NCBI RefSeq assembly: GCF_015831345.1
Contig: NZ_JADWYS010000001.1
Coordinates: forward strand, 1,808,118 to 1,872,117
DNA: 64,000 nt
Direction of reading: 5' to 3'
Source: Caenimonas aquaedulcis
GTDB taxonomy: Bacteria > Pseudomonadota > Gammaproteobacteria > Burkholderiales > Burkholderiaceae_C
Shown: in pieces, positions 1 to 64,000 of the stretch
How positions within the stretch are numbered: the stretch's first letter is position 1
How the letters are laid out: each line of letters begins with the position of its first letter
Position numbers and translations under genes: made by a program
Notes under the pieces: generated by a model
Databases searched by the model: none
What the model was told of the DNA's origin: nothing
The model's input: only the letters and a program-made list of their open reading frames with translations

Positions 1-88
1 TCAGCGCCTTGGTGCTGACGAAGTCCTTGCCCGTGTTGGGATCGATGACGGCCGCGAGGGCCTGGGATAACGCTTCTGGGGTGGGCAT
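1..88 (-). CDS. apbC: Iron-sulfur cluster carrier ATPase ApbC/Mrp, N-terminal fragment
   Basis: Partial gene running off the left edge. The 29 visible codons begin MPTPEALSQALAAVIDPNTG and continue KDFVSTKAL. This is the start of the DUF59/MIP18-like domain that precedes the P-loop ATPase in Mrp/ApbC proteins, which carry and transfer Fe-S clusters in the cytosol. The ATG is at 86-88. ApbC close to metG is an arrangement I recall from Comamonadaceae, which supports the call. The ATPase domain is outside the window, so identification rests on a short N-terminus and synteny. Confidence 0.7.
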   Translation of the reverse strand, partial: MPTPEALSQALAAVIDPNTGKDFVSTKAL

Positions 89-156
89 GGGAATGTGGGT
101 GGATGCGGGTGCAGTGTAGCGATTGCCTTCAGGCAGAGCCGGCCCCGCTCCCGCAA

Positions 157-885
157 TCAACTGCGCTTGTCGTGGGGACTCACGAGCGTCACGCGGCCAT
201 CGCGCATGTAAACAAGGAACGTCCCTGTCTGGAGGGCGACCTTCCTGGCGCGCTCCGCAGCCCGGGTCATGGCGGCCATCGCGCCCTTCAAGGCCTCGTC
301 GGCATTGGGTGGCACCCGGCCGTATGCGGGTTGGGGTTCGCGCAAGTCCTGGGGTTTGGCCATATGCATGTCGCTCCATTCAACCAGCACGAAGTCGTCG
401 CTGGAGTTGTCGTAGAGATGCCACCGGTCCACCAGCGGCCGGTAGATCGTATCGAACAAGCGCCGGCCCGATTCGAACCTGCGCCTGATGGTGGGTTCGG
501 GGATGTCATGCCCGCCCTGGCTCACCCGCTGTGCGACACGCTCTATCGCCTGCTCCGCAGACTCGAGGGCTAGGAAGTGCAGTTCGACGCGATAGCCCAG
601 CTTGCGCCACTGGGGAATCTGCCTTGCATAGCCCTGGCCGGACAGAGTCGTTTCCAGCGCAAAGCTTTCGTGTCTCGCGACGTGCTGGCCGATCGACTCG
701 AGCATCAGCCGCCCCGCCTGGATGGCCGCGCGTTCGGGGGCGAACGGCGACAGGCCCGCCGCGATCAGGTCTGCATTGATGAAGGAGGAGCAAGCCGCTT
801 CGCCGGGCAGGAACTCGCGGGCAAAAGTCGTCTTGCCCGCGCCGTTGGGCCCCGCCACGATGATGATCTTCGGTTGTGCGCTCAT
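157..885 (-). CDS. Zeta-toxin-family P-loop kinase (orphan)
   Basis: 242 aa. A Walker A motif GPNGAGKT lies at residues 12-19, after a hydrophobic strand, and an INADLIAAGLSP segment follows. This layout is typical of zeta-toxin/AAA small-molecule kinases; family members such as PezT and zeta phosphorylate UDP-N-acetylglucosamine. The basic C-terminal third (ALKGAMAAMTRAAERARK) is less conserved. No epsilon/PezA-like antitoxin ORF adjoins it: one side is the apbC start, the other the metG promoter. It may therefore be a chromosomal solitary zeta-like kinase with a housekeeping role rather than a toxin. The family call is firm; substrate and toxicity are unknown. Confidence 0.75.
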   Translation of the reverse strand: MSAQPKIIIVAGPNGAGKTTFAREFLPGEAACSSFINADLIAAGLSPFAPERAAIQAGRLMLESIGQHVARHESFALETTLSGQGYARQIPQWRKLGYRVELHFLALESAEQAIERVAQRVSQGGHDIPEPTIRRRFESGRRLFDTIYRPLVDRWHLYDNSSDDFVLVEWSDMHMAKPQDLREPQPAYGRVPPNADEALKGAMAAMTRAAERARKVALQTGTFLVYMRDGRVTLVSPHDKRS

Positions 886-975
886 GGGCCGCCATTATGC
901 AGGGACGCTGTTTATTTTTACAGTGACTGGCGGCCACCCAACGCCCTTGCGCCCGGCGCTTCATCCCTGCCTCGC

Positions 976-981
976 TAAAAT
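976..981 (+). promoter_or_regulatory. Putative -10 element of metG
   Basis: TAAAAT lies 26 bp before the metG ATG in the 122-bp gap between the divergent zeta-like gene and metG. Five of six bases match the sigma-70 -10 consensus. No convincing -35 at 16-18 bp spacing is seen, so this is a weak, position-based call. Confidence 0.35.
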
Positions 982-1007
982 GCGCGGTTCCCCTGGAAAA
1001 AACCCAC

Positions 1008-3077
1008 ATGCCTGCAGCACCGCGCCAGCTTTTCGTCACCACCGCCCTGCCGTACGCCAACGGCAAGTTCCACATCGGCCACATCATGGAATACATCCAG
1101 GCCGACATCTGGGTGCGGCACCAGCGGATGCAGGGCAGCCGGGTGCACTTCGTCTGCGCGGACGACGCGCACGGCGCGCCGATCATGATCGCGGCGGAGA
1201 AGGCGGGCAAGACGCCGCAGGCCTTCGTCGCGGAAATCGCGGCGGGCCGCAAGCCCTACCTCGACGGCTTCCACATCGCCTTCGACAACTGGAGCAGCAC
1301 CGACAGCCCCGAGAACCACGATCTCGCGCAGCGGATCTACAAGGACCTGAAGGCCAACGGCCTCATCGCGAGCAAGACCATCGAGCAGTTCTTCGACCCC
1401 GAGAAGAACATGTTCCTGCCCGACCGCTTCATCAAGGGCGAGTGCCCGAACTGCCACGCGAAGGACCAGTACGGCGACAACTGCGAGGTGTGCAGCAAGG
1501 TCTACAGCCCGACCGACCTCATCAACCCGTACTCCGCGCTCTCCGGCGCGACGCCCGTGCTCCGGTCGTCCGAGCATTTCTTCTTCAAGCTGTCCGACCC
1601 GCGCTGCCTCGCCTTCCTGAAGGAATGGACCACGAGCGGCGCCGTGCAGCCCGAGGTGCTCAACAAGATCAGCGAATGGCTGGTCCCCGACGAGACGGGC
1701 AAGACGGCAATGGGCGACTGGGACATCAGCCGGGACGCCCCCTACTTCGGCATCGAAATCCCGGATGCGCCGGGCAAGTATTTCTACGTGTGGCTGGACG
1801 CGCCGGTCGGCTACCTCGCGTCGCTGAAAAACTACCTCGGCAGGATCGGTGTGGACTATGACAAGTTCATCGCCGACCCCCAGGTCGAGCAGTACCACTT
1901 CATCGGCAAGGACATCATCACCTTCCACACCCTCTTCTGGCCCGCGATGCTGCACTTCAGCGGCCGCAAGGTGCCGAACAAGGTGTTCGTGCACGGCTTC
2001 CTCACCGTGAACAACGGCGAGAAGATGAGCAAGAGCCGCGGGACCGGGCTCGATCCGCTCAAGTACCTGTCGCTCCACATGAACCCCGAGTGGCTGCGCT
2101 ACTACCTGGCGGCCAAGCTCTCGGGCCGCAACGAGGACATCGACTTCAACCCCGAGGACTTCATGGCCCGGGTGAACAGCGACCTGATCGGCAAGTACGT
2201 GAACATCGCGAGCCGCGCGGTGAAGTTCGTGCCGGGCGGCAAGCTGGTCGCGAGCGATCTACCCCTGGATGCCGGCGCGGCGCTGGTGGAACAGGTTCGC
2301 GCGCTCTACGAATCGCGCGACTACGCGCGCGCCCTGCGCGAGATCATGGCCGTCGCCGACCAGGTGAACACGCAGTTCGACAGCGCGGCGCCGTGGAAGC
2401 TCGTGAAGGAAGGGCAAGCCGCGCAGGCGGCCGCCGTGGGCAGCTGGTGCCTGGAGATGTTCAAGGTGCTCACGGCGTGCCTGAAGCCGGTGTTGCCGGC
2501 GCTGGCTGCGCAGGCGGAAGCCTTTCTGCAATGCAAGCCGCTGGAGTGGGCCAATGCCGGCCAGCCGATGGGTGCGGGGCATGCCGTCGGGGATTACAAG
2601 CACTTGATGCAGCGGGTGGATGTGAAGCAGCTGGACGCGTTGTTCGAGGTGCAGGCGGAGGCGAACAGCCTGCCCCCACCCCAACCCTCGCCCAGTGGGG
2701 CAGGGAGCGAACTTCCCGGCGGCGACGAGATGGCGCCGGTCATCGGCATCGAGGACTTCACCAGGATCGACCTGCGCATCGCGAAGATCGTCAATTGCGA
2801 GGCCGTGGAGGGCTCGACCAAACTCCTGCGCCTCACGCTCGACGTGGGCGAAGGCAAGCTGCGCAACGTGTTCTCGGGCATCGCCTCGGCCTACAAGCCC
2901 GAAGACCTCGTCGGCAAGCTCACCGTGATGGTCGCGAACCTCGCGCCGCGCAAGATGAAGTTCGGCGTGAGCGAGGGCATGGTGCTCGCCGCGAGCCACG
3001 GCGATGAAAAGACGACGCCCGGCATCTTCGTGCTGTCGCCTTCGCCCGGCGCGCAACCGGGCATGCGGGTGCGCTAA
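1008..3077 (+). CDS. metG: Methionyl-tRNA synthetase
   Basis: 689 aa, cytosolic; charges tRNA-Met with methionine for initiation and elongation. Visible motifs: class I HIGH at residues 22-25; a zinc knuckle with C146, C149, C159 and C162; KMSKS at 339-343; an anticodon-binding helical region; and a C-terminal tRNA-binding (EMAP/Trbp111-like) domain from about residue 577 to the end. Length fits the dimeric MetRS form. Between the anticodon domain and the C-terminal domain lies a Pro/Ser/Gly linker (about residues 555-571) encoded by a palindromic repeat (see the repeat at 2670-2713). The ATG at 1008 precedes the conserved Rossmann strand closely. Confidence 0.97.
2670..2713 (+). repeat. REP-like palindromic element inside metG
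   Basis: A C-rich then G-rich stretch with near-complementary halves (CCCTCGCCC, AGT, GGGGCAGGG) that can fold into a hairpin. The composition resembles dispersed intergenic palindromes I recall from Comamonadaceae. Here it is read in frame as [15 protein letters not shown], residues 555-569 of MetG. Its family membership is from memory and unchecked. Confidence 0.55.
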
Positions 3078-3090
3078 GCTCGGCCTTGCG

Positions 3091-3276
3091 ATGAAACGAC
3101 TCCTGCTGCCCGCACTGGCCCTGTCCGGCGTCCTGGCCCTGTCCGGCTGCGCCGTGGTCGTGGTCACGGCCACCGCGGCCAGCCTCGCCGTGGACGCCGC
3201 GGTCGGCGCCGCCAAGCTCACCGGCAAGGCCGTGGGCGCGGCGGTCGATGTCGTCACGCCCTCCAGCAAGGAGTAG
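3091..3276 (+). CDS. Small lipoprotein of unknown function
   Basis: 61 aa. A short basic N-terminus and hydrophobic core lead to a lipobox LSGC with the lipidated cysteine at residue 20, so the protein should be anchored in the envelope. The mature part is Ala/Val-rich (VVVVTATAASLAVDAAVGAAK) with no recognisable domain. It starts 13 bp after the metG stop on the same strand and may share its transcript. The next gene is convergent. Similar NF038104-type or 'hypothetical lipoprotein' ORFs are common in Burkholderiales. Function unknown. Confidence 0.75.
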   Translation: MKRLLLPALALSGVLALSGCAVVVVTATAASLAVDAAVGAAKLTGKAVGAAVDVVTPSSKE

Positions 3277-3285
3277 CCCCCGCGG

Positions 3286-3780
3286 CTAGCGATTCTCCGG
3301 CGCCTCCGGGTCGCGCTGGGTCGATGTGCGCATGACGCGCATGTCGGGGCCGAACCAGGCGGTGAAGATCATGGACGTGTTGGGCGGCTCCATGAAACGC
3401 CAGTCCCACGCGGTCTCGTTCTTCAACGCATACGGCACCTCCTTGGCGGGCCGTCCGAGCAAGCGGCGGACGTCCTGCGCCGGCATGCCCGGCACCACCT
3501 TCGCGAAATTGCCCGGGTTGAGCACCTGCCGCAGCGAGCTCATCCGGCCGTCGGGGCCGATGCCGATCATGTAATTCTGGTGGCCCGACGGCTGGCGGTT
3601 GTACTCGAAGATGCGCTCGCCACCCGCTCCGGGCCAGACGCCATCGGGGGCGCCGAACTTCGCGCGGACGTCCGCCTCGGTGGACACGCCCTCCTCCAGT
3701 TCGGCGATGCGCTGCGGGTCGCAGGCGGACAACAAGCAGGACGCGGCGACCAGCGCCAGCAGCTTCAAGACGATCTTCAT
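3286..3780 (-). CDS. BamE/SmpA-like lipoprotein
   Basis: 164 aa with a lipoprotein signal (MKIVLKLLALVAASCLLSAC, lipidated Cys20). The mature region has two BamE-like stretches, GVSTEADVRAKFGAPDGVW and GMPAQDVRRLLGRPAKEVP, the pattern of the SmpA/OmlA fold (BamE assists outer-membrane beta-barrel assembly). True bamE is shorter, has one repeat and usually sits near fur, so this is a paralogue of unknown job. The ATG at 3780 is chosen because it gives the perfect signal peptide; a longer frame exists upstream. It converges with the small lipoprotein gene. Confidence 0.75.
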   Translation of the reverse strand: MKIVLKLLALVAASCLLSACDPQRIAELEEGVSTEADVRAKFGAPDGVWPGAGGERIFEYNRQPSGHQNYMIGIGPDGRMSSLRQVLNPGNFAKVVPGMPAQDVRRLLGRPAKEVPYALKNETAWDWRFMEPPNTSMIFTAWFGPDMRVMRTSTQRDPEAPENR

Positions 3781-3791
3781 GGGACGGGAAG

Positions 3792-3797
3792 TAAAAT
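3792..3797 (+). promoter_or_regulatory. Putative -10 element for DUF3460-scpA
   Basis: TAAAAT lies 20 bp upstream of the DUF3460 ATG, in the 36-bp gap between divergent genes. It matches five of six -10 positions; the -35 is not convincing. Confidence 0.35.
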
Positions 3798-3816
3798 CAT
3801 CGGAAAGGTTTCCAGT

Positions 3817-4035
3817 ATGTCCTTCTTCCAACGCATCTTTCGCCGTCCCGACTACAACTCGGAAATCACCGACCTCATCTCCGGCATGAAGTCGGACAGC
3901 CCCGATCTCGAAGCGCGGCAGCGCGCGGGCCGGGCGATCTGGTGGGACAAAAACCTCGACCGGGACGCCCAGGCCGAGTTCCGCGACGCACGGGTGGCGC
4001 AAAAGCCCTACGTCTACTCCACCGAGAACAAATGA
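3817..4035 (+). CDS. DUF3460 family protein
   Basis: 72 aa, no signal peptide or membrane segment. It starts MSFFQRIFRRPDYNSEITDL and carries a central ArgAla-rich helix (EARQRAGRAIWWDK), the pattern of the small DUF3460 family found in Betaproteobacteria, often directly before scpA. Its TGA overlaps the scpA ATG (ATGA), so the two are probably translationally coupled. The role is unknown; context suggests a link to chromosome segregation, but that is only positional. Confidence 0.85.
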   Translation: MSFFQRIFRRPDYNSEITDLISGMKSDSPDLEARQRAGRAIWWDKNLDRDAQAEFRDARVAQKPYVYSTENK

Positions 4036-4895
4036 GCCATCCCGGCGAGGCGACGCTGCCCGAATCCGCGGCGCCCGGGGCCGGGGACATCCCGGGCATG
4101 CCGCAGGTGGTGGACCAGGTCGCGCTCGCGCGCCTGTACGGCGAGCCGCTCTTCGCCATGCCGACGGACCTGTACATCCCGCCGGATGCGCTGGAAGTCT
4201 TTCTCGAGGCCTTCGAGGGCCCGCTGGACCTGCTGCTCTACCTCATCCGCAAGCAGAACTTCAACATCCTCGACATCCCGATGGCCGGCGTGACCCGCCA
4301 GTACCTGGTGTACGTGGAGGAGATCCGCACGCGCAACCTCGAACTCGCCGCCGAATACCTGCTCATGGCCGCGATGCTGATCGAGATCAAGTCGCGCATG
4401 CTGCTGCCCCCGCGCAAGACGGCGGAAGGCCAGGAGCCCGAGGACCCGCGCGCGGAACTCGTGCGGCGCCTGCTCGAATACGAGCAGATGAAGCTCGCCG
4501 CCGCCCGCCTGAACGAAGTGCCGCAGATGGGCCGCGACGTGCTGCGCGCGCAGGTCTACATCGAGCAGGCGCTGCAGCCGCGCTTCCCCGACGTGAACGT
4601 GGTCGACCTGCAGGAGGCCTGGCGCGACATCGTCAAGCGCGCGAAGCTCGTGCAGCACCACAAGATCACGCGCGAGGAGCTGTCGGTGCGCGAGCACATG
4701 AGCATCGTGCTGCGCGCGCTGCAGGGACGCAAGTTCGTGGAGTTCGAGCACCTGTTCGACCCGTCGCGCGGCATCCAGGTGCTGATCGTCACCTTCATCG
4801 CGATGCTGGAGCTCGCGAAGGAAACGCTCATCGATGTGACGCAGGCCGAGGCCTACGCCCCCATCTACGTGCGGCTGGCCTACCAGCCTGCCTGA
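4032..4895 (+). CDS. scpA: Segregation and condensation protein A
   Basis: 287 aa. ScpA is the kleisin subunit that bridges SMC ATPase heads and, with ScpB, helps condense and segregate the chromosome. The conserved N-terminal kleisin block (FEGPLDLLLYLIRKQNFNIL) and the following YLLMAAMLIEIKSRMLLP helix are clear, and the C-terminal winged-helix region ends LAYQPA. The first ~55 residues are a variable extension typical of betaproteobacterial ScpA. Start chosen at the ATGA overlap with DUF3460; a longer upstream reading runs through the DUF3460 gene. No scpB is seen in the window. Confidence 0.93.
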   Translation: MSHPGEATLPESAAPGAGDIPGMPQVVDQVALARLYGEPLFAMPTDLYIPPDALEVFLEAFEGPLDLLLYLIRKQNFNILDIPMAGVTRQYLVYVEEIRTRNLELAAEYLLMAAMLIEIKSRMLLPPRKTAEGQEPEDPRAELVRRLLEYEQMKLAAARLNEVPQMGRDVLRAQVYIEQALQPRFPDVNVVDLQEAWRDIVKRAKLVQHHKITREELSVREHMSIVLRALQGRKFVEFEHLFDPSRGIQVLIVTFIAMLELAKETLIDVTQAEAYAPIYVRLAYQPA

Positions 4896-4898
4896 CAT

Positions 4899-4980
4899 GA
4901 CCCCCATGCTTGCCACTTCGTGTGCTGCGCTGCCCCCCGAGGGGGCGCGGTCGCCTTGGGGCGGCCCGGCGGCGACCATC
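4899..4980 (+). repeat. Intergenic palindromic repeat before nadB
   Basis: Between scpA and nadB. It contains a perfect hairpin GCCCCC-CGA-GGGGGC at 4932-4946 and a second partly complementary pair (GGTCGCC ... GGCGACC). The flanking phrase TGCCACTTCGTGTGCTGCG is one I recall as a recurrent Comamonadaceae intergenic sequence. It ends two bases before the nadB ATG, so it would form structure in the nadB leader. Confidence 0.55.
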
Positions 4981-4982
4981 CA

Positions 4983-6566
4983 ATGAAACCCACTTCCCTC
5001 GACTTCGATGTCCTCATCGTCGGCAGCGGCCTCGCCGGCCTGTCCGCCGCGCTGCACCTCGCGCCCACGCATCGCGTCGCGGTGCTCACCAAGCGCGAGA
5101 TGCGCGACGGCTCCAGCAGCTGGGCGCAGGGCGGCATCGCGGCCGTGCTCGGCGAAGGCGACAGCTTCGCGTCGCACGTCGACGACACCCTGGTCGCGGG
5201 CGCGGGCCTGTCGCAGATCGACGCGACACGCTTCGTCGTCGAGCACGCGCCGGAGACCATCACCTGGCTGCGCCAGCTGGGGGTGCCCTTCTCGCAGGAG
5301 GACGGCCACCTGCACCTCACGCGGGAAGGCGGGCACAGCGCGCGGCGCATCGTGCACGTGACGGACGCCACCGGCGCCGCCGTGCAGCAGACGATGATCG
5401 AGCACGTGCGCCGCACGCCGAACATCACGGTGTTCGAGCACCACACCCTCGTGGACCTCATCACCACGAAGAAGCTCGGCCTGCCCGGCCCGGCGGCCTG
5501 CGTGGGCCTCTACGCGCTGGACGAGGCGACGGACGAGGTCATCACCTACCGCGCGCCGCAGACCATCCTCGCCACCGGCGGCGCGGGCAAGGTCTACCTG
5601 TACACGACGAACCCCGACACCTCCACCGGCGACGGCATCGCCGCCGCATGGCGCGCGGGCTGCCGGGTGACGAACATGGAGTTCATCCAGTTCCACCCGA
5701 CCTGCCTGTACCACCCGAGCGTCAAGTCCTTCCTCATCACCGAGGCGGTGCGCGGCGAAGGCGGCAAGCTGCTGCTGCCGGACGGCACGCGCTTCATGCC
5801 CGCGCACGACGAACGCGCCGAACTCGCGCCGCGCGACGTCGTGGCCCGCGCGATCGACTTCGAGATGAAGAAGCACGGCCTGGACTGCGTGTACCTGGAC
5901 ATCTCGCACCAGCCGCCGGCATTCATCAAGGAACATTTCCCGACGATCTATGCGCGCTGCCTGGAGCTCGGCATCGACATCACGAAGCAGCCGATCCCCG
6001 TCGTTCCCGCCGCCCACTACACCTGCGGCGGCGTACACACGGACCTCGCGGGCCGCACCGACCTCGCGGGCCTGCATGCCATCGGCGAATGCGCCTACAC
6101 GGGCCTGCACGGTGCAAATCGACTCGCGAGCAACTCGCTGGTCGAATGCATGGTGTTCGCCAACTCGGCGTCGCAGGACATCCGCGCGACGGCCTTGCCC
6201 GCGCCGCCTTCCGTGCCCGCGTGGGACGAGAGCCGCGTCACCGATGCCGACGAGGCCGTGGTGATCTCCCACAACTGGGACGAGCTGCGCCGCTTCATGT
6301 GGGACTATGTGGGCATCGTGCGCACCAACAAGCGTCTGGAGCGCGCCGCGCACCGCATCCGCCTGCTGCAGGAAGAGATTCAGGAGTTCTACGCGAACTT
6401 CCACGTGACGCGCGACCTGCTGGAGCTGCGCAACCTCGTGACGGTGGCCGACCTGATCGTGCGCTCCGCCCAGGCGCGCCACGAGAGCCGCGGCGGCCAC
6501 TTCATCAAGGACTACCCGGAGCTCGCGGACGTCGCCAACCCGACCATCCTCACGCCGGGCGCGTGA
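4983..6566 (+). CDS. nadB: L-aspartate oxidase
   Basis: 527 aa cytosolic flavoprotein that oxidises L-aspartate to iminoaspartate, the first step of de novo NAD synthesis. The FAD dinucleotide motif GSGLAG is at residues 14-19. Characteristic blocks follow: [28 protein letters not shown], and [13 protein letters not shown] with its GECAYTGL lead-in. The C-terminal helical domain is intact. The ATG at 4983 fits the start of the FAD fold; an upstream ATG would translate the intergenic repeat and is rejected. It faces nadC-nadA on the other strand, so all three genes of quinolinate and NaMN synthesis lie together. Confidence 0.96.
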
Positions 6567-6596
6567 GCGCCCGCGCGCTTGCGCGCATCCACCCGT

Positions 6597-7715
6597 TCAG
6601 GCCGCGCCGATGTTCGGCACCAGCGAGCCGGCCGGCTGGCCCGCCTTCAACGCGGCCGTGAACGCCAGCATGCGGTCGATCGGCACACGGGCGCGCAGGC
6701 CCAGCGCCGGGTCCACGTGCACCTCGTTCGCGCCGGTCTCCAGCACGTGCGCCAGCCCGGCCAAACCATTCATCGCCATCCACGGGCAATGCGCGCAGCT
6801 CTTGCAGGTCGCGCTGTTGCCCGCCGTCGGCGCTTCGATGAAGACCTTGTCCGGGTTCAACGTGCGCAGCTTGTGCATCATCCCGTTGTCGGTCGCGACG
6901 ATGAATTCCTTCGCGTGCATGTCGCGTGCGGCTTTCAAGATGCCGGAGGTCGAACCCACCGCATCCGCGAGCGCGACCACGTCCGCGGGCGATTCCGGAT
7001 GCACGAGCACCTTGGCTTTCGGGTACTGCTTCTTGAGCGCTTCCAGCTCGAAGGCCTTGAATTCGTCGTGCACGATGCACGAGCCGTTCCAGAACACCAT
7101 GTCCGCGCCGGTTTCGCGCTGGATGTAGCCGCCCAGGTGCTTGTCCGGCGCCCAGAGGAGCTTGTGGCCCGCTTCCTTGAGCGCGCGCGCGATGTCCAGC
7201 GCGCAGCTCGATGTCACGAGCCAGTCCGAACGCGCCTTCACCGCCGCGCTGGTGTTCGCATACACGACCACCGTGCGGTCCGGATGCTGGTCGCAGAACG
7301 CGGAGAACTCGTCGATCGGGCAGCCCAGGTCGAGCGAGCAGGTCGCGTCCAGGTCCGGCATCAGCACGCGCTTTTCCGGGGACAGGATCTTGGAGGTCTC
7401 GCCCATGAACTTCACGCCCGACACGACCAGCGTCGTGGCCGGGTGGTCGCGGCCGAAGCGCGCCATCTCGAGCGAGTCGCTCACGATGCCGCCGGTTTCC
7501 TCCGCGAGGTCCTGCAGGTCGGGGTGCACGTAGTAGTGCGACACCATCACCGCGTTGCGCTCCTTGAGCAGCCGCTTGATCTTCTCCTTGAGCGCCACGC
7601 GCTCCGAGGGTGACGGCTCCGCGGGAATGCGCGCCCAGGCGTGCTTCGTGTCGCACGTGTTGCCCGGCAGCGGGTGTTCGTATTCGACGTCCTTGATCGG
7701 GATCACTGCACTCAC
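6597..7715 (-). CDS. nadA: Quinolinate synthase
   Basis: 372 aa; condenses iminoaspartate with dihydroxyacetone phosphate to quinolinate using a [4Fe-4S] cluster. Probable cluster ligands are C126 (DLDATCSLD), C213 ([11 protein letters not shown]) and C310 in the C304-x2-C307-x2-C310 PWM block. Starts at GTG (7713-7715), one base after the nadC stop. The likely Shine-Dalgarno AAGGAG lies in the last nadC codons, so translation is probably coupled to nadC. There is no in-frame ATG nearby that keeps the conserved N-terminus. Confidence 0.95.
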
Positions 7716-7716
7716 G

Positions 7717-8580
7717 TCATAGCTCCTTCAGGCGCATCGAAAAATCGGTCGCCTTCACGTCCTTGGTCAACGCGCCGATGGAGATGCGGTCCACGCCCGT
7801 CTCGGCCAGCGCACGCACGCTGTCCATCGTCACGCCGCCGGAGATTTCCAGCACGGCGCGCGCATCGTTGATGCGCACGGCCTCGCGCAAGGTGGGCAGC
7901 TCCATGTTGTCCAGCAGGATCATCTTCGCGCCGGCATCGAGCGCTTCCTTCAGCTGGTCCAGCGTCTCGACTTCGATCTCGATGAAGCTCGCCTGCGCCG
8001 CGGCCGCCTGCGCGGCCTTCATCACCTGCGTGACGCCGCCCGCTGCCGCGATGTGGTTTTCCTTGATGAGCACGGCGTCGTACAGGCCGATGCGGTGGTT
8101 GGTGCCGCCGCCCATGCGCACCGCGTACTTCTGCGCCATGCGCAGGCCGGGCAGCGTCTTGCGCGTGTCCACGATGTGCGCGCGCGTGCCGCGCACCGCG
8201 TCCACGTAGGCTGCGGTCTTCGTCGCGACCGCGCTCATGAGCTGCAGGAAATTGAGCGCGGTGCGCTCGGCGGTGAGCAGGCCGCGCGCAGACCCCGTCA
8301 CTTCCAGCACGACCTGGTCGGCCAGGCAACGCTGGCCCTCTCGCACCATCCAGTGGATCTCCGCCTCCGGCTCGACCTGGCGGATCGTGGCTTCGACCCA
8401 GGGCGCGCCGCAGATCACGGCGGATTCGCGCGCCAGCACGCGTGCAAGTGCCCGCCGGCCGGCGGGCACCAGCGCGGCGGTGAGGTCGGCCGCGCCGACG
8501 TCTTCCGCCAGCGCGCGCGCCGCGTCCTCCTGCGCCAGCCGCGCGAGCATTTCGGGTGTGAATTCGAGGGTTGCCTTCAT
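7717..8580 (-). CDS. nadC: Nicotinate-nucleotide diphosphorylase (QPRTase)
   Basis: 287 aa; decarboxylates quinolinate and joins it to PRPP, giving nicotinate mononucleotide. Signature stretches: [50 protein letters not shown], and the phosphate-binding C-terminal barrel ending in [10 protein letters not shown]. The ATG at 8580 ([11 protein letters not shown]) is preferred; an in-frame TTG/ATG-like extension to 8592 adds only four residues. First gene of the nadC-nadA operon, divergent from nothing and following the convergent Bug-family gene end at 8641. Confidence 0.95.
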
Positions 8581-8640
8581 GCCACCGAGCATAGCGGCAT
8601 CGGGGCCGCGCCGCCGGTGCGCCGGCGCAATCCCGGCACG

Positions 8641-9573
8641 TCAGCGCGGACCGAGGCCGAGCTTGCGGATCAGGTCGGCATAGAGCGCCTGGGTGCGCTG
8701 CATGTGCGAGGCGAACTGCTCCTGCGTGCCGCCCACGGGCTCCTGCCCCGCATCGTGCATCGCCGCGGCGAGCGCGGGGTCATTGAGGGCATGGTTCGCG
8801 GCGGCGTTGAGGCGCTTCACCTCATCCGGGGGCGTGGCCGCGGGCACGAACAGGCCGATGAAGCCGTCCATGAGGAAGCCGGGCCATACATCCGGGAAGA
8901 CCGGGTGCGTGCCCACGATCCCGGGAGACGATCCCGCGAGCACGCGCAGCTTTCCGGCCTCGACGAGTTTGACCGCCGACTCCGCGCTCACGAAGAGGAT
9001 GTCCACGTGCCCGCCCAGCGTCGCCGTCACGGCCGGCGCCACGCCCGCGAACGGGATGGGGGTCACCTTGCCCCCCAGCCGGGCGCCGAGCTGCGTGCAC
9101 GCGAGCGCCATCGGCCCCGGCGGTGCACCGCAGTTCAGGCCGCCGGGCCGGGAGGCGGCGGCGGAAGCCACATCGGCCGCGGATGCGATGCGCGATTCCG
9201 CGGGAACGACCAGCAGGTAGTTCGAGTACGACAGCTGCACGACCGGCCGCAGTTCGTCCACCGGCGAGAAGTTGACGCGGCGCGTAAGCGGCGCGAGCAC
9301 GAGGGTCGAGCCGGCCAGCAGCACCGTGCGTCCGTCCGCGGGCGCACGCGCCACGGCTTCGGAGCCGATCATCGTTTCCGCGCCGGGCCGGTTGTCCACG
9401 ACCCAGGTCTCGCCGCCGGGCGTCGACAGCTTCGTGGCGAGGCCCCGGGCCAGCATGTCCAGCGAGCCGCCGGCCGGCACGGGCACGACCAGGCGAACGG
9501 TGCGGTCCTGCGCATGCACCCCGCCTGCCAGCAGGGCCCACACCAGCGACGCGGCAACAGCCAGCTGCTTCAT
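8641..9573 (-). CDS. Bug/TctC-family tripartite tricarboxylate-type binding protein
   Basis: 310 aa. Sec signal peptide with AxA cleavage near residue 21 (GVHA/QDRT), then the Bug fold signature VRLVVPVPAGGSLDMLAR. Such periplasmic proteins bind small carboxylates (tricarboxylates, nicotinate, amino acids) and usually feed TctAB-type transporters. They are greatly expanded as orphans in Burkholderiales, and no tctA or tctB lies nearby. The start overlaps the stop of the upstream acyl-adenylating enzyme by 4 bp, so the two are co-translated. That suggests the ligand may be an aromatic or short-chain acid that the enzyme activates (inference). Confidence 0.88.
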   Translation of the reverse strand: MKQLAVAASLVWALLAGGVHAQDRTVRLVVPVPAGGSLDMLARGLATKLSTPGGETWVVDNRPGAETMIGSEAVARAPADGRTVLLAGSTLVLAPLTRRVNFSPVDELRPVVQLSYSNYLLVVPAESRIASAADVASAAASRPGGLNCGAPPGPMALACTQLGARLGGKVTPIPFAGVAPAVTATLGGHVDILFVSAESAVKLVEAGKLRVLAGSSPGIVGTHPVFPDVWPGFLMDGFIGLFVPAATPPDEVKRLNAAANHALNDPALAAAMHDAGQEPVGGTQEQFASHMQRTQALYADLIRKLGLGPR

Positions 9574-11069
9574 TGGACGGTACTCCCTTCACCGAAACGG
9601 ATGTTCTTGCGCAGGCGTTCGCGCATGACCTTGCCGGCTTCGTTGCGCGGCAGCTTGTCGACCCGCACGATCGCGCGGGGGCGCCACGCGGCGCCCAGCT
9701 GGTCGCCGCAGCGCTGGACGATCGCCTCCTTGTCCACGGGTTCGCGCGCGGCCACGACCACCACGAGGATGTCCTTGTTGCGGGGGCCCGGCACCACGAG
9801 CACGGCGCACTCCGTCACCAGCGAGTCCTGCGCGACCACCGCTTCGACGCGACTCGCGTCGATCTTCGCGCCGGAGAGGTTGATGACATCGCTCTTGCGG
9901 CCCGACAGGTACACGCGCCCGTCTCGCGCCACCTTGCCGAAGTCGCCGCTGTAGAACCAGCCGCCACGGAAACCCTCTGCGTCCTCCCCGGCCTGCGCGC
10001 CGATGTAGCCGCTGGCCATGGTCGGCGAGCGCAGCCGCAGGCGGCCTGTCTTGCCTGCGGGAAGCGGCGCGCCGGCGTCGTCCACCGCCTGCAGTTCCAT
10101 CCACGGAAGGAGCCGGCCAGCGCACTTCGGGTCGGTCTCCTGCAGCGCGGCATCCGCCACGGCGATGAGGCCCCCTTCGGACGATCCGTAATTGACGGTG
10201 AAGCCGGGGCACACATGGCGCCGCAGCGCCGCCTGCGTCGCGGGCGTGATGGCGCCGCCCCCGGACGCGAGCACGCGAAGGTGCTCCGTCGGCTCGGCAT
10301 AGGGGGAGCCGGGCTTCGACGCCGCGTTTGCGAGATCGACTGCGGTGGAAGGCGTCGTGATCATCACGGTGATCCGCTCCCTTCGGAGGGTCTCGAAGAT
10401 GTCGCGCGCGACCAGCGTTTCGGGCACGGTCACGGCCGCGCCCGCATAGAGCGGTCGCAACCAGTAGTGGAAGGCGAAGGGCATGCCCGCGCCCATGGCG
10501 ATCAGCACCCGGTCCGTCGGGAAATTCGGATAGACGGTGCGCACGAGATGCGCACCGACGATGAGCGCGCCCGCGGTGAAGCCCATGGCTTTCGGCTGCC
10601 CGGTGGTGCCGGACGAAGTGCCGATGCGCCAAAGGGCATCCGGCGCCACATCGGCCATGCGCACACGGGGCGCGGCCTTGCGCTGGGCGTCGAGATCCTG
10701 GAGCGAGATGAGGGGGCAGGCCGTGCCCAGGCGCTGCGCGCGATCCGCCGGGAGGTTGTGCACGATGAACTTGACGCCGCAGGCACGCGCCAACTCTTCG
10801 CGGCCGTCACCCCGGTTGCCTTTGGGCAGCGCCACGGACACGGCGCCCAGGTAAGCCAGCGCGAGCGTGGCGACGATCATCGGGCGCGCACCGAAGACCT
10901 GCAGCTCGACGCGGTCGTCCTGCGAGATACCGGCGGCGGCGAGCTGCGACGCGAGCCAGGCCACCTGGCCCATGAGCTGGCCGTAGGTGAGTTCGCCGGG
11001 CGGTCCGATCCACGCCGGGCTGTCCGGATGGAACAGCGCATTGCGGCCGATGGCTTCGACGATATTCAT
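9570..11069 (-). CDS. Class I adenylate-forming enzyme (acyl/aryl-CoA ligase-like)
   Basis: 499 aa, ANL superfamily. Visible motifs: TSSGTTGQPK phosphate loop, YGSSEGG adenine-binding motif, YSGDFGK with the conserved aspartate, hinge GRKSDVINLSGAKID, and the C-terminal catalytic lysine in RNEAGKVMRERL. It would activate a carboxylic acid with ATP, probably forming the CoA thioester. The acid cannot be told from sequence. The ATG at 11069 is preceded by AGGAGGGAGCC and starts in MNIVEAIGRNALFHPD; the frame is open further upstream but crosses gpsA. Operon with the Bug-family gene. Confidence 0.85.
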   Translation of the reverse strand: MNIVEAIGRNALFHPDSPAWIGPPGELTYGQLMGQVAWLASQLAAAGISQDDRVELQVFGARPMIVATLALAYLGAVSVALPKGNRGDGREELARACGVKFIVHNLPADRAQRLGTACPLISLQDLDAQRKAAPRVRMADVAPDALWRIGTSSGTTGQPKAMGFTAGALIVGAHLVRTVYPNFPTDRVLIAMGAGMPFAFHYWLRPLYAGAAVTVPETLVARDIFETLRRERITVMITTPSTAVDLANAASKPGSPYAEPTEHLRVLASGGGAITPATQAALRRHVCPGFTVNYGSSEGGLIAVADAALQETDPKCAGRLLPWMELQAVDDAGAPLPAGKTGRLRLRSPTMASGYIGAQAGEDAEGFRGGWFYSGDFGKVARDGRVYLSGRKSDVINLSGAKIDASRVEAVVAQDSLVTECAVLVVPGPRNKDILVVVVAAREPVDKEAIVQRCGDQLGAAWRPRAIVRVDKLPRNEAGKVMRERLRKNIRFGEGSTVQ

Positions 11070-11138
11070 CCTCGGGGGCTCCCTCCTGCGGTTGAGTTGA
11101 TTATGGCGGGACAGTTTCGGCTCCGCGAGAATCACGGA

Positions 11139-11459
11139 ATGGAAACCACTTATGCAACCCAGGCGCCCGACCGCCAGGCGGTGGACGCGATGCCGGGCGC
11201 CACCCTGCTCGAATTCGGCACCCCGTGGTGCGGCTGGTGCCGCGGTGCGCAGCCGGCGATTGCGACCGCGATGGCGTCGCACCCGAAGGTGCGCCACCTG
11301 AAGGTCGAAGACGGCAGCGGGCGGCCCCTGGGCAGGAGTTATCGCGTCAAGCTGTGGCCCACGCTCATCTTCCTGCGCGATGGCGTGGAGGTCTCGCGGC
11401 TCGTGCGGCCGGACGATGCCGGATCGATCGCGCAGGCGCTGGCGGCGATCGACGCCTAG
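11139..11459 (+). CDS. Thioredoxin-fold protein
   Basis: 106 aa, no signal peptide, so cytosolic. The active-site motif is WCGWC (C31, C34) in [13 protein letters not shown], with the cis-proline loop [12 protein letters not shown]. The CGWC dipeptide differs from canonical CGPC and suggests an altered redox potential or a thiol-reductase niche role. Single gene, divergent from the acyl-adenylating enzyme and convergent with gpsA, overlapping the gpsA stop by 4 bp. Confidence 0.85.
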
Positions 11460-12463
11460 CCTTCGCTTTCGGTACGCGCTTCGCGGCCCATCAGGTCCGC
11501 GACCGCGTCGGCCGGCGACAGCCGCCCGTCGAGCAAGGCGACGACCGACCGGGCGATGGGCATGTCGACGCCCAGCCGCTGTGCGCGCTGCACCACCGTG
11601 CGCGCGCAGTACACGCCTTCGGCGACATGGCCCAGCGACTGCAGCGCCTGCGGCAGGCTGTCGCCGCGCGCGAGCAGCAGGCCGATGCGGCGATTGCGGC
11701 TCAGGTCGCCCGTGGCGGTGAGCACGAGGTCGCCCAGGCCGGACAGCCCCATGAAAGTCTCGGCGCGCGCGCCAAGCGCGAGGCCGAGGCGGGTCATTTC
11801 GGCCAGGCCGCGCGTGATCAGCGCGGCACGCGCATTCAGGCCGAGCCCGAGTCCGTCGCACAGGCCCGTAGCGATCGCGAGGACGTTTTTCACCGCGCCG
11901 CCGATCTCGACGCCGGCGATGTCGTCGTTGCCGTAGACCCGCACCGACGGGCCGTGCACCGCCGCTACCAGCAGGTCGCGAACCTGCGCATGCTCGCTCG
12001 CGGCGACGAGCGCGGTCGGGCGGCCTTGCGCGACTTCCTGCGCGAAGCTCGGCCCGCTCAGCACACCCGCCATCAAACGGGGCGCGACCGCGGCGCGGAT
12101 TTCGTGCCCCAGCAGGCCCGGCGAGCCGCCGGCCGGTTCCTCGAAACCCTTGCACAGCCACGCGACGGGTGCGGCGCACCCATCCAGGGCCGCCAGCACG
12201 CCGCGCAGGCCCGACATGGGCGTGGCGACGATCACAAGTTCATGGGTATCCGCGAGGGCGCGCAGCCCGCCGGCCGGCGTGGCGGCGATGGAAACGGACA
12301 CCGGCAGGTCGATGCCGGGCAGGTAGCGTTCGTTACGCCGGCTCGCCGACAGGCCGGCGGCCTGCGCCGGATCGCGCGACCAGAGCGAGACCTCATGGCG
12401 CCCGGCGATGCTGACCGCCAGGGCGGTTCCCCATGCGCCGGCGCCGAGGATCGCGACCTTCAT
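11456..12463 (-). CDS. gpsA: NAD(P)-dependent glycerol-3-phosphate dehydrogenase
   Basis: 335 aa; reduces dihydroxyacetone phosphate to sn-glycerol-3-phosphate for phospholipid synthesis. The Rossmann motif GAGAWG is at residues 7-12, the catalytic lysine is in [15 protein letters not shown], and the C-terminal block includes [13 protein letters not shown] and [10 protein letters not shown]. Last gene of the rhodanese-grxC-secB-gpsA run, an order I recall as conserved in Beta- and Gammaproteobacteria. Confidence 0.95.
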
Positions 12464-12489
12464 GACGGCAGGCGCCTTCCGAGCGGCGC

Positions 12490-12963
12490 TCAGGCCGTGG
12501 TGATGATCTGCGAGGGTTCGTTGGCGGCGGCCTGGTCCTGCGCGGCGCGCTGCTGCTCGTACATCATCTGGAAGTTGATCTCGGCCAGGTGCACGGGCGG
12601 GAAGCCGGCGCGCGTGACGAGGTCGGCGACGGTGGCGCGCAGGTACGGATAGACGATCTGCGGGCAGGCGATGCCCATGACCTGGTCCAGCTGGTCCTGC
12701 GGCAGGTTGCGGATCTCGAAGATGCCGGCCTGCTTGGCCTCGACGAGGAACATCGTCTTGTCCTTGATCTTGGTCGTGACCGTGGCGGTGACGCTGATCT
12801 CGAACACGCCTTCGGCGGCCTGCAGCGCTTCGACGCCGAGCTGGATGTCGACAGCGGGCTGTTCCTGCTCGATGAGGATGGCGGGCGAGTTGGGCTGCTC
12901 GATCGACGCTTCCTTCAGGTAGATGCGCTGGATCTGGAACACGGGGTCTTGCTGGTCGGCCAT
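12490..12963 (-). CDS. secB: Protein-export chaperone SecB
   Basis: 157 aa; homotetrameric cytosolic chaperone that keeps preproteins unfolded and hands them to SecA. Conserved stretches: [35 protein letters not shown] and the C-terminal [19 protein letters not shown] block. The acidic/hydrophobic C-tail ([10 protein letters not shown]) is short. Lies 26 bp after gpsA's start and 106 bp downstream of grxC, within the same operon, with a possible attenuator upstream (12990-13015). Confidence 0.96.
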
Positions 12964-12989
12964 GATGGATTCTTTCGGGTCAATACAAA

Positions 12990-13015
12990 GGCCCGTCGGG
13001 TGTACCGAGCGGGCC
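12990..13015 (-). terminator. Possible attenuating hairpin between grxC and secB
   Basis: On the minus strand GGCCCG ... CGGGCC arms, with inner TCGG/CCGA pairing, are followed by only three Ts (TTTG). It could be a weak terminator, an mRNA processing or stability hairpin. The short T-run makes strong termination unlikely. Confidence 0.35.
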
Positions 13016-13069
13016 GGATGGGAAGAGCGCGATTATCTCAGGACGCGGGAGGCGCCCCGCGCGGGGCGA

Positions 13070-13330
13070 TCAGCCGCCGTTCAGGAGCGGGACGAGCCCG
13101 CCGCGGCTGTCCAACGCCACGAGTTCGTCGCAGCCGCCGACGTGCGTGTCGCCGATGAAGATCTGCGGCACGGTGCGCCGCCCGGTGATCTCCATCATCT
13201 TCATGCGTTCCTGCGGATTCATGTCGACGCGGATCTCGTCGATCTGGGTGACGCCCTTGGAGGCGAGGACTTGCTTGGCGCGAATGCAGTAGGGGCAAAC
13301 GGCCGTCGTGTACATCTTGACTGGCTGCAT
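13070..13330 (-). CDS. grxC: Glutaredoxin 3
   Basis: 86 aa, full family length; GSH-dependent dithiol oxidoreductase. Active site CPYC at residues 12-15 (TTAVCPYCIRAKQVL), the TVPQIF cis-proline motif, and the GGCDELVALDSRGGL glutathione-binding end are all present. Between the rhodanese and secB genes, in the conserved order. Confidence 0.95.
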   Translation of the reverse strand: MQPVKMYTTAVCPYCIRAKQVLASKGVTQIDEIRVDMNPQERMKMMEITGRRTVPQIFIGDTHVGGCDELVALDSRGGLVPLLNGG

Positions 13331-13342
13331 GGGAGGAGGGCC

Positions 13343-13750
13343 TCAGGATTTCTCAACCGGCAGGTTAGCCTCTTTCCAGGATTTCAGGCCGCCCGCGAGC
13401 ACTTGGGCCTGCTCGTAACCCAGTTTCTTGGCCGTGGCCAGCGCACGGTTGGCCCGCGCGCCGCTGGCGCACACCAGGATCAGCGGGACGGTCTTGTTCT
13501 TGACGACTTCGGGAAGCCGCTGCTCGAGCTGGCCCAGCGGCACGTTCTTCGCGCCGCCCACGTGGCCGGCGGCGAACTCTTCGGTTTCGCTCACGTCCAC
13601 CACCACCGCGCGGTCGCGGTTGATCAGCTGGACGGCCGCGGCGCTGCCGATGCCCCCCGCGGTCGCGCCGGCGACCAGCGGCCACATCAGCATGCCGCCC
13701 GAGGCGATGGCCACCGACAGGAGCATCCAGTTATCGAGAATGAATTTCAC
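13343..13750 (-). CDS. Membrane-anchored rhodanese-like protein
   Basis: 135 aa. An N-terminal membrane segment (about residues 6-28, NWMLLSVAIASGGMLMWPLV) is followed by a single rhodanese domain, with the active-site cysteine in LVCASGARANRA. It probably transfers or senses sulfane sulfur; substrate unknown. Start set at GTG 13748-13750, which has an AAGGAAAG ribosome-binding site 3-10 bases upstream. The longer TTG reading at 13783 has none. First gene of the rhodanese-grxC-secB-gpsA operon. Confidence 0.88.
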   Translation of the reverse strand: MKFILDNWMLLSVAIASGGMLMWPLVAGATAGGIGSAAAVQLINRDRAVVVDVSETEEFAAGHVGGAKNVPLGQLEQRLPEVVKNKTVPLILVCASGARANRALATAKKLGYEQAQVLAGGLKSWKEANLPVEKS

Positions 13751-13793
13751 GTCTTTCCTTGGGTTGAAGCCCGGCAAGGGCAACCTGCGATTC

Positions 13794-13799
13794 TAAAAT
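13794..13799 (+). promoter_or_regulatory. Putative -10 element of gpmA
   Basis: TAAAAT 52 bp before the gpmA ATG, in the gap between divergent rhodanese and gpmA genes. Five of six match to the -10 consensus; no clear -35. Confidence 0.35.
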
Positions 13800-13850
13800 G
13801 ACGGCTGTCCCCGCACCTTCCCCCTCCCCTTTCCTTTCACTTCCCCGCCC

Positions 13851-14594
13851 ATGCACAAACTCGTCCTGATCCGCCACGGCGAATCGACCTGGAACCTCGA
13901 AAACCGCTTCACCGGCTGGACTGACGTCGACCTGACGCCCACCGGGGTCGAGCAGGCGAAGGCCGCCGGCCGCCTGCTCAAGGCCGAGGGCTACGACTTC
14001 GACCTCTGCTACACGAGCGTGCTCAAGCGCGCGACCCGCACGCTGTGGCATTGCCTGGACGAGATGGACCGCACCTGGCTGCCCGTCGCCCATTCCTGGC
14101 GCCTGAACGAGCGGCACTACGGGGGCCTGCAGGGCCTGAACAAGGCCGAGACGGCCCGCAAGTACGGGGACGCGCAGGTGCTGGCCTGGCGGCGCAGCTA
14201 CGACACCCCGCCGCCGCCGCTGGAGCCCGGCGACCCGCGCAGCGAGCGCGGCGACGTGCGCTACGCGAAGCTGGACCCGGCGCAGGTTCCCCTCACCGAG
14301 TGCCTGAAGGACACGGTGGCGCGCGTGCTGCCCTTCTGGAACGAGTCCATGTCGGCAGCGATCAAGTCCGGCCGGCGCGTGGTGGTGGCCGCCCATGGCA
14401 ACTCGATCCGCGCGCTGGTGAAGTACCTGGACGGCATCTCCGATTCGGACATCGTCGGCCTGAACATCCCCAACGGGATCCCGCTGGTGTACGAACTCGA
14501 CGAGCACCTGAAGCCCCTGCGCAGCTACTACCTCGGCGACGCGGAGGCCGCGGTCCGGGCGGCCGCGGCGGTCGCGCACCAAGGCAAGGCATGA
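13851..14594 (+). CDS. gpmA: 2,3-bisphosphoglycerate-dependent phosphoglycerate mutase
   Basis: 247 aa; interconverts 3- and 2-phosphoglycerate in glycolysis and gluconeogenesis. The phosphohistidine motif is IRHGES with His9. [37 protein letters not shown] and the second catalytic histidine in [17 protein letters not shown] follow. Length matches dPGM, not the cofactor-independent enzyme. Single-gene unit, divergent from the rhodanese operon. Confidence 0.96.
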
Positions 14595-14743
14595 ATCGCC
14601 CTGCTGCGAGGCAGGTAAAGGCCGGGTAAATGGCGTGAGTTTTGCACGATTGGGACAAAGGGCCGGAACCCTTGCGCAATGGATGCGTCAGAACCCCTTC
14701 CCAGGTGTATATTTTCAGCAGTAGAGGACAGGATTCACTCCCC

Positions 14744-16201
14744 ATGAGCCACAAACTCAAGACAGCCGGCTGGATTTCCGTAGGCGCATTGGCCGGCGCG
14801 CTGACGACGGTGTCGCTGCAGACGGTCGCGCGCGGCTCGCTCTCCCCGATGCCGCTGGAAGAAATGCAGCAGCTCGCGCAGGTCTTCGGCATCATCAAGA
14901 CCGACTACGTGGAGCCGGTGGACGAGCGCAAGCTGATCCAGGACGCGATCGGCGGCATGGTGTCCAACCTCGACCCGCACTCGCAGTTCATGGACAAGAA
15001 GACCTTCAAGGAATTCCGCGAGAGCACGTCCGGCCGCTTCATCGGCGTGGGCATCGAAATCTCGCAGGAAGAAGGCCTCGTCAAGGTCGTCTCGCCCATC
15101 GAAGGCTCGCCCGCGTACCGCGCCGGCCTGAAGCCCAACGACCTGATCACCAAGATCGACGACACCGCGGTGAAGGGCCTGACGCTCAGCGACGCCGTCA
15201 AGCGCATGCGTGGCGAGCCGGGCACCAAGGTGATGCTCACCATCTACCGCAAGGACGAGAACCGCTCCTTCCCCGTCACCGTGACGCGCGAGGAAATCAA
15301 GACGCAATCGGTGCGCTCGAAGGTCGTGGAGCCGGGCTACGCGTGGATCCGCATCTCGCAGTTCCAGGAACGCACCGTCGACGACTTCGTGCGCAAGATC
15401 GAGGAAATCTACAAGGCCGAGCCGAACCTCAAGGGCCTCGTGCTGGACCTGCGCAACGACCCGGGCGGCCTGCTCGATGGCGCGATCGCCGTGTCCGCGG
15501 CCTTCCTGCCGGAGCGCGTGAACGTGGTGTCCACGAACGGCCAGCTGGCGGACAGCAAGTTCACCTACCTCGCCTCGCCGGAGTTCTACATGCGCCGCAG
15601 CGGCGCGGACCCGCTGCGCCGCCTGCCGGCCGCGCTGAAGAGCGTGCCGCTGGTGGTGCTGGTCAACGAAGGCTCGGCCTCCGCGAGCGAGATCGTCGCC
15701 GGCGCGCTGCAGGACTACCACCGCGGCATCGTGCTGGGCAGCCAGACCTTCGGCAAGGGCTCCGTGCAGACCGTGCGCTGCCTGGACCTCGCCTACCGCG
15801 GCGACAACTGCCCGACCAACGGCCTGAAGCTCACCACGGCCAAGTACTACACCCCCAGCGGCCGCTCGATCCAGGCCAAGGGCATCGTGCCGGACGTGAT
15901 GGTGGACGAATTCGAGGAAGGCAACGTCTTCGCCGCGCTGCGCACCCGTGAAGCCGACCTGGACAAGCACCTGGTCGTCGGCGCGAACGACGCCAAGGAC
16001 GCCGCGCGCGACAAGCTGCGCGAGGAAGCCCGCAAGAAGGCCGAAGAGGAAGCCAAGCGCCCCGCCGCCGAGCGCAAGGTCACCGAATTCGGTGGCGAGA
16101 AGGACTTCCAGCTCGTGCAGGCGCTGAACCAGCTCAAGGGCCGCCCGGTGCTGATCAGCAAGACGCAGATCGTCGAGAACAAGGCCGAGAAGACCAACTG
16201 A
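14744..16201 (+). CDS. S41-family C-terminal processing protease (CtpA-like)
   Basis: 485 aa. N-terminal signal-anchor (TAGWISVGALAGALTTVSLQ), a PDZ domain (about residues 90-170, with GIGIEISQEEG-type and GSPAYRAGLKPND motifs), then the tail-specific protease domain. The Ser-Lys dyad is readable: Ser in NEGSASASEI and Lys in QTFGKGSVQT. The C-terminus is a charged helix rich in Glu/Lys (EEARKKAEEEAKR). Periplasmic; such proteases trim cell-wall hydrolases or their regulators. Start at MSHKLKTAG because upstream codons are non-coding in character. Followed by an intrinsic terminator. Confidence 0.93.
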   Translation: MSHKLKTAGWISVGALAGALTTVSLQTVARGSLSPMPLEEMQQLAQVFGIIKTDYVEPVDERKLIQDAIGGMVSNLDPHSQFMDKKTFKEFRESTSGRFIGVGIEISQEEGLVKVVSPIEGSPAYRAGLKPNDLITKIDDTAVKGLTLSDAVKRMRGEPGTKVMLTIYRKDENRSFPVTVTREEIKTQSVRSKVVEPGYAWIRISQFQERTVDDFVRKIEEIYKAEPNLKGLVLDLRNDPGGLLDGAIAVSAAFLPERVNVVSTNGQLADSKFTYLASPEFYMRRSGADPLRRLPAALKSVPLVVLVNEGSASASEIVAGALQDYHRGIVLGSQTFGKGSVQTVRCLDLAYRGDNCPTNGLKLTTAKYYTPSGRSIQAKGIVPDVMVDEFEEGNVFAALRTREADLDKHLVVGANDAKDAARDKLREEARKKAEEEAKRPAAERKVTEFGGEKDFQLVQALNQLKGRPVLISKTQIVENKAEKTN

Positions 16202-16218
16202 TCTTCCGCCCTCCCTGG

Positions 16219-16245
16219 AAAAAGCCGGCAGCAGCCGGCTTTTTT
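16219..16245 (+). terminator. Intrinsic terminator after the CtpA-like gene
   Basis: Perfect 11-bp stem AAAAAGCCGGC / GCCGGCTTTTT with an AGCA loop and a run of six Ts, 17 bp after the protease stop. The symmetrical A-tract means it could also act on the other strand, but no gene ends there. Confidence 0.85.
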
Positions 16246-16268
16246 CTTTCCGCGCCACAATCGCGGGC

Positions 16269-17021
16269 ATGACGGACGAGCAGCTCCTGCGATATTCCCG
16301 CCACATCCTGCTCGACGAGATCGGGGTGGAGGGACAGGAGCGCATCGCCACCGGCCGCGCACTGGTGATCGGCGCGGGCGGGCTCGGGTCGCCCGTCGCG
16401 CTGTACCTCGGCAGCGCGGGCGTGGGCCGGATCACGCTGGTGGACCATGACACGGTGGACCTCACCAACCTGCAGCGGCAGATCGCGCACAACATGGCGC
16501 GCGTGGGCGCTTCGAAGGTCGAATCCGCACGCGAGGCGGTCGGGGCGATCAACCCCGAGGCCGTCGTATGCACCGTTCACGCACGCGCCGATGCGGCGCT
16601 GCTCGATGAGCTGGTGCCCGCCGCCGACGTCGTCATCGACTGCTGCGACAACTTCAAGACCCGCCACGCGATCAACGCGGCCTGCGTGAAGCACCGCAAG
16701 CCGCTGGTGTCGGGCGCGGCGATCCGCTTCGATGGCCAGTTGTCGGTGTACGACACGCGCGATGCGGCATCGCCGTGCTATGCCTGCGTGTTCCCGCCCG
16801 ACGACGACTTCGAGGAGACACGCTGCGCGACCATGGGCGTGTTCGCGCCGCTGGTGGGCATCATCGGCGCCATGCAGGCGGCGGAGGCGCTGAAGCTGTT
16901 GTGCGGTGCCGGTGAATCGATGGCGGGGCGGCTGCAGATGCTGGATGGCAGGCGGATGGAATGGACGGAGATGCGGGTGCCGAGGAACGCGTCGTGCCCC
17001 GTCTGCGCGTCAGGGCGCTGA
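16269..17021 (+). CDS. moeB: MoeB/ThiF-family sulfur-carrier adenylyltransferase
   Basis: 250 aa, E1-like fold. ATP-binding GAGGLG at residues 35-40, LTNLQRQIAHN, the conserved IDCCDNFKTR strand and FPPDD loop; the final CPVC (NASCPVCASG) with an earlier CYAC forms the expected zinc site. It adenylates the C-terminal Gly-Gly of MoaD- or ThiS-type sulfur carriers. MoeB versus ThiF cannot be settled because no moaD or thiS is adjacent; moeB is used for the closest length match. Preceded by the terminator at 16219-16245 and convergent with the Ldh gene (12-bp overlap). Confidence 0.87.
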   Translation: MTDEQLLRYSRHILLDEIGVEGQERIATGRALVIGAGGLGSPVALYLGSAGVGRITLVDHDTVDLTNLQRQIAHNMARVGASKVESAREAVGAINPEAVVCTVHARADAALLDELVPAADVVIDCCDNFKTRHAINAACVKHRKPLVSGAAIRFDGQLSVYDTRDAASPCYACVFPPDDDFEETRCATMGVFAPLVGIIGAMQAAEALKLLCGAGESMAGRLQMLDGRRMEWTEMRVPRNASCPVCASGR

Positions 17022-18026
17022 ACCGGCGAGCGACTGCAGCTGCGCGGCCAGCGCGTCGGGAAGCTCGAGTCCATGCGCCGACGCCTTCTCATGCAGCGCA
17101 GCCCGCCTTTGCCCGGCGAGCCGCACGCCTTCATCGACGAGCATTTCCGCAACCAGTGCCTCCATCCGGTCGAAGTACACCTCGCTGCCCGCCAGCGCCG
17201 CCGGATCGACCAGCAGGAAGGCCTGCCCGATGCGCGGCGCATTGCCTTCGTCGACGAAGAAGGACGACGCCTCGAAGCCGAAGTTCGCGCCCGTGAGCGC
17301 CACCACCAGCAGTTCGACGATCAGCGCGAGCATGGAGCCCTTGGTGCTGCTCGCGGCCCCCACCGGGAGCATCGAGCCCTCCAGTCCCGCGCGTGGGTCC
17401 GTGGTGGGCTCGCCCTGCGCATCCAGGGCCCACCCGGGGGGAATGGACCGGCCTTCCTTCGCCGCGACCATGAGCTTGCCGCGCGCGACTTCCGAAAGCG
17501 ACAGGTCGATGAGCAGGGGCGCATCGCTCCGGCGCGCAAACGCGGCCGCGACGGGGTTCGTTCCGAACACCGGATGACGCCCTCCCGCCGCCGGCATCGC
17601 CGCCGGCGAGTTGGCGAAGCCCAGCCCCACGAGTCCCGCGGCAACGGCCGGCCGCAGGTGATCGACCACCACCCCCGCATGATGGCTGGCCGTCACGCCG
17701 GCAAAGCACACGCCGAGTTCCTTCGCGATGGCGATGCCTTCGCGCACCGCGAGATCGCACGCGGGAAACGCGAGGCCCTGCTTCGCATCGACCAGCAGCG
17801 CGGCGCCTTTGCGACGGAGCACTTGCGCCATCGCCGCGCCGTCGGCCCGGCCATTGCGCAGGTGCGTCGCGTATTGCGCCACACGCGACAGGCCGTGCGA
17901 GGCGATGCCCTGCGCTTCGGCGAGCACGAGCGCCCTCGCCGTGCTCGCCGCCATCTGCTCGCCCGCGCCCGCGCGCCGCAGGGCCCGCCGCGCCAGGTCG
18001 GCGGCTTCGTCGAGGGACAGCCGCAT
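17010..18026 (-). CDS. Ldh/MDH2-family NAD(P)-dependent dehydrogenase
   Basis: 338 aa, belonging to the malate/L-lactate/ureidoglycolate/sulfolactate dehydrogenase family that lacks a Rossmann GxGxxG. Motifs: EAQGIASHGLSRVAQYATHL, VTASHHAGVVVDHLRPAV, FGTNPVAAAFARR, and the STKGSMLALIVELL segment. It likely oxidises a 2-hydroxy acid or sugar acid. The ATG at 18026 lies two bases after the UxaA stop, so it forms an operon with the two UxaA-type genes and may act on the same sugar acid or its product (inference). Confidence 0.87.
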   Translation of the reverse strand: MRLSLDEAADLARRALRRAGAGEQMAASTARALVLAEAQGIASHGLSRVAQYATHLRNGRADGAAMAQVLRRKGAALLVDAKQGLAFPACDLAVREGIAIAKELGVCFAGVTASHHAGVVVDHLRPAVAAGLVGLGFANSPAAMPAAGGRHPVFGTNPVAAAFARRSDAPLLIDLSLSEVARGKLMVAAKEGRSIPPGWALDAQGEPTTDPRAGLEGSMLPVGAASSTKGSMLALIVELLVVALTGANFGFEASSFFVDEGNAPRIGQAFLLVDPAALAGSEVYFDRMEALVAEMLVDEGVRLAGQRRAALHEKASAHGLELPDALAAQLQSLAGSAP

Positions 18027-18028
18027 GC

Positions 18029-19204
18029 TCACGCCGATTCGTACAGGCGCGTGAGCACGAACTCGCGGTGGCCGAGCGCCTCCGCCGCCGTGAGCCGCCC
18101 GTTCGCGGTGCGCAGCATGCATTCGAGTAGCCGGTCGCCGGCCTGGTCGAGGTTGATCTCCCGCTGCAGCAGGCCCGAGGTATCGACATCGATGTGCTCG
18201 CCCATCAGGCGCACCGTGCGCGGGTTGGCGCAGATCTTGATCACCGGCAGGATCGGGTTGCCGATCACGTTGCCCTGGCCGGTCGGGAAGAAGTGCACCG
18301 CATAACCGGAGGCCGCGCACAGCGTGACCATCTCGGCCGCCGCGCTCGACGAATCCATGAACCACAGGCCCGGATGCGCCGGCACCTCGGCCTTGTCGAT
18401 CACGCCGTCCACCGTGCACTTGCGGCCGATCTTCTGGATGTTGCCCAGCGCCTTTTCCTCGATGGTCGTGAGGCCGCCCGCGATGTTGCCCTTGGTGGGC
18501 TGCGAGTCCGACAGGTCACTCGTCTTGTGGCGGTTGATGACCTCCTGGTAGCGGTCGAACATGAACATGAACTTCTCGCGCACCGCATCGTTCGCGCAAC
18601 GCGCGGCGACGATGTGCTCGCCGCCCGTGAGCTCCGTCGTTTCGCCGAAGCACAGGTACGCGCCGAGCGGGTGCAGTTTGTCGAAGGCGTTGCCCACGGT
18701 GGGGTTCGCGCCGCAACCCGAGGTCGTGTCGGACTCGCCGCACTTGGTCGACACCCACAGCTCGGCGATGCCGCATCGCTCGCGCTGCTTTTCGCTCGCC
18801 CACTGCACATACTCACGCGCGGCCTTGCTCGCGCGCATGATGGTGTCGTGGTCCCCGTGGCCCTCGATGCCGAAGCCGGTGACGGGCTTGCCGGTCGCGG
18901 CGATGCCGTCGACCACCTTCTTCGTCCATCCCTCTTCGATGCCGATGACCACCACCGCCGCCACGTTGGGGTTGCAGCCGGTGCCGATCAACGTGCGGAA
19001 GTGCAGCTCGAGGTCAGCGCCGAATTGCAGCCGCCCGTACGGGTGCGGGATCGCCAGCGCGCCCTTGATGTTGTGCGCGACCGCTTCGGCGGCGGCGTTG
19101 GACAGGTCGTCGAGCGGCAGGACGATGACGTGGTTGCGCACGCCCACGCGGCCGTTCTCGCGGCGGTAGCCGAGGAAGGTGGTGTCGGAGTGGATGAGGG
19201 GCAT
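18029..19204 (-). CDS. UxaA-family dehydratase, large (C-terminal) part
   Basis: 391 aa, the altronate/galactarate dehydratase C-terminal domain. Typical blocks: [62 protein letters not shown], and [16 protein letters not shown]. It dehydrates an aldonic or related sugar acid, with Fe or Mn. Here the SAF domain is a separate gene (19210-19491), as in many two-component UxaA-like enzymes. Start at ATG 19204; a GTG at 19213 overlapping the upstream TGA is an alternative adding three residues. Confidence 0.9.
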
Positions 19205-19209
19205 GCCGT

Positions 19210-19491
19210 TCACCACCGCTTGGTCTTGATGTTGTGCACGTGCGCGTGCTGGCCGGCCTGGATGGGCGCGACGATGCGGCCCATGTCGATGCCGTACTTC
19301 ACGGCCGTGTCGCCCACGGCCAGGTCTTTCAAGGCGATCTTGTGGCCGATCGGGATGTCCTGCCGCGCGGTGAGCGACACCGTGCGGTCGTCGTCCATCA
19401 CCCAGCCGGTCAGCTCGGCGCCGGACTTCACGCCCTCCACCACGACGACGGCGACATTGTCGGCCGGGTCGTGCAAGACAAAATGGATCAC
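19210..19491 (-). CDS. UxaA-family dehydratase, SAF-domain (N-terminal) part
   Basis: 93 aa. SAF-fold domain with [22 protein letters not shown] and the C-terminal [11 protein letters not shown], matching the N-terminal domain of altronate dehydratase. The GTG start at 19491 is chosen because AAGGAG lies 7 bases upstream; an ATG at 19542 would extend through the promoter. First gene of the three-gene sugar-acid operon, 54 bp from the GntR-side palindrome. Confidence 0.87.
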
Positions 19492-19545
19492 GGTGTTCTC
19501 CTTCGACGGCACGAGTTTTGACGCCGCGGCCGGTACTGTCAATCA

Positions 19546-19561
19546 AGTCATATAGATGACT
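19546..19561 (+). promoter_or_regulatory. Palindromic candidate operator for the GntR regulator
   Basis: AGTCAT-ATAG-ATGACT, perfect 6-bp arms with a 4-bp spacer, in the 95-bp gap between the divergent UxaA operon and gntR gene. Position and symmetry fit a GntR-type dimer site that would control both promoters. The exact regulator-site link is inferred. Confidence 0.55.
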
Positions 19562-19586
19562 CGACGGCCTCGACTACACTGGCCGG

Positions 19587-20375
19587 ATGAGCACGACGCC
19601 TCCTCCCCACGGCCTGCAGCCGCTTGCCGCGCTCGGCTCGGGGCCGCTGTACCGGGAAGCCAAGCGCGAGCTGCAGCGCCTCGTGGAAGGCGGCCGCTAT
19701 GGCCCGGGCGACACGCTCCCGAGCGAGCCGGTGATCGCGCGCGCGCTGGGCGTGAGCATCGGCACGCTGCGCAAGGCGGTGGACGAGCTCGTGCACGAGA
19801 ACGTGCTCGTGCGCCGGCAGGGCAAGGGCACGTTCGTCGCGCTGCACAACGACGCGCGGTTCATGTTCCAGTTCTTCCACGTCGAGCCGCGCGAGGAGTT
19901 TCCCGTCGCCGACGAATTGCGGGCGCGGGAATATCCGCAGGTCGAATGCGTGGGCTTCCTGCGCGCGCGGGCCGACGACACCGAGGCGTCCGCGCTGCGC
20001 ATCAAGCCCGGCGACGCGGTCGTGCGGATCGACAACCGGCTGTCGCTGTCGGGCCGCGCGGTCGTCCATGACCACATCGCGATCGCCGCGCAGACCTTCA
20101 AGGGACTCACGGAAAAGCGCTTCCTCGAGCGGCCGAGCACGATCTACACGCTCTACCAGACGGACTACGGCATCACGGTGCTGCGCGCGCGGGAGCGTGC
20201 GCGCGCCACCGCCGCGGGCCGCGAGACCTCGCGCATCCTGGGCGTCGCGATGGGCGCGCCGGTGCTCGAAGTGCATCGCGTCGCGCTGACGTTCGGCGAC
20301 AAACCCGTGGAATACCGTATCTCCACCGTCAACACGGCGAGCCACGACTACGTGAGCCTGCTCGCCAAGCGCTGA
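19587..20375 (+). CDS. GntR-family regulator with UTRA domain
   Basis: 262 aa. N-terminal winged helix (about residues 20-88: LYREAKRELQRLVEGGRYGPGDTLPSEPVIARALGVSIGT), followed by KAVDELVHENVLVRRQGKGTFVA, which is the classical GntR HTH. The C-terminal UTRA ligand domain (about 105-250) places it in the HutC subfamily, whose members usually sense sugars or acids. Divergent from the UxaA/Ldh operon, so it probably represses it and is relieved by the sugar acid or an intermediate (inference). Confidence 0.92.
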   Translation: MSTTPPPHGLQPLAALGSGPLYREAKRELQRLVEGGRYGPGDTLPSEPVIARALGVSIGTLRKAVDELVHENVLVRRQGKGTFVALHNDARFMFQFFHVEPREEFPVADELRAREYPQVECVGFLRARADDTEASALRIKPGDAVVRIDNRLSLSGRAVVHDHIAIAAQTFKGLTEKRFLERPSTIYTLYQTDYGITVLRARERARATAAGRETSRILGVAMGAPVLEVHRVALTFGDKPVEYRISTVNTASHDYVSLLAKR

Positions 20376-20390
20376 CCGGCACCGCGCCGC

Positions 20391-22577
20391 TCAGGGGAGT
20401 TGCCCGGCCGGCTTGCCGGTGGACGGTTCGGTGGACGGTTCGGTGGACGGTTCGGTGGACTTGTCCGCGGCGCGCGCCGGGCCGCCGAGCAGTCGGCTGA
20501 GGATGCCGGGCCGCTTGGGCTTGTCCTGCTCCTTGCCCTGCGCTGCCTTCGACAAGGCGGTGATGCGGGCGGCAGCATAGGGCGAGGCGGCATCGCGCAG
20601 CACCGGGCCGCAGTCCGCATCCTTGCCCGGTCCCGTCTCCACGGTGGCGGCCAGGCCCAGCAGCGGGTTGATCGCAGCCAGTGCCAGCACCAGCCCGCCG
20701 CGCATGGCGAGGGCGCCCTTCTCCGGGCCGATCCGGGGCTTGACGAAGTTGCCCGCCACCTTGAGCGGCGAACGCAGCGCGAGGATGCTCATGTCCTTCG
20801 GGTAGGGATGCAGCGTGAGGTCGATGGATTCGGCGGCGAGGCTGATCTGCCCGTCGCCGTAGATCACGGTGTCCGCGGTGTCCACGACGAACGCGCTGGC
20901 CTGCATCACGCCGTTCTTCACGTCGAATGCGGTCGCGGCGCAGCGCAGCTGCACGTTCTCGTCGCCCTTCAGGTAGAACTTGATGATCTCGCCGCCATCG
21001 ATGCCCGCGAGCTCGAGCAGCATGTTGCTGATCTCGCCGCCGCCCATCAGCATCGCGACCTTGCCGCCGGAGGTGCCGAGCATCTGCGCGACCGAATCGC
21101 CGCGCCCCTTGAGGTCGATCTCGCCGTGGATCTTGCCGAAGGCCGCCTTGGTGAACTTCAGGCCGCCGAAGAGCTTGTTCAGCTCCAGCTGCCGCGCGGT
21201 GAGATGCATCGTCGCAGCGGCAGGCGAACTGTTCCCGTCGATGCGCACCGCGCCGACAAAGCTGCCGCCCGCGGCGCCGATGTCCAGCGGGTCGAGCTGC
21301 AGCACGCCGTCCTTCATGTTCACATGCACGCTCATGCGCTCCAGCGGCAGGTGGCGCACGTTGGTGACCTTGATGGCCTGGTAGTGCACGTCCGCGTTCA
21401 TGCGCTTCAGGCGCGGCCCGTCGATACGTGCCGTGGGCAGGATCTTTCCGTTCGGGTCCCCCTTCGCGGCCGTCTTCACCGCGACGGGCGCCGCGCGCAC
21501 GCCCTTCACCTCCGGGAGCGCCGCGGCGCTGCGAGTAGTCTCGGGCAGGCCGACCAGCGGCGCGAGATCGTCGAAGTCCAGGGATTTCGACTTGATGTTG
21601 CCCGTGAGCAGCGGGACGGCGCCGCTGCGGTCGAAGGAGAGCTCGCCCGTGAGGTCCGAGTTGCCCAGCTTGCCGTTCAGGTTGGTCGCATGCCACACCG
21701 CCCCGTTTTTCGACACGTCGCCGCGCAGCACGTAACGCGGCGTGGAGGGCAGCACCACGCCGAAGAATTTGTACAGGTCGGCCAGGTCGTGGCCCTTGAT
21801 GTTGACCTCGATCTTCGCGCCGTCGAGCGTCGCGAGGCTGGACACCGCACCGGAGGCGCGCACGGTCGTCTGGCCCGCCACCGCGGAGATGTCGATGGGG
21901 AACGGATGCTCCAGCGGCGCACTGAGGTACAGCGCATTGCCCGTGCGCCCGCCGCCCGTGAAATGCTCTCTCTGCCAGGTGCCGGAAGACTTGAACGCCA
22001 GCGGCATGTCGCCCGCGGACGCATTGCCGTCGGGGCCGCGGATGGAGAACTGCGTCTGGATGTCGGCGCCGTGCCCGCTCGCGATGAAATGCACGCTGCC
22101 TTCGTCCACCACCAAGGCGCCGATCTCCGGCCGGTTCTTCGGATCGGCCGTGTCCTGCCCGAGCGCCCAGCTGCGGCGGCCGTCGGGCTCCAGCTGGAGG
22201 CCCAGCTGCGGATGGCGCAGTTCGATGCGCGGGATGACGATGCGACGGTGCAGCAGCGGCAGCAGGCTGAGCTCGATCTCCGCGCTGTCCGCGGTGACGA
22301 GCTGGGGGTCCTTCGCCCAGTCGGGGTTGGCGAACTGGAGCCCGTCCGCGAGGATGCGCGTGTTGCGCCCGAGCTTCACATCGAGCTTGCGCGTGATCTC
22401 GAAGTGCCGTCCCGTCTTTTCGCTCACATAGCGGTTGAGCGGCCCGCGCAGGACGTCCCAGGGGAAGAAGACCAGCACGAGTGCGAGCACTGCGACCAGC
22501 ACGAGAAATCCGAGCGCGATCTTCATCCACAGGGGATGCGCCGCGTGCGTCGGGGTCGATGGGGTGGCGTCATGCAT
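20391..22577 (-). CDS. AsmA family protein
   Basis: 728 aa. N-terminal membrane anchor (MKIALGFLVLVAVLALVLVFF) then ITRKLDVKLGRNTRILADGL, the AsmA/VPS13-like beta-groove start, and a long repetitive beta-rich periplasmic body. AsmA-type proteins help move phospholipids to the outer membrane or affect outer-membrane composition. The C-tail is Pro/Ser/Thr/Lys-rich with a (TEPS) tandem repeat coded by the 12-mer at 20418-20460. The ATG at 22577 gives a short hydrophilic tail before the anchor; upstream in-frame codons run into the regulatory gap. Monocistronic, divergent from the response regulator gene. Confidence 0.88.
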   Translation of the reverse strand: MHDATPSTPTHAAHPLWMKIALGFLVLVAVLALVLVFFPWDVLRGPLNRYVSEKTGRHFEITRKLDVKLGRNTRILADGLQFANPDWAKDPQLVTADSAEIELSLLPLLHRRIVIPRIELRHPQLGLQLEPDGRRSWALGQDTADPKNRPEIGALVVDEGSVHFIASGHGADIQTQFSIRGPDGNASAGDMPLAFKSSGTWQREHFTGGGRTGNALYLSAPLEHPFPIDISAVAGQTTVRASGAVSSLATLDGAKIEVNIKGHDLADLYKFFGVVLPSTPRYVLRGDVSKNGAVWHATNLNGKLGNSDLTGELSFDRSGAVPLLTGNIKSKSLDFDDLAPLVGLPETTRSAAALPEVKGVRAAPVAVKTAAKGDPNGKILPTARIDGPRLKRMNADVHYQAIKVTNVRHLPLERMSVHVNMKDGVLQLDPLDIGAAGGSFVGAVRIDGNSSPAAATMHLTARQLELNKLFGGLKFTKAAFGKIHGEIDLKGRGDSVAQMLGTSGGKVAMLMGGGEISNMLLELAGIDGGEIIKFYLKGDENVQLRCAATAFDVKNGVMQASAFVVDTADTVIYGDGQISLAAESIDLTLHPYPKDMSILALRSPLKVAGNFVKPRIGPEKGALAMRGGLVLALAAINPLLGLAATVETGPGKDADCGPVLRDAASPYAAARITALSKAAQGKEQDKPKRPGILSRLLGGPARAADKSTEPSTEPSTEPSTGKPAGQLP
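20418..20460 (+). repeat. 12-bp tandem repeat in the 3' end of asmA
   Basis: About 3.6 copies of GGTGGACGGTTC. On the coding strand it encodes (TEPS)n; on the other it reads RFGG. A similar 12-mer lies at 26664-26699. Confidence 0.85.
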
Positions 22578-22669
22578 GTCGATCGAGTCTCGGGTGCGCC
22601 CTGCGCCGGCGCGGTCATCCCCGGGCACCAGCTCGCGTCGGCGGGTGCCTACGGTTCCTCCTTGCCGGT

Positions 22670-22685
22670 GTAGGAAACTTCCTAC
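22670..22685 (+). promoter_or_regulatory. Inverted heptad (7-2-7) candidate regulator site
   Basis: GTAGGAA-AC-TTCCTAC, perfect 7-bp arms with 2-bp spacer, in the 227-bp gap between divergent asmA and the receiver gene. The geometry is that of NarL/BvgA-type regulator sites (BvgA heptads resemble TTTCCTA). The NarL-type regulator at 23255-23887 is an obvious candidate ligand. Link is inferred. Confidence 0.5.
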
Positions 22686-22804
22686 GTTCGGCTGGAGCCC
22701 CGGCTGGCAGAATGGGCGAGGCGGGCGACGACACACATGCAACACACATCCGTGCACAACCCCGGAGAGGCGCCCCAGCGCCTATCGCCGCCGAATCACT
22801 GACC

Positions 22805-23194
22805 GTGGAACTGCGCACCTACATCGTCGAAGACAACGCCACCATCCGCGAAAACCTCATCGGAACGCTGGAGGAGCTGGCCTCCATCGAGGCCCTTGGC
22901 TGGGCCGAGACCGAGCTCGAGGCCAACACCTGGCTCGCGGCCCACGTGGGCAAGTGGGACCTCGCCATCATCGACCTCTTCCTGAAGCAGGGCAGCGGCC
23001 TCGGCGTGCTGGAAGCATGCCGCGAGCGCGCCGCGGGACAGAAGGTGGTGGTGCTCAGCAACTACGCGACCGAGGACATGCGCAAGCGCTGCCTGCAGCT
23101 CGGTGCGGACGTGGTGTTCGACAAGTCCAATGAGATCGACGCGCTGGTCGACTATTGCGTGGCCCTGCACGAGGCCCCGAAGCCGGGCGCGTGA
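22805..23194 (+). CDS. Single-domain response regulator
   Basis: 129 aa, receiver domain only. Acidic pocket VEDN near residue 9-12, phospho-acceptor Asp in LAIIDLFLKQG, switch residue in VVVLSNYA and conserved Lys in VVFDKSNE are all readable. There is no output domain, so it should work by protein contact or phosphate transfer. Start at GTG 22805, which fits the family N-terminus ELRTYIVEDN; an upstream ATG would add ~30 atypical residues. Neighbours a NarL-type regulator (opposite strand) and histidine kinase. Confidence 0.85.
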   Translation: MELRTYIVEDNATIRENLIGTLEELASIEALGWAETELEANTWLAAHVGKWDLAIIDLFLKQGSGLGVLEACRERAAGQKVVVLSNYATEDMRKRCLQLGADVVFDKSNEIDALVDYCVALHEAPKPGA

Positions 23195-23212
23195 CGCCCG
23201 GCCGGATCACCC

Positions 23213-23265
23213 GATCAATCGATCAATCGATCAATCGATCAATCGATCAATCGATCAATCGATCA
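23213..23265 (+). repeat. Octamer satellite (GATCAATC)6.6
   Basis: Six complete copies and a partial copy of GATCAATC between the 3' ends of two convergent response-regulator genes. The last codons and stop (LID, TGA) of the NarL-type gene lie inside its first copies on the minus strand, so a copy-number change would not alter most of the protein but could alter its final residues and the 3' UTRs. Low GC and simple repeat. Confidence 0.92.
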
Positions 23266-23887
23266 GCTTGTTCTTCAACGCGTAATACGTGAGGTCGCTG
23301 TTCGATGCCAGGCTCATCTTCTCCATCAGCCGCGTGCGGTACGTGCTGACGGTCTTCACGCTCAGGGACAAGGCCTTGGCGATGTCGCCCGCGGTCTCGC
23401 CCTTGGCGAGTTTCAGGAACACCTGGAACTCGCGCTCGGAAAGCTGTTCGTGAGGCGCGCCGCCTTCCTTGCGGTTGAGCTGCTGCGCCAGCAGTTCGGC
23501 CACGGCGGGCGAGATATAGCGGCGGCCGAGCGCGATCGTGCGGATCGCGTTGACGATCTCCATCGGCTCGCATTCCTTGTTCAGGTAACCGCTCGCGCCC
23601 TGGCGGATCAGGTTCATCGCGTAGTGCTCTTCCGGATAGCCGGAGAGAATCAGGATGCCGACGTCCGGCGCCTTCGCGCGGATCATGCCCAGCGCATCGA
23701 TACCGCTCTGGCCGGGCATGGACAAGTCCATCACCAGCACATCCAGTTCGGTGGTGCGCACGAGGTCGATGGCTTCCCGGCCGCTCGCCGCTTCGCCCAC
23801 GACGCGCAGGTCCACCTGTTCGGAAAAGAATTGCTTCAATCCGGACCGGACGATGGCGTGGTCATCCACAATGCCGACTTTGATCAT
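23255..23887 (-). CDS. NarL/LuxR-family response regulator
   Basis: 210 aa. Receiver domain (residues ~1-120) with DDH at 8-10, phospho-Asp in DVLVMDLSMPGQSG, and switch Ser/Thr in GILILSGYP, Lys in GYLNKE. The C-terminal LuxR-type HTH is LSEREFQVFLKLAKGETAGDIAKAL then VKTVSTYRTRLMEKM. It should bind DNA as a dimer, probably at inverted heptads. The probable partner is the adjacent divergent histidine kinase (HisKA_3 type, which normally pairs with NarL regulators). The C-terminus ends in the octamer satellite. Confidence 0.94.
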   Translation of the reverse strand: MIKVGIVDDHAIVRSGLKQFFSEQVDLRVVGEAASGREAIDLVRTTELDVLVMDLSMPGQSGIDALGMIRAKAPDVGILILSGYPEEHYAMNLIRQGASGYLNKECEPMEIVNAIRTIALGRRYISPAVAELLAQQLNRKEGGAPHEQLSEREFQVFLKLAKGETAGDIAKALSLSVKTVSTYRTRLMEKMSLASNSDLTYYALKNKLID

Positions 23888-24011
23888 GTCTGTACTCTTT
23901 CGGGGTCCTGTTGTTGACCCATTGTGCCCAACTTTCGACTGAAATGGCCTACCCTTCAGCCTCGACTATGCCGGATTCTATGCACAACAGAGGCGATTTG
24001 GGGTGATATTC

Positions 24012-25361
24012 ATGCGTTCGTTCTCATTGCCCAAGATGGCGATCAGCCTGATGCTCGCGCTGCTCGCGGCCGTCATCCTGATCGGCATCAACGAAACCGG
24101 CTTCGTGCAGTCCAGCGAGGCGCTCGACGACATCGCCCAGGCCTCGCGCACGCGAGCCACCCTCAACCGCGTGCTGCAGCACGTGCTGGATGCAGAGACA
24201 GGCCAGCGGGGCTACCTGCTCACCGGCGATCCGCGCTACCTGGAGCCCTACGAATCCGCCGTGGCCGCCATCGGCACCCAGCTCGATGCCATGCGCGCAA
24301 CGTACGCGGCGCCCGGCGACGACTTCGCGACCTTCGGGCAGCTCAGCCGCAACGTGCAGCAGAAACTCGCCGAAATGGACCTGTCCGTGCGCATGCGAAA
24401 GCAGGGCAACGAGGACGCCTGGAAGTTCGTGCTGCTGACCGACGTCGGCAAGCAGCACATGGACGCGATCCGTACCGAGGCCACCAAGCTCATCGACAGC
24501 TCCACCCGCCGCATGGAAGTGGCGCAGTCGCAGGTGCGCAAGACGCTGATGCTGTCGCGCCTGGGCATCGCCGCCGTCACGCTCGCCGGCCTCCTCGCCT
24601 TCTACCTGTACCTGCGCCAGACCACGGCGCTGAAGGCCGCCGGCGAGCGGCAGCAGGAAATCCTGCAGCAGGAGCGCGACCTGCTCGAGCGCCAGGTGCG
24701 CGAGCGCACCGCGACGCTGGCGGAGCTCGCGACCCACCTGCAGAACGTGCGCGAGGAAGAGCGCGGCCACCTCGCGCGCGAGCTGCACGACGAGCTCGGC
24801 GCGCTGCTCACCGCGGCGAAACTGGATGTCGCGCGGCTGAAGTCCCGGCTCAACCAGCAATCGCCCGAAGTGGGCCAGCGCCTGCAGCACCTGACCGAAT
24901 CGCTCAACAGCGGCATCGCGCTCAAGCGCCGCATCATCGAGGACCTGCGGCCGTCCTCGCTTTCCAACCTCGGCCTCACGGCATCGCTCGAAATCCTGGC
25001 CCGCGAATTCTCCGAACGCTCCGGCATCGAGATCACCTCGGGGCTGGAGCCCGTGGAGCTGGACGAAGCCAAGCAGCTCACCGTCTACCGCCTCGTGCAG
25101 GAGTCGCTCACCAACGTCGGGAAGTACGCGGACGCGAAGCAGGTCGAGATCAGCGTGCGCAACTACGGCAACCATGTGGAAGTCGATATCCGCGACGACG
25201 GGAAGGGGTTCGACACGCAGGGAATCCGCAGCTCCACGCACGGGCTCGCCGGCATGAAGCACCGCGTGGAAGCCGCCGGCGGGCGCTTGACCGTGACTTC
25301 CGAAGCCGGCAAGGGCACGCGCATTTCGGCCGTGCTGCCCAAGAGCCTGCAGCCGGCCTGA
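24012..25361 (+). CDS. CHASE3-domain sensor histidine kinase (HisKA_3 type)
   Basis: 449 aa. Topology: N-terminal TM (about 10-30), periplasmic CHASE3 domain (about 38-180; VLDAETGQRGYLLTGDPRYL motif), second TM (about 183-205), a coiled-coil linker, then HisKA_3 with the phospho-His in HLARELHDELGALL and a HATPase (N box ESLTNVGKYADAK, G1 DDGKGFD). Start at ATG 24012 since GGGGTGAT lies just upstream; a GTG at 24003 is the alternative. The cognate is probably the divergent NarL-type regulator. Downstream are small membrane-stress proteins. Confidence 0.92.
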   Translation: MRSFSLPKMAISLMLALLAAVILIGINETGFVQSSEALDDIAQASRTRATLNRVLQHVLDAETGQRGYLLTGDPRYLEPYESAVAAIGTQLDAMRATYAAPGDDFATFGQLSRNVQQKLAEMDLSVRMRKQGNEDAWKFVLLTDVGKQHMDAIRTEATKLIDSSTRRMEVAQSQVRKTLMLSRLGIAAVTLAGLLAFYLYLRQTTALKAAGERQQEILQQERDLLERQVRERTATLAELATHLQNVREEERGHLARELHDELGALLTAAKLDVARLKSRLNQQSPEVGQRLQHLTESLNSGIALKRRIIEDLRPSSLSNLGLTASLEILAREFSERSGIEITSGLEPVELDEAKQLTVYRLVQESLTNVGKYADAKQVEISVRNYGNHVEVDIRDDGKGFDTQGIRSSTHGLAGMKHRVEAAGGRLTVTSEAGKGTRISAVLPKSLQPA

Positions 25362-25392
25362 CTAGCCGGACCGGCGCCGCGCCGCCGTTTCC

Positions 25393-25416
25393 AAAAACAG
25401 CCGACCGGCAGTCGGC
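25393..25416 (-). terminator. Minus-strand intrinsic terminator in the kinase-DUF1328 gap
   Basis: Minus strand: GCCGAC-TGCCG-GTCGGC hairpin followed by TG and five Ts. No annotated minus-strand gene lies upstream of it (25417 onward), so it would stop antisense transcription or end an unrecognised minus-strand RNA. On the plus strand the T-run is missing, so it does not serve the kinase gene. Confidence 0.5.
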
Positions 25417-25571
25417 CGTCTCCTACACAGTTGCATCCCGCGCACCGACACGCAGTCAGGTGCGCCTCCGATGAACTGCGCGGCCGTAGCGCCACTAACC
25501 TTGCCGCAGGCGTCGCGGACCTCCCGCACTCCACCCACCACACCCGGGCGCGTCCCGCATAGGAGTTCCAG

Positions 25572-25736
25572 ATGTTGCACTACGCCATTGTCTTCCTCGT
25601 GATCGCGCTCATCGCCGCCCTCTTCGGGTTCGGCGGCATCGCCGCGGGCGCCGTGTCGATCGCCAAGATCCTCTTTTTCGTCTTCATCATCATGGCCGTC
25701 GTGGCCTTCGTGGTGAGCCTGGGCCGCAGAGGCTGA
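25572..25736 (+). CDS. DUF1328 small membrane protein (YtjA-like)
   Basis: 54 aa, two membrane helices: [19 protein letters not shown] and [19 protein letters not shown], with the [12 protein letters not shown] loop between, matching the DUF1328/YtjA family. Such proteins are usually stress- or stationary-phase-induced and of unknown biochemical role. AGGAG sits 9 bases before the ATG. First gene of a stress-type cluster after the histidine kinase. Confidence 0.93.
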
Positions 25737-25752
25737 ACCAAAGGAAATCCTC

Positions 25753-26100
25753 ATGAACACCAACACCAACAACAGAAACCTTCGCGCCGCCGCATCCGGC
25801 TACGCCGACGACGCGCTCGATTCGGGCCGCCAGTTCGCGAGCCACGCGCTCGAGAGCGCGAGCGACAAGGCGCGCGACCTGCGCGACAGCATGAAGGGCT
25901 TCGCCAGCCGCGGCGCGAGCACGATGAGCGACGCGGCCGCCGCCGCGCAACGCCAGCTGGGCCACTACACGCAGTCGACGACGCGCTACGTGAGCGAGCA
26001 GCCGGTGAAGTCCGCGCTGATCGCCGCCGCCATCGGCGCCGGCGTCGCCGCGCTGCTGCTGGCCCTGCGCCGCAACGCCGACCGCCGCCGCGACTACTGA
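25753..26100 (+). CDS. DUF883 (YqjD/ElaB-like) protein
   Basis: 115 aa. A long amphipathic N-terminal region with many Ala, Ser and Arg (ALESASDKARDLRDSMKGF) and one C-terminal TM (KSALIAAAIGAGVAALLLAL) ending RRNADRRRDY. This is the C-tail-anchored YqjD/ElaB architecture; E. coli members bind ribosomes at the inner membrane in stationary phase. Precedes YqjE- and YqjK-like genes, as in E. coli yqjDEK. Confidence 0.9.
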   Translation: MNTNTNNRNLRAAASGYADDALDSGRQFASHALESASDKARDLRDSMKGFASRGASTMSDAAAAAQRQLGHYTQSTTRYVSEQPVKSALIAAAIGAGVAALLLALRRNADRRRDY

Positions 26101-26118
26101 CCTGCCGAGCCGACCCGA

Positions 26119-26499
26119 ATGGCCATGCTGCATCCCATCTTCTCGGTGCTGATCCACAAGCCCGAGCTGGTCATCGACCACCTGGCGGGCTATGCCGCGC
26201 TGGTGCAGGAAGAAGCGTCGTCGGTGGGCGGCCAGGTCGCCCGCCGGGCGGTGGCCTGGGCCGTCGCGGGTGTGGGACTCGTCGTGTTCCTGGTCCTCGC
26301 CGGCGTGGCCGCGATGCTCGGGGTGATGCTGGACGAGTTCCACTGGATCCTGCTCGTGGTGCCGGGCCTGCCGCTCGTGCTGGCAGTGCTGGCATGGAAC
26401 GTGGCGCGCAAGCCGCTGCCCGCGCAGGCCTTCGCCGAAGTGAAGGCGCAGCTCGATGCGGACGCCCAGACGCTGCGCACCCTCGGGGCGCAGGCATGA
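26119..26499 (+). CDS. YqjE-like phage-holin-family membrane protein
   Basis: 126 aa with two TM helices (AVAGVGLVVFLVLAGVAAMLG and ILLVVPGLPLVLAVLAW) and flanking charged ends, matching the Phage_holin_3_6/YqjE family. The name is historical and there is no phage here. The stop overlaps the next ATG (ATGA). Middle gene of a yqjDEK-like run, probably envelope-stress related. Confidence 0.9.
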   Translation: MAMLHPIFSVLIHKPELVIDHLAGYAALVQEEASSVGGQVARRAVAWAVAGVGLVVFLVLAGVAAMLGVMLDEFHWILLVVPGLPLVLAVLAWNVARKPLPAQAFAEVKAQLDADAQTLRTLGAQA

Positions 26500-26978
26500 C
26501 CGGCGCCGCCGACCGCCTCGCGCGCAGCCGCCTGGCCATCCTGCAGCAGCTGGAGCGGCGCGAAAAGCGCCGTGACGGCGACGACACGACACGCGCGCGC
26601 GCGGCGGGTGACGACACCGCGGGCGAGCAGGCGCGCGCGCCGGGCGAAGGCTGGTTCAGCCGCCGCTTCGGCGGACGCTTCGGCGGTCGCTTCGACGGAT
26701 TGAATCGTGCCGCGCAGACCTGGTGGAGACACCATCCCGCGCACATGGCACTGGAAGTGGCGACGCCCGTGCTGTCGTCCTATGCACGCAAGCATCCGGC
26801 GCAGTTCCTCGGCATCGCAGCCGCGGTCGGCGCGGTCGTCGTGGTTGCCAGGCCCTGGCGGCTGATGTCCGCGACCGGGCTGGTCGTGGCGCTGCTCAAG
26901 TCTTCGCAGCTCTCCAACATCGTGATGTCCGCCATGTCGGGTGCGGACTTCGGCAAGGACGAGCCGCCCTACGAATGA
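26496..26978 (+). CDS. YqjK-like protein
   Basis: 160 aa. The N-terminus (RLARSRLAILQQLERREKRR) and membrane C-terminal half (HPAQFLGIAAAVGAVVVVARPWRLM) fit YqjK, the third member of yqjDEK, extended by an insert rich in Arg/Gly and Asp. The insert contains RRFGGRFGGRFDGLN, coded by a 12-mer tandem repeat. Start chosen at the ATGA overlap with the YqjE-like gene. Family placement rests on position and the short TM pattern, so moderate. Confidence 0.75.
   Translation: MTGAADRLARSRLAILQQLERREKRRDGDDTTRARAAGDDTAGEQARAPGEGWFSRRFGGRFGGRFDGLNRAAQTWWRHHPAHMALEVATPVLSSYARKHPAQFLGIAAAVGAVVVVARPWRLMSATGLVVALLKSSQLSNIVMSAMSGADFGKDEPPYE
26664..26699 (+). repeat. 12-bp tandem repeat in the YqjK-like gene
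   Basis: Three copies of a unit CGCTTCGGCGGA with small variations. It encodes RFGG repeats. Ten of twelve bases match the asmA 3' repeat in the same plus-strand orientation. Confidence 0.8.
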
Positions 26979-27073
26979 ATGAACGCAACCCGGGCCGCGT
27001 GGTGCGACGGCCGGGGAAGCATTTTGGCAAGCAAGCGCACTGGGATTTACCCAATCAACTGAAGGAGAAAGTC

Positions 27074-27388
27074 ATGAAATACGCTCGAGCCCTCGCATTC
27101 GCCCTGGTGGCAGGTGCAACCATCGTCAGCACCGGCTGCTCGGTGATCCGCGGCCAGGAAACCGTCGGCGCCTATGTGGACGACGCTTCGATCACGACCG
27201 CCGTCAAGGCCAAGTTCGTCGAAGACAAGACGGTCGACGCCGGCGCCATCAAGGTCGAGACCCTGAACGGCACCGTCGCCCTGTCCGGCTTCGCCAAGTC
27301 GAACGCCGAGAAGGCGCAAGCCGAAGTGATCGCGCGCAACACCAAGGGCGTGCGCGAAGTCCGCAACAACCTCGCCGTCCGTCCGTAA
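27074..27388 (+). CDS. BON-domain lipoprotein
   Basis: 104 aa. Lipoprotein signal with lipobox VSTGC (MKYARALAFALVAGATIVSTG), then a single BON domain (SITTAVKAKFVEDKTVDAGAIKVET, GTVALSGFAKSNAEKAQAE). BON proteins such as OsmY and DolP bind membrane lipids and are usually osmotic or envelope-stress induced. AAGGAG precedes the ATG by 9 bases. Ends the stress cluster and is followed by an intrinsic terminator. Confidence 0.93.
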   Translation: MKYARALAFALVAGATIVSTGCSVIRGQETVGAYVDDASITTAVKAKFVEDKTVDAGAIKVETLNGTVALSGFAKSNAEKAQAEVIARNTKGVREVRNNLAVRP

Positions 27389-27429
27389 TCGGAAGGCGAC
27401 GACGGGCCCGCGTTCCGGCGCGGACTTGC

Positions 27430-27474
27430 GCGAAGGCAGTGCGCCGCAGGGCGTCGACTGCCTTCGCCCATTTT
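27430..27474 (+). terminator. Intrinsic terminator after the BON gene
   Basis: Perfect 11-bp inverted arms GCGAAGGCAGT / ACTGCCTTCGC with a 16-nt loop, followed by CCATTTT. Ends the DUF1328-to-BON transcript, before the metallopeptidase gene. Confidence 0.65.
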
Positions 27475-27489
27475 GAGGGAGCCGTATTC

Positions 27490-28668
27490 ATGAGAACGTT
27501 CCGCTGCGACAACTGCGGCAATCCGTTGTTCTTCGAAAACGTGAAGTGCCTGCACTGCGGCAGCACGCTCGCGTTCCTGCCGAACCGGCTGGCCTTGTGC
27601 GCCATCGAACCCGTTCCGGACGACACCTCCGGGCTGTGGCGCCGCAAGCGCGCCAACCGGACCAAGACGGTGTCGCGCCAGTACCGGCAATGCAGCAACG
27701 CCGTGGAGTACCAGGCGTGCAACTTCGTGGTGCCGGCGGAAGACCCGAACCCGCTGTGCGTGTCCTGCCGCCAGACGCATATCCTGCCGGACCTCACCCT
27801 GGGCGAGAACCACACCCGCTGGTTTCGCATCGAGTCCGCCAAGCGTCGCCTGTTCTACACCCTCGCCCGGCTCCGGCTGGTGTCGGTGGAGCCGCCCAAC
27901 GGCGAGCGCGACGGCCCGGTGTTCCAGTTCCTGGAGGACCAGCCCGGCCAGCACGTCATGACGGGCCATGCGCAGGGCGTGATCACGCTGAACGTGGCGG
28001 AAGCCGACGATGAAGAACGCGTGCGCCGTCGCCTGGCGCTGCACGAACCGTATCGCACCCTGCTGGGCCACCTGCGCCATGAATCCGGCCACTTCTACTG
28101 GGATCGTCTGATCGCCGGCACGGAGCGCCTGGAACCCTTCCGCGAGATGTTCGGCGACGAACGCACGGACTATGCGCAGGCCCTCCAGGCGCACTATGCT
28201 GCCGGCGGTACGCCCGCCAACTGGCAACTCGAGTATGTGAGCGCCTACGCGACCTCGCATCCCTGGGAAGACTGGGCGGAGACCTGGGCGCACTACCTGC
28301 ACATGGTCGACCTGATGGAAACCGCGTCCTCGTACAGCACACGCGTGGTGGTGCCCGGCACCGATGCGGACGATGCAGAGGAGGTGGTCGATCCCTTCGA
28401 GGGTGAGTTCTCCAGCTTCGATCAGCTCGTGGACCAATGGATCCCGCTCACGCTGCTCGTGAACAGCCTCAACCGCAGCCTCGGCCAGGACGACGCCTAC
28501 CCGTTCGCGTTGACCGCGAAGGCCCTGGAAAAGCTGAAGTTCGTGCACGACGCGATCCACCAGCCGGTCATGAAGGCGCCCGCGCAGCAGGCCGAGGCGG
28601 CGCCTCCCACCGACGCACCGGTGGCCGCCCCGGCAGCGGCTCCTGCCGAACCGGCGGCGCAGAACTAG
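27490..28668 (+). CDS. Zinc-ribbon metallopeptidase-like protein (zinc-binding metallopeptidase family)
   Basis: 392 aa, cytosolic. N-terminal four-cysteine zinc ribbon (C6, C9, C20, C23), then a second cysteine group (C68, C77, C90, C93), then the putative metallopeptidase domain with HESGH at 197-201. The tail is Ala/Pro-rich. This architecture fits the PF15887-type family of putative zinc-binding metallopeptidases; substrate unknown. Overlaps the ligase-associated helicase stop by 4 bp. Confidence 0.85.
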   Translation: MRTFRCDNCGNPLFFENVKCLHCGSTLAFLPNRLALCAIEPVPDDTSGLWRRKRANRTKTVSRQYRQCSNAVEYQACNFVVPAEDPNPLCVSCRQTHILPDLTLGENHTRWFRIESAKRRLFYTLARLRLVSVEPPNGERDGPVFQFLEDQPGQHVMTGHAQGVITLNVAEADDEERVRRRLALHEPYRTLLGHLRHESGHFYWDRLIAGTERLEPFREMFGDERTDYAQALQAHYAAGGTPANWQLEYVSAYATSHPWEDWAETWAHYLHMVDLMETASSYSTRVVVPGTDADDAEEVVDPFEGEFSSFDQLVDQWIPLTLLVNSLNRSLGQDDAYPFALTAKALEKLKFVHDAIHQPVMKAPAQQAEAAPPTDAPVAAPAAAPAEPAAQN

Positions 28669-31124
28669 CCCGCGTCGCGCTCCATGTCGCGCAGGATGCG
28701 GTCCAGGCGCGTGGAGAGCTGCTCGGTGGTGAGCTGCTCGCGAAAGCGCTCCACCATCAGCGGCAGGCTCATGGGGCTGGGGTGCCGCAGTTCGGCATGC
28801 GCGACCGCCTTGCCGAGCAGCCGCTCCAGCGTCGCACGCAGGCGCGAGATCTCCAGCTCCTGGCTGAGCACTTCCCGCTCGGCCTGGTCGAGCAGCAGGT
28901 TGCCCTTGTCGTACTTGCGAAACACCTCGAAGAACAGGCCACTGGACGCCTGCAGCTGCTTCGCGCTTTTGTGCTGGCCCGGGTAGCCCGAGAACACGAG
29001 GCCCGCCACCCGCGCGATCTCGCGAAAGCGCCGCTGCGCGAGCTCCGTCGAATTGAGCGACGCGAGCACGTCGTGCAGCAGGTCCTGCGTCGAGAAGACG
29101 CGCTGGTCCAGCACCTGGGCGAGATCGATCGCGTCGGCGCTGACCAGCTCGAAGCCATAGTCGTTGACCGACATGCTGAAGGTGTTGGGCTGCTCGCGTG
29201 CGAGGCGCCATGCGAGCAGGCTCGCGAGGCCCAGGTGCACGTGCCGGCCCGCGAAGGGATAGACGTACAGGTGATGACCTTCGCGCGAGCGGAAGGTCTC
29301 GACCAGCAAGGTGCCGGGCGTCGGAATCTTCGACAGCCGCTCCTGTGTGAGCAGCATCGGGCGCGCGGCCTCGAGCTCCGGTTCGAGGAAATCGCCGCCC
29401 GCCGCGCGCTGCATCATCTCCAGCACCGCGTCGCCCAGTTCCGCGGACAGTGCCATCTTGCTGCCCTGCCACGTGGGCACCGTGCCCTTGCGCTTCGTCG
29501 CCTTCTTCACGTAGGCCGCCATGTCCTGCACGCGGATGAATTCGAGCAGGCGGCCCGCGAAAAAAAAGCAGTCGCCCTTGTGCAGCCGCGCGATGAAGCC
29601 CTCCTCGATCGTGCCGATGTTGCCGCCGCTCAGGTACTTCACCTGCATCGCGGCGTCGCTCACGATGGTGCCGATGCCCAGCCGGTGGCGCTTGGCGATG
29701 GCGCGGTCGGGGACGCGCCAGACGCCCTCCTCGTCCTGCGCGATGCGGTGGTAGTCCGGGTAGGCGGTGAGGCTGTCGCCACCGCGCGCGCAGAACGCGA
29801 GCGCCCAGTCGAACTCCTTGCGCGTGAGCGTCCTGTACGACCACGCCGTGCGCACTTCCTCGTACAGCGCCTCGGTCAAGAAGCCGCCTCCGAGCGCGAT
29901 GGTGACCAGGTGCTGCACCAGCACGTCGAGCGGCTTGTCCGGCGCGTTGCGCTCTTCCACGCGCCCGGCCTGCGCGGCGCGCCGCGCCGCGGCGGCCTCG
30001 ACGATCTCCATCGTGTTGGTCGGCACCAGCGTGAGCCGACTCGCGCGGCCGGGCGCATGGCCGCTGCGGCCGGCGCGCTGCATCATCCGCGCGATGCCCT
30101 TGGCCGAGCCGATCTGCAGCACGCGCTCCACGGGCAGGAAGTCCACGCCGAGGTCCAGCGAGGACGTCGCCACGACCGCGCGCAGCGTGCCGCCCTTCAG
30201 GCCGTCCTCCACCCACTCCCGCGTGGCCCTGTCGATCGAGCCGTGGTGCAGCGCGATCTGGCCCGCCCACTCGGGCTTCGCATCCAGCAGGAGCTGATAC
30301 CAGATCTCCGCTTGCGACCGGACGTTGGTGAAGACGAGCGTCGTGCCCGAGCGCTCGATCTCGTCCACGACCGGCTGCTGCATCTGCGCGCCGAGATGGC
30401 CCGCCCAGGAATACTTGCCGGGGTCGGTCGGGATGAGCGTGTCGATCACGATGTTCTTGTCGATGCGGCCGCGCACGAGCACCGGGGACGGGACACCTGC
30501 CGTGGCGCCGGGCCGGCACAGGACCTCCATCGCCTCCCGCAGGTTGCCCAGGGTGGCGCTCAAGCCCCAGGCCACCAGCTTCGGGTTGAAGCGCCACAGC
30601 CTCGCGATGCCCAGCTGTGCCTGCACGCCGCGCTTGCTGCCGATGAGCTCGTGCCACTCGTCGACGATCACGTACTGCACCGACTGCAGTTCCTCGCGGG
30701 ACTTCTCCCGCGTCAACATCAGGCTCAGCGATTCCGGCGTGGTCACGAGCACGGTGGGAAACCGCCTGTCCTGCCGCGCGCGCTCCGCCGCGGGCGTGTC
30801 GCCGGTGCGCTGGCCGATGGTCCAGTGCGGCGCGAGGTCCCTCAGCGGCTCGGCGAGCGCCTTGGTGGTGTCGGAGGCCAGTGCGCGCATCGGGGTGAGC
30901 CAGATCACCCGCAGCGGCTCGGCGGTGCTGCGCGGCGGATGCCGGCGGATCAGCTCCTGCAGCATGCCGAGCCAGACGGCGTACGTCTTGCCCGAGCCCG
31001 TCGTCGCGTGGAGCATGCCGCTGCGGCCCTGCGCGACGGCGTCCCACACCTCCCGCTGGAAATCGAACGCGCTCCAGCCGCGGCGTGCGAGCCAGTCTTG
31101 CGCGAGGGAGGAAGCTTCAGGCAT
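28665..31124 (-). CDS. Ligase-associated DEXH-box helicase (Lhr-type)
   Basis: 819 aa, SF2 helicase. Q-like segment, Walker A ATTGSGKT at 40-47, DEWHE Walker B variant (VIVDEWHELIG), SAT-like motif (LSATLGN), and QRAGRSGH motif VI-like block (RMMQRAGRSGHAPGRAS). Long Lhr-specific core and winged-helix extension follow. Such helicases normally sit with an ATP-dependent ligase, an exonuclease and PdeM in DNA repair. Here the partners are about 6 kb away on the same strand. Confidence 0.93.
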   Translation of the reverse strand: MPEASSLAQDWLARRGWSAFDFQREVWDAVAQGRSGMLHATTGSGKTYAVWLGMLQELIRRHPPRSTAEPLRVIWLTPMRALASDTTKALAEPLRDLAPHWTIGQRTGDTPAAERARQDRRFPTVLVTTPESLSLMLTREKSREELQSVQYVIVDEWHELIGSKRGVQAQLGIARLWRFNPKLVAWGLSATLGNLREAMEVLCRPGATAGVPSPVLVRGRIDKNIVIDTLIPTDPGKYSWAGHLGAQMQQPVVDEIERSGTTLVFTNVRSQAEIWYQLLLDAKPEWAGQIALHHGSIDRATREWVEDGLKGGTLRAVVATSSLDLGVDFLPVERVLQIGSAKGIARMMQRAGRSGHAPGRASRLTLVPTNTMEIVEAAAARRAAQAGRVEERNAPDKPLDVLVQHLVTIALGGGFLTEALYEEVRTAWSYRTLTRKEFDWALAFCARGGDSLTAYPDYHRIAQDEEGVWRVPDRAIAKRHRLGIGTIVSDAAMQVKYLSGGNIGTIEEGFIARLHKGDCFFFAGRLLEFIRVQDMAAYVKKATKRKGTVPTWQGSKMALSAELGDAVLEMMQRAAGGDFLEPELEAARPMLLTQERLSKIPTPGTLLVETFRSREGHHLYVYPFAGRHVHLGLASLLAWRLAREQPNTFSMSVNDYGFELVSADAIDLAQVLDQRVFSTQDLLHDVLASLNSTELAQRRFREIARVAGLVFSGYPGQHKSAKQLQASSGLFFEVFRKYDKGNLLLDQAEREVLSQELEISRLRATLERLLGKAVAHAELRHPSPMSLPLMVERFREQLTTEQLSTRLDRILRDMERDAG

Positions 31125-31174
31125 GAGGGTGATCCGCAGGCAAGCGAGGATTGTGCTGGGTTTACAGTGCGCGC

Positions 31175-32488
31175 ATGCGGCCCAACATCATCTTCATCGT
31201 CGCGGACGATCTCGGCTACGCGGACCTCGGCTGTTACGGCGGGCGTGACGCCGCGTTCGGCCCGGTCTCCCCGGTGCTCGACTCGCTCGCGGCGAACGGG
31301 CTGAAGTTCACGCAGGGCTATTCGAACTCACCCGTGTGCTCCCCGACGCGGTTCGCGCTGATGACGGCGCGCTACCAGTACCGGCTGCGCGGCGCCGCCG
31401 AGGAACCCATCAACAGCAGGAGCCGGGGCAGCACGACGCTGGGCCTGCCGCCCGGGCACCCCACCCTGCCATCGCTCCTGAAAGCAGCGGGCTACCGCAC
31501 CGCGCTGGTCGGCAAATGGCACCTGGGCTACCCGCCCGCGTTCAGCCCGCTGCGCTCCGGCTACGACGAATTCTTCGGGCCGATGTCCGGCGGCGTCGAC
31601 TACTTCACGCACTGCGCCTTCACCGGCGCGCACGACCTGTACGAAGGCGAGACCGAGCGCCACGAGGCCGGCTACCTCACCGACCTGCTGTCGCGCCGCG
31701 CGGTGGACTTCGTGAACCGCGCGTCCGGCAGCGGCGACCCGTTCTTCCTCAGCCTGCACTACACCGCGCCCCACTGGCCCTGGGAAACGCGGGACGACGA
31801 GGCACTTGCGCGGGACGTCAAGGACAACCTCTTCCACCTGCACGGCGGCAACATCCACACCTATCGCCGGATGATCCACCACATGGATGAGGGCATCGGC
31901 TGGGTGATGGACGCGCTGCGCGCGAAGGGCATCGCGGACGACACGCTGGTCGTGTTCACGAGCGACAACGGCGGGGAACGCTTCTCGGACAACTGGCCGC
32001 TGGTCGGCGGCAAGATGGACCTGACCGAAGGCGGCATCCGCGTGCCGTGGATCGCGTACTGGCCCGCGCAAATCGCGCGCGGCGGCGTGAGCGGCCAGCA
32101 CTGCATGACGATGGACTGGTCGGCGACCCTGCTCGATGCCGCCGGCGTGGCGGCGCATGAGGCCTATCCGCTGGACGGCGTCTCGCTGCTGCCGGTGCTG
32201 CGCGACGCGAAGCACCGCTTCGCGCGGCCGCTCCACTGGCGCATGAAGCACCGCGGACAGCGCGCGCTGCGGGACGGCGACTGGAAGTACCTGCGGGTGG
32301 ACGGCATCGACTATCTCTTCGACGTCGCCGCCGACGAGCGCGAGCGCGCCAACCACGCCGCGCGGGAGCCCGACCGTCTCGCCGCCATGCGCAGCGACTG
32401 GGAGCGCTGGAACGACACGATGCCCGCAATTCCCGAGGATGCGACGGTCAGCCTCGGCTACTCGGCGAAGGACATGCCGCAGCGCTAG
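31175..32488 (+). CDS. Arylsulfatase-type sulfatase
   Basis: 437 aa. N-terminal metal-binding NIIFIVADDLGYADLGC, the sulfatase active-site CSPTR with Cys55 (to be formylglycine-modified), GKWHLG and TSDNGG metal-ligand motifs. No signal peptide, so it should act in the cytosol on imported sulfate esters. Divergent from the helicase by 50 bp and followed 25 bp later by a SulP transporter, suggesting sulfate scavenging (inference). No formylglycine-generating gene is in the window. Confidence 0.92.
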   Translation: MRPNIIFIVADDLGYADLGCYGGRDAAFGPVSPVLDSLAANGLKFTQGYSNSPVCSPTRFALMTARYQYRLRGAAEEPINSRSRGSTTLGLPPGHPTLPSLLKAAGYRTALVGKWHLGYPPAFSPLRSGYDEFFGPMSGGVDYFTHCAFTGAHDLYEGETERHEAGYLTDLLSRRAVDFVNRASGSGDPFFLSLHYTAPHWPWETRDDEALARDVKDNLFHLHGGNIHTYRRMIHHMDEGIGWVMDALRAKGIADDTLVVFTSDNGGERFSDNWPLVGGKMDLTEGGIRVPWIAYWPAQIARGGVSGQHCMTMDWSATLLDAAGVAAHEAYPLDGVSLLPVLRDAKHRFARPLHWRMKHRGQRALRDGDWKYLRVDGIDYLFDVAADERERANHAAREPDRLAAMRSDWERWNDTMPAIPEDATVSLGYSAKDMPQR

Positions 32489-32513
32489 CCCGGCGGGTTG
32501 GCATACTCACACG

Positions 32514-34229
32514 ATGTCCCGCCGCCACGACTGGTTTCCCTTTCTCCGCTGGCCCCGCCTGACCGCGCCGCTGCTGCGCAGCGAATTCGCCGCCGCGCTG
32601 ACGGTGGCGGTCGTGATGGTTCCGCAGTCCGTCGCGTATGCCGGCCTCGCGGGCATGCCCCTCGTCACAGGCCTGTACGCGACCTTCCTTCCCGCATTGG
32701 CGGCCGTGCTGTTCAGCGCGTCCACGCGCCTGTCGGTCGGGCCCTCGGCCCTGTCGAGCGTGCTGGTCGGCGCGTCGCTGGCGGGGCTGGCCGCACCGGC
32801 GAGCGGCGAGTGGGTGGCGCTCGCCGCATGGCTCGCGCTGCTGTCGGGCGGCATCCAGCTGGGACTGGGCGCCCTGCGCGCGCAGTGGGTGCTCAACCTC
32901 GTGAGCTCGCCGGTGCTCGCCGGCTTCAGCCAGGCGGCGGCGCTGCTCATCATCGTGTCGCAGATTCCGGCGCTCATCGGGCTGGAGGGCGGGCTGACCT
33001 CGCTGTGGCAATCCCCGCAGGTCGATCCCGTCGCGCTGGCCTTCGGTCTGGGCAGTGTGGCCGCGTTCGTGCTCGGCAAGCGGTTCGCACCGCGCCTGCC
33101 CACGGTGCTCGCGGTCATCGTCGCCTCGGGCGCCATCGCCTATGCCACGGGCTATTCGGCCCACGGCGCCGTGGTGGGCAGCCTGCCCGCAGGCCTGCCG
33201 TCGTTCTACTGGCCGGGATGGCCCGGCTGGAACCACCTCGGTGCGCTCGTCGTGCCTGCGCTCGTCATCGCGCTGGTGAGTTCGCTCGAGATGGCCTCCA
33301 GCGCGAAGATCGAAAGCCAGCACGACGGCAAGCGCTGGGACGCCGGCCAGGACCTCATCGGCCAGGGCATGGGCAAGCTGGCCGCCGCGTTCTCCGGCAG
33401 CTTCCCGACCAGCACCTCGTTCTCGCGCTCCGCCATCACGCTGTACTCCGGCGCGAAGACGGGTTGGGCCACCGTGGCGTCCACGCTGATCGTGGTGCTG
33501 GTGCTGCTGTTCCTCACGCCCGCCCTCTTCCACGTGCCGCGCGCCGTGCTGGCCGCCGTCGTGGTCGTCGCGGTCGCCGGGCTCTTCAAGCCGCAGAGCC
33601 TGCTGCGCCTCTGGCGCGTCGACCGGGTGGAGGCCGTCACGGCGCTGGTCACGTTCGCGATTACGGTGATCACCGCGCCGAAGATCTATTGGGGCGTGCT
33701 CGCCGGCGTGGTGATGGGGCTCGCCCACTTCCTGTACCTGCGCCTGCACCCGCGCATCATCGAGCTGGGCCTGCACCCGGACGGCAGCCTGCGCGACCGG
33801 CATTTGTGGAAGCTGCCGCCGCTCGCGGACGGCCTGTATGCGCTGCGCATGGACGATGAACTCGACTTCGCCTCGGCCTCGGCGTTCGAGCGCGCAATCG
33901 TGGACCATCTCGCGGCGCACCCGGACACACGGCACGTGGCGCTCTTCGCGCACCCGATCAACCGGGTCGACGCGACCGGCGTGGAGGTCTTCATGCAGCT
34001 GCGCAAGATGCTCGACGAGCGCGGCATCGGCTTGCACATCAGCGGGATCAAGCTTCCGGTGGAGCGCGTGCTGCGCAAATCGGACGCGCTCTACGACAAC
34101 CCGCTGCTCTTCATGTACCGCACGGATGCCGAAGCGCTTCACGCGTTCAGGTCCCTGGGCGACGCGCCCGCGGATCAGGCGCTGACGATCCAGCCTTCCA
34201 GCGGGTCGAACGCGGCGGGCAACCCGTAG
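32514..34229 (+). CDS. SulP-family anion transporter with STAS domain
   Basis: 571 aa. Multi-TM SulP core (signature SVAYAGLAGMPLVTGLYATFLPALAA, then FSGSFPTSTSFSRSAI), followed by a STAS domain (about 440-555). SulP proteins move sulfate, bicarbonate or other anions. Follows the sulfatase directly, which supports sulfate, but SulP substrate cannot be told from sequence. Its last ~18 codons overlap the 3' end of the DUF429 gene on the opposite strand. Confidence 0.92.
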   Translation: MSRRHDWFPFLRWPRLTAPLLRSEFAAALTVAVVMVPQSVAYAGLAGMPLVTGLYATFLPALAAVLFSASTRLSVGPSALSSVLVGASLAGLAAPASGEWVALAAWLALLSGGIQLGLGALRAQWVLNLVSSPVLAGFSQAAALLIIVSQIPALIGLEGGLTSLWQSPQVDPVALAFGLGSVAAFVLGKRFAPRLPTVLAVIVASGAIAYATGYSAHGAVVGSLPAGLPSFYWPGWPGWNHLGALVVPALVIALVSSLEMASSAKIESQHDGKRWDAGQDLIGQGMGKLAAAFSGSFPTSTSFSRSAITLYSGAKTGWATVASTLIVVLVLLFLTPALFHVPRAVLAAVVVVAVAGLFKPQSLLRLWRVDRVEAVTALVTFAITVITAPKIYWGVLAGVVMGLAHFLYLRLHPRIIELGLHPDGSLRDRHLWKLPPLADGLYALRMDDELDFASASAFERAIVDHLAAHPDTRHVALFAHPINRVDATGVEVFMQLRKMLDERGIGLHISGIKLPVERVLRKSDALYDNPLLFMYRTDAEALHAFRSLGDAPADQALTIQPSSGSNAAGNP

Positions 34230-35002
34230 CGCGGCGCGCCTTGCCGCTGCGCCCACGCGGCTTGCAGCAGGCACAGCACGGCGTCCAGGCTGTCGCCGCT
34301 CGCGTCGTCCACCAGCGTGTCGCGCTGCGAGTGCGTGAGCTTGAGCCGCACGCCCAGCCGCGTGCCGCCCAGTTCCAGCGCGGTGACGAGGTCCTTGCGC
34401 GCGATGAGCCGGTCCGCCGTCTGTTTCGCCTTTTCGTCGCTCTTGTAGCTGCGCCGGCCGATGAGCTCGCGCGCAAGTAGGCCCGGATACGCTTCGAGCG
34501 CGACGCGTCGCGGGTCGCCCTCGTGGAGCCCCGGCATGTGCACGCCGGCCTCGAGCAGCAGGGGCAGCGCGGCGTGCAGCATGTACGCGACGGGCGGGTT
34601 GACCCACTTCATCGAAGGGCTGGAGCCGGCGAGCTTGTCGAAGGCGCGATGCGCGAATTTGGAACCGGCGGGGCGCGCATCGCAGAAGGCCGCGAAGGTT
34701 TCGCGGATTTCCGCGCGCGACAGGCCGGCGTAGTGCGCGATGCAATCGCGCCATTGCAGCGGCCACTGCAGGTGCTCGACGAGCTCGCGCGGCAGGCCGA
34801 ACGGGAAGTCGAAGCCGCCGATCCAGTCGCCGGGGCGCGCGAGCCATTCGCCGAAGGCGGCGAGCGACTCGATCCGCTCCATTCGGGACAACACGACGCG
34901 GCCCGACACGAGTGAGCCCGATGCGATCACGATCGGCTTGCGCCGGGTGGGCGAGCTCGAGAAGTCGCACCCGAGGAGGGTGGGCGTTGGCATGGCGCTC
35001 AT
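34175..35002 (-). CDS. DUF429 domain protein (predicted RNase H-like nuclease)
   Basis: 275 aa. Opens with LLGCDFSSSPTRRKPIVIA, the first acidic strand of the DUF429 RNase H-like fold; the second is GGFDFPFGLPRELVEHL. The end YGLPAAFDPLEGWIVS is characteristic of the family. No TM or signal. It overlaps the next gene start (4 bp with the DMT gene) and overlaps the SulP 3' end by 55 bp in opposite orientation. Nuclease activity is a family prediction only. Confidence 0.85.
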   Translation of the reverse strand: MSAMPTPTLLGCDFSSSPTRRKPIVIASGSLVSGRVVLSRMERIESLAAFGEWLARPGDWIGGFDFPFGLPRELVEHLQWPLQWRDCIAHYAGLSRAEIRETFAAFCDARPAGSKFAHRAFDKLAGSSPSMKWVNPPVAYMLHAALPLLLEAGVHMPGLHEGDPRRVALEAYPGLLARELIGRRSYKSDEKAKQTADRLIARKDLVTALELGGTRLGVRLKLTHSQRDTLVDDASGDSLDAVLCLLQAAWAQRQGAPRYGLPAAFDPLEGWIVSA

Positions 35003-35880
35003 CCGAGGGCCAGTGCCATCACGCCGGCCGCGATGAAGGCCGCGCCGAGCAGCCGCAGGCCGCGTTCGCCTTCGCCCAGCAGCTGCCCGCCGATCAAGGC
35101 CGCGAAAAGCATCGAGACTTCACGCGCCGGCGCCACGTGCGACAGCGGGGCGACCTGCATCGCATACAGCACGAGCACGTACGAGACGGGGCTGATGATG
35201 CCGACGTAGGTCGCGTACTTCCATTGGCTGCGCCACATCGCGGCGACCACCGGCCGCTCGCGCACGAGCACGGGCGCGAGCACGGCCAGGCGCAGCAGTC
35301 CGCCCACGTAGTCCACGAGGATCGGCGACATCAGCAGGAACTTCACCGCGTAGCCGTCGACCACGGTATAGCTCGCGATGAACGCGCCGCTCAGCACCCC
35401 GTACAGCATGCCCTTGCGGACGCGCTGGCGCTGCAGCGGGTCGTGCGAGGCACGCCAGAGGCCCGGGCCGCCCGCGATGAGGAACACCCCGAGCGCGACG
35501 CCGAGGATGCCGAAGGCGCCGAGTGCCGACAGGTGCTCGCCCAGCAGGAGGATGGCCGCCAGGGAGGACAGCAGGGGGCCGGAGCCGCGCGCCAGCGGAT
35601 AGACCACGGTGAGGTCAGCCTTGCGGTAGCCGCGCAGCAGGACGATGTAGTAGAGCGTGTGCAGCAGCGCGCTCGCGGCCAGCAGCAGCCATTCGGTCCA
35701 GCCCCAGGCCGGCACCTGCCGCACCCCGAGCCAGATGCCCAGCGGGGCCCAGAAGACCACCATGACCAGGCTTGTGAAGACCGCGAACCGGGAGTCGCCG
35801 CCGGCTTTCTTGGCCGCGATGTTCCAGCTGGCGTGGATCAGGCCGGCGAGGAGGACGAGGGCAAGCGCGCTCGCCGGCAA
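34999..35880 (-). CDS. DMT-superfamily (EamA-like) permease
   Basis: 293 aa with about 10 membrane helices in two EamA-like halves (VVYPLARGSGPLLSSLAAILLLGE is the signature junction). Drug/metabolite transporters of this type export amino acids or small metabolites; substrate unknown. The protein starts at MPASALALVLLAGL; its C-terminus overlaps the DUF429 start, so the DMT and DUF429 genes are coupled. Stands between BLUF/folE and DUF429. Confidence 0.9.
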   Translation of the reverse strand: MPASALALVLLAGLIHASWNIAAKKAGGDSRFAVFTSLVMVVFWAPLGIWLGVRQVPAWGWTEWLLLAASALLHTLYYIVLLRGYRKADLTVVYPLARGSGPLLSSLAAILLLGEHLSALGAFGILGVALGVFLIAGGPGLWRASHDPLQRQRVRKGMLYGVLSGAFIASYTVVDGYAVKFLLMSPILVDYVGGLLRLAVLAPVLVRERPVVAAMWRSQWKYATYVGIISPVSYVLVLYAMQVAPLSHVAPAREVSMLFAALIGGQLLGEGERGLRLLGAAFIAAGVMALALG

Positions 35881-35890
35881 GGCTGCGTGC

Positions 35891-36313
35891 TCAGACCCGG
35901 CCGCAGATCGCGGCGGTGGCCATCAGGTCTTCCAGCAGCGCGAGCGAAACCTTGCCCGAGACCGAGTAGGGGTCGAGCTCGGGCTTCTCGGAGTACTTCA
36001 GCAGGATGGCGTGGTTGATCTTGGACAGGTTGACCTGCCCCATGCTCCAGCCGCCGAAGCGCCGCTCGAAGATTTCCTCGAAGTGCAGCAACGCGACGTC
36101 CTTGTGGCGCGCATCGCGCTGGATGTGGCCGAACAGGTCGCTCACCTGCAGCCGCCCGCCTTCGATGGCCTGCAGGAAGATGCCGCCGCCGTAGCACAGG
36201 ATGCCGGTGATGCCGTTCTCCGGGTTGTGCTGGCGCGCCTGGTTGAGGATGGATTCGATCGCTTCGGGGCTCGTGTCCACGGCCCGGCTTGCATAGAGAA
36301 GGCGTACCAGCAT
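35891..36313 (-). CDS. BLUF-domain blue-light sensor
   Basis: 140 aa, short BLUF protein. The flavin-site residues are all present: Tyr7 (LLYAS), Asn33 (NGITG), Gln48 (FLQAIEG), and Trp89/Met91 (GGWSMGQ), matching Tyr21/Asn45/Gln63/Trp104/Met106 of AppA by alignment to family pattern. There is a short C-terminal helix with no enzyme domain, so it must signal by contact. Starts one base after the folE stop, so both are probably translated from one message. Confidence 0.93.
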   Translation of the reverse strand: MLVRLLYASRAVDTSPEAIESILNQARQHNPENGITGILCYGGGIFLQAIEGGRLQVSDLFGHIQRDARHKDVALLHFEEIFERRFGGWSMGQVNLSKINHAILLKYSEKPELDPYSVSGKVSLALLEDLMATAAICGRV

Positions 36314-36314
36314 C

Positions 36315-37040
36315 TCAGTTCTTTCCGGGGATGAGAGCGAGGAATTCGCGGCGCAGCGCGGAGTCCTTGAGGAATGCGCCGCGCATGACGGAGTTGATCA
36401 TCTTCGCATCCATGTCCTTCACGCCGCGCCAGGCCATGCAGAAGTGGCTCGCTTCCATCACGATCGCCAGGCCGTCGGGCTGGGTCTTTTCCATGATGAG
36501 GTCGGCCAGCTGCACCACCGCCTCTTCCTGGATCTGCGGGCGGCCCATGACCCATTCGGCCAGGCGCGCGTACTTGGACAGGCCGATGACGTTGGTGTGT
36601 TCGTTGGGCATCACGCCGATCCACACCTTGCCGATGACGGGGCAGAAATGGTGGCTGCACGCGCTGCGCACGGTGATCGGGCCGACGATCATCAGCTCGT
36701 TCAGGTGTTCGGCATTCGGGAATTCGGTGATCGCGGGCTGCTTGACGTAGCGGCCTTTGAAGACTTCCTGCAGATACATCTTGGCGACGCGGCGCGCCGT
36801 GTCGCTGGTATTGTGGTCGCTGCGCGTGTCGATCACCATGCTGTCGAGGACGCCCTGCATCTTGGCCTCGACCTCGTCCAGCAGCTGCTCCAGCTCGCCG
36901 GGTTCGATGAACGCGGCGATGTTGTCGTTGGAGTGGAAGCGCTTGCGGGCAGCCTGGATGCGCTCGCGGATCTTCACCGACACGGGCGTGCCCGCGTCGT
37001 TGTCTCCGTCCTTCATGGCGTCTTGTGCTTTCATCAGCAT
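36315..37040 (-). CDS. folE: GTP cyclohydrolase I
   Basis: 241 aa; converts GTP to 7,8-dihydroneopterin triphosphate, opening folate synthesis. Zinc site visible in SACSHHFCPVIG and the second Cys in SHFCMAWRG. Also TSDTARRVAKMYLQEVFKG. Start at ATG 37040; alternatives at 37034 and 37016 cannot be excluded as none has a strong ribosome site. Next gene downstream is the BLUF sensor, suggesting coupling of pterin synthesis with light sensing (inference). Confidence 0.93.
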   Translation of the reverse strand: MLMKAQDAMKDGDNDAGTPVSVKIRERIQAARKRFHSNDNIAAFIEPGELEQLLDEVEAKMQGVLDSMVIDTRSDHNTSDTARRVAKMYLQEVFKGRYVKQPAITEFPNAEHLNELMIVGPITVRSACSHHFCPVIGKVWIGVMPNEHTNVIGLSKYARLAEWVMGRPQIQEEAVVQLADLIMEKTQPDGLAIVMEASHFCMAWRGVKDMDAKMINSVMRGAFLKDSALRREFLALIPGKN

Positions 37041-37117
37041 GGGCAAATGGTAACACTGCCGCATTCGCGGCGGTTTGGCAAGGTTTTGGCCCCAAGCCAT
37101 GTCCGGCGGGCGACAGT

Positions 37118-37136
37118 CGCTATCACTTCAATAGCG
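37118..37136 (-). repeat. Hairpin repeat at the ligase stop codon
   Basis: CGCTAT-CACTTCA-ATAGCG (plus strand), 6-bp arms with 7-nt spacer. Its minus-strand form is the kind of short hairpin I recall as abundant in Comamonadaceae. The TGA of the ligase is inside the loop region. No T-tract, so probably not a full terminator. Confidence 0.6.
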
Positions 37137-38814
37137 CTTCGAGGTCCTGCAGGGTGTTGGCCTCGTGGATCGGCTTGTCGTGGCGGATGCGCAGCATGCG
37201 CGGGAAGCGCACCGCGATGCCGCTCTTGTGGCGCGGGCTGCGGTTGATGCCTTCGAAACCCAGCTCGAACACGAGCGAAGGCTTGACGCTGCGCACCGGC
37301 CCGAACTTCTCCAGCGTGCTCTTGCGGATGATCGCGTCCACCTGGCGGAATTCTTCGTCCGTGAGGCCGGAGTAGGCCTTGGCGAAGGCCACGAGCTGCA
37401 ACGCGCCGGGCTGGGCGGGTTCCCTTCGGGCGATGGCCTCGATCACCGCCTCGGCTTCTTCCCTGCTCTCCGGTTGCCGGTTCCAGACGGCGAAGGTGTA
37501 GTCGGTGTACACCGAAGCGCGGCGGCCGTGGCCGGCCTGTGCGTAGATCAGCACGCAGTCGATGGCCATCGGGTCGATCTTCCACTTCCACCAGAGGCCC
37601 TCGGCCTTGGTGCGCCCCGTGCCATAGGCTGCGTCCAGCCGCTTGAGCATCAGGCCCTCGACGCCGAGTTCGCGCGAACGTTCCCGCCGCTGCGCGAGCT
37701 CCAGCCAGGACTGCGCCGTCTCGACGGGAGAGATCTTGACGAGCGAGCCGGCCAACAGGGCCTCCAGCCGCTGCCTGCGTTCCCGCTGCGTGAGCTCACG
37801 CACGTCCTTGTGGTCCTGCTCCAGCAGGTCGTAGGCCATGAAGGTGACGGGCGCATCGGCGAGCACCTTCTTCGTCAGCGTCTTGCGGCCGATGCGCTGC
37901 TGAAGGAGCGCGAAAGGCGCAGGACCGGCGTCGCCCCACACCATGATTTCGCCATCGAGCACCGTGCCGTCGGGCAGCGGCTGCGCCAGGGCGACGATCT
38001 CCGGGAAGCGCTCCGTGACGAGTTCCTCCCCGCGCGACCACACCCAGACTTTTCCGCCCCGCTTCACGACCTGGCCGCGAATGCCGTCGTACTTCCACTC
38101 GACCTGCCAGTCCGACACCGGGCCCAGCCGCGACGCGAAGACTTCCGCCGGCGCGTCGAGCTGGTGGGCGAGGAAGAAGGGATAGGGCTGGCCCTCGTCG
38201 AGCTTCACCTCCGCGCCTTCCTGGTGTTGCGCGATCAAGGCCTCGAAGCGCTCCACCGAGGGCATCACCTTGCCGTCGGTGTAGCCCATCATGCGCTGTG
38301 CGACGCGCTTGGCATCGACGCCGGAATGCGCCGCCAGCGCGCGCTGCACGAGGAGCTTGCTCACGCCCACGCGAAAGCCGCCGCCCACGAGCTTGGTGAG
38401 GAGGAAGCGGCCCTGCGCATCGAGCTCCCGCCAGTAGGACTTCACGCGCTCGGTGATCTCCGCCTCGCCGGCGCCGCGCAGGGGCAAGAGGCGCTGCTCG
38501 ATCCATTCCGCGAGGCCGACGTCGGTCGGCTCCGCATCCCGCGGCAGCACGAGCGCGATCGTTTCCGCGAGGTCGCCCACGGACTGGTAGCACTCGTCGA
38601 ACAGCCAGGGCTCGATGCCCGCCACGGCGCAGGCGAGCGTCGCCAGATGCGACGTCGGGATCACCTGACGCGGCTTGCCGCCGGACAGGAAATAGACGGC
38701 CCACGCCGCATCTTGCGCGGGGGCCTGCGCGAAGTAACGCTGCAGCGCATCCACCTTCGCGTTGGTGGACGTCGTGGCATCGAGCTCGGCGAAGAGTTCG
38801 GCGAAGCGCTTCAT
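37123..38814 (-). CDS. ATP-dependent DNA ligase (LigB/Lhr-associated type)
   Basis: 563 aa. N-terminal DNA-binding domain, then the nucleotidyl transferase with catalytic Lys241 in EWKYDGIRG, motif IIIa-like EIMVWGD, and IV/V blocks (EGLMLKRLDAAYG; VDPMAIDCVLIYAQAGHG), ending in an OB fold. It joins DNA nicks using ATP, in addition to the NAD ligase expected for a bacterium. ATG at 38814 overlaps the exonuclease stop by 4 bp; a fused reading with the exonuclease is not real. Associated set: exonuclease adjacent, helicase 6 kb away. Confidence 0.94.
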   Translation of the reverse strand: MKRFAELFAELDATTSTNAKVDALQRYFAQAPAQDAAWAVYFLSGGKPRQVIPTSHLATLACAVAGIEPWLFDECYQSVGDLAETIALVLPRDAEPTDVGLAEWIEQRLLPLRGAGEAEITERVKSYWRELDAQGRFLLTKLVGGGFRVGVSKLLVQRALAAHSGVDAKRVAQRMMGYTDGKVMPSVERFEALIAQHQEGAEVKLDEGQPYPFFLAHQLDAPAEVFASRLGPVSDWQVEWKYDGIRGQVVKRGGKVWVWSRGEELVTERFPEIVALAQPLPDGTVLDGEIMVWGDAGPAPFALLQQRIGRKTLTKKVLADAPVTFMAYDLLEQDHKDVRELTQRERRQRLEALLAGSLVKISPVETAQSWLELAQRRERSRELGVEGLMLKRLDAAYGTGRTKAEGLWWKWKIDPMAIDCVLIYAQAGHGRRASVYTDYTFAVWNRQPESREEAEAVIEAIARREPAQPGALQLVAFAKAYSGLTDEEFRQVDAIIRKSTLEKFGPVRSVKPSLVFELGFEGINRSPRHKSGIAVRFPRMLRIRHDKPIHEANTLQDLEALLK

Positions 38815-39854
38815 GCCGCGGCCCCGCCGTCCGGCGGCACGTCCGGCGCCGCCTGCGCGTCGCCTTCGACCGCATCGCCGCCGTACTCGGTTTCGAAGGC
38901 CTCGGCCTGCAGCCCCTGCTCCGTGAGGTAGCGCACCATCACGGGCACGCTGCCGTGCGTGACGATGACGCGTTGCGCGCCGGTGGCGCCGATCGCGCGC
39001 ATGAGCCCGGGCCAGTCCGCGTGGTCCGACAGGACGAAGCCGCGGTCCCAGCCCCCGCGCCGCCGGTTGCCGCGCACCTGCATCCAGCCGCTCGCGAAGG
39101 CGGTGCTCGCGTCGCCGAAGCGGCGCATCCACGTGCTCGCGGCGGCGCTCGGCGGGCACACGACGAGCGCGCGCTTGAGGTCGGCCTTGTCCTTCACGTC
39201 CGTGACCAGCTGGGTGGCTGGCAGCTCCACACCTTCGGCGCGATACGCGCGGTTGAGCGGCTCCACGGCGCCGTGCACGATGATCGGGCCGATCGACGGA
39301 TCGACCCCGGACAGCAGCCGCTGCGCCTTGCCGAAGCTGTAGCAGGCGATCACGCTCGCGCGGCCCGCCAGCACATTGCGCGACCACCAGGCGTTGATGT
39401 CCGCAAAGAGCTCCGAATCGTCGCACCAGCGGTAGATCGGCAGGCCGAAGGTCGATTCGGTGATGAAGACGTCGCAGCGCACGGGCTCGAAGGGCGTGCA
39501 GGTCCTGTCCGGCGCGACCTTGTAGTCGCCGCTGGCCACCCAGACCTGGCCGCCATGCTCGAGGCGCACCTGCGCGGAGCCGAGCACATGGCCGGCGGGG
39601 TGCAGGGACACGGCGACGCCGTTGTGCAGGATCCGCTCGCCATAAGGCAGCGTCTGCAGGTTCATGTCGCCCAGTCGCGTGCGCAGGACGCCCTCCGCGG
39701 ACGCCGCGGCCAGGTAGTGGCCGTGGCCCACGCGCGCGTGGTCCGCATGCGCATGCGTGATCACCGCCCGGTCGACCGGGCGCCAGGGGTCGATGTAGAA
39801 ATCGCCCGGCGGGCAATACAGGCCTTCGGGCCGGTGAACGACGAGGTCCGCCAT
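38811..39854 (-). CDS. Ligase-associated DNA exonuclease (metallo-beta-lactamase fold)
   Basis: 347 aa. The metal site HAHADH is at residues 34-39, with GDYKVAPD, ITESTFGLP, and later beta-CASP-like region containing LSDHADWPGL. This is the Exo/SNM1-like nuclease of the LigD/Lhr repair clusters. It likely trims DNA ends for the ligase. ATG at 39854, two bases after the clsB stop; overlaps ligase start by 4 bp. Confidence 0.92.
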   Translation of the reverse strand: MADLVVHRPEGLYCPPGDFYIDPWRPVDRAVITHAHADHARVGHGHYLAAASAEGVLRTRLGDMNLQTLPYGERILHNGVAVSLHPAGHVLGSAQVRLEHGGQVWVASGDYKVAPDRTCTPFEPVRCDVFITESTFGLPIYRWCDDSELFADINAWWSRNVLAGRASVIACYSFGKAQRLLSGVDPSIGPIIVHGAVEPLNRAYRAEGVELPATQLVTDVKDKADLKRALVVCPPSAAASTWMRRFGDASTAFASGWMQVRGNRRRGGWDRGFVLSDHADWPGLMRAIGATGAQRVIVTHGSVPVMVRYLTEQGLQAEAFETEYGGDAVEGDAQAAPDVPPDGGAAA

Positions 39855-39856
39855 CG

Positions 39857-41074
39857 TCAGAGGTAATTCTTTCCCTGCACCGCGAGCGCGAGGCGCATCG
39901 CCAGCAACGCGATGCGCTCCATCACGCGCTGGCGCATGGGGCGATTCTCGAAAGCTGCCGGGTCCATCGCGCGGCCCGCCTGCATCGCCGCCACGAGCTT
40001 GCCGCGCAGCTGGGCCGCGAATGCGGCGTCCTCCACGATGACGTTCGCCTCGCGCGCGAGCAGCAGGCTCAGGGGATCGAGATTGGACGAGCCGACCGTG
40101 GCCCAGTGCCCATCGATCACCGCCACCTTCGCGTGCAGGAAGCTCGGCGCGTATTCGTGGATCTCCACGCCGGCTCGCAGCAAGGCGCTGTAGATCGGCC
40201 GCGCCGCGTAGTACTGCATGAAGTACTCGTAGCGCCCCTGCAGCAGCAGCTGCACGCGCACCCCGCGGCGCGCCGCCGCGACCAGCGCGTTGCGCATCTT
40301 GCGGCCCGGCACGAAGTACGCGTTGGCGATGACGATCTCGTCGTGCGCACGACCGATCGCGCGGCGGTAAGCCTGCTCGATGCGCATGCGGTTGCGCAGG
40401 TTGTCGCGCAGCACGAGCGCGGCCCGTGCGTGCGAGATGGCGCCCTCGCCGCTCGCCGCAACGCCGTGCGTGCGCGGGTTGCCGGATGCCCGGAACGAGA
40501 CGAGGGCACCCGCGAGCCGCGCACGGCGGGCCTGCTGCATCGCCTGCATTCGCAACCACAGGCGCGACATGGTGTCGGCCACTTCCGCAACGAGGGGTCC
40601 GCGGACGCGCACCGCGAAATCGAATCGCGGCGCCTCCAGCCGGCCGTAGGTGGGGTCGTGGAAATCGTCGAGGATGTTGATGCCACCGCAGAACGCGGTC
40701 TCGCCGTCGACGAGGCACAGCTTGCGGTGCAGGCGGCGCCAGCTGCCGAAGCGCAGCAGGCTGAAGGTGCCTACCGGCGAGTAGACGTGCCATTGCACCC
40801 CGGCCTGCAGGAAGCGCTCTTCCCAGGACGGCGGAAGTGCGCCGCTGCCGAAGCCGTCGATCACGACCTTGACCGACACGCCGCGCCGCGCGGCCCGCTC
40901 CAGCGCATAGGCGACCTCGGCGCCCTGCCCGGTGAAATCGAAGATGTAGGTTTCGAGGCGCACTTCCGCACGCGCGGCGTCCATGGCTTGCACGAGCGCG
41001 GGGAAGAATTCGACACTGCCCTGCAGCAGGTACAGCTCGTGGCCGGCGCGCAGGGGCGGAAGGGCGTGCGCCAT
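39857..41074 (-). CDS. clsB: Phospholipase D-family cardiolipin synthase ClsB-like
   Basis: 405 aa with two HKD motifs: HRKLCLVDGETAF and HAKVAVIDGHWAT (both HxK...D). The first domain begins LETYIFDFTGQGAEVAYALE. Proteins of this type make cardiolipin or phosphatidylalcohols from phospholipids. No clear TM (clsB type, in contrast to clsA). The arrangement EEP-ClsB after it matches E. coli ybhP-clsB (endonuclease/phosphatase next to clsB). Confidence 0.9.
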   Translation of the reverse strand: MAHALPPLRAGHELYLLQGSVEFFPALVQAMDAARAEVRLETYIFDFTGQGAEVAYALERAARRGVSVKVVIDGFGSGALPPSWEERFLQAGVQWHVYSPVGTFSLLRFGSWRRLHRKLCLVDGETAFCGGINILDDFHDPTYGRLEAPRFDFAVRVRGPLVAEVADTMSRLWLRMQAMQQARRARLAGALVSFRASGNPRTHGVAASGEGAISHARAALVLRDNLRNRMRIEQAYRRAIGRAHDEIVIANAYFVPGRKMRNALVAAARRGVRVQLLLQGRYEYFMQYYAARPIYSALLRAGVEIHEYAPSFLHAKVAVIDGHWATVGSSNLDPLSLLLAREANVIVEDAAFAAQLRGKLVAAMQAGRAMDPAAFENRPMRQRVMERIALLAMRLALAVQGKNYL

Positions 41075-41083
41075 CGGGCCCGC

Positions 41084-41818
41084 CTACAGCTGGAACTCCG
41101 CGATCAGCGGCAGGTGGTCGGACATGCGCCACCAGATGCGCCCGCGCGGGATGTGCACGCCCACGGGCTCGAGACCGCGCGAGTAGACGAAGTCGAGCTG
41201 CGTGAGCGGCAGGCGCGAGGGGAAGGTGAATTGCCGCTCCCCGACGAAATCCCGCAGGCCGAGCTTGTTCATCGCCGGGCGCAGCTTGCAGCCCCAGTCA
41301 TTGAGGTCGCCCGCGACCACCAGCGCTTCCTTCTTCGGGATCTCGCGCTCGATGTACTGGCCGAGCCGTTCGACCTGCCGCAGCCGGCTGCCCGCGATCA
41401 AGCCCAGGTGCATGACGATCACATGGATCGGCTTGCGGTCGACCTGCACGTGGACGTGCAACAGGCCGCGTTGCTCGAAGCGGTGGTCCGAGACGTCCTC
41501 ATGCGCATGCGACACGACCGGCCAGCGCGACAGCAGCGCATTGCCGTGCTCGCCGTGCGCCGTGGTGGCATTGGTGCGGTAGACCGACTCGTAGCCCTCG
41601 GGCGCGAGGAACTCGGCCTGCGGCAGTTCCGGCCAGCGCTTGAAGTATTTTTCTTCCTGGCGGTGGAGTTTGCGCACTTCCTGGAGGCAGACGACGTCGG
41701 CGTCGAGCTGCTCGACCGCGTGGCCGATGTTGTGGATCTCCAGCCGCCGGACCGGCCCCATGCCTTGCACCCCTTTGTGGATGTTGTAGGTGGCGATCCG
41801 GAACAGCGAGGAACTCAT
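41084..41818 (-). CDS. Endonuclease/exonuclease/phosphatase family protein (YbhP-like)
   Basis: 244 aa. EEP-fold motifs: ATYNIHKGVQG, VVCLQEVRKL, the GDLNDWG metal strand and the final SDHLPLIAEF. Family members cleave phosphodiester or phosphoester bonds. Located right before clsB, as E. coli ybhP is, so may process a phospholipid rather than DNA (inference). Start MSSSLFRIATYNIH at 41818, overlapping the nudB stop by 4 bp. Confidence 0.88.
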   Translation of the reverse strand: MSSSLFRIATYNIHKGVQGMGPVRRLEIHNIGHAVEQLDADVVCLQEVRKLHRQEEKYFKRWPELPQAEFLAPEGYESVYRTNATTAHGEHGNALLSRWPVVSHAHEDVSDHRFEQRGLLHVHVQVDRKPIHVIVMHLGLIAGSRLRQVERLGQYIEREIPKKEALVVAGDLNDWGCKLRPAMNKLGLRDFVGERQFTFPSRLPLTQLDFVYSRGLEPVGVHIPRGRIWWRMSDHLPLIAEFQL

Positions 41819-42264
41819 TGCGCAAATTGTGGCAGCAAGAGGATGGCCTCGGCGTTGGAAGGCGAGAAACAGGCATCCGCGGCCTCGCGCCAGGGCAGCC
41901 AGCGAAAGTCCGTGTGCTCCCGCGCATTCAGCGTCACGGCCGTGCCATCGGGCACGCACAGGCCGAAGACGTGCTCCGTGTTGCGCGTCACGCCGGGCGC
42001 GTAGCGGTGCAGCCAGCGGGGGTAGATGTCGTAGACATTCTCGATGCCCCAGTCGGTGAGGATGCCCTTGCGTGCGTCGATGCCGGTTTCTTCCCGCACT
42101 TCCCGCGTGGCGCAATCCTCGAAGGATTCGTCATCCCTGTCCTTGGCGCCCGTGACGGACTGCCAGTAGCCGGCGGCGTCGGCGCGATGGATGAGCAGGA
42201 CATCCCGCGCCGGGGTGTGGATCACCACCAGGACGGATTGGGGGATCTTGAAGGGGGGCGTCAC
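41815..42264 (-). CDS. nudB: Dihydroneopterin triphosphate diphosphatase (Nudix)
   Basis: 149 aa. Nudix box GAKDRDDESFEDCATREVREE through TGID is complete. NudB removes pyrophosphate from dihydroneopterin triphosphate, the FolE product, in folate synthesis; folE lies 5 kb away. GTG start at 42264 (VTPPFKIPQSVLVVIHT); a longer frame upstream has no family similarity. In Comamonadaceae nudB usually follows aspS directly; here a toxin-antitoxin module and debris interrupt the two. Confidence 0.9.
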   Translation of the reverse strand: MTPPFKIPQSVLVVIHTPARDVLLIHRADAAGYWQSVTGAKDRDDESFEDCATREVREETGIDARKGILTDWGIENVYDIYPRWLHRYAPGVTRNTEHVFGLCVPDGTAVTLNAREHTDFRWLPWREAADACFSPSNAEAILLLPQFAQ

Positions 42265-42290
42265 CCGCCTATTGTGACGAAGCTGCCCAT

Positions 42291-42395
42291 TTACCAGATC
42301 CGAAATTCCTCGCCGAAGACGCCGAACTGCTCCACGACGTCGTGGTGCATGTCGACCCATTCCTTGTAACGCGCGTAGAACTCATCTTCGCCACA
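42291..42395 (-). pseudogene. C-terminal remnant of an unidentified gene
   Basis: Minus-strand frame ending at TAA reads FYARYKEWVDMHHDVVEQF and then GVFGEEFRIW. Third codon positions are mostly G/C, as in real genes here, but upstream the frame loses coding character (Ser-rich, irregular) around 42395 and no start exists. I do not recognise the family. It lies directly beside nudB and next to AT-richer DNA, so looks like the stump of a gene cut by an insertion. Confidence 0.5.
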
Positions 42396-42601
42396 AAATC
42401 TGGGGCGATATATCGGACTGCTTGATTGCGCCGATTTCGGATCGCCTCTGCTGCACGACCCTCCTATCACTCTTAAACGGCTTTTTCAATGAAATAGAAA
42501 GCGTAGTAAACGCCCCAGAAATCCAAAAGAAAGTGAAAAAAGATAACTGCGTTTGCTGAGTTCGCGGGTCATGAGTCTTGTCGAGACATCTCGCCGACTA
42601 T
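42396..42601. other. AT-richer gap downstream of the toxin gene
   Basis: About 206 bp clearly lower in GC than the surroundings and without a credible gene. One minus-strand frame (stop at 42473-42475) reads the hydrophobic string VIFFHFLLDFWGVYYAFYFI, between two stops and without a start; another has a 28-codon ATG ORF starting MTRELSKRSY. Either may be debris. Together with the stump at 42291-42395 this marks a rearranged junction. Confidence 0.5.
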
Positions 42602-42919
42602 TCAGAAGCCGCTGAGGATGGCGTCCATCGCCGCAGCCACTTCGCCAGCGCGATGCGAGATCGAGGCCACGGGTTTCCTGAGCATTCGGGCAGGAAGAGG
42701 CGCCGCCTGATGGGCCAGCAGGATCAGGGTTTCACCATCCACCTGCACCACAGGGCACAGATTCTCGGGAAGTCTGGTCACATCGGCGCCGACCCTTGAC
42801 AGCGGCATGACCAGGCGCGTCGGCAAACGCTCGAGCAAACCGCTCTGTACGTCCGCGACGTACGGCACGGACTCGCGGGATGCCTGGATGGGATTGAGAT
42901 AAATATCGAACTGCGCCAT
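42602..42919 (-). CDS. ccdB: CcdB-family toxin
   Basis: 105 aa; MAQFDIYLNP then YVADVQSGLLERLPTRLVMPL, DVTRLPENLCPVVQVDGE, and ISHRAGEVAAAMDAILSGF all match CcdB, a gyrase-poisoning toxin. The conserved C-terminal hydrophobic end (ILSGF) is present. It begins one base after the antitoxin stop, so the two are coupled. Start at ATG 42919; the longer frame runs into the antitoxin gene. Placed as an insert between nudB and aspS. Intact by eye. Confidence 0.9.
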   Translation of the reverse strand: MAQFDIYLNPIQASRESVPYVADVQSGLLERLPTRLVMPLSRVGADVTRLPENLCPVVQVDGETLILLAHQAAPLPARMLRKPVASISHRAGEVAAAMDAILSGF

Positions 42920-42920
42920 C

Positions 42921-43199
42921 TCAGCCTTGCTGCCAGGCAACAGAGCCTTCGCACCACAGGCCATTCTTTTCGAATTCCCGGTTCTGCGCGTCGAGCCAAT
43001 CCCGGTAGGTCTCGTTGAATTCCTTCTTTCGCGCCGACAGGGACTTGCCACGGGCGGCCATCGTCAGCGCCTGGAACTCCTCGTAGCCCAACAACACCGT
43101 GTCTGGCCGGCCATCCTTTTCCACGATGACCGGCTCGCCCTTGGCCTGGCTGCAGAAATAGCCGAACCGGTTCTTGGCTTCAGTCGCGGTGATTTGCAT
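42921..43199 (-). CDS. Antitoxin with Phd/YefM-type N-terminus and CcdA-like C-terminus
   Basis: 92 aa. N-terminal ~50 residues (ITATEAKNRFGYFCSQAKGE, PVIVEKDGRPDTVLLGYEEF) look like the Phd/YefM DNA-binding fold, whereas CcdA normally has a ribbon-helix-helix. C-terminal part (KEFNETYRDWLDAQNREFEKNG) has the spacing of the CcdA toxin-binding tail that wraps CcdB. So this may be a hybrid antitoxin. AAGGAG precedes the ATG. A palindrome with a TAAAAT -10 lies upstream (43215-43231), consistent with autorepression. Domain calls are by pattern only. Confidence 0.8.
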   Translation of the reverse strand: MQITATEAKNRFGYFCSQAKGEPVIVEKDGRPDTVLLGYEEFQALTMAARGKSLSARKKEFNETYRDWLDAQNREFEKNGLWCEGSVAWQQG

Positions 43200-43214
43200 G
43201 GGCGTGTCTCCTTG

Positions 43215-43231
43215 TTGGCCATTTTAGCCAA
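43215..43231 (-). promoter_or_regulatory. Operator-like palindrome of the ccd module
   Basis: TTGGC ... GCCAA arms with a 7-nt spacer directly upstream of the antitoxin start. The spacer and left arm contain the -10 TAAAAT of the minus-strand promoter, so a bound antitoxin would block RNA polymerase. Confidence 0.5.
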
Positions 43232-43249
43232 ACAGTGGAGCACCCACAA
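43221..43249 (-). promoter_or_regulatory. Putative sigma-70 promoter of the antitoxin-toxin pair
   Basis: Minus strand: TTGTGG (-35, weak, 3 of 6) 17 bp upstream of TAAAAT (-10, 5 of 6). Good spacing and overlap with the operator support it. Confidence 0.5.
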
Positions 43250-43259
43250 GAAGCCTGTA

Positions 43260-45062
43260 TCACGCTGCCGCGGTATTCCTCAACCGGATATGCAGCTCGC
43301 GGAGCTGCTTCTCGTCCACCGGCCCCGGCGCCTGCGTGAGCAGGTCCTGCGCGCGCTGGGTCTTCGGGAAGGCGATCACGTCGCGCAGGCTTTCCGCGCC
43401 CGTCATCAGCATGACGAAGCGGTCCAGGCCGATCGCGATGCCGCCGTGCGGAGGCGCACCGTATTGCAGGGCGTCGAGCAGGAAGCCGAACTTCAGCTTC
43501 GCTTCTTCCGCGTCGATCTTGAGCGCGCGGAACACCTTGCTCTGCACGTCCTCGCGGTGGATACGCACCGACCCCCCGCCGAGTTCGATGCCGTTGAGCA
43601 CCGCGTCGTAGGCCTTGGCGACCGCCTTGCCCGGGTCGGTTTCGAGGAGGTCCTCATGGCCGTCCTTCGGCGAGGTGAACGGGTGGTGCACCGCGTTCCA
43701 GCGCTGGCCGTCGTCGTCGTATTCGAACATCGGGAAGTCGATGACCCACAGCGGCTTCCACTCGCCTTCGACCAGGCCGTTGGCCTTGCCGAATTCGCTG
43801 TGGCCGACCTTCACGCGCAGCGCGCCGATCGCGTCGTTCACCACCTTCGCCTTGTCCGCGCCGAAAAAGATGATGTCGCCGTCCTTGGCGCCCGAGCGTT
43901 TCAGGATCTCGGCGACGGCGGCGTCGTGGATGTTCTTCACGATCGGCGACTGCAGGCCCTCGCGTCCCTTCGCCACTTCGTTGACCTTGATCCACGCCAG
44001 GCCCTTGGCGCCGTAGATCTTCACGAATTCGCCGAACTGGTCGATGTCGCCGCGGCTCATGCCGGCGCCGCCGGGCACGCGCAGCGCCACCACGCGGCCG
44101 TCCTCGGCGTTGGCCGGGCCGGAGAACACCTTGAAGTCCACGTCCTTCATCACGTCGGTGAGTTCGGTGAATTCGAGCTTCACGCGCAGGTCCGGCTTGT
44201 CCGAGCCGTAGAGGCGCATCGCGTCCGCGTGCTTCATCACGGGGAAGGCGCCGATGTCGATGCCCTTCACGTTCTTGAAGGTGCTGCGGATCATGCCTTC
44301 GAACATCTCGCGGATTTCCTCTTCGGTGAGGAAGGAGGTTTCCACGTCGATCTGCGTGAATTCCGGCTGGCGGTCGGCGCGCAGGTCCTCGTCGCGGAAG
44401 CACTTGGTGATCTGGTAGTAGCGGTCGTAGCCGGCCACCATCAGCAGCTGCTTGAACAGCTGCGGCGACTGCGGCAGCGCGAAGAACATGCCGTCGTGCA
44501 CGCGGCTGGGCACGAGGTAGTCGCGCGCGCCCTCGGGCGTGCTCTTGGTGAGCATCGGCGTCTCGATGTCGATGAAGCCGTTGGCGTCGAGGAACTTGCG
44601 AACCTCCATCGTCACCTTGTAGCGCAGCATCAGGTTGTTCTGCATGTACGGGCGGCGCAGGTCCAGCACGCGGTGCATGAGGCGCGTGGTCTCCGACAGG
44701 TTCTCGTCGTCGAGCTGGAACGGCGGCGTCACCGAGGGGTTGAGGACCGTCAATTCCTGGCACAGCAGTTCGATCTTGCCGCTCTTGAGGTTGTCGTTGG
44801 TCGTGCCCTCGGGGCGCGCGCGCACGAGGCCCGTGACCTGCACGCAGAATTCGTTGCGCAGGCCCTCGGCCGTCTTGAACATCTCGGCGCGGTCCGGGTC
44901 GCAGACGACCTGGACATAGCCTTCACGGTCGCGCAGGTCCACGAAGATCACGCCGCCGTGGTCGCGCCTGCGGTTCACCCAGCCGCACAGGGTCACGGTC
45001 TGGCCCAGGAGGGCTTCGGTCACGAGACCGCAATAGGTCGTTCGCATTTTCTGTTGGGACAT
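43260..45062 (-). CDS. aspS: Aspartyl-tRNA synthetase
   Basis: 600 aa, bacterial-type class IIb enzyme. N-terminal OB anticodon domain ([26 protein letters not shown]), the long GAD insert, and class II motifs ([46 protein letters not shown]). Charges tRNA-Asp. Downstream order DUF502, FmdB is reversed along the same strand: those genes lie upstream of it. The start ATG at 45062 is preceded by the DUF502 gene 51 bp earlier. Confidence 0.97.
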
Positions 45063-45113
45063 GGCAGGTGCTCTTCGGTTGAAGGATGACGCGCGGGCGG
45101 GAGGGGCCGCGCG

Positions 45114-45734
45114 TTACCGGGGATTGGTGTGGAGCGCGGCGTGGGGGACGACCACACCCATGGAGATGACGTACTTGAGCGCATCGTCGACGCTCATGCG
45201 CAGCTCGATGCAGTCGCGCCGGGGCAGCATGACGAAATAGCCGCCCGTGGGATTGGGGGTGGTGGGCACATAGACGCTGACGTAGTCGCCCTTCAGGTGC
45301 TCGACGACTTCGCCGCCGGGCGCGCCGGTGACGAAGGCGATGGTCCACACGTCGGGGCGCGGCCACTGGACCAGCACCGCGGTGCGGAACGCATTGCCGC
45401 CGGGGGAGAACAGGGTGTCGGACACCTGCTTGACGCTCGAATAGATCGAGCGGACCACCGGGATGCGGCTCACGAGCTGGTCGCCCCAGCGCACGAGCTT
45501 CTTGCCCAGGAAGTTGCTCACCACCGCGCCGGTGACCAGCAGGATGCCCAGCGTGAGGAGCACGCCGAAGCCGGGGATGTGAACGCCGATCAGGCGATCG
45601 GGCTGCCAGGCTTCCGGCAGGATCAGGAGCGTCTGGTCCAGCGTGCCGATGATCCACTGGAGAACGCCGATGGTGATCGCCACCGGGACGATCACCAGCA
45701 AGCCGGCCACGAACCATTTGCGCAGGGCCGACAT
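45114..45734 (-). CDS. DUF502 membrane protein
   Basis: 206 aa, two TM segments (WFVAGLLVIVPVAITIGVLQWI near the start and IPGFGVLLTLGILLVTGAVV), followed by RSIYSSVKQVSDTLF and TTPNPTGGYFVMLPR, the DUF502 signature. Function unknown, often next to aspS and FmdB genes. The ATG at 45734 lies 8 bp after the fmdB-like stop. Confidence 0.9.
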   Translation of the reverse strand: MSALRKWFVAGLLVIVPVAITIGVLQWIIGTLDQTLLILPEAWQPDRLIGVHIPGFGVLLTLGILLVTGAVVSNFLGKKLVRWGDQLVSRIPVVRSIYSSVKQVSDTLFSPGGNAFRTAVLVQWPRPDVWTIAFVTGAPGGEVVEHLKGDYVSVYVPTTPNPTGGYFVMLPRRDCIELRMSVDDALKYVISMGVVVPHAALHTNPR

Positions 45735-45742
45735 GGTGCGAC

Positions 45743-46072
45743 TCAGGCCGATGCCGACGGGGTGTCGGTCTTGGTGGAAGTGGGGGCCGAGCCTTCGGAA
45801 GGCTTGGTCGCGCTTTCAGTCTTCGCGCCTTCGGTCTTGCCGCCCTCGGGCGGCTTGGAGTCGGTCGCGGGGGCCGGCGCGGAGGTGGAACCGCCCTTGA
45901 AGTCGGTCGCGTACCAGCCCGAGCCCTTGAGCTGGAAGCCCGCCGCGGTGACCTGCTTGGTGAACGCGGCGGCGCCGCAGGCCGGGCAAACGGTCAGCGG
46001 GGCGTCGGAGATCTTCTGCAGCACGTCCTTGGCATGTCCGCAGGATCCGCATTTGTAAGCGTAGATGGGCAT
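45743..46072 (-). CDS. FmdB-type zinc-ribbon protein
   Basis: 109 aa. Zinc ribbon with C8, C11, C29 and C32 (MPIYAYKCGSCGH ... CPACG), then a Lys/Ser/Thr/Pro-rich tail (ATKPSEGSAPTSTKTDTPS) that is probably disordered. FmdB-family proteins have an unclear, perhaps regulatory, role. ATG at 46072, the start of the MPIYAYKC motif conserved in the family; a perfect TATAAT lies ~50 bp upstream. First gene of an fmdB-DUF502-aspS run. Confidence 0.9.
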   Translation of the reverse strand: MPIYAYKCGSCGHAKDVLQKISDAPLTVCPACGAAAFTKQVTAAGFQLKGSGWYATDFKGGSTSAPAPATDSKPPEGGKTEGAKTESATKPSEGSAPTSTKTDTPSASA

Positions 46073-46121
46073 GGCAGTCGGAAAGGGTTGGGCGCACCCC
46101 GGCGAGGGTGCAAAGCCTTCA

Positions 46122-46127
46122 ATTATA
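46122..46127 (-). promoter_or_regulatory. Putative -10 of the fmdB-DUF502-aspS operon
   Basis: Perfect TATAAT on the minus strand in the 80-bp gap before fmdB. The -35 is not convincing, so only the -10 is given. Confidence 0.45.
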
Positions 46128-46152
46128 GGCGGAGGGGGGTTTCCCAAGCCCC

Positions 46153-47625
46153 TCAGTGGGGCACCATGCCCGCCAGCGGCTTGCGCGGCTCGTGGCGGTT
46201 GCGCAGCACCTGCGGCGCGAGCGAGCCGACCACCATGCCCAGGAAAGCGGCCACGAGGCCCGCTAGCTGGCCCGGGAACATCTTGCTGAGCGCCTCCCCG
46301 CCGACCTGGGGGAAAAAGAGCACCCAGGCGGCGATGCCGGCGGCCAGCGACACGATCGCGCCTTGCGTGGTCGCGCGCTTCCAGTAAAGGCCCATCACCA
46401 AGGGCACGAAGGCGCCGACCAGTGTGACCTGGTAGGCGCTGGAGACGAGGTCGTAGATGGGCGTGCCCTTCATGGCGACGGCATACGCGAGGACGGACGC
46501 GGTGAACACGACGATGGTGGCGCGCATCGCGAAGAGCTGCTGCTTGTCGGTCATGCCGGGGCGCAGGTTCTTCAGGATGTTTTCCACGAAACTGGTCGAG
46601 GGCGCGAGCAGCGTGGCCGAGGACGTGCTCTTGATGGCGGACAGCAGCGCGCCGAAGAAGAGGATCTGCATCACCAGGGGCATCTTGGTCAGCACGAAGG
46701 TCGGCAGCAGGCGCTGGTAGTCGTTCTTGGCGAGCTCCACGGCGCTCTCGCCCATCACCACCACGGCGCTCGCCACGATGAACATCGGCACGAAGGCGAA
46801 GAGGATGTAGCTCACCCCGCCGATCACGGCGCCGCGCCGCGCGGTCTTCTCGTCCTTCGCGGACATCACGCGCTGGAAGACGTCCTGCTGCGGGATGCTC
46901 CCGAGCATCATGGTGAGGCCCGCGCCGATGAAGAACGCGATGTCGGTGAAGGTGGGCGGCGGCAGGAAGTTCCACAGGTCCTTCGATCCCACCATGGTGA
47001 GCACCTTGTCCGAGCCGCCCGCGAGGTCGCTCGCGAAGAAGGCGATCACGGACAGGCCGATCACCAGCACGATCATCTGGATGAAGTCGGTCCAGGCCAC
47101 GGCCAGGAAGCCGCCGATCACGACGTAGACGAGCACCGCCAGCGTGCCGACGATCATGCCGCTCGTCTCGGACATGGCGCCGTTCGTGAGCACCGAGAAC
47201 ACCAGGCCCAACGCCGTGATCTGCGCGGCCACCCAGCCGAGGTAGCTCAGGATGATCGCCACCGAGCAGAACACCTCGATCCCGCGGCCGAAGCGCTGGC
47301 GGTAGAAGTCGCCGATGGTCAGCAGGTTCATGCGGTAGAGCCGCGACGCGAAGAACAGCCCCACCAGGATCAGGCAGGTGCCGGCCCCGAACGGGTCCTC
47401 GACGATGGCGTTCAGACCGCCCTGCACGAACTTGGCAGGGATGCCCATCACCGTCTCCGCCCCGAACCAGGTGGCGAAGGTCGTCGTCACCACCATGACG
47501 AGCGGCAGGCTGCGCCCCGCGATGGCGAAGTCCGTGGTGTTCTTGATGCGCGTGCCGGCCCAGACGCCGATGCCGAGCGTCCCCACGAGATACAGCACCA
47601 CGAAGGTGATCAGCGTGTAGTTCAT
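46153..47625 (-). CDS. Sodium/solute symporter (SSS family)
   Basis: 490 aa, about 13 TM helices. SSS hallmark segment: FAIAGRSLPLVMVVTTTFATWFGAETVMG, then later AVAWTDFIQMIVLVIGL. Members import sugars, proline, pantothenate or organic acids with Na+. Substrate not predictable. Weakly linked to its neighbours: separate from ubiB by 54 bp. Confidence 0.9.
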   Translation of the reverse strand: MNYTLITFVVLYLVGTLGIGVWAGTRIKNTTDFAIAGRSLPLVMVVTTTFATWFGAETVMGIPAKFVQGGLNAIVEDPFGAGTCLILVGLFFASRLYRMNLLTIGDFYRQRFGRGIEVFCSVAIILSYLGWVAAQITALGLVFSVLTNGAMSETSGMIVGTLAVLVYVVIGGFLAVAWTDFIQMIVLVIGLSVIAFFASDLAGGSDKVLTMVGSKDLWNFLPPPTFTDIAFFIGAGLTMMLGSIPQQDVFQRVMSAKDEKTARRGAVIGGVSYILFAFVPMFIVASAVVVMGESAVELAKNDYQRLLPTFVLTKMPLVMQILFFGALLSAIKSTSSATLLAPSTSFVENILKNLRPGMTDKQQLFAMRATIVVFTASVLAYAVAMKGTPIYDLVSSAYQVTLVGAFVPLVMGLYWKRATTQGAIVSLAAGIAAWVLFFPQVGGEALSKMFPGQLAGLVAAFLGMVVGSLAPQVLRNRHEPRKPLAGMVPH

Positions 47626-47679
47626 CGTTGTTCCCCACCCCGGTTTTGGGCAGCGAAATTATGCCCGACGGGCCCGCGC

Positions 47680-49248
47680 TCAGAAGAGGTGCAGTCGCGC
47701 GTTCAGCAGCTGCATGGCCACCAGGCCCAATGCAAATCCCACGCCACCGTAGACGATGCGCTGCAGCAGCCGGTTGGTGCGCCTCTGTTCGATGAGCAGG
47801 TCTTCGAGGTCGCGCCGGTGGTCCGCAGGCCGGTGGTGCAGGAAGTCGTGCAGCAGGCGCGGCAGGTCGGGCAGCATCTTCGCGTACCGCGGCGCCTGGT
47901 CGCGCAATTCGTCGATCAGCTTCTGCGGGCCGACCTGCTCCAGCATCCACTTCTCCAGGAAAGGCTTGGCGGTGCTCCACAGGTCAAGATCCGGGTCGAG
48001 CTGGCGGCCGAGCCCTTCGATGTTCAGCAGCGTCTTTTGCAGGAGCACGAGCTGAGGCTGGATCTCCACCTGGAAGCGGCGCGAGGTCTGGAACAGGCGC
48101 ATCAGCAGCAGGCCCAGCGAGATCTCCTTGAGCGGGCGGTCGAAATACGGCTCGCAGACGGTGCGCACCGCGGCTTCCAGTTCGTCGACGCGCGTGCCGG
48201 GCGGCACCCAGCCCGATTCGATGTGCAGCTGCGCGACACGCTTGTAGTCGCGGCGGAAGAACGCGGCGAAGTTCTGCGCGAGGTATTCCTTGTCGGACTC
48301 GGTGAGCGTGCCGATGATGCCGAAGTCCAGCGAGATGTAGCGCCCGAAGGTCTCCGGCGCGAGGCTCACCTGGATGTTGCCCGGGTGCATGTCGGCGTGG
48401 AAGAAGCCGTCGCGGAACACCTGCGTGAAGAAGATCGTCACGCCGTCGCGCGCGAGCTTCTTCACGTCGACGCCGGCATCGCGCAGCCGGTCGATCTGGC
48501 TGATCGGCACGCCGTACATCCGCTCCATCACCATCACGTCGGAATGGCAGAAGTCCCAGAGCATCTCGGGGATCATCACGAGGTTCAGGCCGTCCATGTT
48601 GCGGCGCAGCTGTGCGGCGGCGGCGGCTTCGCGGACGAGATCGAGTTCGTCGTGCAGGTACTTGTCGAATTCGCCCACGACCTCGCGCACCTTCAGGCGC
48701 CGGCCGTCGTCGGAGAGGCGCTCCACCCACCCGGCCATCGTGCGCATCAGGTGCAGGTCTTTCTCGATCACCGGCAGCATGCCGGGGCGCAGCACCTTGA
48801 CCGCGACATCGCGCGTCCTGCCGTGCTTGTCCACCAGCGTCGCGAAGTGCACCTGCGCGATCGATGCGCTCGCCACGGGCTCGCGCTCGAAGCTCGTGAA
48901 GATGGAATCCACGGGGCGGCGGAAAGCGCGCTCGATGGTGGCGATCGCCACGGACGTCGGGAAAGGAGGCACGTTGTCCTGCAACTGCGCGAGCTCGTCG
49001 GCGATGTCCACCGGCAGCAGGTCGCGCCGGGTGGACAGGACCTGCCCGAACTTCACGAAGATCGGCCCCAGGTGCTCCAGCGCCTGGCGCAGGCGCTGCC
49101 CGCGCGGCGCGCGCAGGTCCCGGCCGAACGACATCACGCGCGCCGCGGTGCTGAGCCACGGCCGCCGGAAGCTGGTGAGCACCAGCTCGTCGAGGCCGTA
49201 CCGCAGCACGACCCACATGATGAAGAAGCCGCGCATAAACCGCGTCAC
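47680..49248 (-). CDS. ubiB: Ubiquinone biosynthesis protein UbiB
   Basis: 522 aa, atypical ABC1/ADCK-type kinase. Motifs: [44 protein letters not shown] and [17 protein letters not shown], plus two C-terminal TM helices. It assists membrane CoQ biosynthesis. Overlaps ubiJ start by 4 bp; together with ubiJ and nearby ubiE a classical ubi cluster. Confidence 0.94.
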
Positions 49249-49820
49249 GCGCCCGTGCCCGGCGTGGGCGTCGCCGCGGGCGGGGTGGGGGTCTGCGGCG
49301 CGGAAGCGGGTCGTGCGAACCCGCGCAGCGCCTCCACCATGCGGCGCGCGCCCTCGCCCATGGCATGCGCAGGCGCGTCGCCCACGATGCGCGAGAGGTC
49401 CTCTTCCAGGTCCCAGCGGACGTGATCCACCAGCCAGTTGATCTCCGCCGCGAACTGCACGTCACCGACGATGCGCACCGGCGGTTTGTCGCCTCGCAGC
49501 GCGGACTGGAGCAACTCCCAGGGGGATTCTTCCGTCAGCGTCAGCGACAGATCGGCAGGAACGGCCGTCGTCGAGAGTTCGAGCAGGCCCGCGGGCGTGG
49601 CCGCGAGCCGCATGTTGAACACGCGCCAGTGCGCCTCCACCACCCGCCCCACCTGGCGCTTCAGCCGCGCCTGCGCTTCGGGTTCCTGCATCAGCACGTG
49701 GTTGAGCAGCAGGACGATGCGCCGCTGGACTTCCTCGACCATCCAGACGGGTGGCTGCAGCCCCTGCCCGATGCGGTTGAAGAAGGTGTCCAGGAATGGA
49801 AAGGGGGACTGTGTCGCCAT
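49245..49820 (-). CDS. ubiJ: Ubiquinone biosynthesis accessory factor UbiJ (SCP2 domain)
   Basis: 191 aa. SCP2-like lipid-binding fold, with [34 protein letters not shown] near the end, the UbiJ signature. UbiJ holds hydrophobic CoQ intermediates with UbiK. A Pro/Thr-rich tail follows. Stop overlaps the ubiB start; upstream neighbour is the Tim44-like gene. Confidence 0.88.
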
Positions 49821-49881
49821 AGTCCCCCATTATTCATGATGACTCCCTCGCGGGAGCCTTCGGGCGCCTGCGATGCGCGGA

Positions 49882-50865
49882 CTACTGCAGTGCCTGCACG
49901 CCCGCCACCAGCCAGCCGCTCGCGCCGCTCTTGGGCTTGGTCATGTTCCACACTTCGCGGAACGGGCTCGGCCCGGCGGACGGCTCCTCGCGGATCATCC
50001 CCGAGAACTCCACGCTGGCCATGTAGTCGTTGCCCAGGTCCTCGATGCCCAGCAGCTGCGCCTCGAGCATCACGACTTCCGTGCGGTTCGGCTGGCCCGC
50101 GGTGTGCGTTTCGCGCTCGGCGAGCTGCGAGCGAATCTCGCCCAGCATCTCGTCCGTCATCATCGAGCGCAGGGTGGCGATGTCGGAGCGGTCCCAGGCG
50201 TCCTGCAGCGTCACGAAGTTGCGCTTGGCGGCCGTGATGAACCCGTCGGCGTCGAAGCCCGCGGGGATGCCCCAGGACTGCGAACCGGCCAGCGCCGAAC
50301 CGATCTGCACGCCGCTGCCCTGCGGCGCGTACTTGGCGGCTTCGAAAGCCATGCTGCTGCGCTCCCACGGGCGGGCGGAGGCGTCGTTGCCGACCTTGTC
50401 CGGGCTGTACTGGCGCGGGGGCACCGCGGAATCGGCCGCTGCGCCCGCGCCCTGGTAGGCGAGGCCGCCCTGCTGCGGACGGCGCGAACGCATGAACCAG
50501 CCGATCAGGGCCATCGCCACGAACGCGAGCAGCGCGAACATGATGATCGAGCCGAACGCGCCGCCCAGGCCCAGGCTGTGGGCCAGCCACGCGAGGCCCA
50601 GGCCGGCGGCGAGACCGCCGAGCATCGCGCCCCACGGCCGGCGCGGGGCCGCCGCCGCCGGAGGTGCGGCGGGCGCGGGCGCGGGAGCGGCCTGGTTCTG
50701 CTGGGAGTTGGTGGGCGCCGTGTTCGGGCTGCGCGTCGCCTCGCGCTGCGTGACGTTGCTCGATTGCCTGCCGACCGACGAGCCGCCGCCCAGGCGGCGC
50801 GCCGCCTCGGATTCGAAGCTCGCGAACGAGAGGATGAGGACGAATAACCAGGACCAGATTTTCAT
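49882..50865 (-). CDS. Tim44-like domain protein
   Basis: 327 aa. Signal-anchor-type N-terminus (MKIWSWLFVLILSFASF), a Gln/Ala/Pro-rich linker, two TM (AMLGGLAAGLGLAWLA and IIMFALLAFVAMALIGWFM), then a Tim44-like C-terminal domain (FVTLQDAWDRSDIATLRSMMTDEMLGEIRSQL). Probably faces the membrane; role unknown. The ATG at 50865 is chosen over one at 50910 because it begins the hydrophobic signal. Between ubiE and ubiJ in the cluster. Confidence 0.87.
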   Translation of the reverse strand: MKIWSWLFVLILSFASFESEAARRLGGGSSVGRQSSNVTQREATRSPNTAPTNSQQNQAAPAPAPAAPPAAAAPRRPWGAMLGGLAAGLGLAWLAHSLGLGGAFGSIIMFALLAFVAMALIGWFMRSRRPQQGGLAYQGAGAAADSAVPPRQYSPDKVGNDASARPWERSSMAFEAAKYAPQGSGVQIGSALAGSQSWGIPAGFDADGFITAAKRNFVTLQDAWDRSDIATLRSMMTDEMLGEIRSQLAERETHTAGQPNRTEVVMLEAQLLGIEDLGNDYMASVEFSGMIREEPSAGPSPFREVWNMTKPKSGASGWLVAGVQALQ

Positions 50866-50890
50866 TTCGACTCCATGGCGCAGGCGCGCC

Positions 50891-51622
50891 CTAACACTTG
50901 ATACCCACATGTAGTGCCGCGATGCCGCCCGTCAAGTTGTGGTAGTCCACATGCCCGAAACCGGCCGACTTCATCAGCGCCTTCAATTCTTCCTGCCCGG
51001 GGTGCATCCGGATGGATTCGGCGAGGTAGCGATAGCTCGCATCGTCGCCCGCCACCAGCTTGCCCAGTTGCGGCAGCACCTTGAACGAATACCAGTCGTA
51101 GGCCTTCCCCAGCGGCTTGGCGACCCTGGAGAACTCCAGCACGAGCAGCTTGCCGCCGGGCTTGAGCACGCGGTTCATCTCGGCCAGCGCCGCGTCCTTG
51201 TGCGTCATGTTGCGCAGGCCGAAGGCCACGCACGCCACGTCGAACGAATCCGTGGGGAACGGCAGCTTCTCGGCGTCGCACACGAGCGTCGGCAGGGCGA
51301 CGCCCGCGTCGAGCAGGCGGTCGCGCCCGCTGCGCAGCATCGCCTCGTTGATGTCGGTGTGCACCACACGGCCGGTGGGGCCGGCCTTCTTCGCGAAGGC
51401 CAGCGCCATGTCGCCGGTGCCGCCCGCGATGTCCAGGACGCGGTCGCCCGGCTTTACGTTCGCGGTGAGCACGGTGAACGCCTTCCATGCGCGGTGCAGG
51501 CCCGCGGACATGAGGTCGTTCATGAGGTCGTAGCGCGGCGCGACGGAGTCGAAAACGCCGCGCACGCGGCGCGCCTTCTCCGTCTCCTCGACCGTCTCGA
51601 ACCCGAAATGCGTGGAACTCAT
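50891..51622 (-). CDS. ubiE: Ubiquinone/menaquinone C-methyltransferase
   Basis: 243 aa SAM-dependent methyltransferase. Conserved N-terminal [24 protein letters not shown] motif [15 protein letters not shown] and C-terminal [16 protein letters not shown]. Methylates the quinone ring (demethylmenaquinol/2-polyprenyl-6-methoxy-1,4-benzoquinol). In a run with Tim44, ubiJ and ubiB. Confidence 0.96.
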
Positions 51623-51710
51623 GGCTCGATGCTAGGGCATTCACGCGAGGTGTGCGCACAACCCCGCGGACCGACCGGGAATAGGCCGGGGCCGGCGTCG
51701 CGAAAGCACA

Positions 51711-52121
51711 TCAGTGCGCGCAGGCGTGGCCGGGTTTGTCCGGCATGGGCGAGTCACGGTCGACGCCGGCGGCAGCAAGGCGCTTGGCGTAATCGGCCCA
51801 GAGCCGCTCCTGCTCGGAACCGAGGAAGTAGAGATATTCCCAGGAGAAGATGCCCGTGTCGTGCCCATCGGAAAAGGTGGGCTGCACGGCATAGTTGCCG
51901 ATGGGTTCGAGCGCCGTGAGCGTGACGTCGCGCTTGCCGGTCTGCAACACTTCCTGGCCGGGGCCGTGGCCCTGCACCTCGGCCGACGGGGAGTAGATGC
52001 GCATGAGCTCGAAGGGAATTCGGAAATGCGCGCCGTCCGAGAACTCGACCTCGAGCACGCGCGACTGGCCGTGCACGGTGAGGTCGCGGGGCGTAGGGGA
52101 TTGGGGGTTCAGGCCGGCCAT
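51711..52121 (-). CDS. DUF971 family protein
   Basis: 136 aa, N-terminal domain of gamma-butyrobetaine hydroxylase type only (GBBH-like_N): LTVHGQSRVLEVEFSDGAHFRIPFELMRIYSPSAEV with DGHDTGIFSWEYLYFLG. The C-terminal hydroxylase domain is absent. In Burkholderiales this short form commonly stands before ubiE. It ends 88 bp before ubiE's start, and its own start overlaps the HIT gene's 3' end by 13 bp. A histidine-containing tail (HACAH) follows. Confidence 0.9.
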   Translation of the reverse strand: MAGLNPQSPTPRDLTVHGQSRVLEVEFSDGAHFRIPFELMRIYSPSAEVQGHGPGQEVLQTGKRDVTLTALEPIGNYAVQPTFSDGHDTGIFSWEYLYFLGSEQERLWADYAKRLAAAGVDRDSPMPDKPGHACAH

Positions 52122-52555
52122 GGGGGAGAGTTTACGAGGCGCGCAGAAATCCGTGCTTCGAGGCCGGGTCGAAGCGCCTCGACGTCGGCGACTCGCTCCG
52201 ACGGGACCTGCCTGCGCGCCGGCGACCACACCGGATCGGGAAAGCGGCTATCCCAGTCGAAGCGTGCAATCACGTGCCAGTGCAGGTGCGGGACCATGTT
52301 GCCGAGGGCCGCGAGGTTGATCTTGGTCGGCTGCAGGTGCTCGCGCAGCGCCTCTTCGACGCAGACGACCGCCGCCATGCAGGTTTCGCGATCCTCCGGC
52401 GACAGTTGCGAGAACTCCGCCACGTGCGCTGTCCAGATCACCCGGTAGAACGCCGGGAAGCCCTCCTCCGCGGCACGGACGACCCGGAACTTCGGGCCGG
52501 AAAAAATGACCGTTCCTCCTGGCCCCTCGCACAGCGGGCAGCCGGGCACGGCCAT
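52109..52555 (-). CDS. HIT-family protein
   Basis: 148 aa. N-terminal CPLC suggests a zinc-like pair; the histidine triad is HLHWHVIARF. Such proteins hydrolyse nucleotide phosphoramidates or dinucleoside polyphosphates. Start overlaps the DUF3683 stop (TGATG), and its 3' end overlaps DUF971 start by 13 bp. Substrate unknown. Confidence 0.92.
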   Translation of the reverse strand: MAVPGCPLCEGPGGTVIFSGPKFRVVRAAEEGFPAFYRVIWTAHVAEFSQLSPEDRETCMAAVVCVEEALREHLQPTKINLAALGNMVPHLHWHVIARFDWDSRFPDPVWSPARRQVPSERVADVEALRPGLEARISARLVNSPPWPA

Positions 52556-55500
52556 CAGACCAGCACCCGCTCGATGCCGCCGTTGTTCGCCGCGGCGACG
52601 TACTCGGGCATCCAGTTGTCGCCCAGGATGCGGTTGGCCATCTCGACCACGATGTAGTCGGCTTCCAGCAGGCCGTTCTGCAGGTCGTGGCTGTAGCGGT
52701 TCAGGCCCTGCAGGCAGCTCGGGCAGCTCGTGAGGATCTTGATGTTCTCCTTCGCGCCGAGCTTGCCCGTTTCGCGCAGCGCGGCCTCGTCCTTGCGAAG
52801 TTCCTCTTCCTTGCGGAAGCGCACCTGCGTGGAGATGTCCGGCCGGGTCACGGCGAAGGTCCCCGACTCGCCGCAGCAGCGATCCGACTTGCGCACGGTG
52901 TCGCCGACGAGCGCCTTCACCGTCTTCATCGGGTCCTGCAGCTTCATCGGCGTGTGGCAGGGGTCGTGGTACATGTACGCTCCCGCCGAATTCGACGCGT
53001 CGAGCGTGATGCCTTTTTCCAGCAGGTACTCGTGGATGTCGATGATGCGACAGCCCGGGAAGATCTTGTCGAACTCGTAGCCCTGCAGCTGGTCGTAGCA
53101 CGTGCCGCAGCTCACCACCACCGTTTTGATGTCCAGGTAGTTCAACGTGTTGGCCACCCGGTGGAACAGCACGCGGTTGTCGGTGATGATCTTCTCGGCC
53201 TTGTCGTACTGGCCCGAGCCGCGCTGCGGGTAGCCGCAGCAGAGGTAGCCCGGGGGCAGCACCGTCTGCACGCCCGCGTGCCAGAGCATCGCCTGCGTGG
53301 CGAGGCCCACCTGCGAAAACAGGCGCTCCGAACCGCATCCCGGAAAGTAGAAGACCGCTTCCGTCTCCGCATTCGTCGCCTTCGGGTCGCGGATGATCGG
53401 GACGTAATCCTTGTCCTCGATGTCCAGCAGCGCACGCGCCGTTTTCTTGGGCAAATTACCCGGGAGCTTCTTGTTCACGAAGTGGACGATCTGCTCCTTG
53501 ATCGGCGCGCGGTCGTGCGTCGCCGGGGGCTTTCTCACCTGGAAGTGGGCAAACCCGCGCAGCAGGTCGTTGGCCAGGCGCTGGACCTTGAAGCCGATGC
53601 CCACCATCGCGCCGCGAATGAGCTTGATCGTTTCCGGGTTCGTCGCGTTCAGCATCAGCATGGCTGCCGCATTCCCGGGCCGGAAACTCTTCTTGCCCAT
53701 CTTGCGCAGCAGGTTGCGCATGTTCATGGACACGTCACCGAAGTCGATCTTCACCGGGCAGGGCGACAGGCACTTGTGGCACACGGTGCAGTGGTCGGAG
53801 ACGTCCTCGAACTCCTCCCAGTGCTTGATGGATACGCCGCGCCGGGTCTGCTCCTCGTAGAGGAAGGCCTCGACCAGCAGCGAGGTCGCGAGGATCTTGT
53901 TGCGCGGGCTGTACAGCAGGTTCGCGCGAGGCACGTGCGTCGCGCAGACCGGCTTGCACTTGCCGCACCGCAGGCAGTCCTTGATGCTGTCGCTGATCGC
54001 GCCGATGTCGCTCTGCTGCATGATGAGCGATTCGTGCCCCATCAGCCCGAAGCTGGGCGTGTAGGCGTTCGTGAGGTCCGCATAGACGGACGTCGGCGAA
54101 TCCTGCTGGGCGTGCCGCAGCAGCTTGCCCTTGTTGAAGCGCCCCTCCGGATCGACTTCCTGCTTGTAGTCCGCGAAAGGCTTGAGCTCCTCGTCGGTGA
54201 GGAATTCCAGCTTGGTGATGCCGATGCCGTGTTCGCCCGAGATCACGCCATTGAGCGAACGCGCGAGGACCATGATGCGCTTCACCGCGGCGTGCGCCGA
54301 CTGCAGCATCTCGTAGTCGTCGCTGTTGACGGGGATGTTGGTGTGCACGTTGCCGTCGCCCGCGTGCATGTGCAGCGCGACCCACACGCGGCCCTTGAGC
54401 ACTCGCTGGTGGATGGCGTTGCACTCCGCGAGGATCGCGGCGAAGGGTTCGCCCGCGAAGATCGTCTGCAGCGGCGCGCGGATCTGCGTCTTCCAGCTGG
54501 CGCGCAGGGAGTGGTCCTGCAGCTCCGGGAACAGCGTGTCGACCTTGGCGAGCCAGCCGCGCCAGAGGGCGCGCACGTCGCGCACGAGTTCCAGCGCCTG
54601 GCCGACTCGGTCCTCCAGCAGTTCTGCAGAGGGAATTTCGCTCGCGTCGTCCTGCTTGCCCAGCGGCAGGTTGCCCCGGGCGAAGAAGGCCTCGAGCTCG
54701 TCGGCCAGCTTGATCTTGTTGGCAAGCGACAGCTCGATGTTGATCCGCTCGATGCCGTCCGTGTACTCCGCCATGCGCGGCAGCGGAATCACGACGTCCT
54801 CGTTGATCTTGAAGGCGTTGGTGTGCTTGCTGATCGCGGCGGTGCGCTTCCTGTCGAGCCAGAACTTCTTGCGCGCTTCCGGGCTGATCGCGATGAAGCC
54901 TTCGCCGCTGCGTGAATTGGCGATGCGCACCACCTCAGAGGTCACCCGCGCCACGTCGTCGGCGTTGTCGCCGGAGATGTCGCCGAACAGCACCATCTTC
55001 GGCAGGATCGCCCGCTTGGACTTCGTGGAGTAGCCCACCGCTCGCAGGTAGCGGTCATCGAGGTGCTCCAGCCCCGCGAGCAGGACGCCGGAGCGCTGCT
55101 GCTCCGCGAACATGTAGTCCTTGATATCCACGATGCTGGGCACCGCGTCCTTCGCATTGCCGAAGAATTCGAGGCACACCGTGCGGGTGTGGCTGGGCAT
55201 GCGGTGCACGATCCAGCGCGCGCTGGTGATGAGGCCGTCGCAGCCTTCCTTCTGGATGCCGGGCAGGCCGGAGAGGAACTTGTCCGTGACGTCCTTGCCC
55301 AGGCCCTCCTTGCGGAAGGTGTGGCCCGGGATCTCGAGCCGCGTCGTGCGGATCGGGGTCTTGCCGTCGGCCTGGAAGTAGCGCAGCTCGAAGGTCGCGA
55401 CGTCCGCGTCGTGGATCTTGCCGAGGTTATGGTCCAGGCGCACCACTTCCAGCCATTGCGCCTGCGGCGTCACCATGCGCCACGACAGGAGGTTGTCCAG

Positions 55501-56439
55501 CGCGGTGCCCCAGAGCACGGCCTTCTTGCCGCCCGCGTTCATCGCGACGTTGCCGCCAATGCACGAGGCTTCCGCGGACGTCGGGTCCACGGCGAAGACG
55601 AAGCCGCCGCGCTCGGCCGCGTCCGCGACGCGTTGCGTGACGACGCCGGCTTCGGTCCAGATCGTCGGGCGCTTTTCGGTGTGGCCGGGAATGTCGATCA
55701 TCTCGACTTCGGTCATGGCCTCGAGCTTTTCAGTATTGATGACCGCGCTCTTCCAGGTCAGCGGCACCGCGCCGCCGGTGTAGCCGGTGCCGCCGCCGCG
55801 CGGGATGATCGTCAGGCCCAGGTCGATGCAGCCCTTCACCAGGCCGGCCATCTCTTCTTCCGTATCGGGCGTGAGCACCACGAAGGGGTATTCCACGCGC
55901 CAGTCGGTCGCGTCCGTCACGTGGGAGACGCGCGACAGGCCGTCGTACTTGATGTTGTCCTTCGCGGTGTAGCGGCGCAGGGCGCGCGCCGCCTGTTTGC
56001 GCAGGGCGCCCATCTCGCGGAAGCTCTCGTCGAAGGCTTCCACCGCCTTGCCCGCCGCCTGCAGCAGTTCGGCCACGAGGCCGTCGCGCCCCGCGTCGCC
56101 CGCCGACTCCCGCCGCTTCTGCACTTCGGCCAGGCGGTGGTGCAGGGCCTCGACCAGCTGGCCGCGGCGCTTCGGGTTGTCCAGCAGGTCGTCCTGCAGG
56201 TAGGGATTACGCTGCACGACCCAGATGTCGCCCAGCACCTCGTACAGCATCCGGGCGGAGCGCCCCGTGCGGCGCTCGTCGCGCAGCTCGTTCAGCACGT
56301 CCCAGGCCCGGGGACCGAGCAGGCGGATCACGATTTCGCGATCGGAGAACGAGGTGTAGTTGTACGGAATCTCGCGCAGGCGGGGGACGTCGTCCCGGGC
56401 CGCGTCCATGAGGTGATTGAGCGTTGTGGGTGCGTTCAT
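52555..56439 (-). CDS. DUF3683-type FAD/Fe-S oxidoreductase (giant glycolate/D-lactate dehydrogenase-like)
   Basis: 1294 aa. Order: N-terminal DUF3683-like domain ([21 protein letters not shown]), FAD_binding_4 ([29 protein letters not shown]), FAD-oxidase C-terminal domain, two 4Fe-4S motifs ([11 protein letters not shown] and [11 protein letters not shown]), and two CCG-type repeats (FPGCGSE...[15 protein letters not shown]...RCCGES). It looks like GlcD and GlcF-type parts of a membrane-linked 2-hydroxyacid or D-lactate dehydrogenase in one chain. The ATG at 56439 is set by [11 protein letters not shown]; a longer frame to 57636 crosses ugpB and is rejected. No signal. Confidence 0.94.
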
Positions 56440-56521
56440 GGGGGGGTGGATTGATGTTACCGCAGTGCAGCATGCTGCGCGGGCGGAGGGCGAACTGCAC
56501 TTTGGCTCATGGGAAACCCGC

Positions 56522-56551
56522 TTGTGGCGTGTCCCGCGCGCAATGTTTAAT
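56522..56551 (+). promoter_or_regulatory. Putative ugp operon promoter
   Basis: TTGTGG (-35) 18 bp before TTTAAT (-10), 72 bp before the ugpB ATG. Each is a moderate match. A 12-bp palindrome GCAGCATGCTGC at 56467-56478 lies further upstream and could be a regulator site for ugpB or the divergent DUF3683 gene. Confidence 0.45.
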
Positions 56552-56622
56552 CGGCGGTCACAAATGGGCGGTACAGTCGCCCCCTTCCGGACCACCGGAC
56601 GCACTTTCATACAGGAGTACTC

Positions 56623-57930
56623 ATGAAACAGAAATTGACCGCGCTCGTGCTGGCCGCGGCCGCATCGTTCGCAGCGCACGCCCAGACCGAAATCCAGTGG
56701 TGGCATTCCATGACTGCCGTGAACGGCGAATGGGTCAACGACCTGGCAAAAGAATTCAACGCACGCCAGAAAGACTACAAGGTCGTGCCCGTCTACAAGG
56801 GCAGCTACGACGAATCCATGACAGCGGCGATCGCGGCCTTCCGCGCCGGCAACGCACCCAACATCCTCCAGGTGTTCGAAGTGGGCACCGCCACGATGAT
56901 GGCCAGCAAGAACGCCATCGTGCCCGTCACCAAGGTGATGAACGACGCCGGCAAGAAGTTCGACGCCTCGGTGTACATCCCGGCGGTCGCGAGCTACTAC
57001 ACCGCGCCCAACGGCCAGATGATGAGCTTCCCGTTCAACAGCTCGACCACGGTCTTCTACATCAACAAGGACGCGTTCGACAAGGCGGGCCTGGACACCA
57101 ACAAGCTGCCCGCGACCTGGCCCGAAGTGGCGCTCGCCGCGGCCAAGCTCAAGGCGAGCGGCCACAAGTGCCCGCTGACCATCGGCTGGCAGGGCTGGAC
57201 GCAGCTGGAGAGCTTCTCCACCTGGCACAACACGCTGCTCGCCACCAAACGCAACGGCCTCGACGGCATGGACGCGCGGCTCGTCGGCAACTCGCCGCTG
57301 CACGTGCGCCACATCGAGAACCTGGGCAACATGGCCAAAACCGGCCTCTTCGTCTACAAGGGCCGCAACAACACCGCCGAAGGTTCGTTCGTCTCGGGCG
57401 AGTGCGCGATGATCACGACCTCGTCGGGCTTCTACGGCAACGTGGCCAAGAACGCGAAATTCAAGTTCACCGTGGCGCCCCTGCCCTTCTACCCCGACGT
57501 CGCAGGCGCACCGCAGAACACCGTGATCGGCGGCGCGAGCCTGTGGGTCATGGCCGGCAAGAAGCCGGAGGAATACAAGGGCGTCGCCGCCTTCTTCGAG
57601 TACCTGTCCAACCCTGAAGTGCAATCGGCCAGCCACAAGCGCACGGGCTACCTGCCCGTTACGCTCGCGTCGTACAAGCTGACGGAAGACTCGGGCTTCT
57701 ACAAGCAGAACCCCGGTACGGACACGGCGGTGAACCAGATGGTGCGCAAGACCACCGACAAGTCGCGCGGCATCCGCCTGGGCAACTACGTGCAGATCCG
57801 CACCATCGAGGACGAAGAGCTCGAGCAGGTGTGGGCCGGCAAGAAGACCGCCAAGGAAGCCCTAGACTCCATCGTGAAGCGCGGCAACGAACTGCTCGAG
57901 CGCTTCGAGAAGGCGAACAAGGGTTCCTGA
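56623..57930 (+). CDS. ugpB: sn-Glycerol-3-phosphate ABC transporter, substrate-binding protein
   Basis: 435 aa. Sec signal peptide (residues 1-20, AHA/QTEIQ), then the family 1 solute-binding fold: [25 protein letters not shown] at the start. UgpB binds glycerol-3-phosphate or glycerophosphodiesters in the periplasm. AGGAG precedes the ATG. Followed by an intrinsic terminator before ugpA, consistent with excess UgpB. Confidence 0.94.
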
Positions 57931-57962
57931 GGACCCGGCCCCGTCGGGGGGCCATCGCAAGG

Positions 57963-57987
57963 AGCGGCCTGCGGGCCGCTTTCTTTT
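57963..57987 (+). terminator. Intrinsic terminator/attenuator between ugpB and ugpA
   Basis: AGCGGCC-TGCG-GGCCGCT stem, then TTCTTTT. Placed 33 bp after the ugpB stop and 32 bp before the ugpA start. It would cut most transcripts after ugpB and let a fraction continue. Confidence 0.7.
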
Positions 57988-58018
57988 CCGCGCCACGCGG
58001 TGACACAATGGGAATGCA

Positions 58019-58900
58019 ATGGAGAAGCGGGTCACTTTCAAATCGTCATGGCTGCCCTGGCTGCTGCTCGCGCCGCAGGCGGTCATCATCGGCGTCTTTT
58101 TCTTCTGGCCCGCGGCCCAGGCGCTGCTCCAGTCGTTCCAGCAACAGGACGCCTTCGGCACCTCCGTGCAGTGGGCCGGGCTGGAGAACTACCGCAATCT
58201 TTTCAACGACGCGACTTACCTCGAATCGTTCAAGACCACGGCGATGTTCTCGCTGTTCGTGGCGTTCTTCGGCATCTCCCTGTCGCTGTTCCTCGCCTAC
58301 TTCGCCGACCGCGTCACGCGAGGCACGCTCTTCTACCGCACGCTCCTGATCTGGCCCTATGCGGTGGCGCCGGCCGTCGCGGGCGTGGTGTGGCTGTTCC
58401 TGTTTTCCGGCAGCATCGGCGTGATCGCCTACTGGCTGCACAACGCGGGCCTGCCCTGGGACCCCCTGCTCAACGGCAACCACGCGATGGCTCTGGTCAT
58501 CATGGCGGCGGTATGGAAGCAGCTTTCCTATAACTTCCTTTTCTTCGTCGCCGGGTTGCAAAGCATCCCGCGCTCGTTGATCGAGGCGGCCGCCATCGAC
58601 GGCGCCGGGCCGTGGCGCCGCTTCTGGTCGATCCAGTTTCCGCTGCTGTCGCCCACGACCTTCTTCCTGCTGGTGATCAACGTGGTCTACGCGTTCTTCG
58701 ACACTTTCGGCATCATCGACGCCGCCACGCACGGTGGACCGGGCAAGGACACGTCGATCCTGGTCTACAAGGTGTACTTCGACGGCTTCAAGGCGCTGGA
58801 CCTCGGCGGCTCCGCGGCCCAATCGGCGGTGCTGATGGTGATTGTCATTGCCCTCACCGTGATCCAGTTCCGCTTCGTGGAAAAGAAGGTGAATTACTGA
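58019..58900 (+). CDS. ugpA: sn-Glycerol-3-phosphate ABC transporter permease
   Basis: 293 aa, six TM helices. EAA motif for contact with the ATPase: [26 protein letters not shown]. Opens with [22 protein letters not shown]. Its stop overlaps the ugpE start (TGATG). Second gene of ugpBAECQ. Confidence 0.95.
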
Positions 58901-59754
58901 TGGTCGAGCGCAGCCGCATCCTCACCTTCATCACCCACGCGGTGCTGATCATCGGCGTCCTGATCGTGGCGTTCCCGGTCTACCTCACGTTCGTGGCGTC
59001 CACGCACACCACGCAGGACATCCTGCAGGTGCCCATGCCGCTCACGCCGGGTACGCACCTGGCCGACAACTACCGCGCCGCCCTGATGGGCGAGCGCAGC
59101 GGCGGCGGCTCGCATGCGCCGGTTGCACGCATGATGACCGTCAGCCTCATCATGGCCGTGGCCATCGCCGTGGGCAAGATCGCGATCTCGCTGCTGTCGG
59201 CCTTCGCCATCGTGTACTTCCGCTTCCCTTTCCGGATGGCGTTCTTCTGGGCCGTGTTCATCACGCTCATGCTGCCGGTGGAGGTGCGCATCCTGCCCAC
59301 CTACAAGGTCGTCTCCGACCTCGGCATGCTCAACTCCTATGCGGGCCTCACGATTCCGCTCATTGCGTCGGCGACGGCGACATTCCTGTACCGCCAGTTC
59401 TTCCTGACCGTGCCGGACGAACTGACCGAGGCGGCCCGCATGGACGGCGCGGGGCCGATGCGCTTCTTCAAGGACGTGCTGCTGCCGCTGTCGGCGACCA
59501 GCACCGCGGCCCTCTTCGTCATCCAGTTCATCTACGGGTGGAACCAGTACCTGTGGCCGCTCCTGGTGACGACGCAGGAGAACATGTACCCCGTCGTGCT
59601 GGGCATCAAGCAGATGATGCCCACCGGCGGCGACGCGCAGATCGAATGGAACGTGGTGATGGCCACCGCCATCCTCGCCATGCTGCCGCCCGCGCTGGTG
59701 GTCACGCTGATGCAGAAGTGGTTCGTCAAGGGCCTGGTGGACACGGAAAAGTAA
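58900..59754 (+). CDS. ugpE: sn-Glycerol-3-phosphate ABC transporter permease
   Basis: 284 aa, six TM helices. EAA motif ELTEAARMDGAGPMRFFKDVLLPLS. C-terminal GLVDTEK. Start at the overlapping ATG, the longer reading is out of frame with ugpA and rejected. Partner of UgpA. Confidence 0.95.
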   Translation: MVERSRILTFITHAVLIIGVLIVAFPVYLTFVASTHTTQDILQVPMPLTPGTHLADNYRAALMGERSGGGSHAPVARMMTVSLIMAVAIAVGKIAISLLSAFAIVYFRFPFRMAFFWAVFITLMLPVEVRILPTYKVVSDLGMLNSYAGLTIPLIASATATFLYRQFFLTVPDELTEAARMDGAGPMRFFKDVLLPLSATSTAALFVIQFIYGWNQYLWPLLVTTQENMYPVVLGIKQMMPTGGDAQIEWNVVMATAILAMLPPALVVTLMQKWFVKGLVDTEK

Positions 59755-59790
59755 AGAGCTGGAAATGAAGAACATGAGGAGTACCTACTG

Positions 59791-60791
<1,001 letters not shown>

Positions 60792-60795
<4 letters not shown>

Positions 60796-61556
60796 CGGAC
60801 AAGCCCTGGCCCTACCCGCGCTGGGTCGCGCATCGCGGCGCCGGCAAGCTGGCGCCGGAAAACACGCTCGCCGCGTTCAAGCTCGGGGCGAGCCACGGCT
60901 ATCGCATGTTCGAGTGCGACGCCAAGCTGTCGTCGGATGGCGTGCCTTTCCTCATGCACGACGCGACGCTGACGCGCACGACGAATGTGCGCGAGATCTT
61001 CGGGCCCGCGCCCAGCGCGACAGGCGGGGACCATCCCTGGAGCGAACTCGCAAAGCTCGACGCCGGCGGCTGGCATTCGCGCGCCTACGCCGGGGAGCCA
61101 CTGCCGACGCTCGAGAACATCTCGCGCTATTGCATCGCGAACGGCCACCTGTTGAACATCGAGATCAAGCCGACGCCCGGTGTCGAACGCTTCACCGGCG
61201 AGGTCGTGGCGCGCCACGCCGACAGGCTCTGGAACAACGCGCCCATCCCGCCGCTGCTCACTTCGTTCCAGGTGGAATCGCTGGAGGGCGCGCAGGCCAC
61301 GGCACCGCACCTGCCGCGCGGGCTGCTGCTGGACACGCTCTGGAAGGGCTGGCTGGAAACCGCGCTCACGCTGGATTGCACCGCCATCGTCTGCAACCAT
61401 GCGCTGTGGGACACAAGCAGCGTGACGCAGGCGAAGAGCGCGGGCTTTCGCTGCCTCAGCTACACCGTCAACGACGAGTGGGCGGCGCAGCGCCTGGTGG
61501 ACCTCGGCACGGACGGCATCATCACCGACCGCGTGGATTTGTTCCCGCCTACTTGA
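60792..61556 (+). CDS. ugpQ: Glycerophosphodiester phosphodiesterase
   Basis: 254 aa, cytosolic. GDPD motifs: [18 protein letters not shown] with catalytic His, [18 protein letters not shown]. It hydrolyses glycerophosphodiesters brought in by Ugp to glycerol-3-phosphate and alcohol. Starts at GTG (overlapping the ugpC TGA), the only start that keeps the conserved N-terminus. Converges with DUF3501 (8-bp overlap). Confidence 0.93.
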
Positions 61557-62139
61557 GGTCCCCGGCCAGCGACGCGAGCGGCTCCGGCGCGATGATCGTG
61601 TGCGCCGGGTAGTTGCGGTGATCGCAGCCCAGCTTCACGCTCGCACCCGCCTTGATCGCCGCCACCATCGCCGGCGTGAACTCGAAACGCACGAAGTGCA
61701 CGGCCGATGTCTTCTCGTCGTTCTCGCGGTCGAGGTCTTCGTCGGCAATGGCGTACACGCGCTCGTGCCCCTCGACCTCCACGAACATGCGGTCTTCGAT
61801 GCCGATGAGGCGCGCAAGTTCGCGGCGGCGCTCGTTCTCGTCGGGGTACTCGATGAGCATCGTCGCCTTCCAGTTGCTGCCGTCGGGCATCAGCGGCGCA
61901 TAGGCCTCGATCTCCTGGGCGATGCCCTCCTCCTCGAAGATCTTCTCGATGCGCAGCATCTCCTGGATCTGGTAGCGGATGGTCATCTCGCTTTCGAACT
62001 GCAGCGTGACGTGGTCGCCGAGGGCGACGCTGCGCAGCTTGCGATGCGCGATCACTTCGCCCTTGCGCGCCTTGCGGTACTTGCTGTAGGCCTCCAGCGT
62101 CATGAGGCTGTCGGCGGTGATGTGTCCGGTGAGTTGCAT
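61549..62139 (-). CDS. DUF3501 family protein
   Basis: 196 aa, no TM or signal. Contains YSKYRKARKGEVIAHRKLR, ESEMTIRYQIQEMLRIEKIFEEEGIAQEIEAY, NWKATMLIEYPDENERRREL and CDHRNYPAHTI. DUF3501 typically accompanies the Fe-S/CCG protein and rubrerythrin. The start is two bases after that Fe-S gene's stop. Function unknown. Confidence 0.92.
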   Translation of the reverse strand: MQLTGHITADSLMTLEAYSKYRKARKGEVIAHRKLRSVALGDHVTLQFESEMTIRYQIQEMLRIEKIFEEEGIAQEIEAYAPLMPDGSNWKATMLIEYPDENERRRELARLIGIEDRMFVEVEGHERVYAIADEDLDRENDEKTSAVHFVRFEFTPAMVAAIKAGASVKLGCDHRNYPAHTIIAPEPLASLAGDLK

Positions 62140-62141
62140 GT

Positions 62142-63494
62142 TCAGTCCAACCCGTATGCCTTGCGCACCAGCGTGAGCGGATGGGCGAGCTGCGGTGTGC
62201 CCAGCGCGTTCACGTCGAAGCCCTGGTCGATGTGGTGGCCGCCCAACGGGCAGTCCGAGGCGATGTAATCCGGCGCGCCGCCCGCGGGATGCTCCGCCAT
62301 CTTCTTGAAGAGCGGCTTGCCGATCTTCATCGCCTGCTCATGGTAGGGCACCTTCACGCCGAAGGTGCCTGCGTGGCCCGAGCAGCGCTCGTTGGTGTGA
62401 ACCTGGGTGTCGGGCGCCATCTTGAGCATCTCCTCGGTCTTGCGGCCGATGTTCTGCACGCGCGTGTGGCATGGCACGTGATAGCTCACCTTGCCGAGGG
62501 ACTTCGGGAATTCGGTCTTGAGCAGGCCGTCGCGCTTGCGCTGCATGAGGTATTCGAACGGGTCCCACATCGCTTCCTTGACGGCCTGCACGTCGGCGTC
62601 ATGGGGATACATCAGCGGGATTTCCTGCTTGAACATGAGCGTGCAACTCGGTACCGCCGTGAGGATCGCCCAGCCCTCCTTCGCGTACTTCGCGAGGACG
62701 GGGATGTTCGCTTCCTTGCTCTCGTTCACCGAGTCGAGGTCGCCCAGTTCCAGCTTGGGCATGCCGCAGCATTTTTCCTTGTTGACGAGGACATAGGGCA
62801 CCTCGTTGTGCTCCAGCACCTTCAGGAGGTCGTGGCCGATGCCGGGCTCGTTGTAGTTGATGTAGCAGGTCGAGAAGATCGCGACCTTGCCGGGCGTCTT
62901 CGCGCCTTCCTTCACGGGGAAGTCCTTCGACTTGGGCGCGCCGGAGCGGAACTTGCGCGTCGCCAGCGCGGGGAGCCACGCATTGTGGTCGACGTGCAAC
63001 GCGGATTCCATGAGGGCACGGGCCGGCTTCGTCTGGTTCACCGCGTTGGCGACCTGCGTCACGATGGGAATGCCGGCGAACTGGCCGTGCACGTCGGTGG
63101 ACGACAGGAATTTCTCGCCGAAGCTCACGTCGCCGTTCTTGAACTTGATCGCCTTGGCGCGCAGCATGGTGTGCGGGAAATCCACGTTCCACTCGTGCGG
63201 GGGAACGTAGGGGCATTTGGTCATGTAGCAGAGGTCGCACAGGTAGCACTGGTCGACGACCTTCCAGTAGTCCTTGCGGTCGACCCCGTCGACTTCCTGC
63301 GTCTTGCTTTCGTCGACCAGGTCGAAGAGCGTGGGAAACGAGCCGCACAGGCTCACGCAGCGGCGGCAGCCGTGGCAGATGTCGAAGATGCGTTCGAGCT
63401 CGTCGAAGGTCTTCTTCTCGTCGTAGTACTCGGGATTCTTCCAGTCGATGGGATGCCGGGTCGGCGCTTCGAGGTTGCCTTCGCGTGATGCCAT
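62142..63494 (-). CDS. Fe-S/CCG-domain oxidoreductase (heterodisulfide-reductase-like)
   Basis: 450 aa. Two [4Fe-4S] motifs: C40, C43, C46, C50, and C83, C86, C89, C94. CCG-type cysteines follow: VNKEKCCGMPKL and later VPCHTR ... ERCSGHAGTFG. It resembles GlpC/HdrB-like redox proteins that pass electrons between a dehydrogenase and a carrier. Its gene partners are DUF3501 and rubrerythrin, suggesting a peroxide- or redox-stress role (inference). Confidence 0.92.
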   Translation of the reverse strand: MASREGNLEAPTRHPIDWKNPEYYDEKKTFDELERIFDICHGCRRCVSLCGSFPTLFDLVDESKTQEVDGVDRKDYWKVVDQCYLCDLCYMTKCPYVPPHEWNVDFPHTMLRAKAIKFKNGDVSFGEKFLSSTDVHGQFAGIPIVTQVANAVNQTKPARALMESALHVDHNAWLPALATRKFRSGAPKSKDFPVKEGAKTPGKVAIFSTCYINYNEPGIGHDLLKVLEHNEVPYVLVNKEKCCGMPKLELGDLDSVNESKEANIPVLAKYAKEGWAILTAVPSCTLMFKQEIPLMYPHDADVQAVKEAMWDPFEYLMQRKRDGLLKTEFPKSLGKVSYHVPCHTRVQNIGRKTEEMLKMAPDTQVHTNERCSGHAGTFGVKVPYHEQAMKIGKPLFKKMAEHPAGGAPDYIASDCPLGGHHIDQGFDVNALGTPQLAHPLTLVRKAYGLD

Positions 63495-63534
63495 TCTTGT
63501 TCTCTCGATGGGAGTGATTTGCCGCAGCCTTTTT

Positions 63535-63633
63535 GGACGCAGAAAGCGCAGAAATGACGCAGAAGAAATTCAAAAAAATTCAATTGAATTGTTCTTGTCT
63601 TCCTTCTGCGTCACTTCCGCGGGTTCTGCGTCC
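63535..63633. repeat. Large imperfect inverted repeat between rubrerythrin and Fe-S genes
   Basis: Arms of 31 bp (63535-63565 and 63603-63633) match at about 27 of 31 positions when one is reversed; each contains GACGCAGAAG. The centre is AT-rich and includes a perfect 14-bp palindrome AATTCAATTGAATT at 63577-63590. The structure resembles a MITE-like or dispersed intergenic element. The rubrerythrin transcript would run through it before the Fe-S gene. Confidence 0.75.
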
Positions 63634-63655
63634 TTGAACCCGCTTTCTCAGCGGA

Positions 63656-64000
63656 TCAATCCACCAGTTCGTTCAACGCCTTGGTATAGCGGTTCGCATG
63701 CGAGCGCTCGGCCTTCGCCAGCGTCTCGAACCAGTCGGCCACTTCGTCATGGCCTTCTTCGCGGGCCGTCTTGGCCATGCCCGGGTACATGTCCGTGTAC
63801 TCGTGCGTCTCGCCGGCAACCGCCGCCTTCAGGTTGTCGCGCGTCGGGCCGATCGGCAGCCCGGTGGCCGGGTCTCCGCATTGCTCCAGCCACTCCAGGT
63901 GGCCGTGCGCATGGCCCGTCTCGCCTTCCGCGGTGGAGCGGAACAGGGCCGCCACATCGTTCTGGCCTTCCACGTCCGCCTTGTTTGCGAAGTACAGGTA
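63656..64000 (-). CDS. Rubrerythrin family protein (partial)
   Basis: 115 codons visible, the gene continuing past the right edge. Diiron-type motifs [15 protein letters not shown] and [42 protein letters not shown] show the ferritin-like rubrerythrin helices (ExxH patterns). No rubredoxin domain appears at the C-terminus. Such proteins reduce peroxide. It precedes the Fe-S/CCG protein and DUF3501 on the same strand. Confidence 0.92.

Follow-up and report, generated by a model that had tools for sequence, protein, structure and literature searches.

How does a CcdB toxin come to be served by an antitoxin that lacks the DNA-binding head of CcdA? This is the question raised by a small pair of genes in the window (by which we mean the whole 64,000-nucleotide stretch of Caenimonas aquaedulcis DNA analysed), and our answer, which we hold with considerable confidence, is that the pair is a chromosomal type II toxin–antitoxin operon with a two-part antitoxin, the parts of which belong to two exchange units, one made of the operator and the head and the other of the tail and ccdB. 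All the genes concerned lie on the minus strand. The antitoxin of 92 amino acids (42921..43199) comes first, with a Phd/YefM head at residues 1-48, a linker at 49-68 and a CcdA-like tail at 69-92; the toxin of 105 amino acids (42602..42919) starts 1 bp past the antitoxin stop, and the two are flanked by aspS upstream (43263..45062; NCBIfam PRK00476, 879 bits) and nudB downstream (41818..42264; NCBIfam PRK09438, 202 bits). The first-pass annotation had the order of the genes and the 1-bp gap right, and it was also right about the toxin, which has the CcdB fold and matches PF01845 at 94.6 bits against a cut-off of 28.6. With the antitoxin first, a short gap, and promoter-like and ribosome-binding sequences in front of the antitoxin, the layout is that of a type II operon. 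In mechanistic terms, we envisage that the Phd/YefM-type head would dimerise on TTGGCTAAAATGGCCAA over the -10 box, so repressing its own operon, while the CcdA-type tail would wrap and neutralise CcdB, keeping a presumably toxic protein from poisoning DNA gyrase; in evolution, the operator and head would move as one exchange unit and the tail and ccdB as the other.

The head is a member of the Phd/YefM family. Residues 2-62 match PhdYeFM_antitox (PF02604) at 35.2 bits (cut-off 29.8) and the antitoxin also matches TIGR01552 (phd_fam) at 26.4 bits (cut-off 20.8), whereas the ribbon-helix-helix N-terminal domain of CcdA (PF07362) was not found here, and it is because this domain is absent that the pair is not filed as CcdA. 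Both sets of heads that were compared with ribbon-helix-helix CcdA stay within their nulls (9/60 and 16/60), and the proposal that a Phd/YefM N-terminus stands in place of the ribbon-helix-helix is thus well founded. Relatives that share the head only had a PIN-like toxin as partner in all 12 of the 12 cases examined, the toxin being judged by eye. When the fold of a relative's antitoxin was compared with known structures, the 12 leading rows all came from toxin–antitoxin entries, though at low Z (<=4.5), seven of them titled Phd or YefM; a Foldseek search with the antitoxin alone gave no match at E <= 0.001.

The likeness of the tail to CcdA emerges at the level of the family, since the window antitoxin on its own gives no match to the CcdA profile PF07362, even at E 10. 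When residues 50-92 of 47 family rows were compared, profile against profile, with 30 ribbon-helix-helix CcdA proteins, the score was 33.9 (hhalign E 4.6e-7) against a maximum of 19.5 among 300 column-shuffled profiles, and a larger set of 76 antitoxins against 93 CcdA proteins scored 36.2, the null maximum over 60 shuffles being 16.6. The aligned region covers 21 columns, reaches the last column of CcdA and stops 3 residues short of the end of the antitoxin. Control tails from PIN-partnered Phd antitoxins scored 14.5 in one set (5 sequences; 4/60 shuffles reach it) and 11.1 in a second (4 sequences; 15/60 shuffles reach it), both within their nulls, and we conclude that, as a family, these C-terminal segments are homologues of the end of CcdA that binds CcdB, which bears out the CcdA-like tail originally proposed from the letters of one gene. 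One homologue among the 120 of 220 matches listed, P0114, is itself annotated with both PF07362 and PF02604. A sequence search of the PDB with one ribbon-helix-helix-headed and one Phd-headed antitoxin of a second group (described below) returned no CcdA chain.

Structure prediction was less generous. The 1-bp gap prevents the window pair from being read as one chain, and a relative with a gap of zero (L010), in which antitoxin, stop and toxin read through, was therefore folded instead with AlphaFold2, on 105 rows of which 23 were paired. In this fused model, which is one chain, linker-free, with a single copy of CcdB and hence a poor stand-in for a complex, the tail is not ordered on the toxin and is the least confident part, with a mean pLDDT of 54 over residues 81-90 and values under 50 at 88-93; the tail pLDDT was higher in the antitoxin alone than in the fused model (71, then 61).

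Upstream of the antitoxin, and on the same strand, lie a -35-like TTGTGG (43244..43249), so called for its resemblance to the consensus only, a -10-like TAAAAT (43221-43226) 17 bp from it, and an AAGGAG ribosome-binding site (43208..43213). The -10-like box sits within the putative operator TTGGCTAAAATGGCCAA (43215..43231), a motif widespread in the family: in its strict form, T[AG]GCTAAAAT[AG]GC[CT]A, it is present in 64 of the 77 distinct upstream regions of the window's family and missing from 13, and it occurs in none of 1540 mononucleotide shuffles and in none of the 121 ribbon-helix-helix-headed loci (93 distinct pairs). The motif accompanies GLWC, GVFG and GIPG tails alike, that is, it goes with the head, and it may serve in autoregulation, although the -10 box could account for part of its conservation. 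An upstream promoter and palindrome had been proposed; the promoter-like elements and a conserved motif are indeed there, but its two halves show no covariation (33 of 65 complementary), so that the palindromic nature of the operator is not proven.

How widespread is this arrangement? There are 220 antitoxin homologues at E <= 0.001, and 28 loci in contigs with informative titles come nearly all from genera of the Comamonadaceae or from Burkholderiales/Betaproteobacteria, with one from the Zoogloeaceae. Among 250 genomes from the host's family, 35 have a near full-length antitoxin (rows with E <= 3.7e-26), a count that includes some without an intact adjacent ccdB (G515, G421, G107); at one of the loci of this survey (L142, genome G366) no ccdB was detected. 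The antitoxin is also present in 26 of 100 genomes of a genus that we take to be Variovorax, three of its loci being identical to Variovorax loci, and in 7 of 60 genomes of the host's own genus, among whose members are one locus that equals that of Caenimonas sp. SL110 over the compared segments and antitoxins identical to proteins that bear the name Ramlibacter. A match to ccdB follows the antitoxin in 30 of the 30 relatives inspected, some of them broken, and in 15 of these 30 the pair lies after aspS and before nudB (L003 and L061 differ, with the order aspS-nudB-pair). The pair had been described as an insertion between nudB and aspS: the position is correct, but so many relatives share it that the arrangement must be regarded as old. 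Across the class, CcdB is found in 36 of 274 genomes, CcdA in 34 and both in 32, leaving four (G000, G107, G174, G209) with CcdB and no CcdA. Head typing covered a redundant set of 236 loci with a CcdB match and gave no head to six. A set of 73 CcdB loci sampled from the host's family consists of 62 ribbon-helix-helix-headed, 5 Phd-headed, 5 with an AbrB-looking head and 1 unassigned, figures that do not describe a random sample because most of the other CcdB places had been collected beforehand as members of the window's family.

The tail changes with the toxin. Over 76 distinct pairs, distances between tails correlate with distances between toxins at 0.73 and those between heads at 0.60, the partial correlations being 0.62 for the tail once the head is controlled for and 0.39 for the head once the tail is; over 50 clusters at 85% toxin identity the figures are 0.64 and 0.49, with partial values of 0.55 and 0.32, and not one of 1000 label permutations attained the partial value for the tail. 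A previous calculation with 46 pairs, drawn from 59 loci after 13 were dropped for broken, missing or edge-cut genes, an unresolved ccdB start or identical pairs, gave 0.79 for tail and 0.71 for head (partial 0.63 and 0.46). In addition, among the 50 strongest pairs of columns between the two proteins, 28 fall in the 21 columns of the tail, 14 in the 48 of the head and 8 in the 20 of the linker (89 in total). None of these tests removes the effect of common descent more than in part.

It is in close relatives that the seam becomes visible. In genus g370, at the same aspS-nudB site, two loci (L101 and L145) have a GLWC-type tail and a third (L103) a GVFG-type; between L101 and L103 there is near-identity from the operator as far as codon ~73, after which the tail and ccdB differ and nudB is once more similar, and the comparison of L145 with L103 gives 235/252 identical bases, then 225/348 across tail and ccdB, then 421/453 beyond ccdB. 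The Variovorax loci L150 and L020 behave in the same way, with 250/273 identical bases from -33 to codon 80, 217/329 over the tail and ccdB and 419/458 beyond; their antitoxins share 75 of the first 79 residues and then read GLWCEGMVAWQDAP against GVFGESFRPW, while the toxins agree at 44 of 103 residues, so that the determinants of specificity are expected in the final 10-14 residues of the antitoxin and the two alleles become natural test pairs. In both mosaics the sequence just upstream of the operator, towards aspS, has diverged as well over ~60 bp. The break positions were chosen by eye ahead of the Fisher tests, and the p-values (1e-14 to 4e-24) are accordingly descriptive only. Two genera show the same pattern, and recombination is probably the simplest reading of how these mosaics arose. 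Side by side with them we note that L101 carries a 176 bp MITE-like insert between antitoxin and ccdB, with 11-bp inverted ends AGAGGCTGAGA...TCTCAGCCTCT recognised by eye.

The window itself retains an odd piece between ccdB and nudB: a second antitoxin tail of the GVFG subtype, FYARYKEWVDMHHDVVEQFGVFGEEFRIW followed by a stop (~42294..42383, minus strand), with no toxin of its own. It was detected by a whole-genome profile search (positions 60-89 of the A1 profile, E 4.6e-5) and by tblastn with the antitoxin of L009 (E 9e-9, in a small set), and it is closest to the tails of L110, L126 and L127 and, within the same genus, to those of L063/L181. GC content is ~0.48-0.58 over the stretch around it (42200-42599) as against 0.64-0.67 in nudB. 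Most likely it is what is left of a previous occupant of the locus. Fragments also occur elsewhere in the same genus, where L182 and L183 have a piece of the head directly before nudB (with no aspS within the stretch examined) and L184 has a tail and the end of a ccdB between aspS and nudB. Separately, L196 and L197 contain small ORFs in which an unrelated N-terminus precedes a GLWC/GIWC-type tail, with no ccdB match in the examined stretch, and these are either orphan antitoxins or remnants.

A second, independent hybrid family (L137 and L173-L176) combines a different Phd/YefM head with a tail ending in GSFADEHSTL and a CcdB. The three heads scanned match PF02604 at 44-59 bits, and two of the three tails scanned match CcdA below the cut-off (16.2 and 14.2 bits against 22.4). 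The heads are 62-79% identical to PIN-partnered Phd heads, the tails 54-69% identical to two ribbon-helix-helix-headed CcdA tails, and the toxins 63-73% identical to the toxins of those same two loci and 23-30% to the window's. In a tree of 176 distinct toxins of 95-125 amino acids, which rests on few columns (105) and includes long branches (L059, L124 and others), the second family forms a single clade (99/87), nested within a 100/100 clade otherwise made up of ribbon-helix-helix-headed loci. Upstream sites, read by eye, divide in the same manner: four PIN-Phd loci with the second family's class of head (L185, L190, L191, L066) have CTGTACA...TAGCTA or a near variant, the five second-family loci have TGTACA at the same place in three cases and with one change in two, and four ribbon-helix-helix-headed relatives have ATGCGCATAATATGCGCAT in three cases and a variant in the nearest, L186. 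On these similarities, operator and head look like one type of module and tail and toxin like another. The swapping of DNA-binding and toxin-binding modules, suggested at first from a single locus, thus finds its counterpart both in the mosaic genes of close relatives and in a second family of mixed module types. L191 is also worth recording in its own right, as it lies in the window's genome (contig 1, ~2025574): a second antitoxin of the Phd/YefM kind is encoded there, paired with a toxin that by eye is PIN-like, and the site upstream is of the TGTACA type. So too is L186, from the window's genus, where the ccdB of a ribbon-helix-helix-headed pair is immediately followed by a separate Phd-like antitoxin gene, an arrangement that is a possible setting for head exchange.

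Could an ordinary Phd/YefM antitoxin have evolved a CcdB-binding tail independently, its likeness to CcdA being convergence on the groove of CcdB? Both tails presumably contact the same surface of the toxin, and the window-type tail is only 14-19% identical to CcdA at the profile level, but the two tails run out together in the alignment (within 3 residues), whose score greatly exceeds those of both shuffles and Phd control tails, and we consider such convergence improbable. For the second family it fails as an explanation, since GSFADEHSTL is identical in Phd-headed and in many ribbon-helix-helix-headed antitoxins and the toxins fall in one supported clade, an argument that applies to that family and not to the window's own subfamily.

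Nor do we favour the idea that the differences in tail and toxin within a genus are due to fast divergence in place, under selection and without any exchange of cassettes, which strikes us as very improbable indeed. Toxins of these systems may evolve quickly, and tail and toxin would be expected to diverge together; the change is nevertheless abrupt, with 24-30 identical bases per 30-base window in the head, 8-23 in the tail and ccdB and 23-30 beyond (leaving aside the windows at the alignment ends), and the exchanged toxins of the mosaics sit in different supported clades, beside toxins of other genomes. The fragments in L182, L183 and L184 and the orphan tail kept in the window might be taken to mean that the pair is a decaying chromosomal relic, no longer functional in this genome, yet both window genes are intact, a promoter and an operator-like site are present, and dN/dS against L002 is 0.06-0.15, albeit with dS near saturation (0.74-2.6), all of which leaves decay with a small share of our belief; against L003, dN/dS for the second half of the antitoxin is 0.41. 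The reading that we prefer is therefore still that of a two-part antitoxin in a presumably working operon. From here one can go further and suppose that cassettes (operator with head, tail with toxin) and not genes are what evolve as units, and that at the aspS-nudB site of the Comamonadaceae tail and toxin have repeatedly been replaced by recombination within the antitoxin gene, with the regulatory half kept and, at times, a displaced tail left behind, such as the GVFG orphan of the window. We give this broader proposal about an even chance. If it is true, aspS-nudB is a polymorphic site at which toxins diversify, and the orphan tail may be likened to the displaced C-termini that CdiA/Rhs loci retain.

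How does the pair compare with what is already known? With CcdA-CcdB of the F plasmid and of chromosomal ccd loci it shares the CcdB family (PF01845), the antitoxin-toxin order and a tail that aligns with the C-terminus of CcdA, and it departs from them in its Phd/YefM head, which replaces the ribbon-helix-helix of CcdA, and in an upstream motif foreign to the ribbon-helix-helix-headed loci. A reference cited by PMC3920263 states in its title that the 41 C-terminal residues of CcdA are enough to counter CcdB. With the Phd/YefM antitoxins of Doc, YoeB/RelE or PIN toxins it shares the family of the head, whose cut-offs it passes, whereas its tail and its toxin are of the CcdA/CcdB type. Another parallel is the adjacent pair of PHD and SMa0917 (MazF/CcdB superfamily) in Alphaproteobacteria (Makarova 2009, PMC2701414), in which, too, a PHD antitoxin stands beside a toxin of that superfamily; SMa0917 differs in being placed with PemK/MazF, and the passages of that paper on the pair mention neither a CcdA-type tail nor breaks within the antitoxin gene. 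HicB antitoxins bear helix-turn-helix, ribbon-helix-helix or Phd/YefM DNA-binding domains according to the sections of PMC10865869 that describe them, and are alike in that one class of toxin has antitoxins with various DNA-binding domains, Phd/YefM included; there, however, the toxin is another one, and those sections compare classes and do not show recent mosaic genes at a single locus. Mix-and-match pairing of toxin and antitoxin families is established and, in the relevant part of PMC3920263, is explained by in situ displacement. Our search of the mainly open-access literature turned up neither a description of a Phd head joined to a CcdA tail nor one of mosaics whose break lies within an antitoxin gene. 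A break inside the antitoxin gene, visible in close relatives, would be a finer mechanism than pairing by family, in that the new toxin would bring the matching antidote tail with it and leave the old switch in place, and exchange of tail and toxin together would account for the replacement of a toxin with protection maintained throughout.

The two families do not exhaust the heads found before CcdB. Six loci (L129 and L270-L274) have a third, AbrB-looking by eye, in antitoxins that start LKEVG(A/T)SGQISLGKK(Y/F)AGQLF, and we think that this is a class worth naming. In those scanned, Pfam detected no head domain and NCBIfam gave nothing meaningful; two of the three match the C-terminal half of CcdA only, below the cut-off (20.9 and 16.4 bits against 22.4; E 4.7e-4 and 0.012), and the antitoxin of L129 gave no match to CcdA. 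As a set of 6 sequences they score 46.3 against CcdA, with 1 of 60 shuffles higher at 131.7, possibly a gap artefact. The toxin tree joins L129 to L124 (98/83), a Phd-headed locus on a long branch, and placing the five labels on the tree needs 8 changes where the minimum is 4. Finally, DUF6959 (PF22281) is weakly matched by CcdB, namely by the window toxin and the toxin of L129 (E 0.004 and 0.04, below the cut-off), and to judge from these matches it is possibly a distant relative of CcdB.
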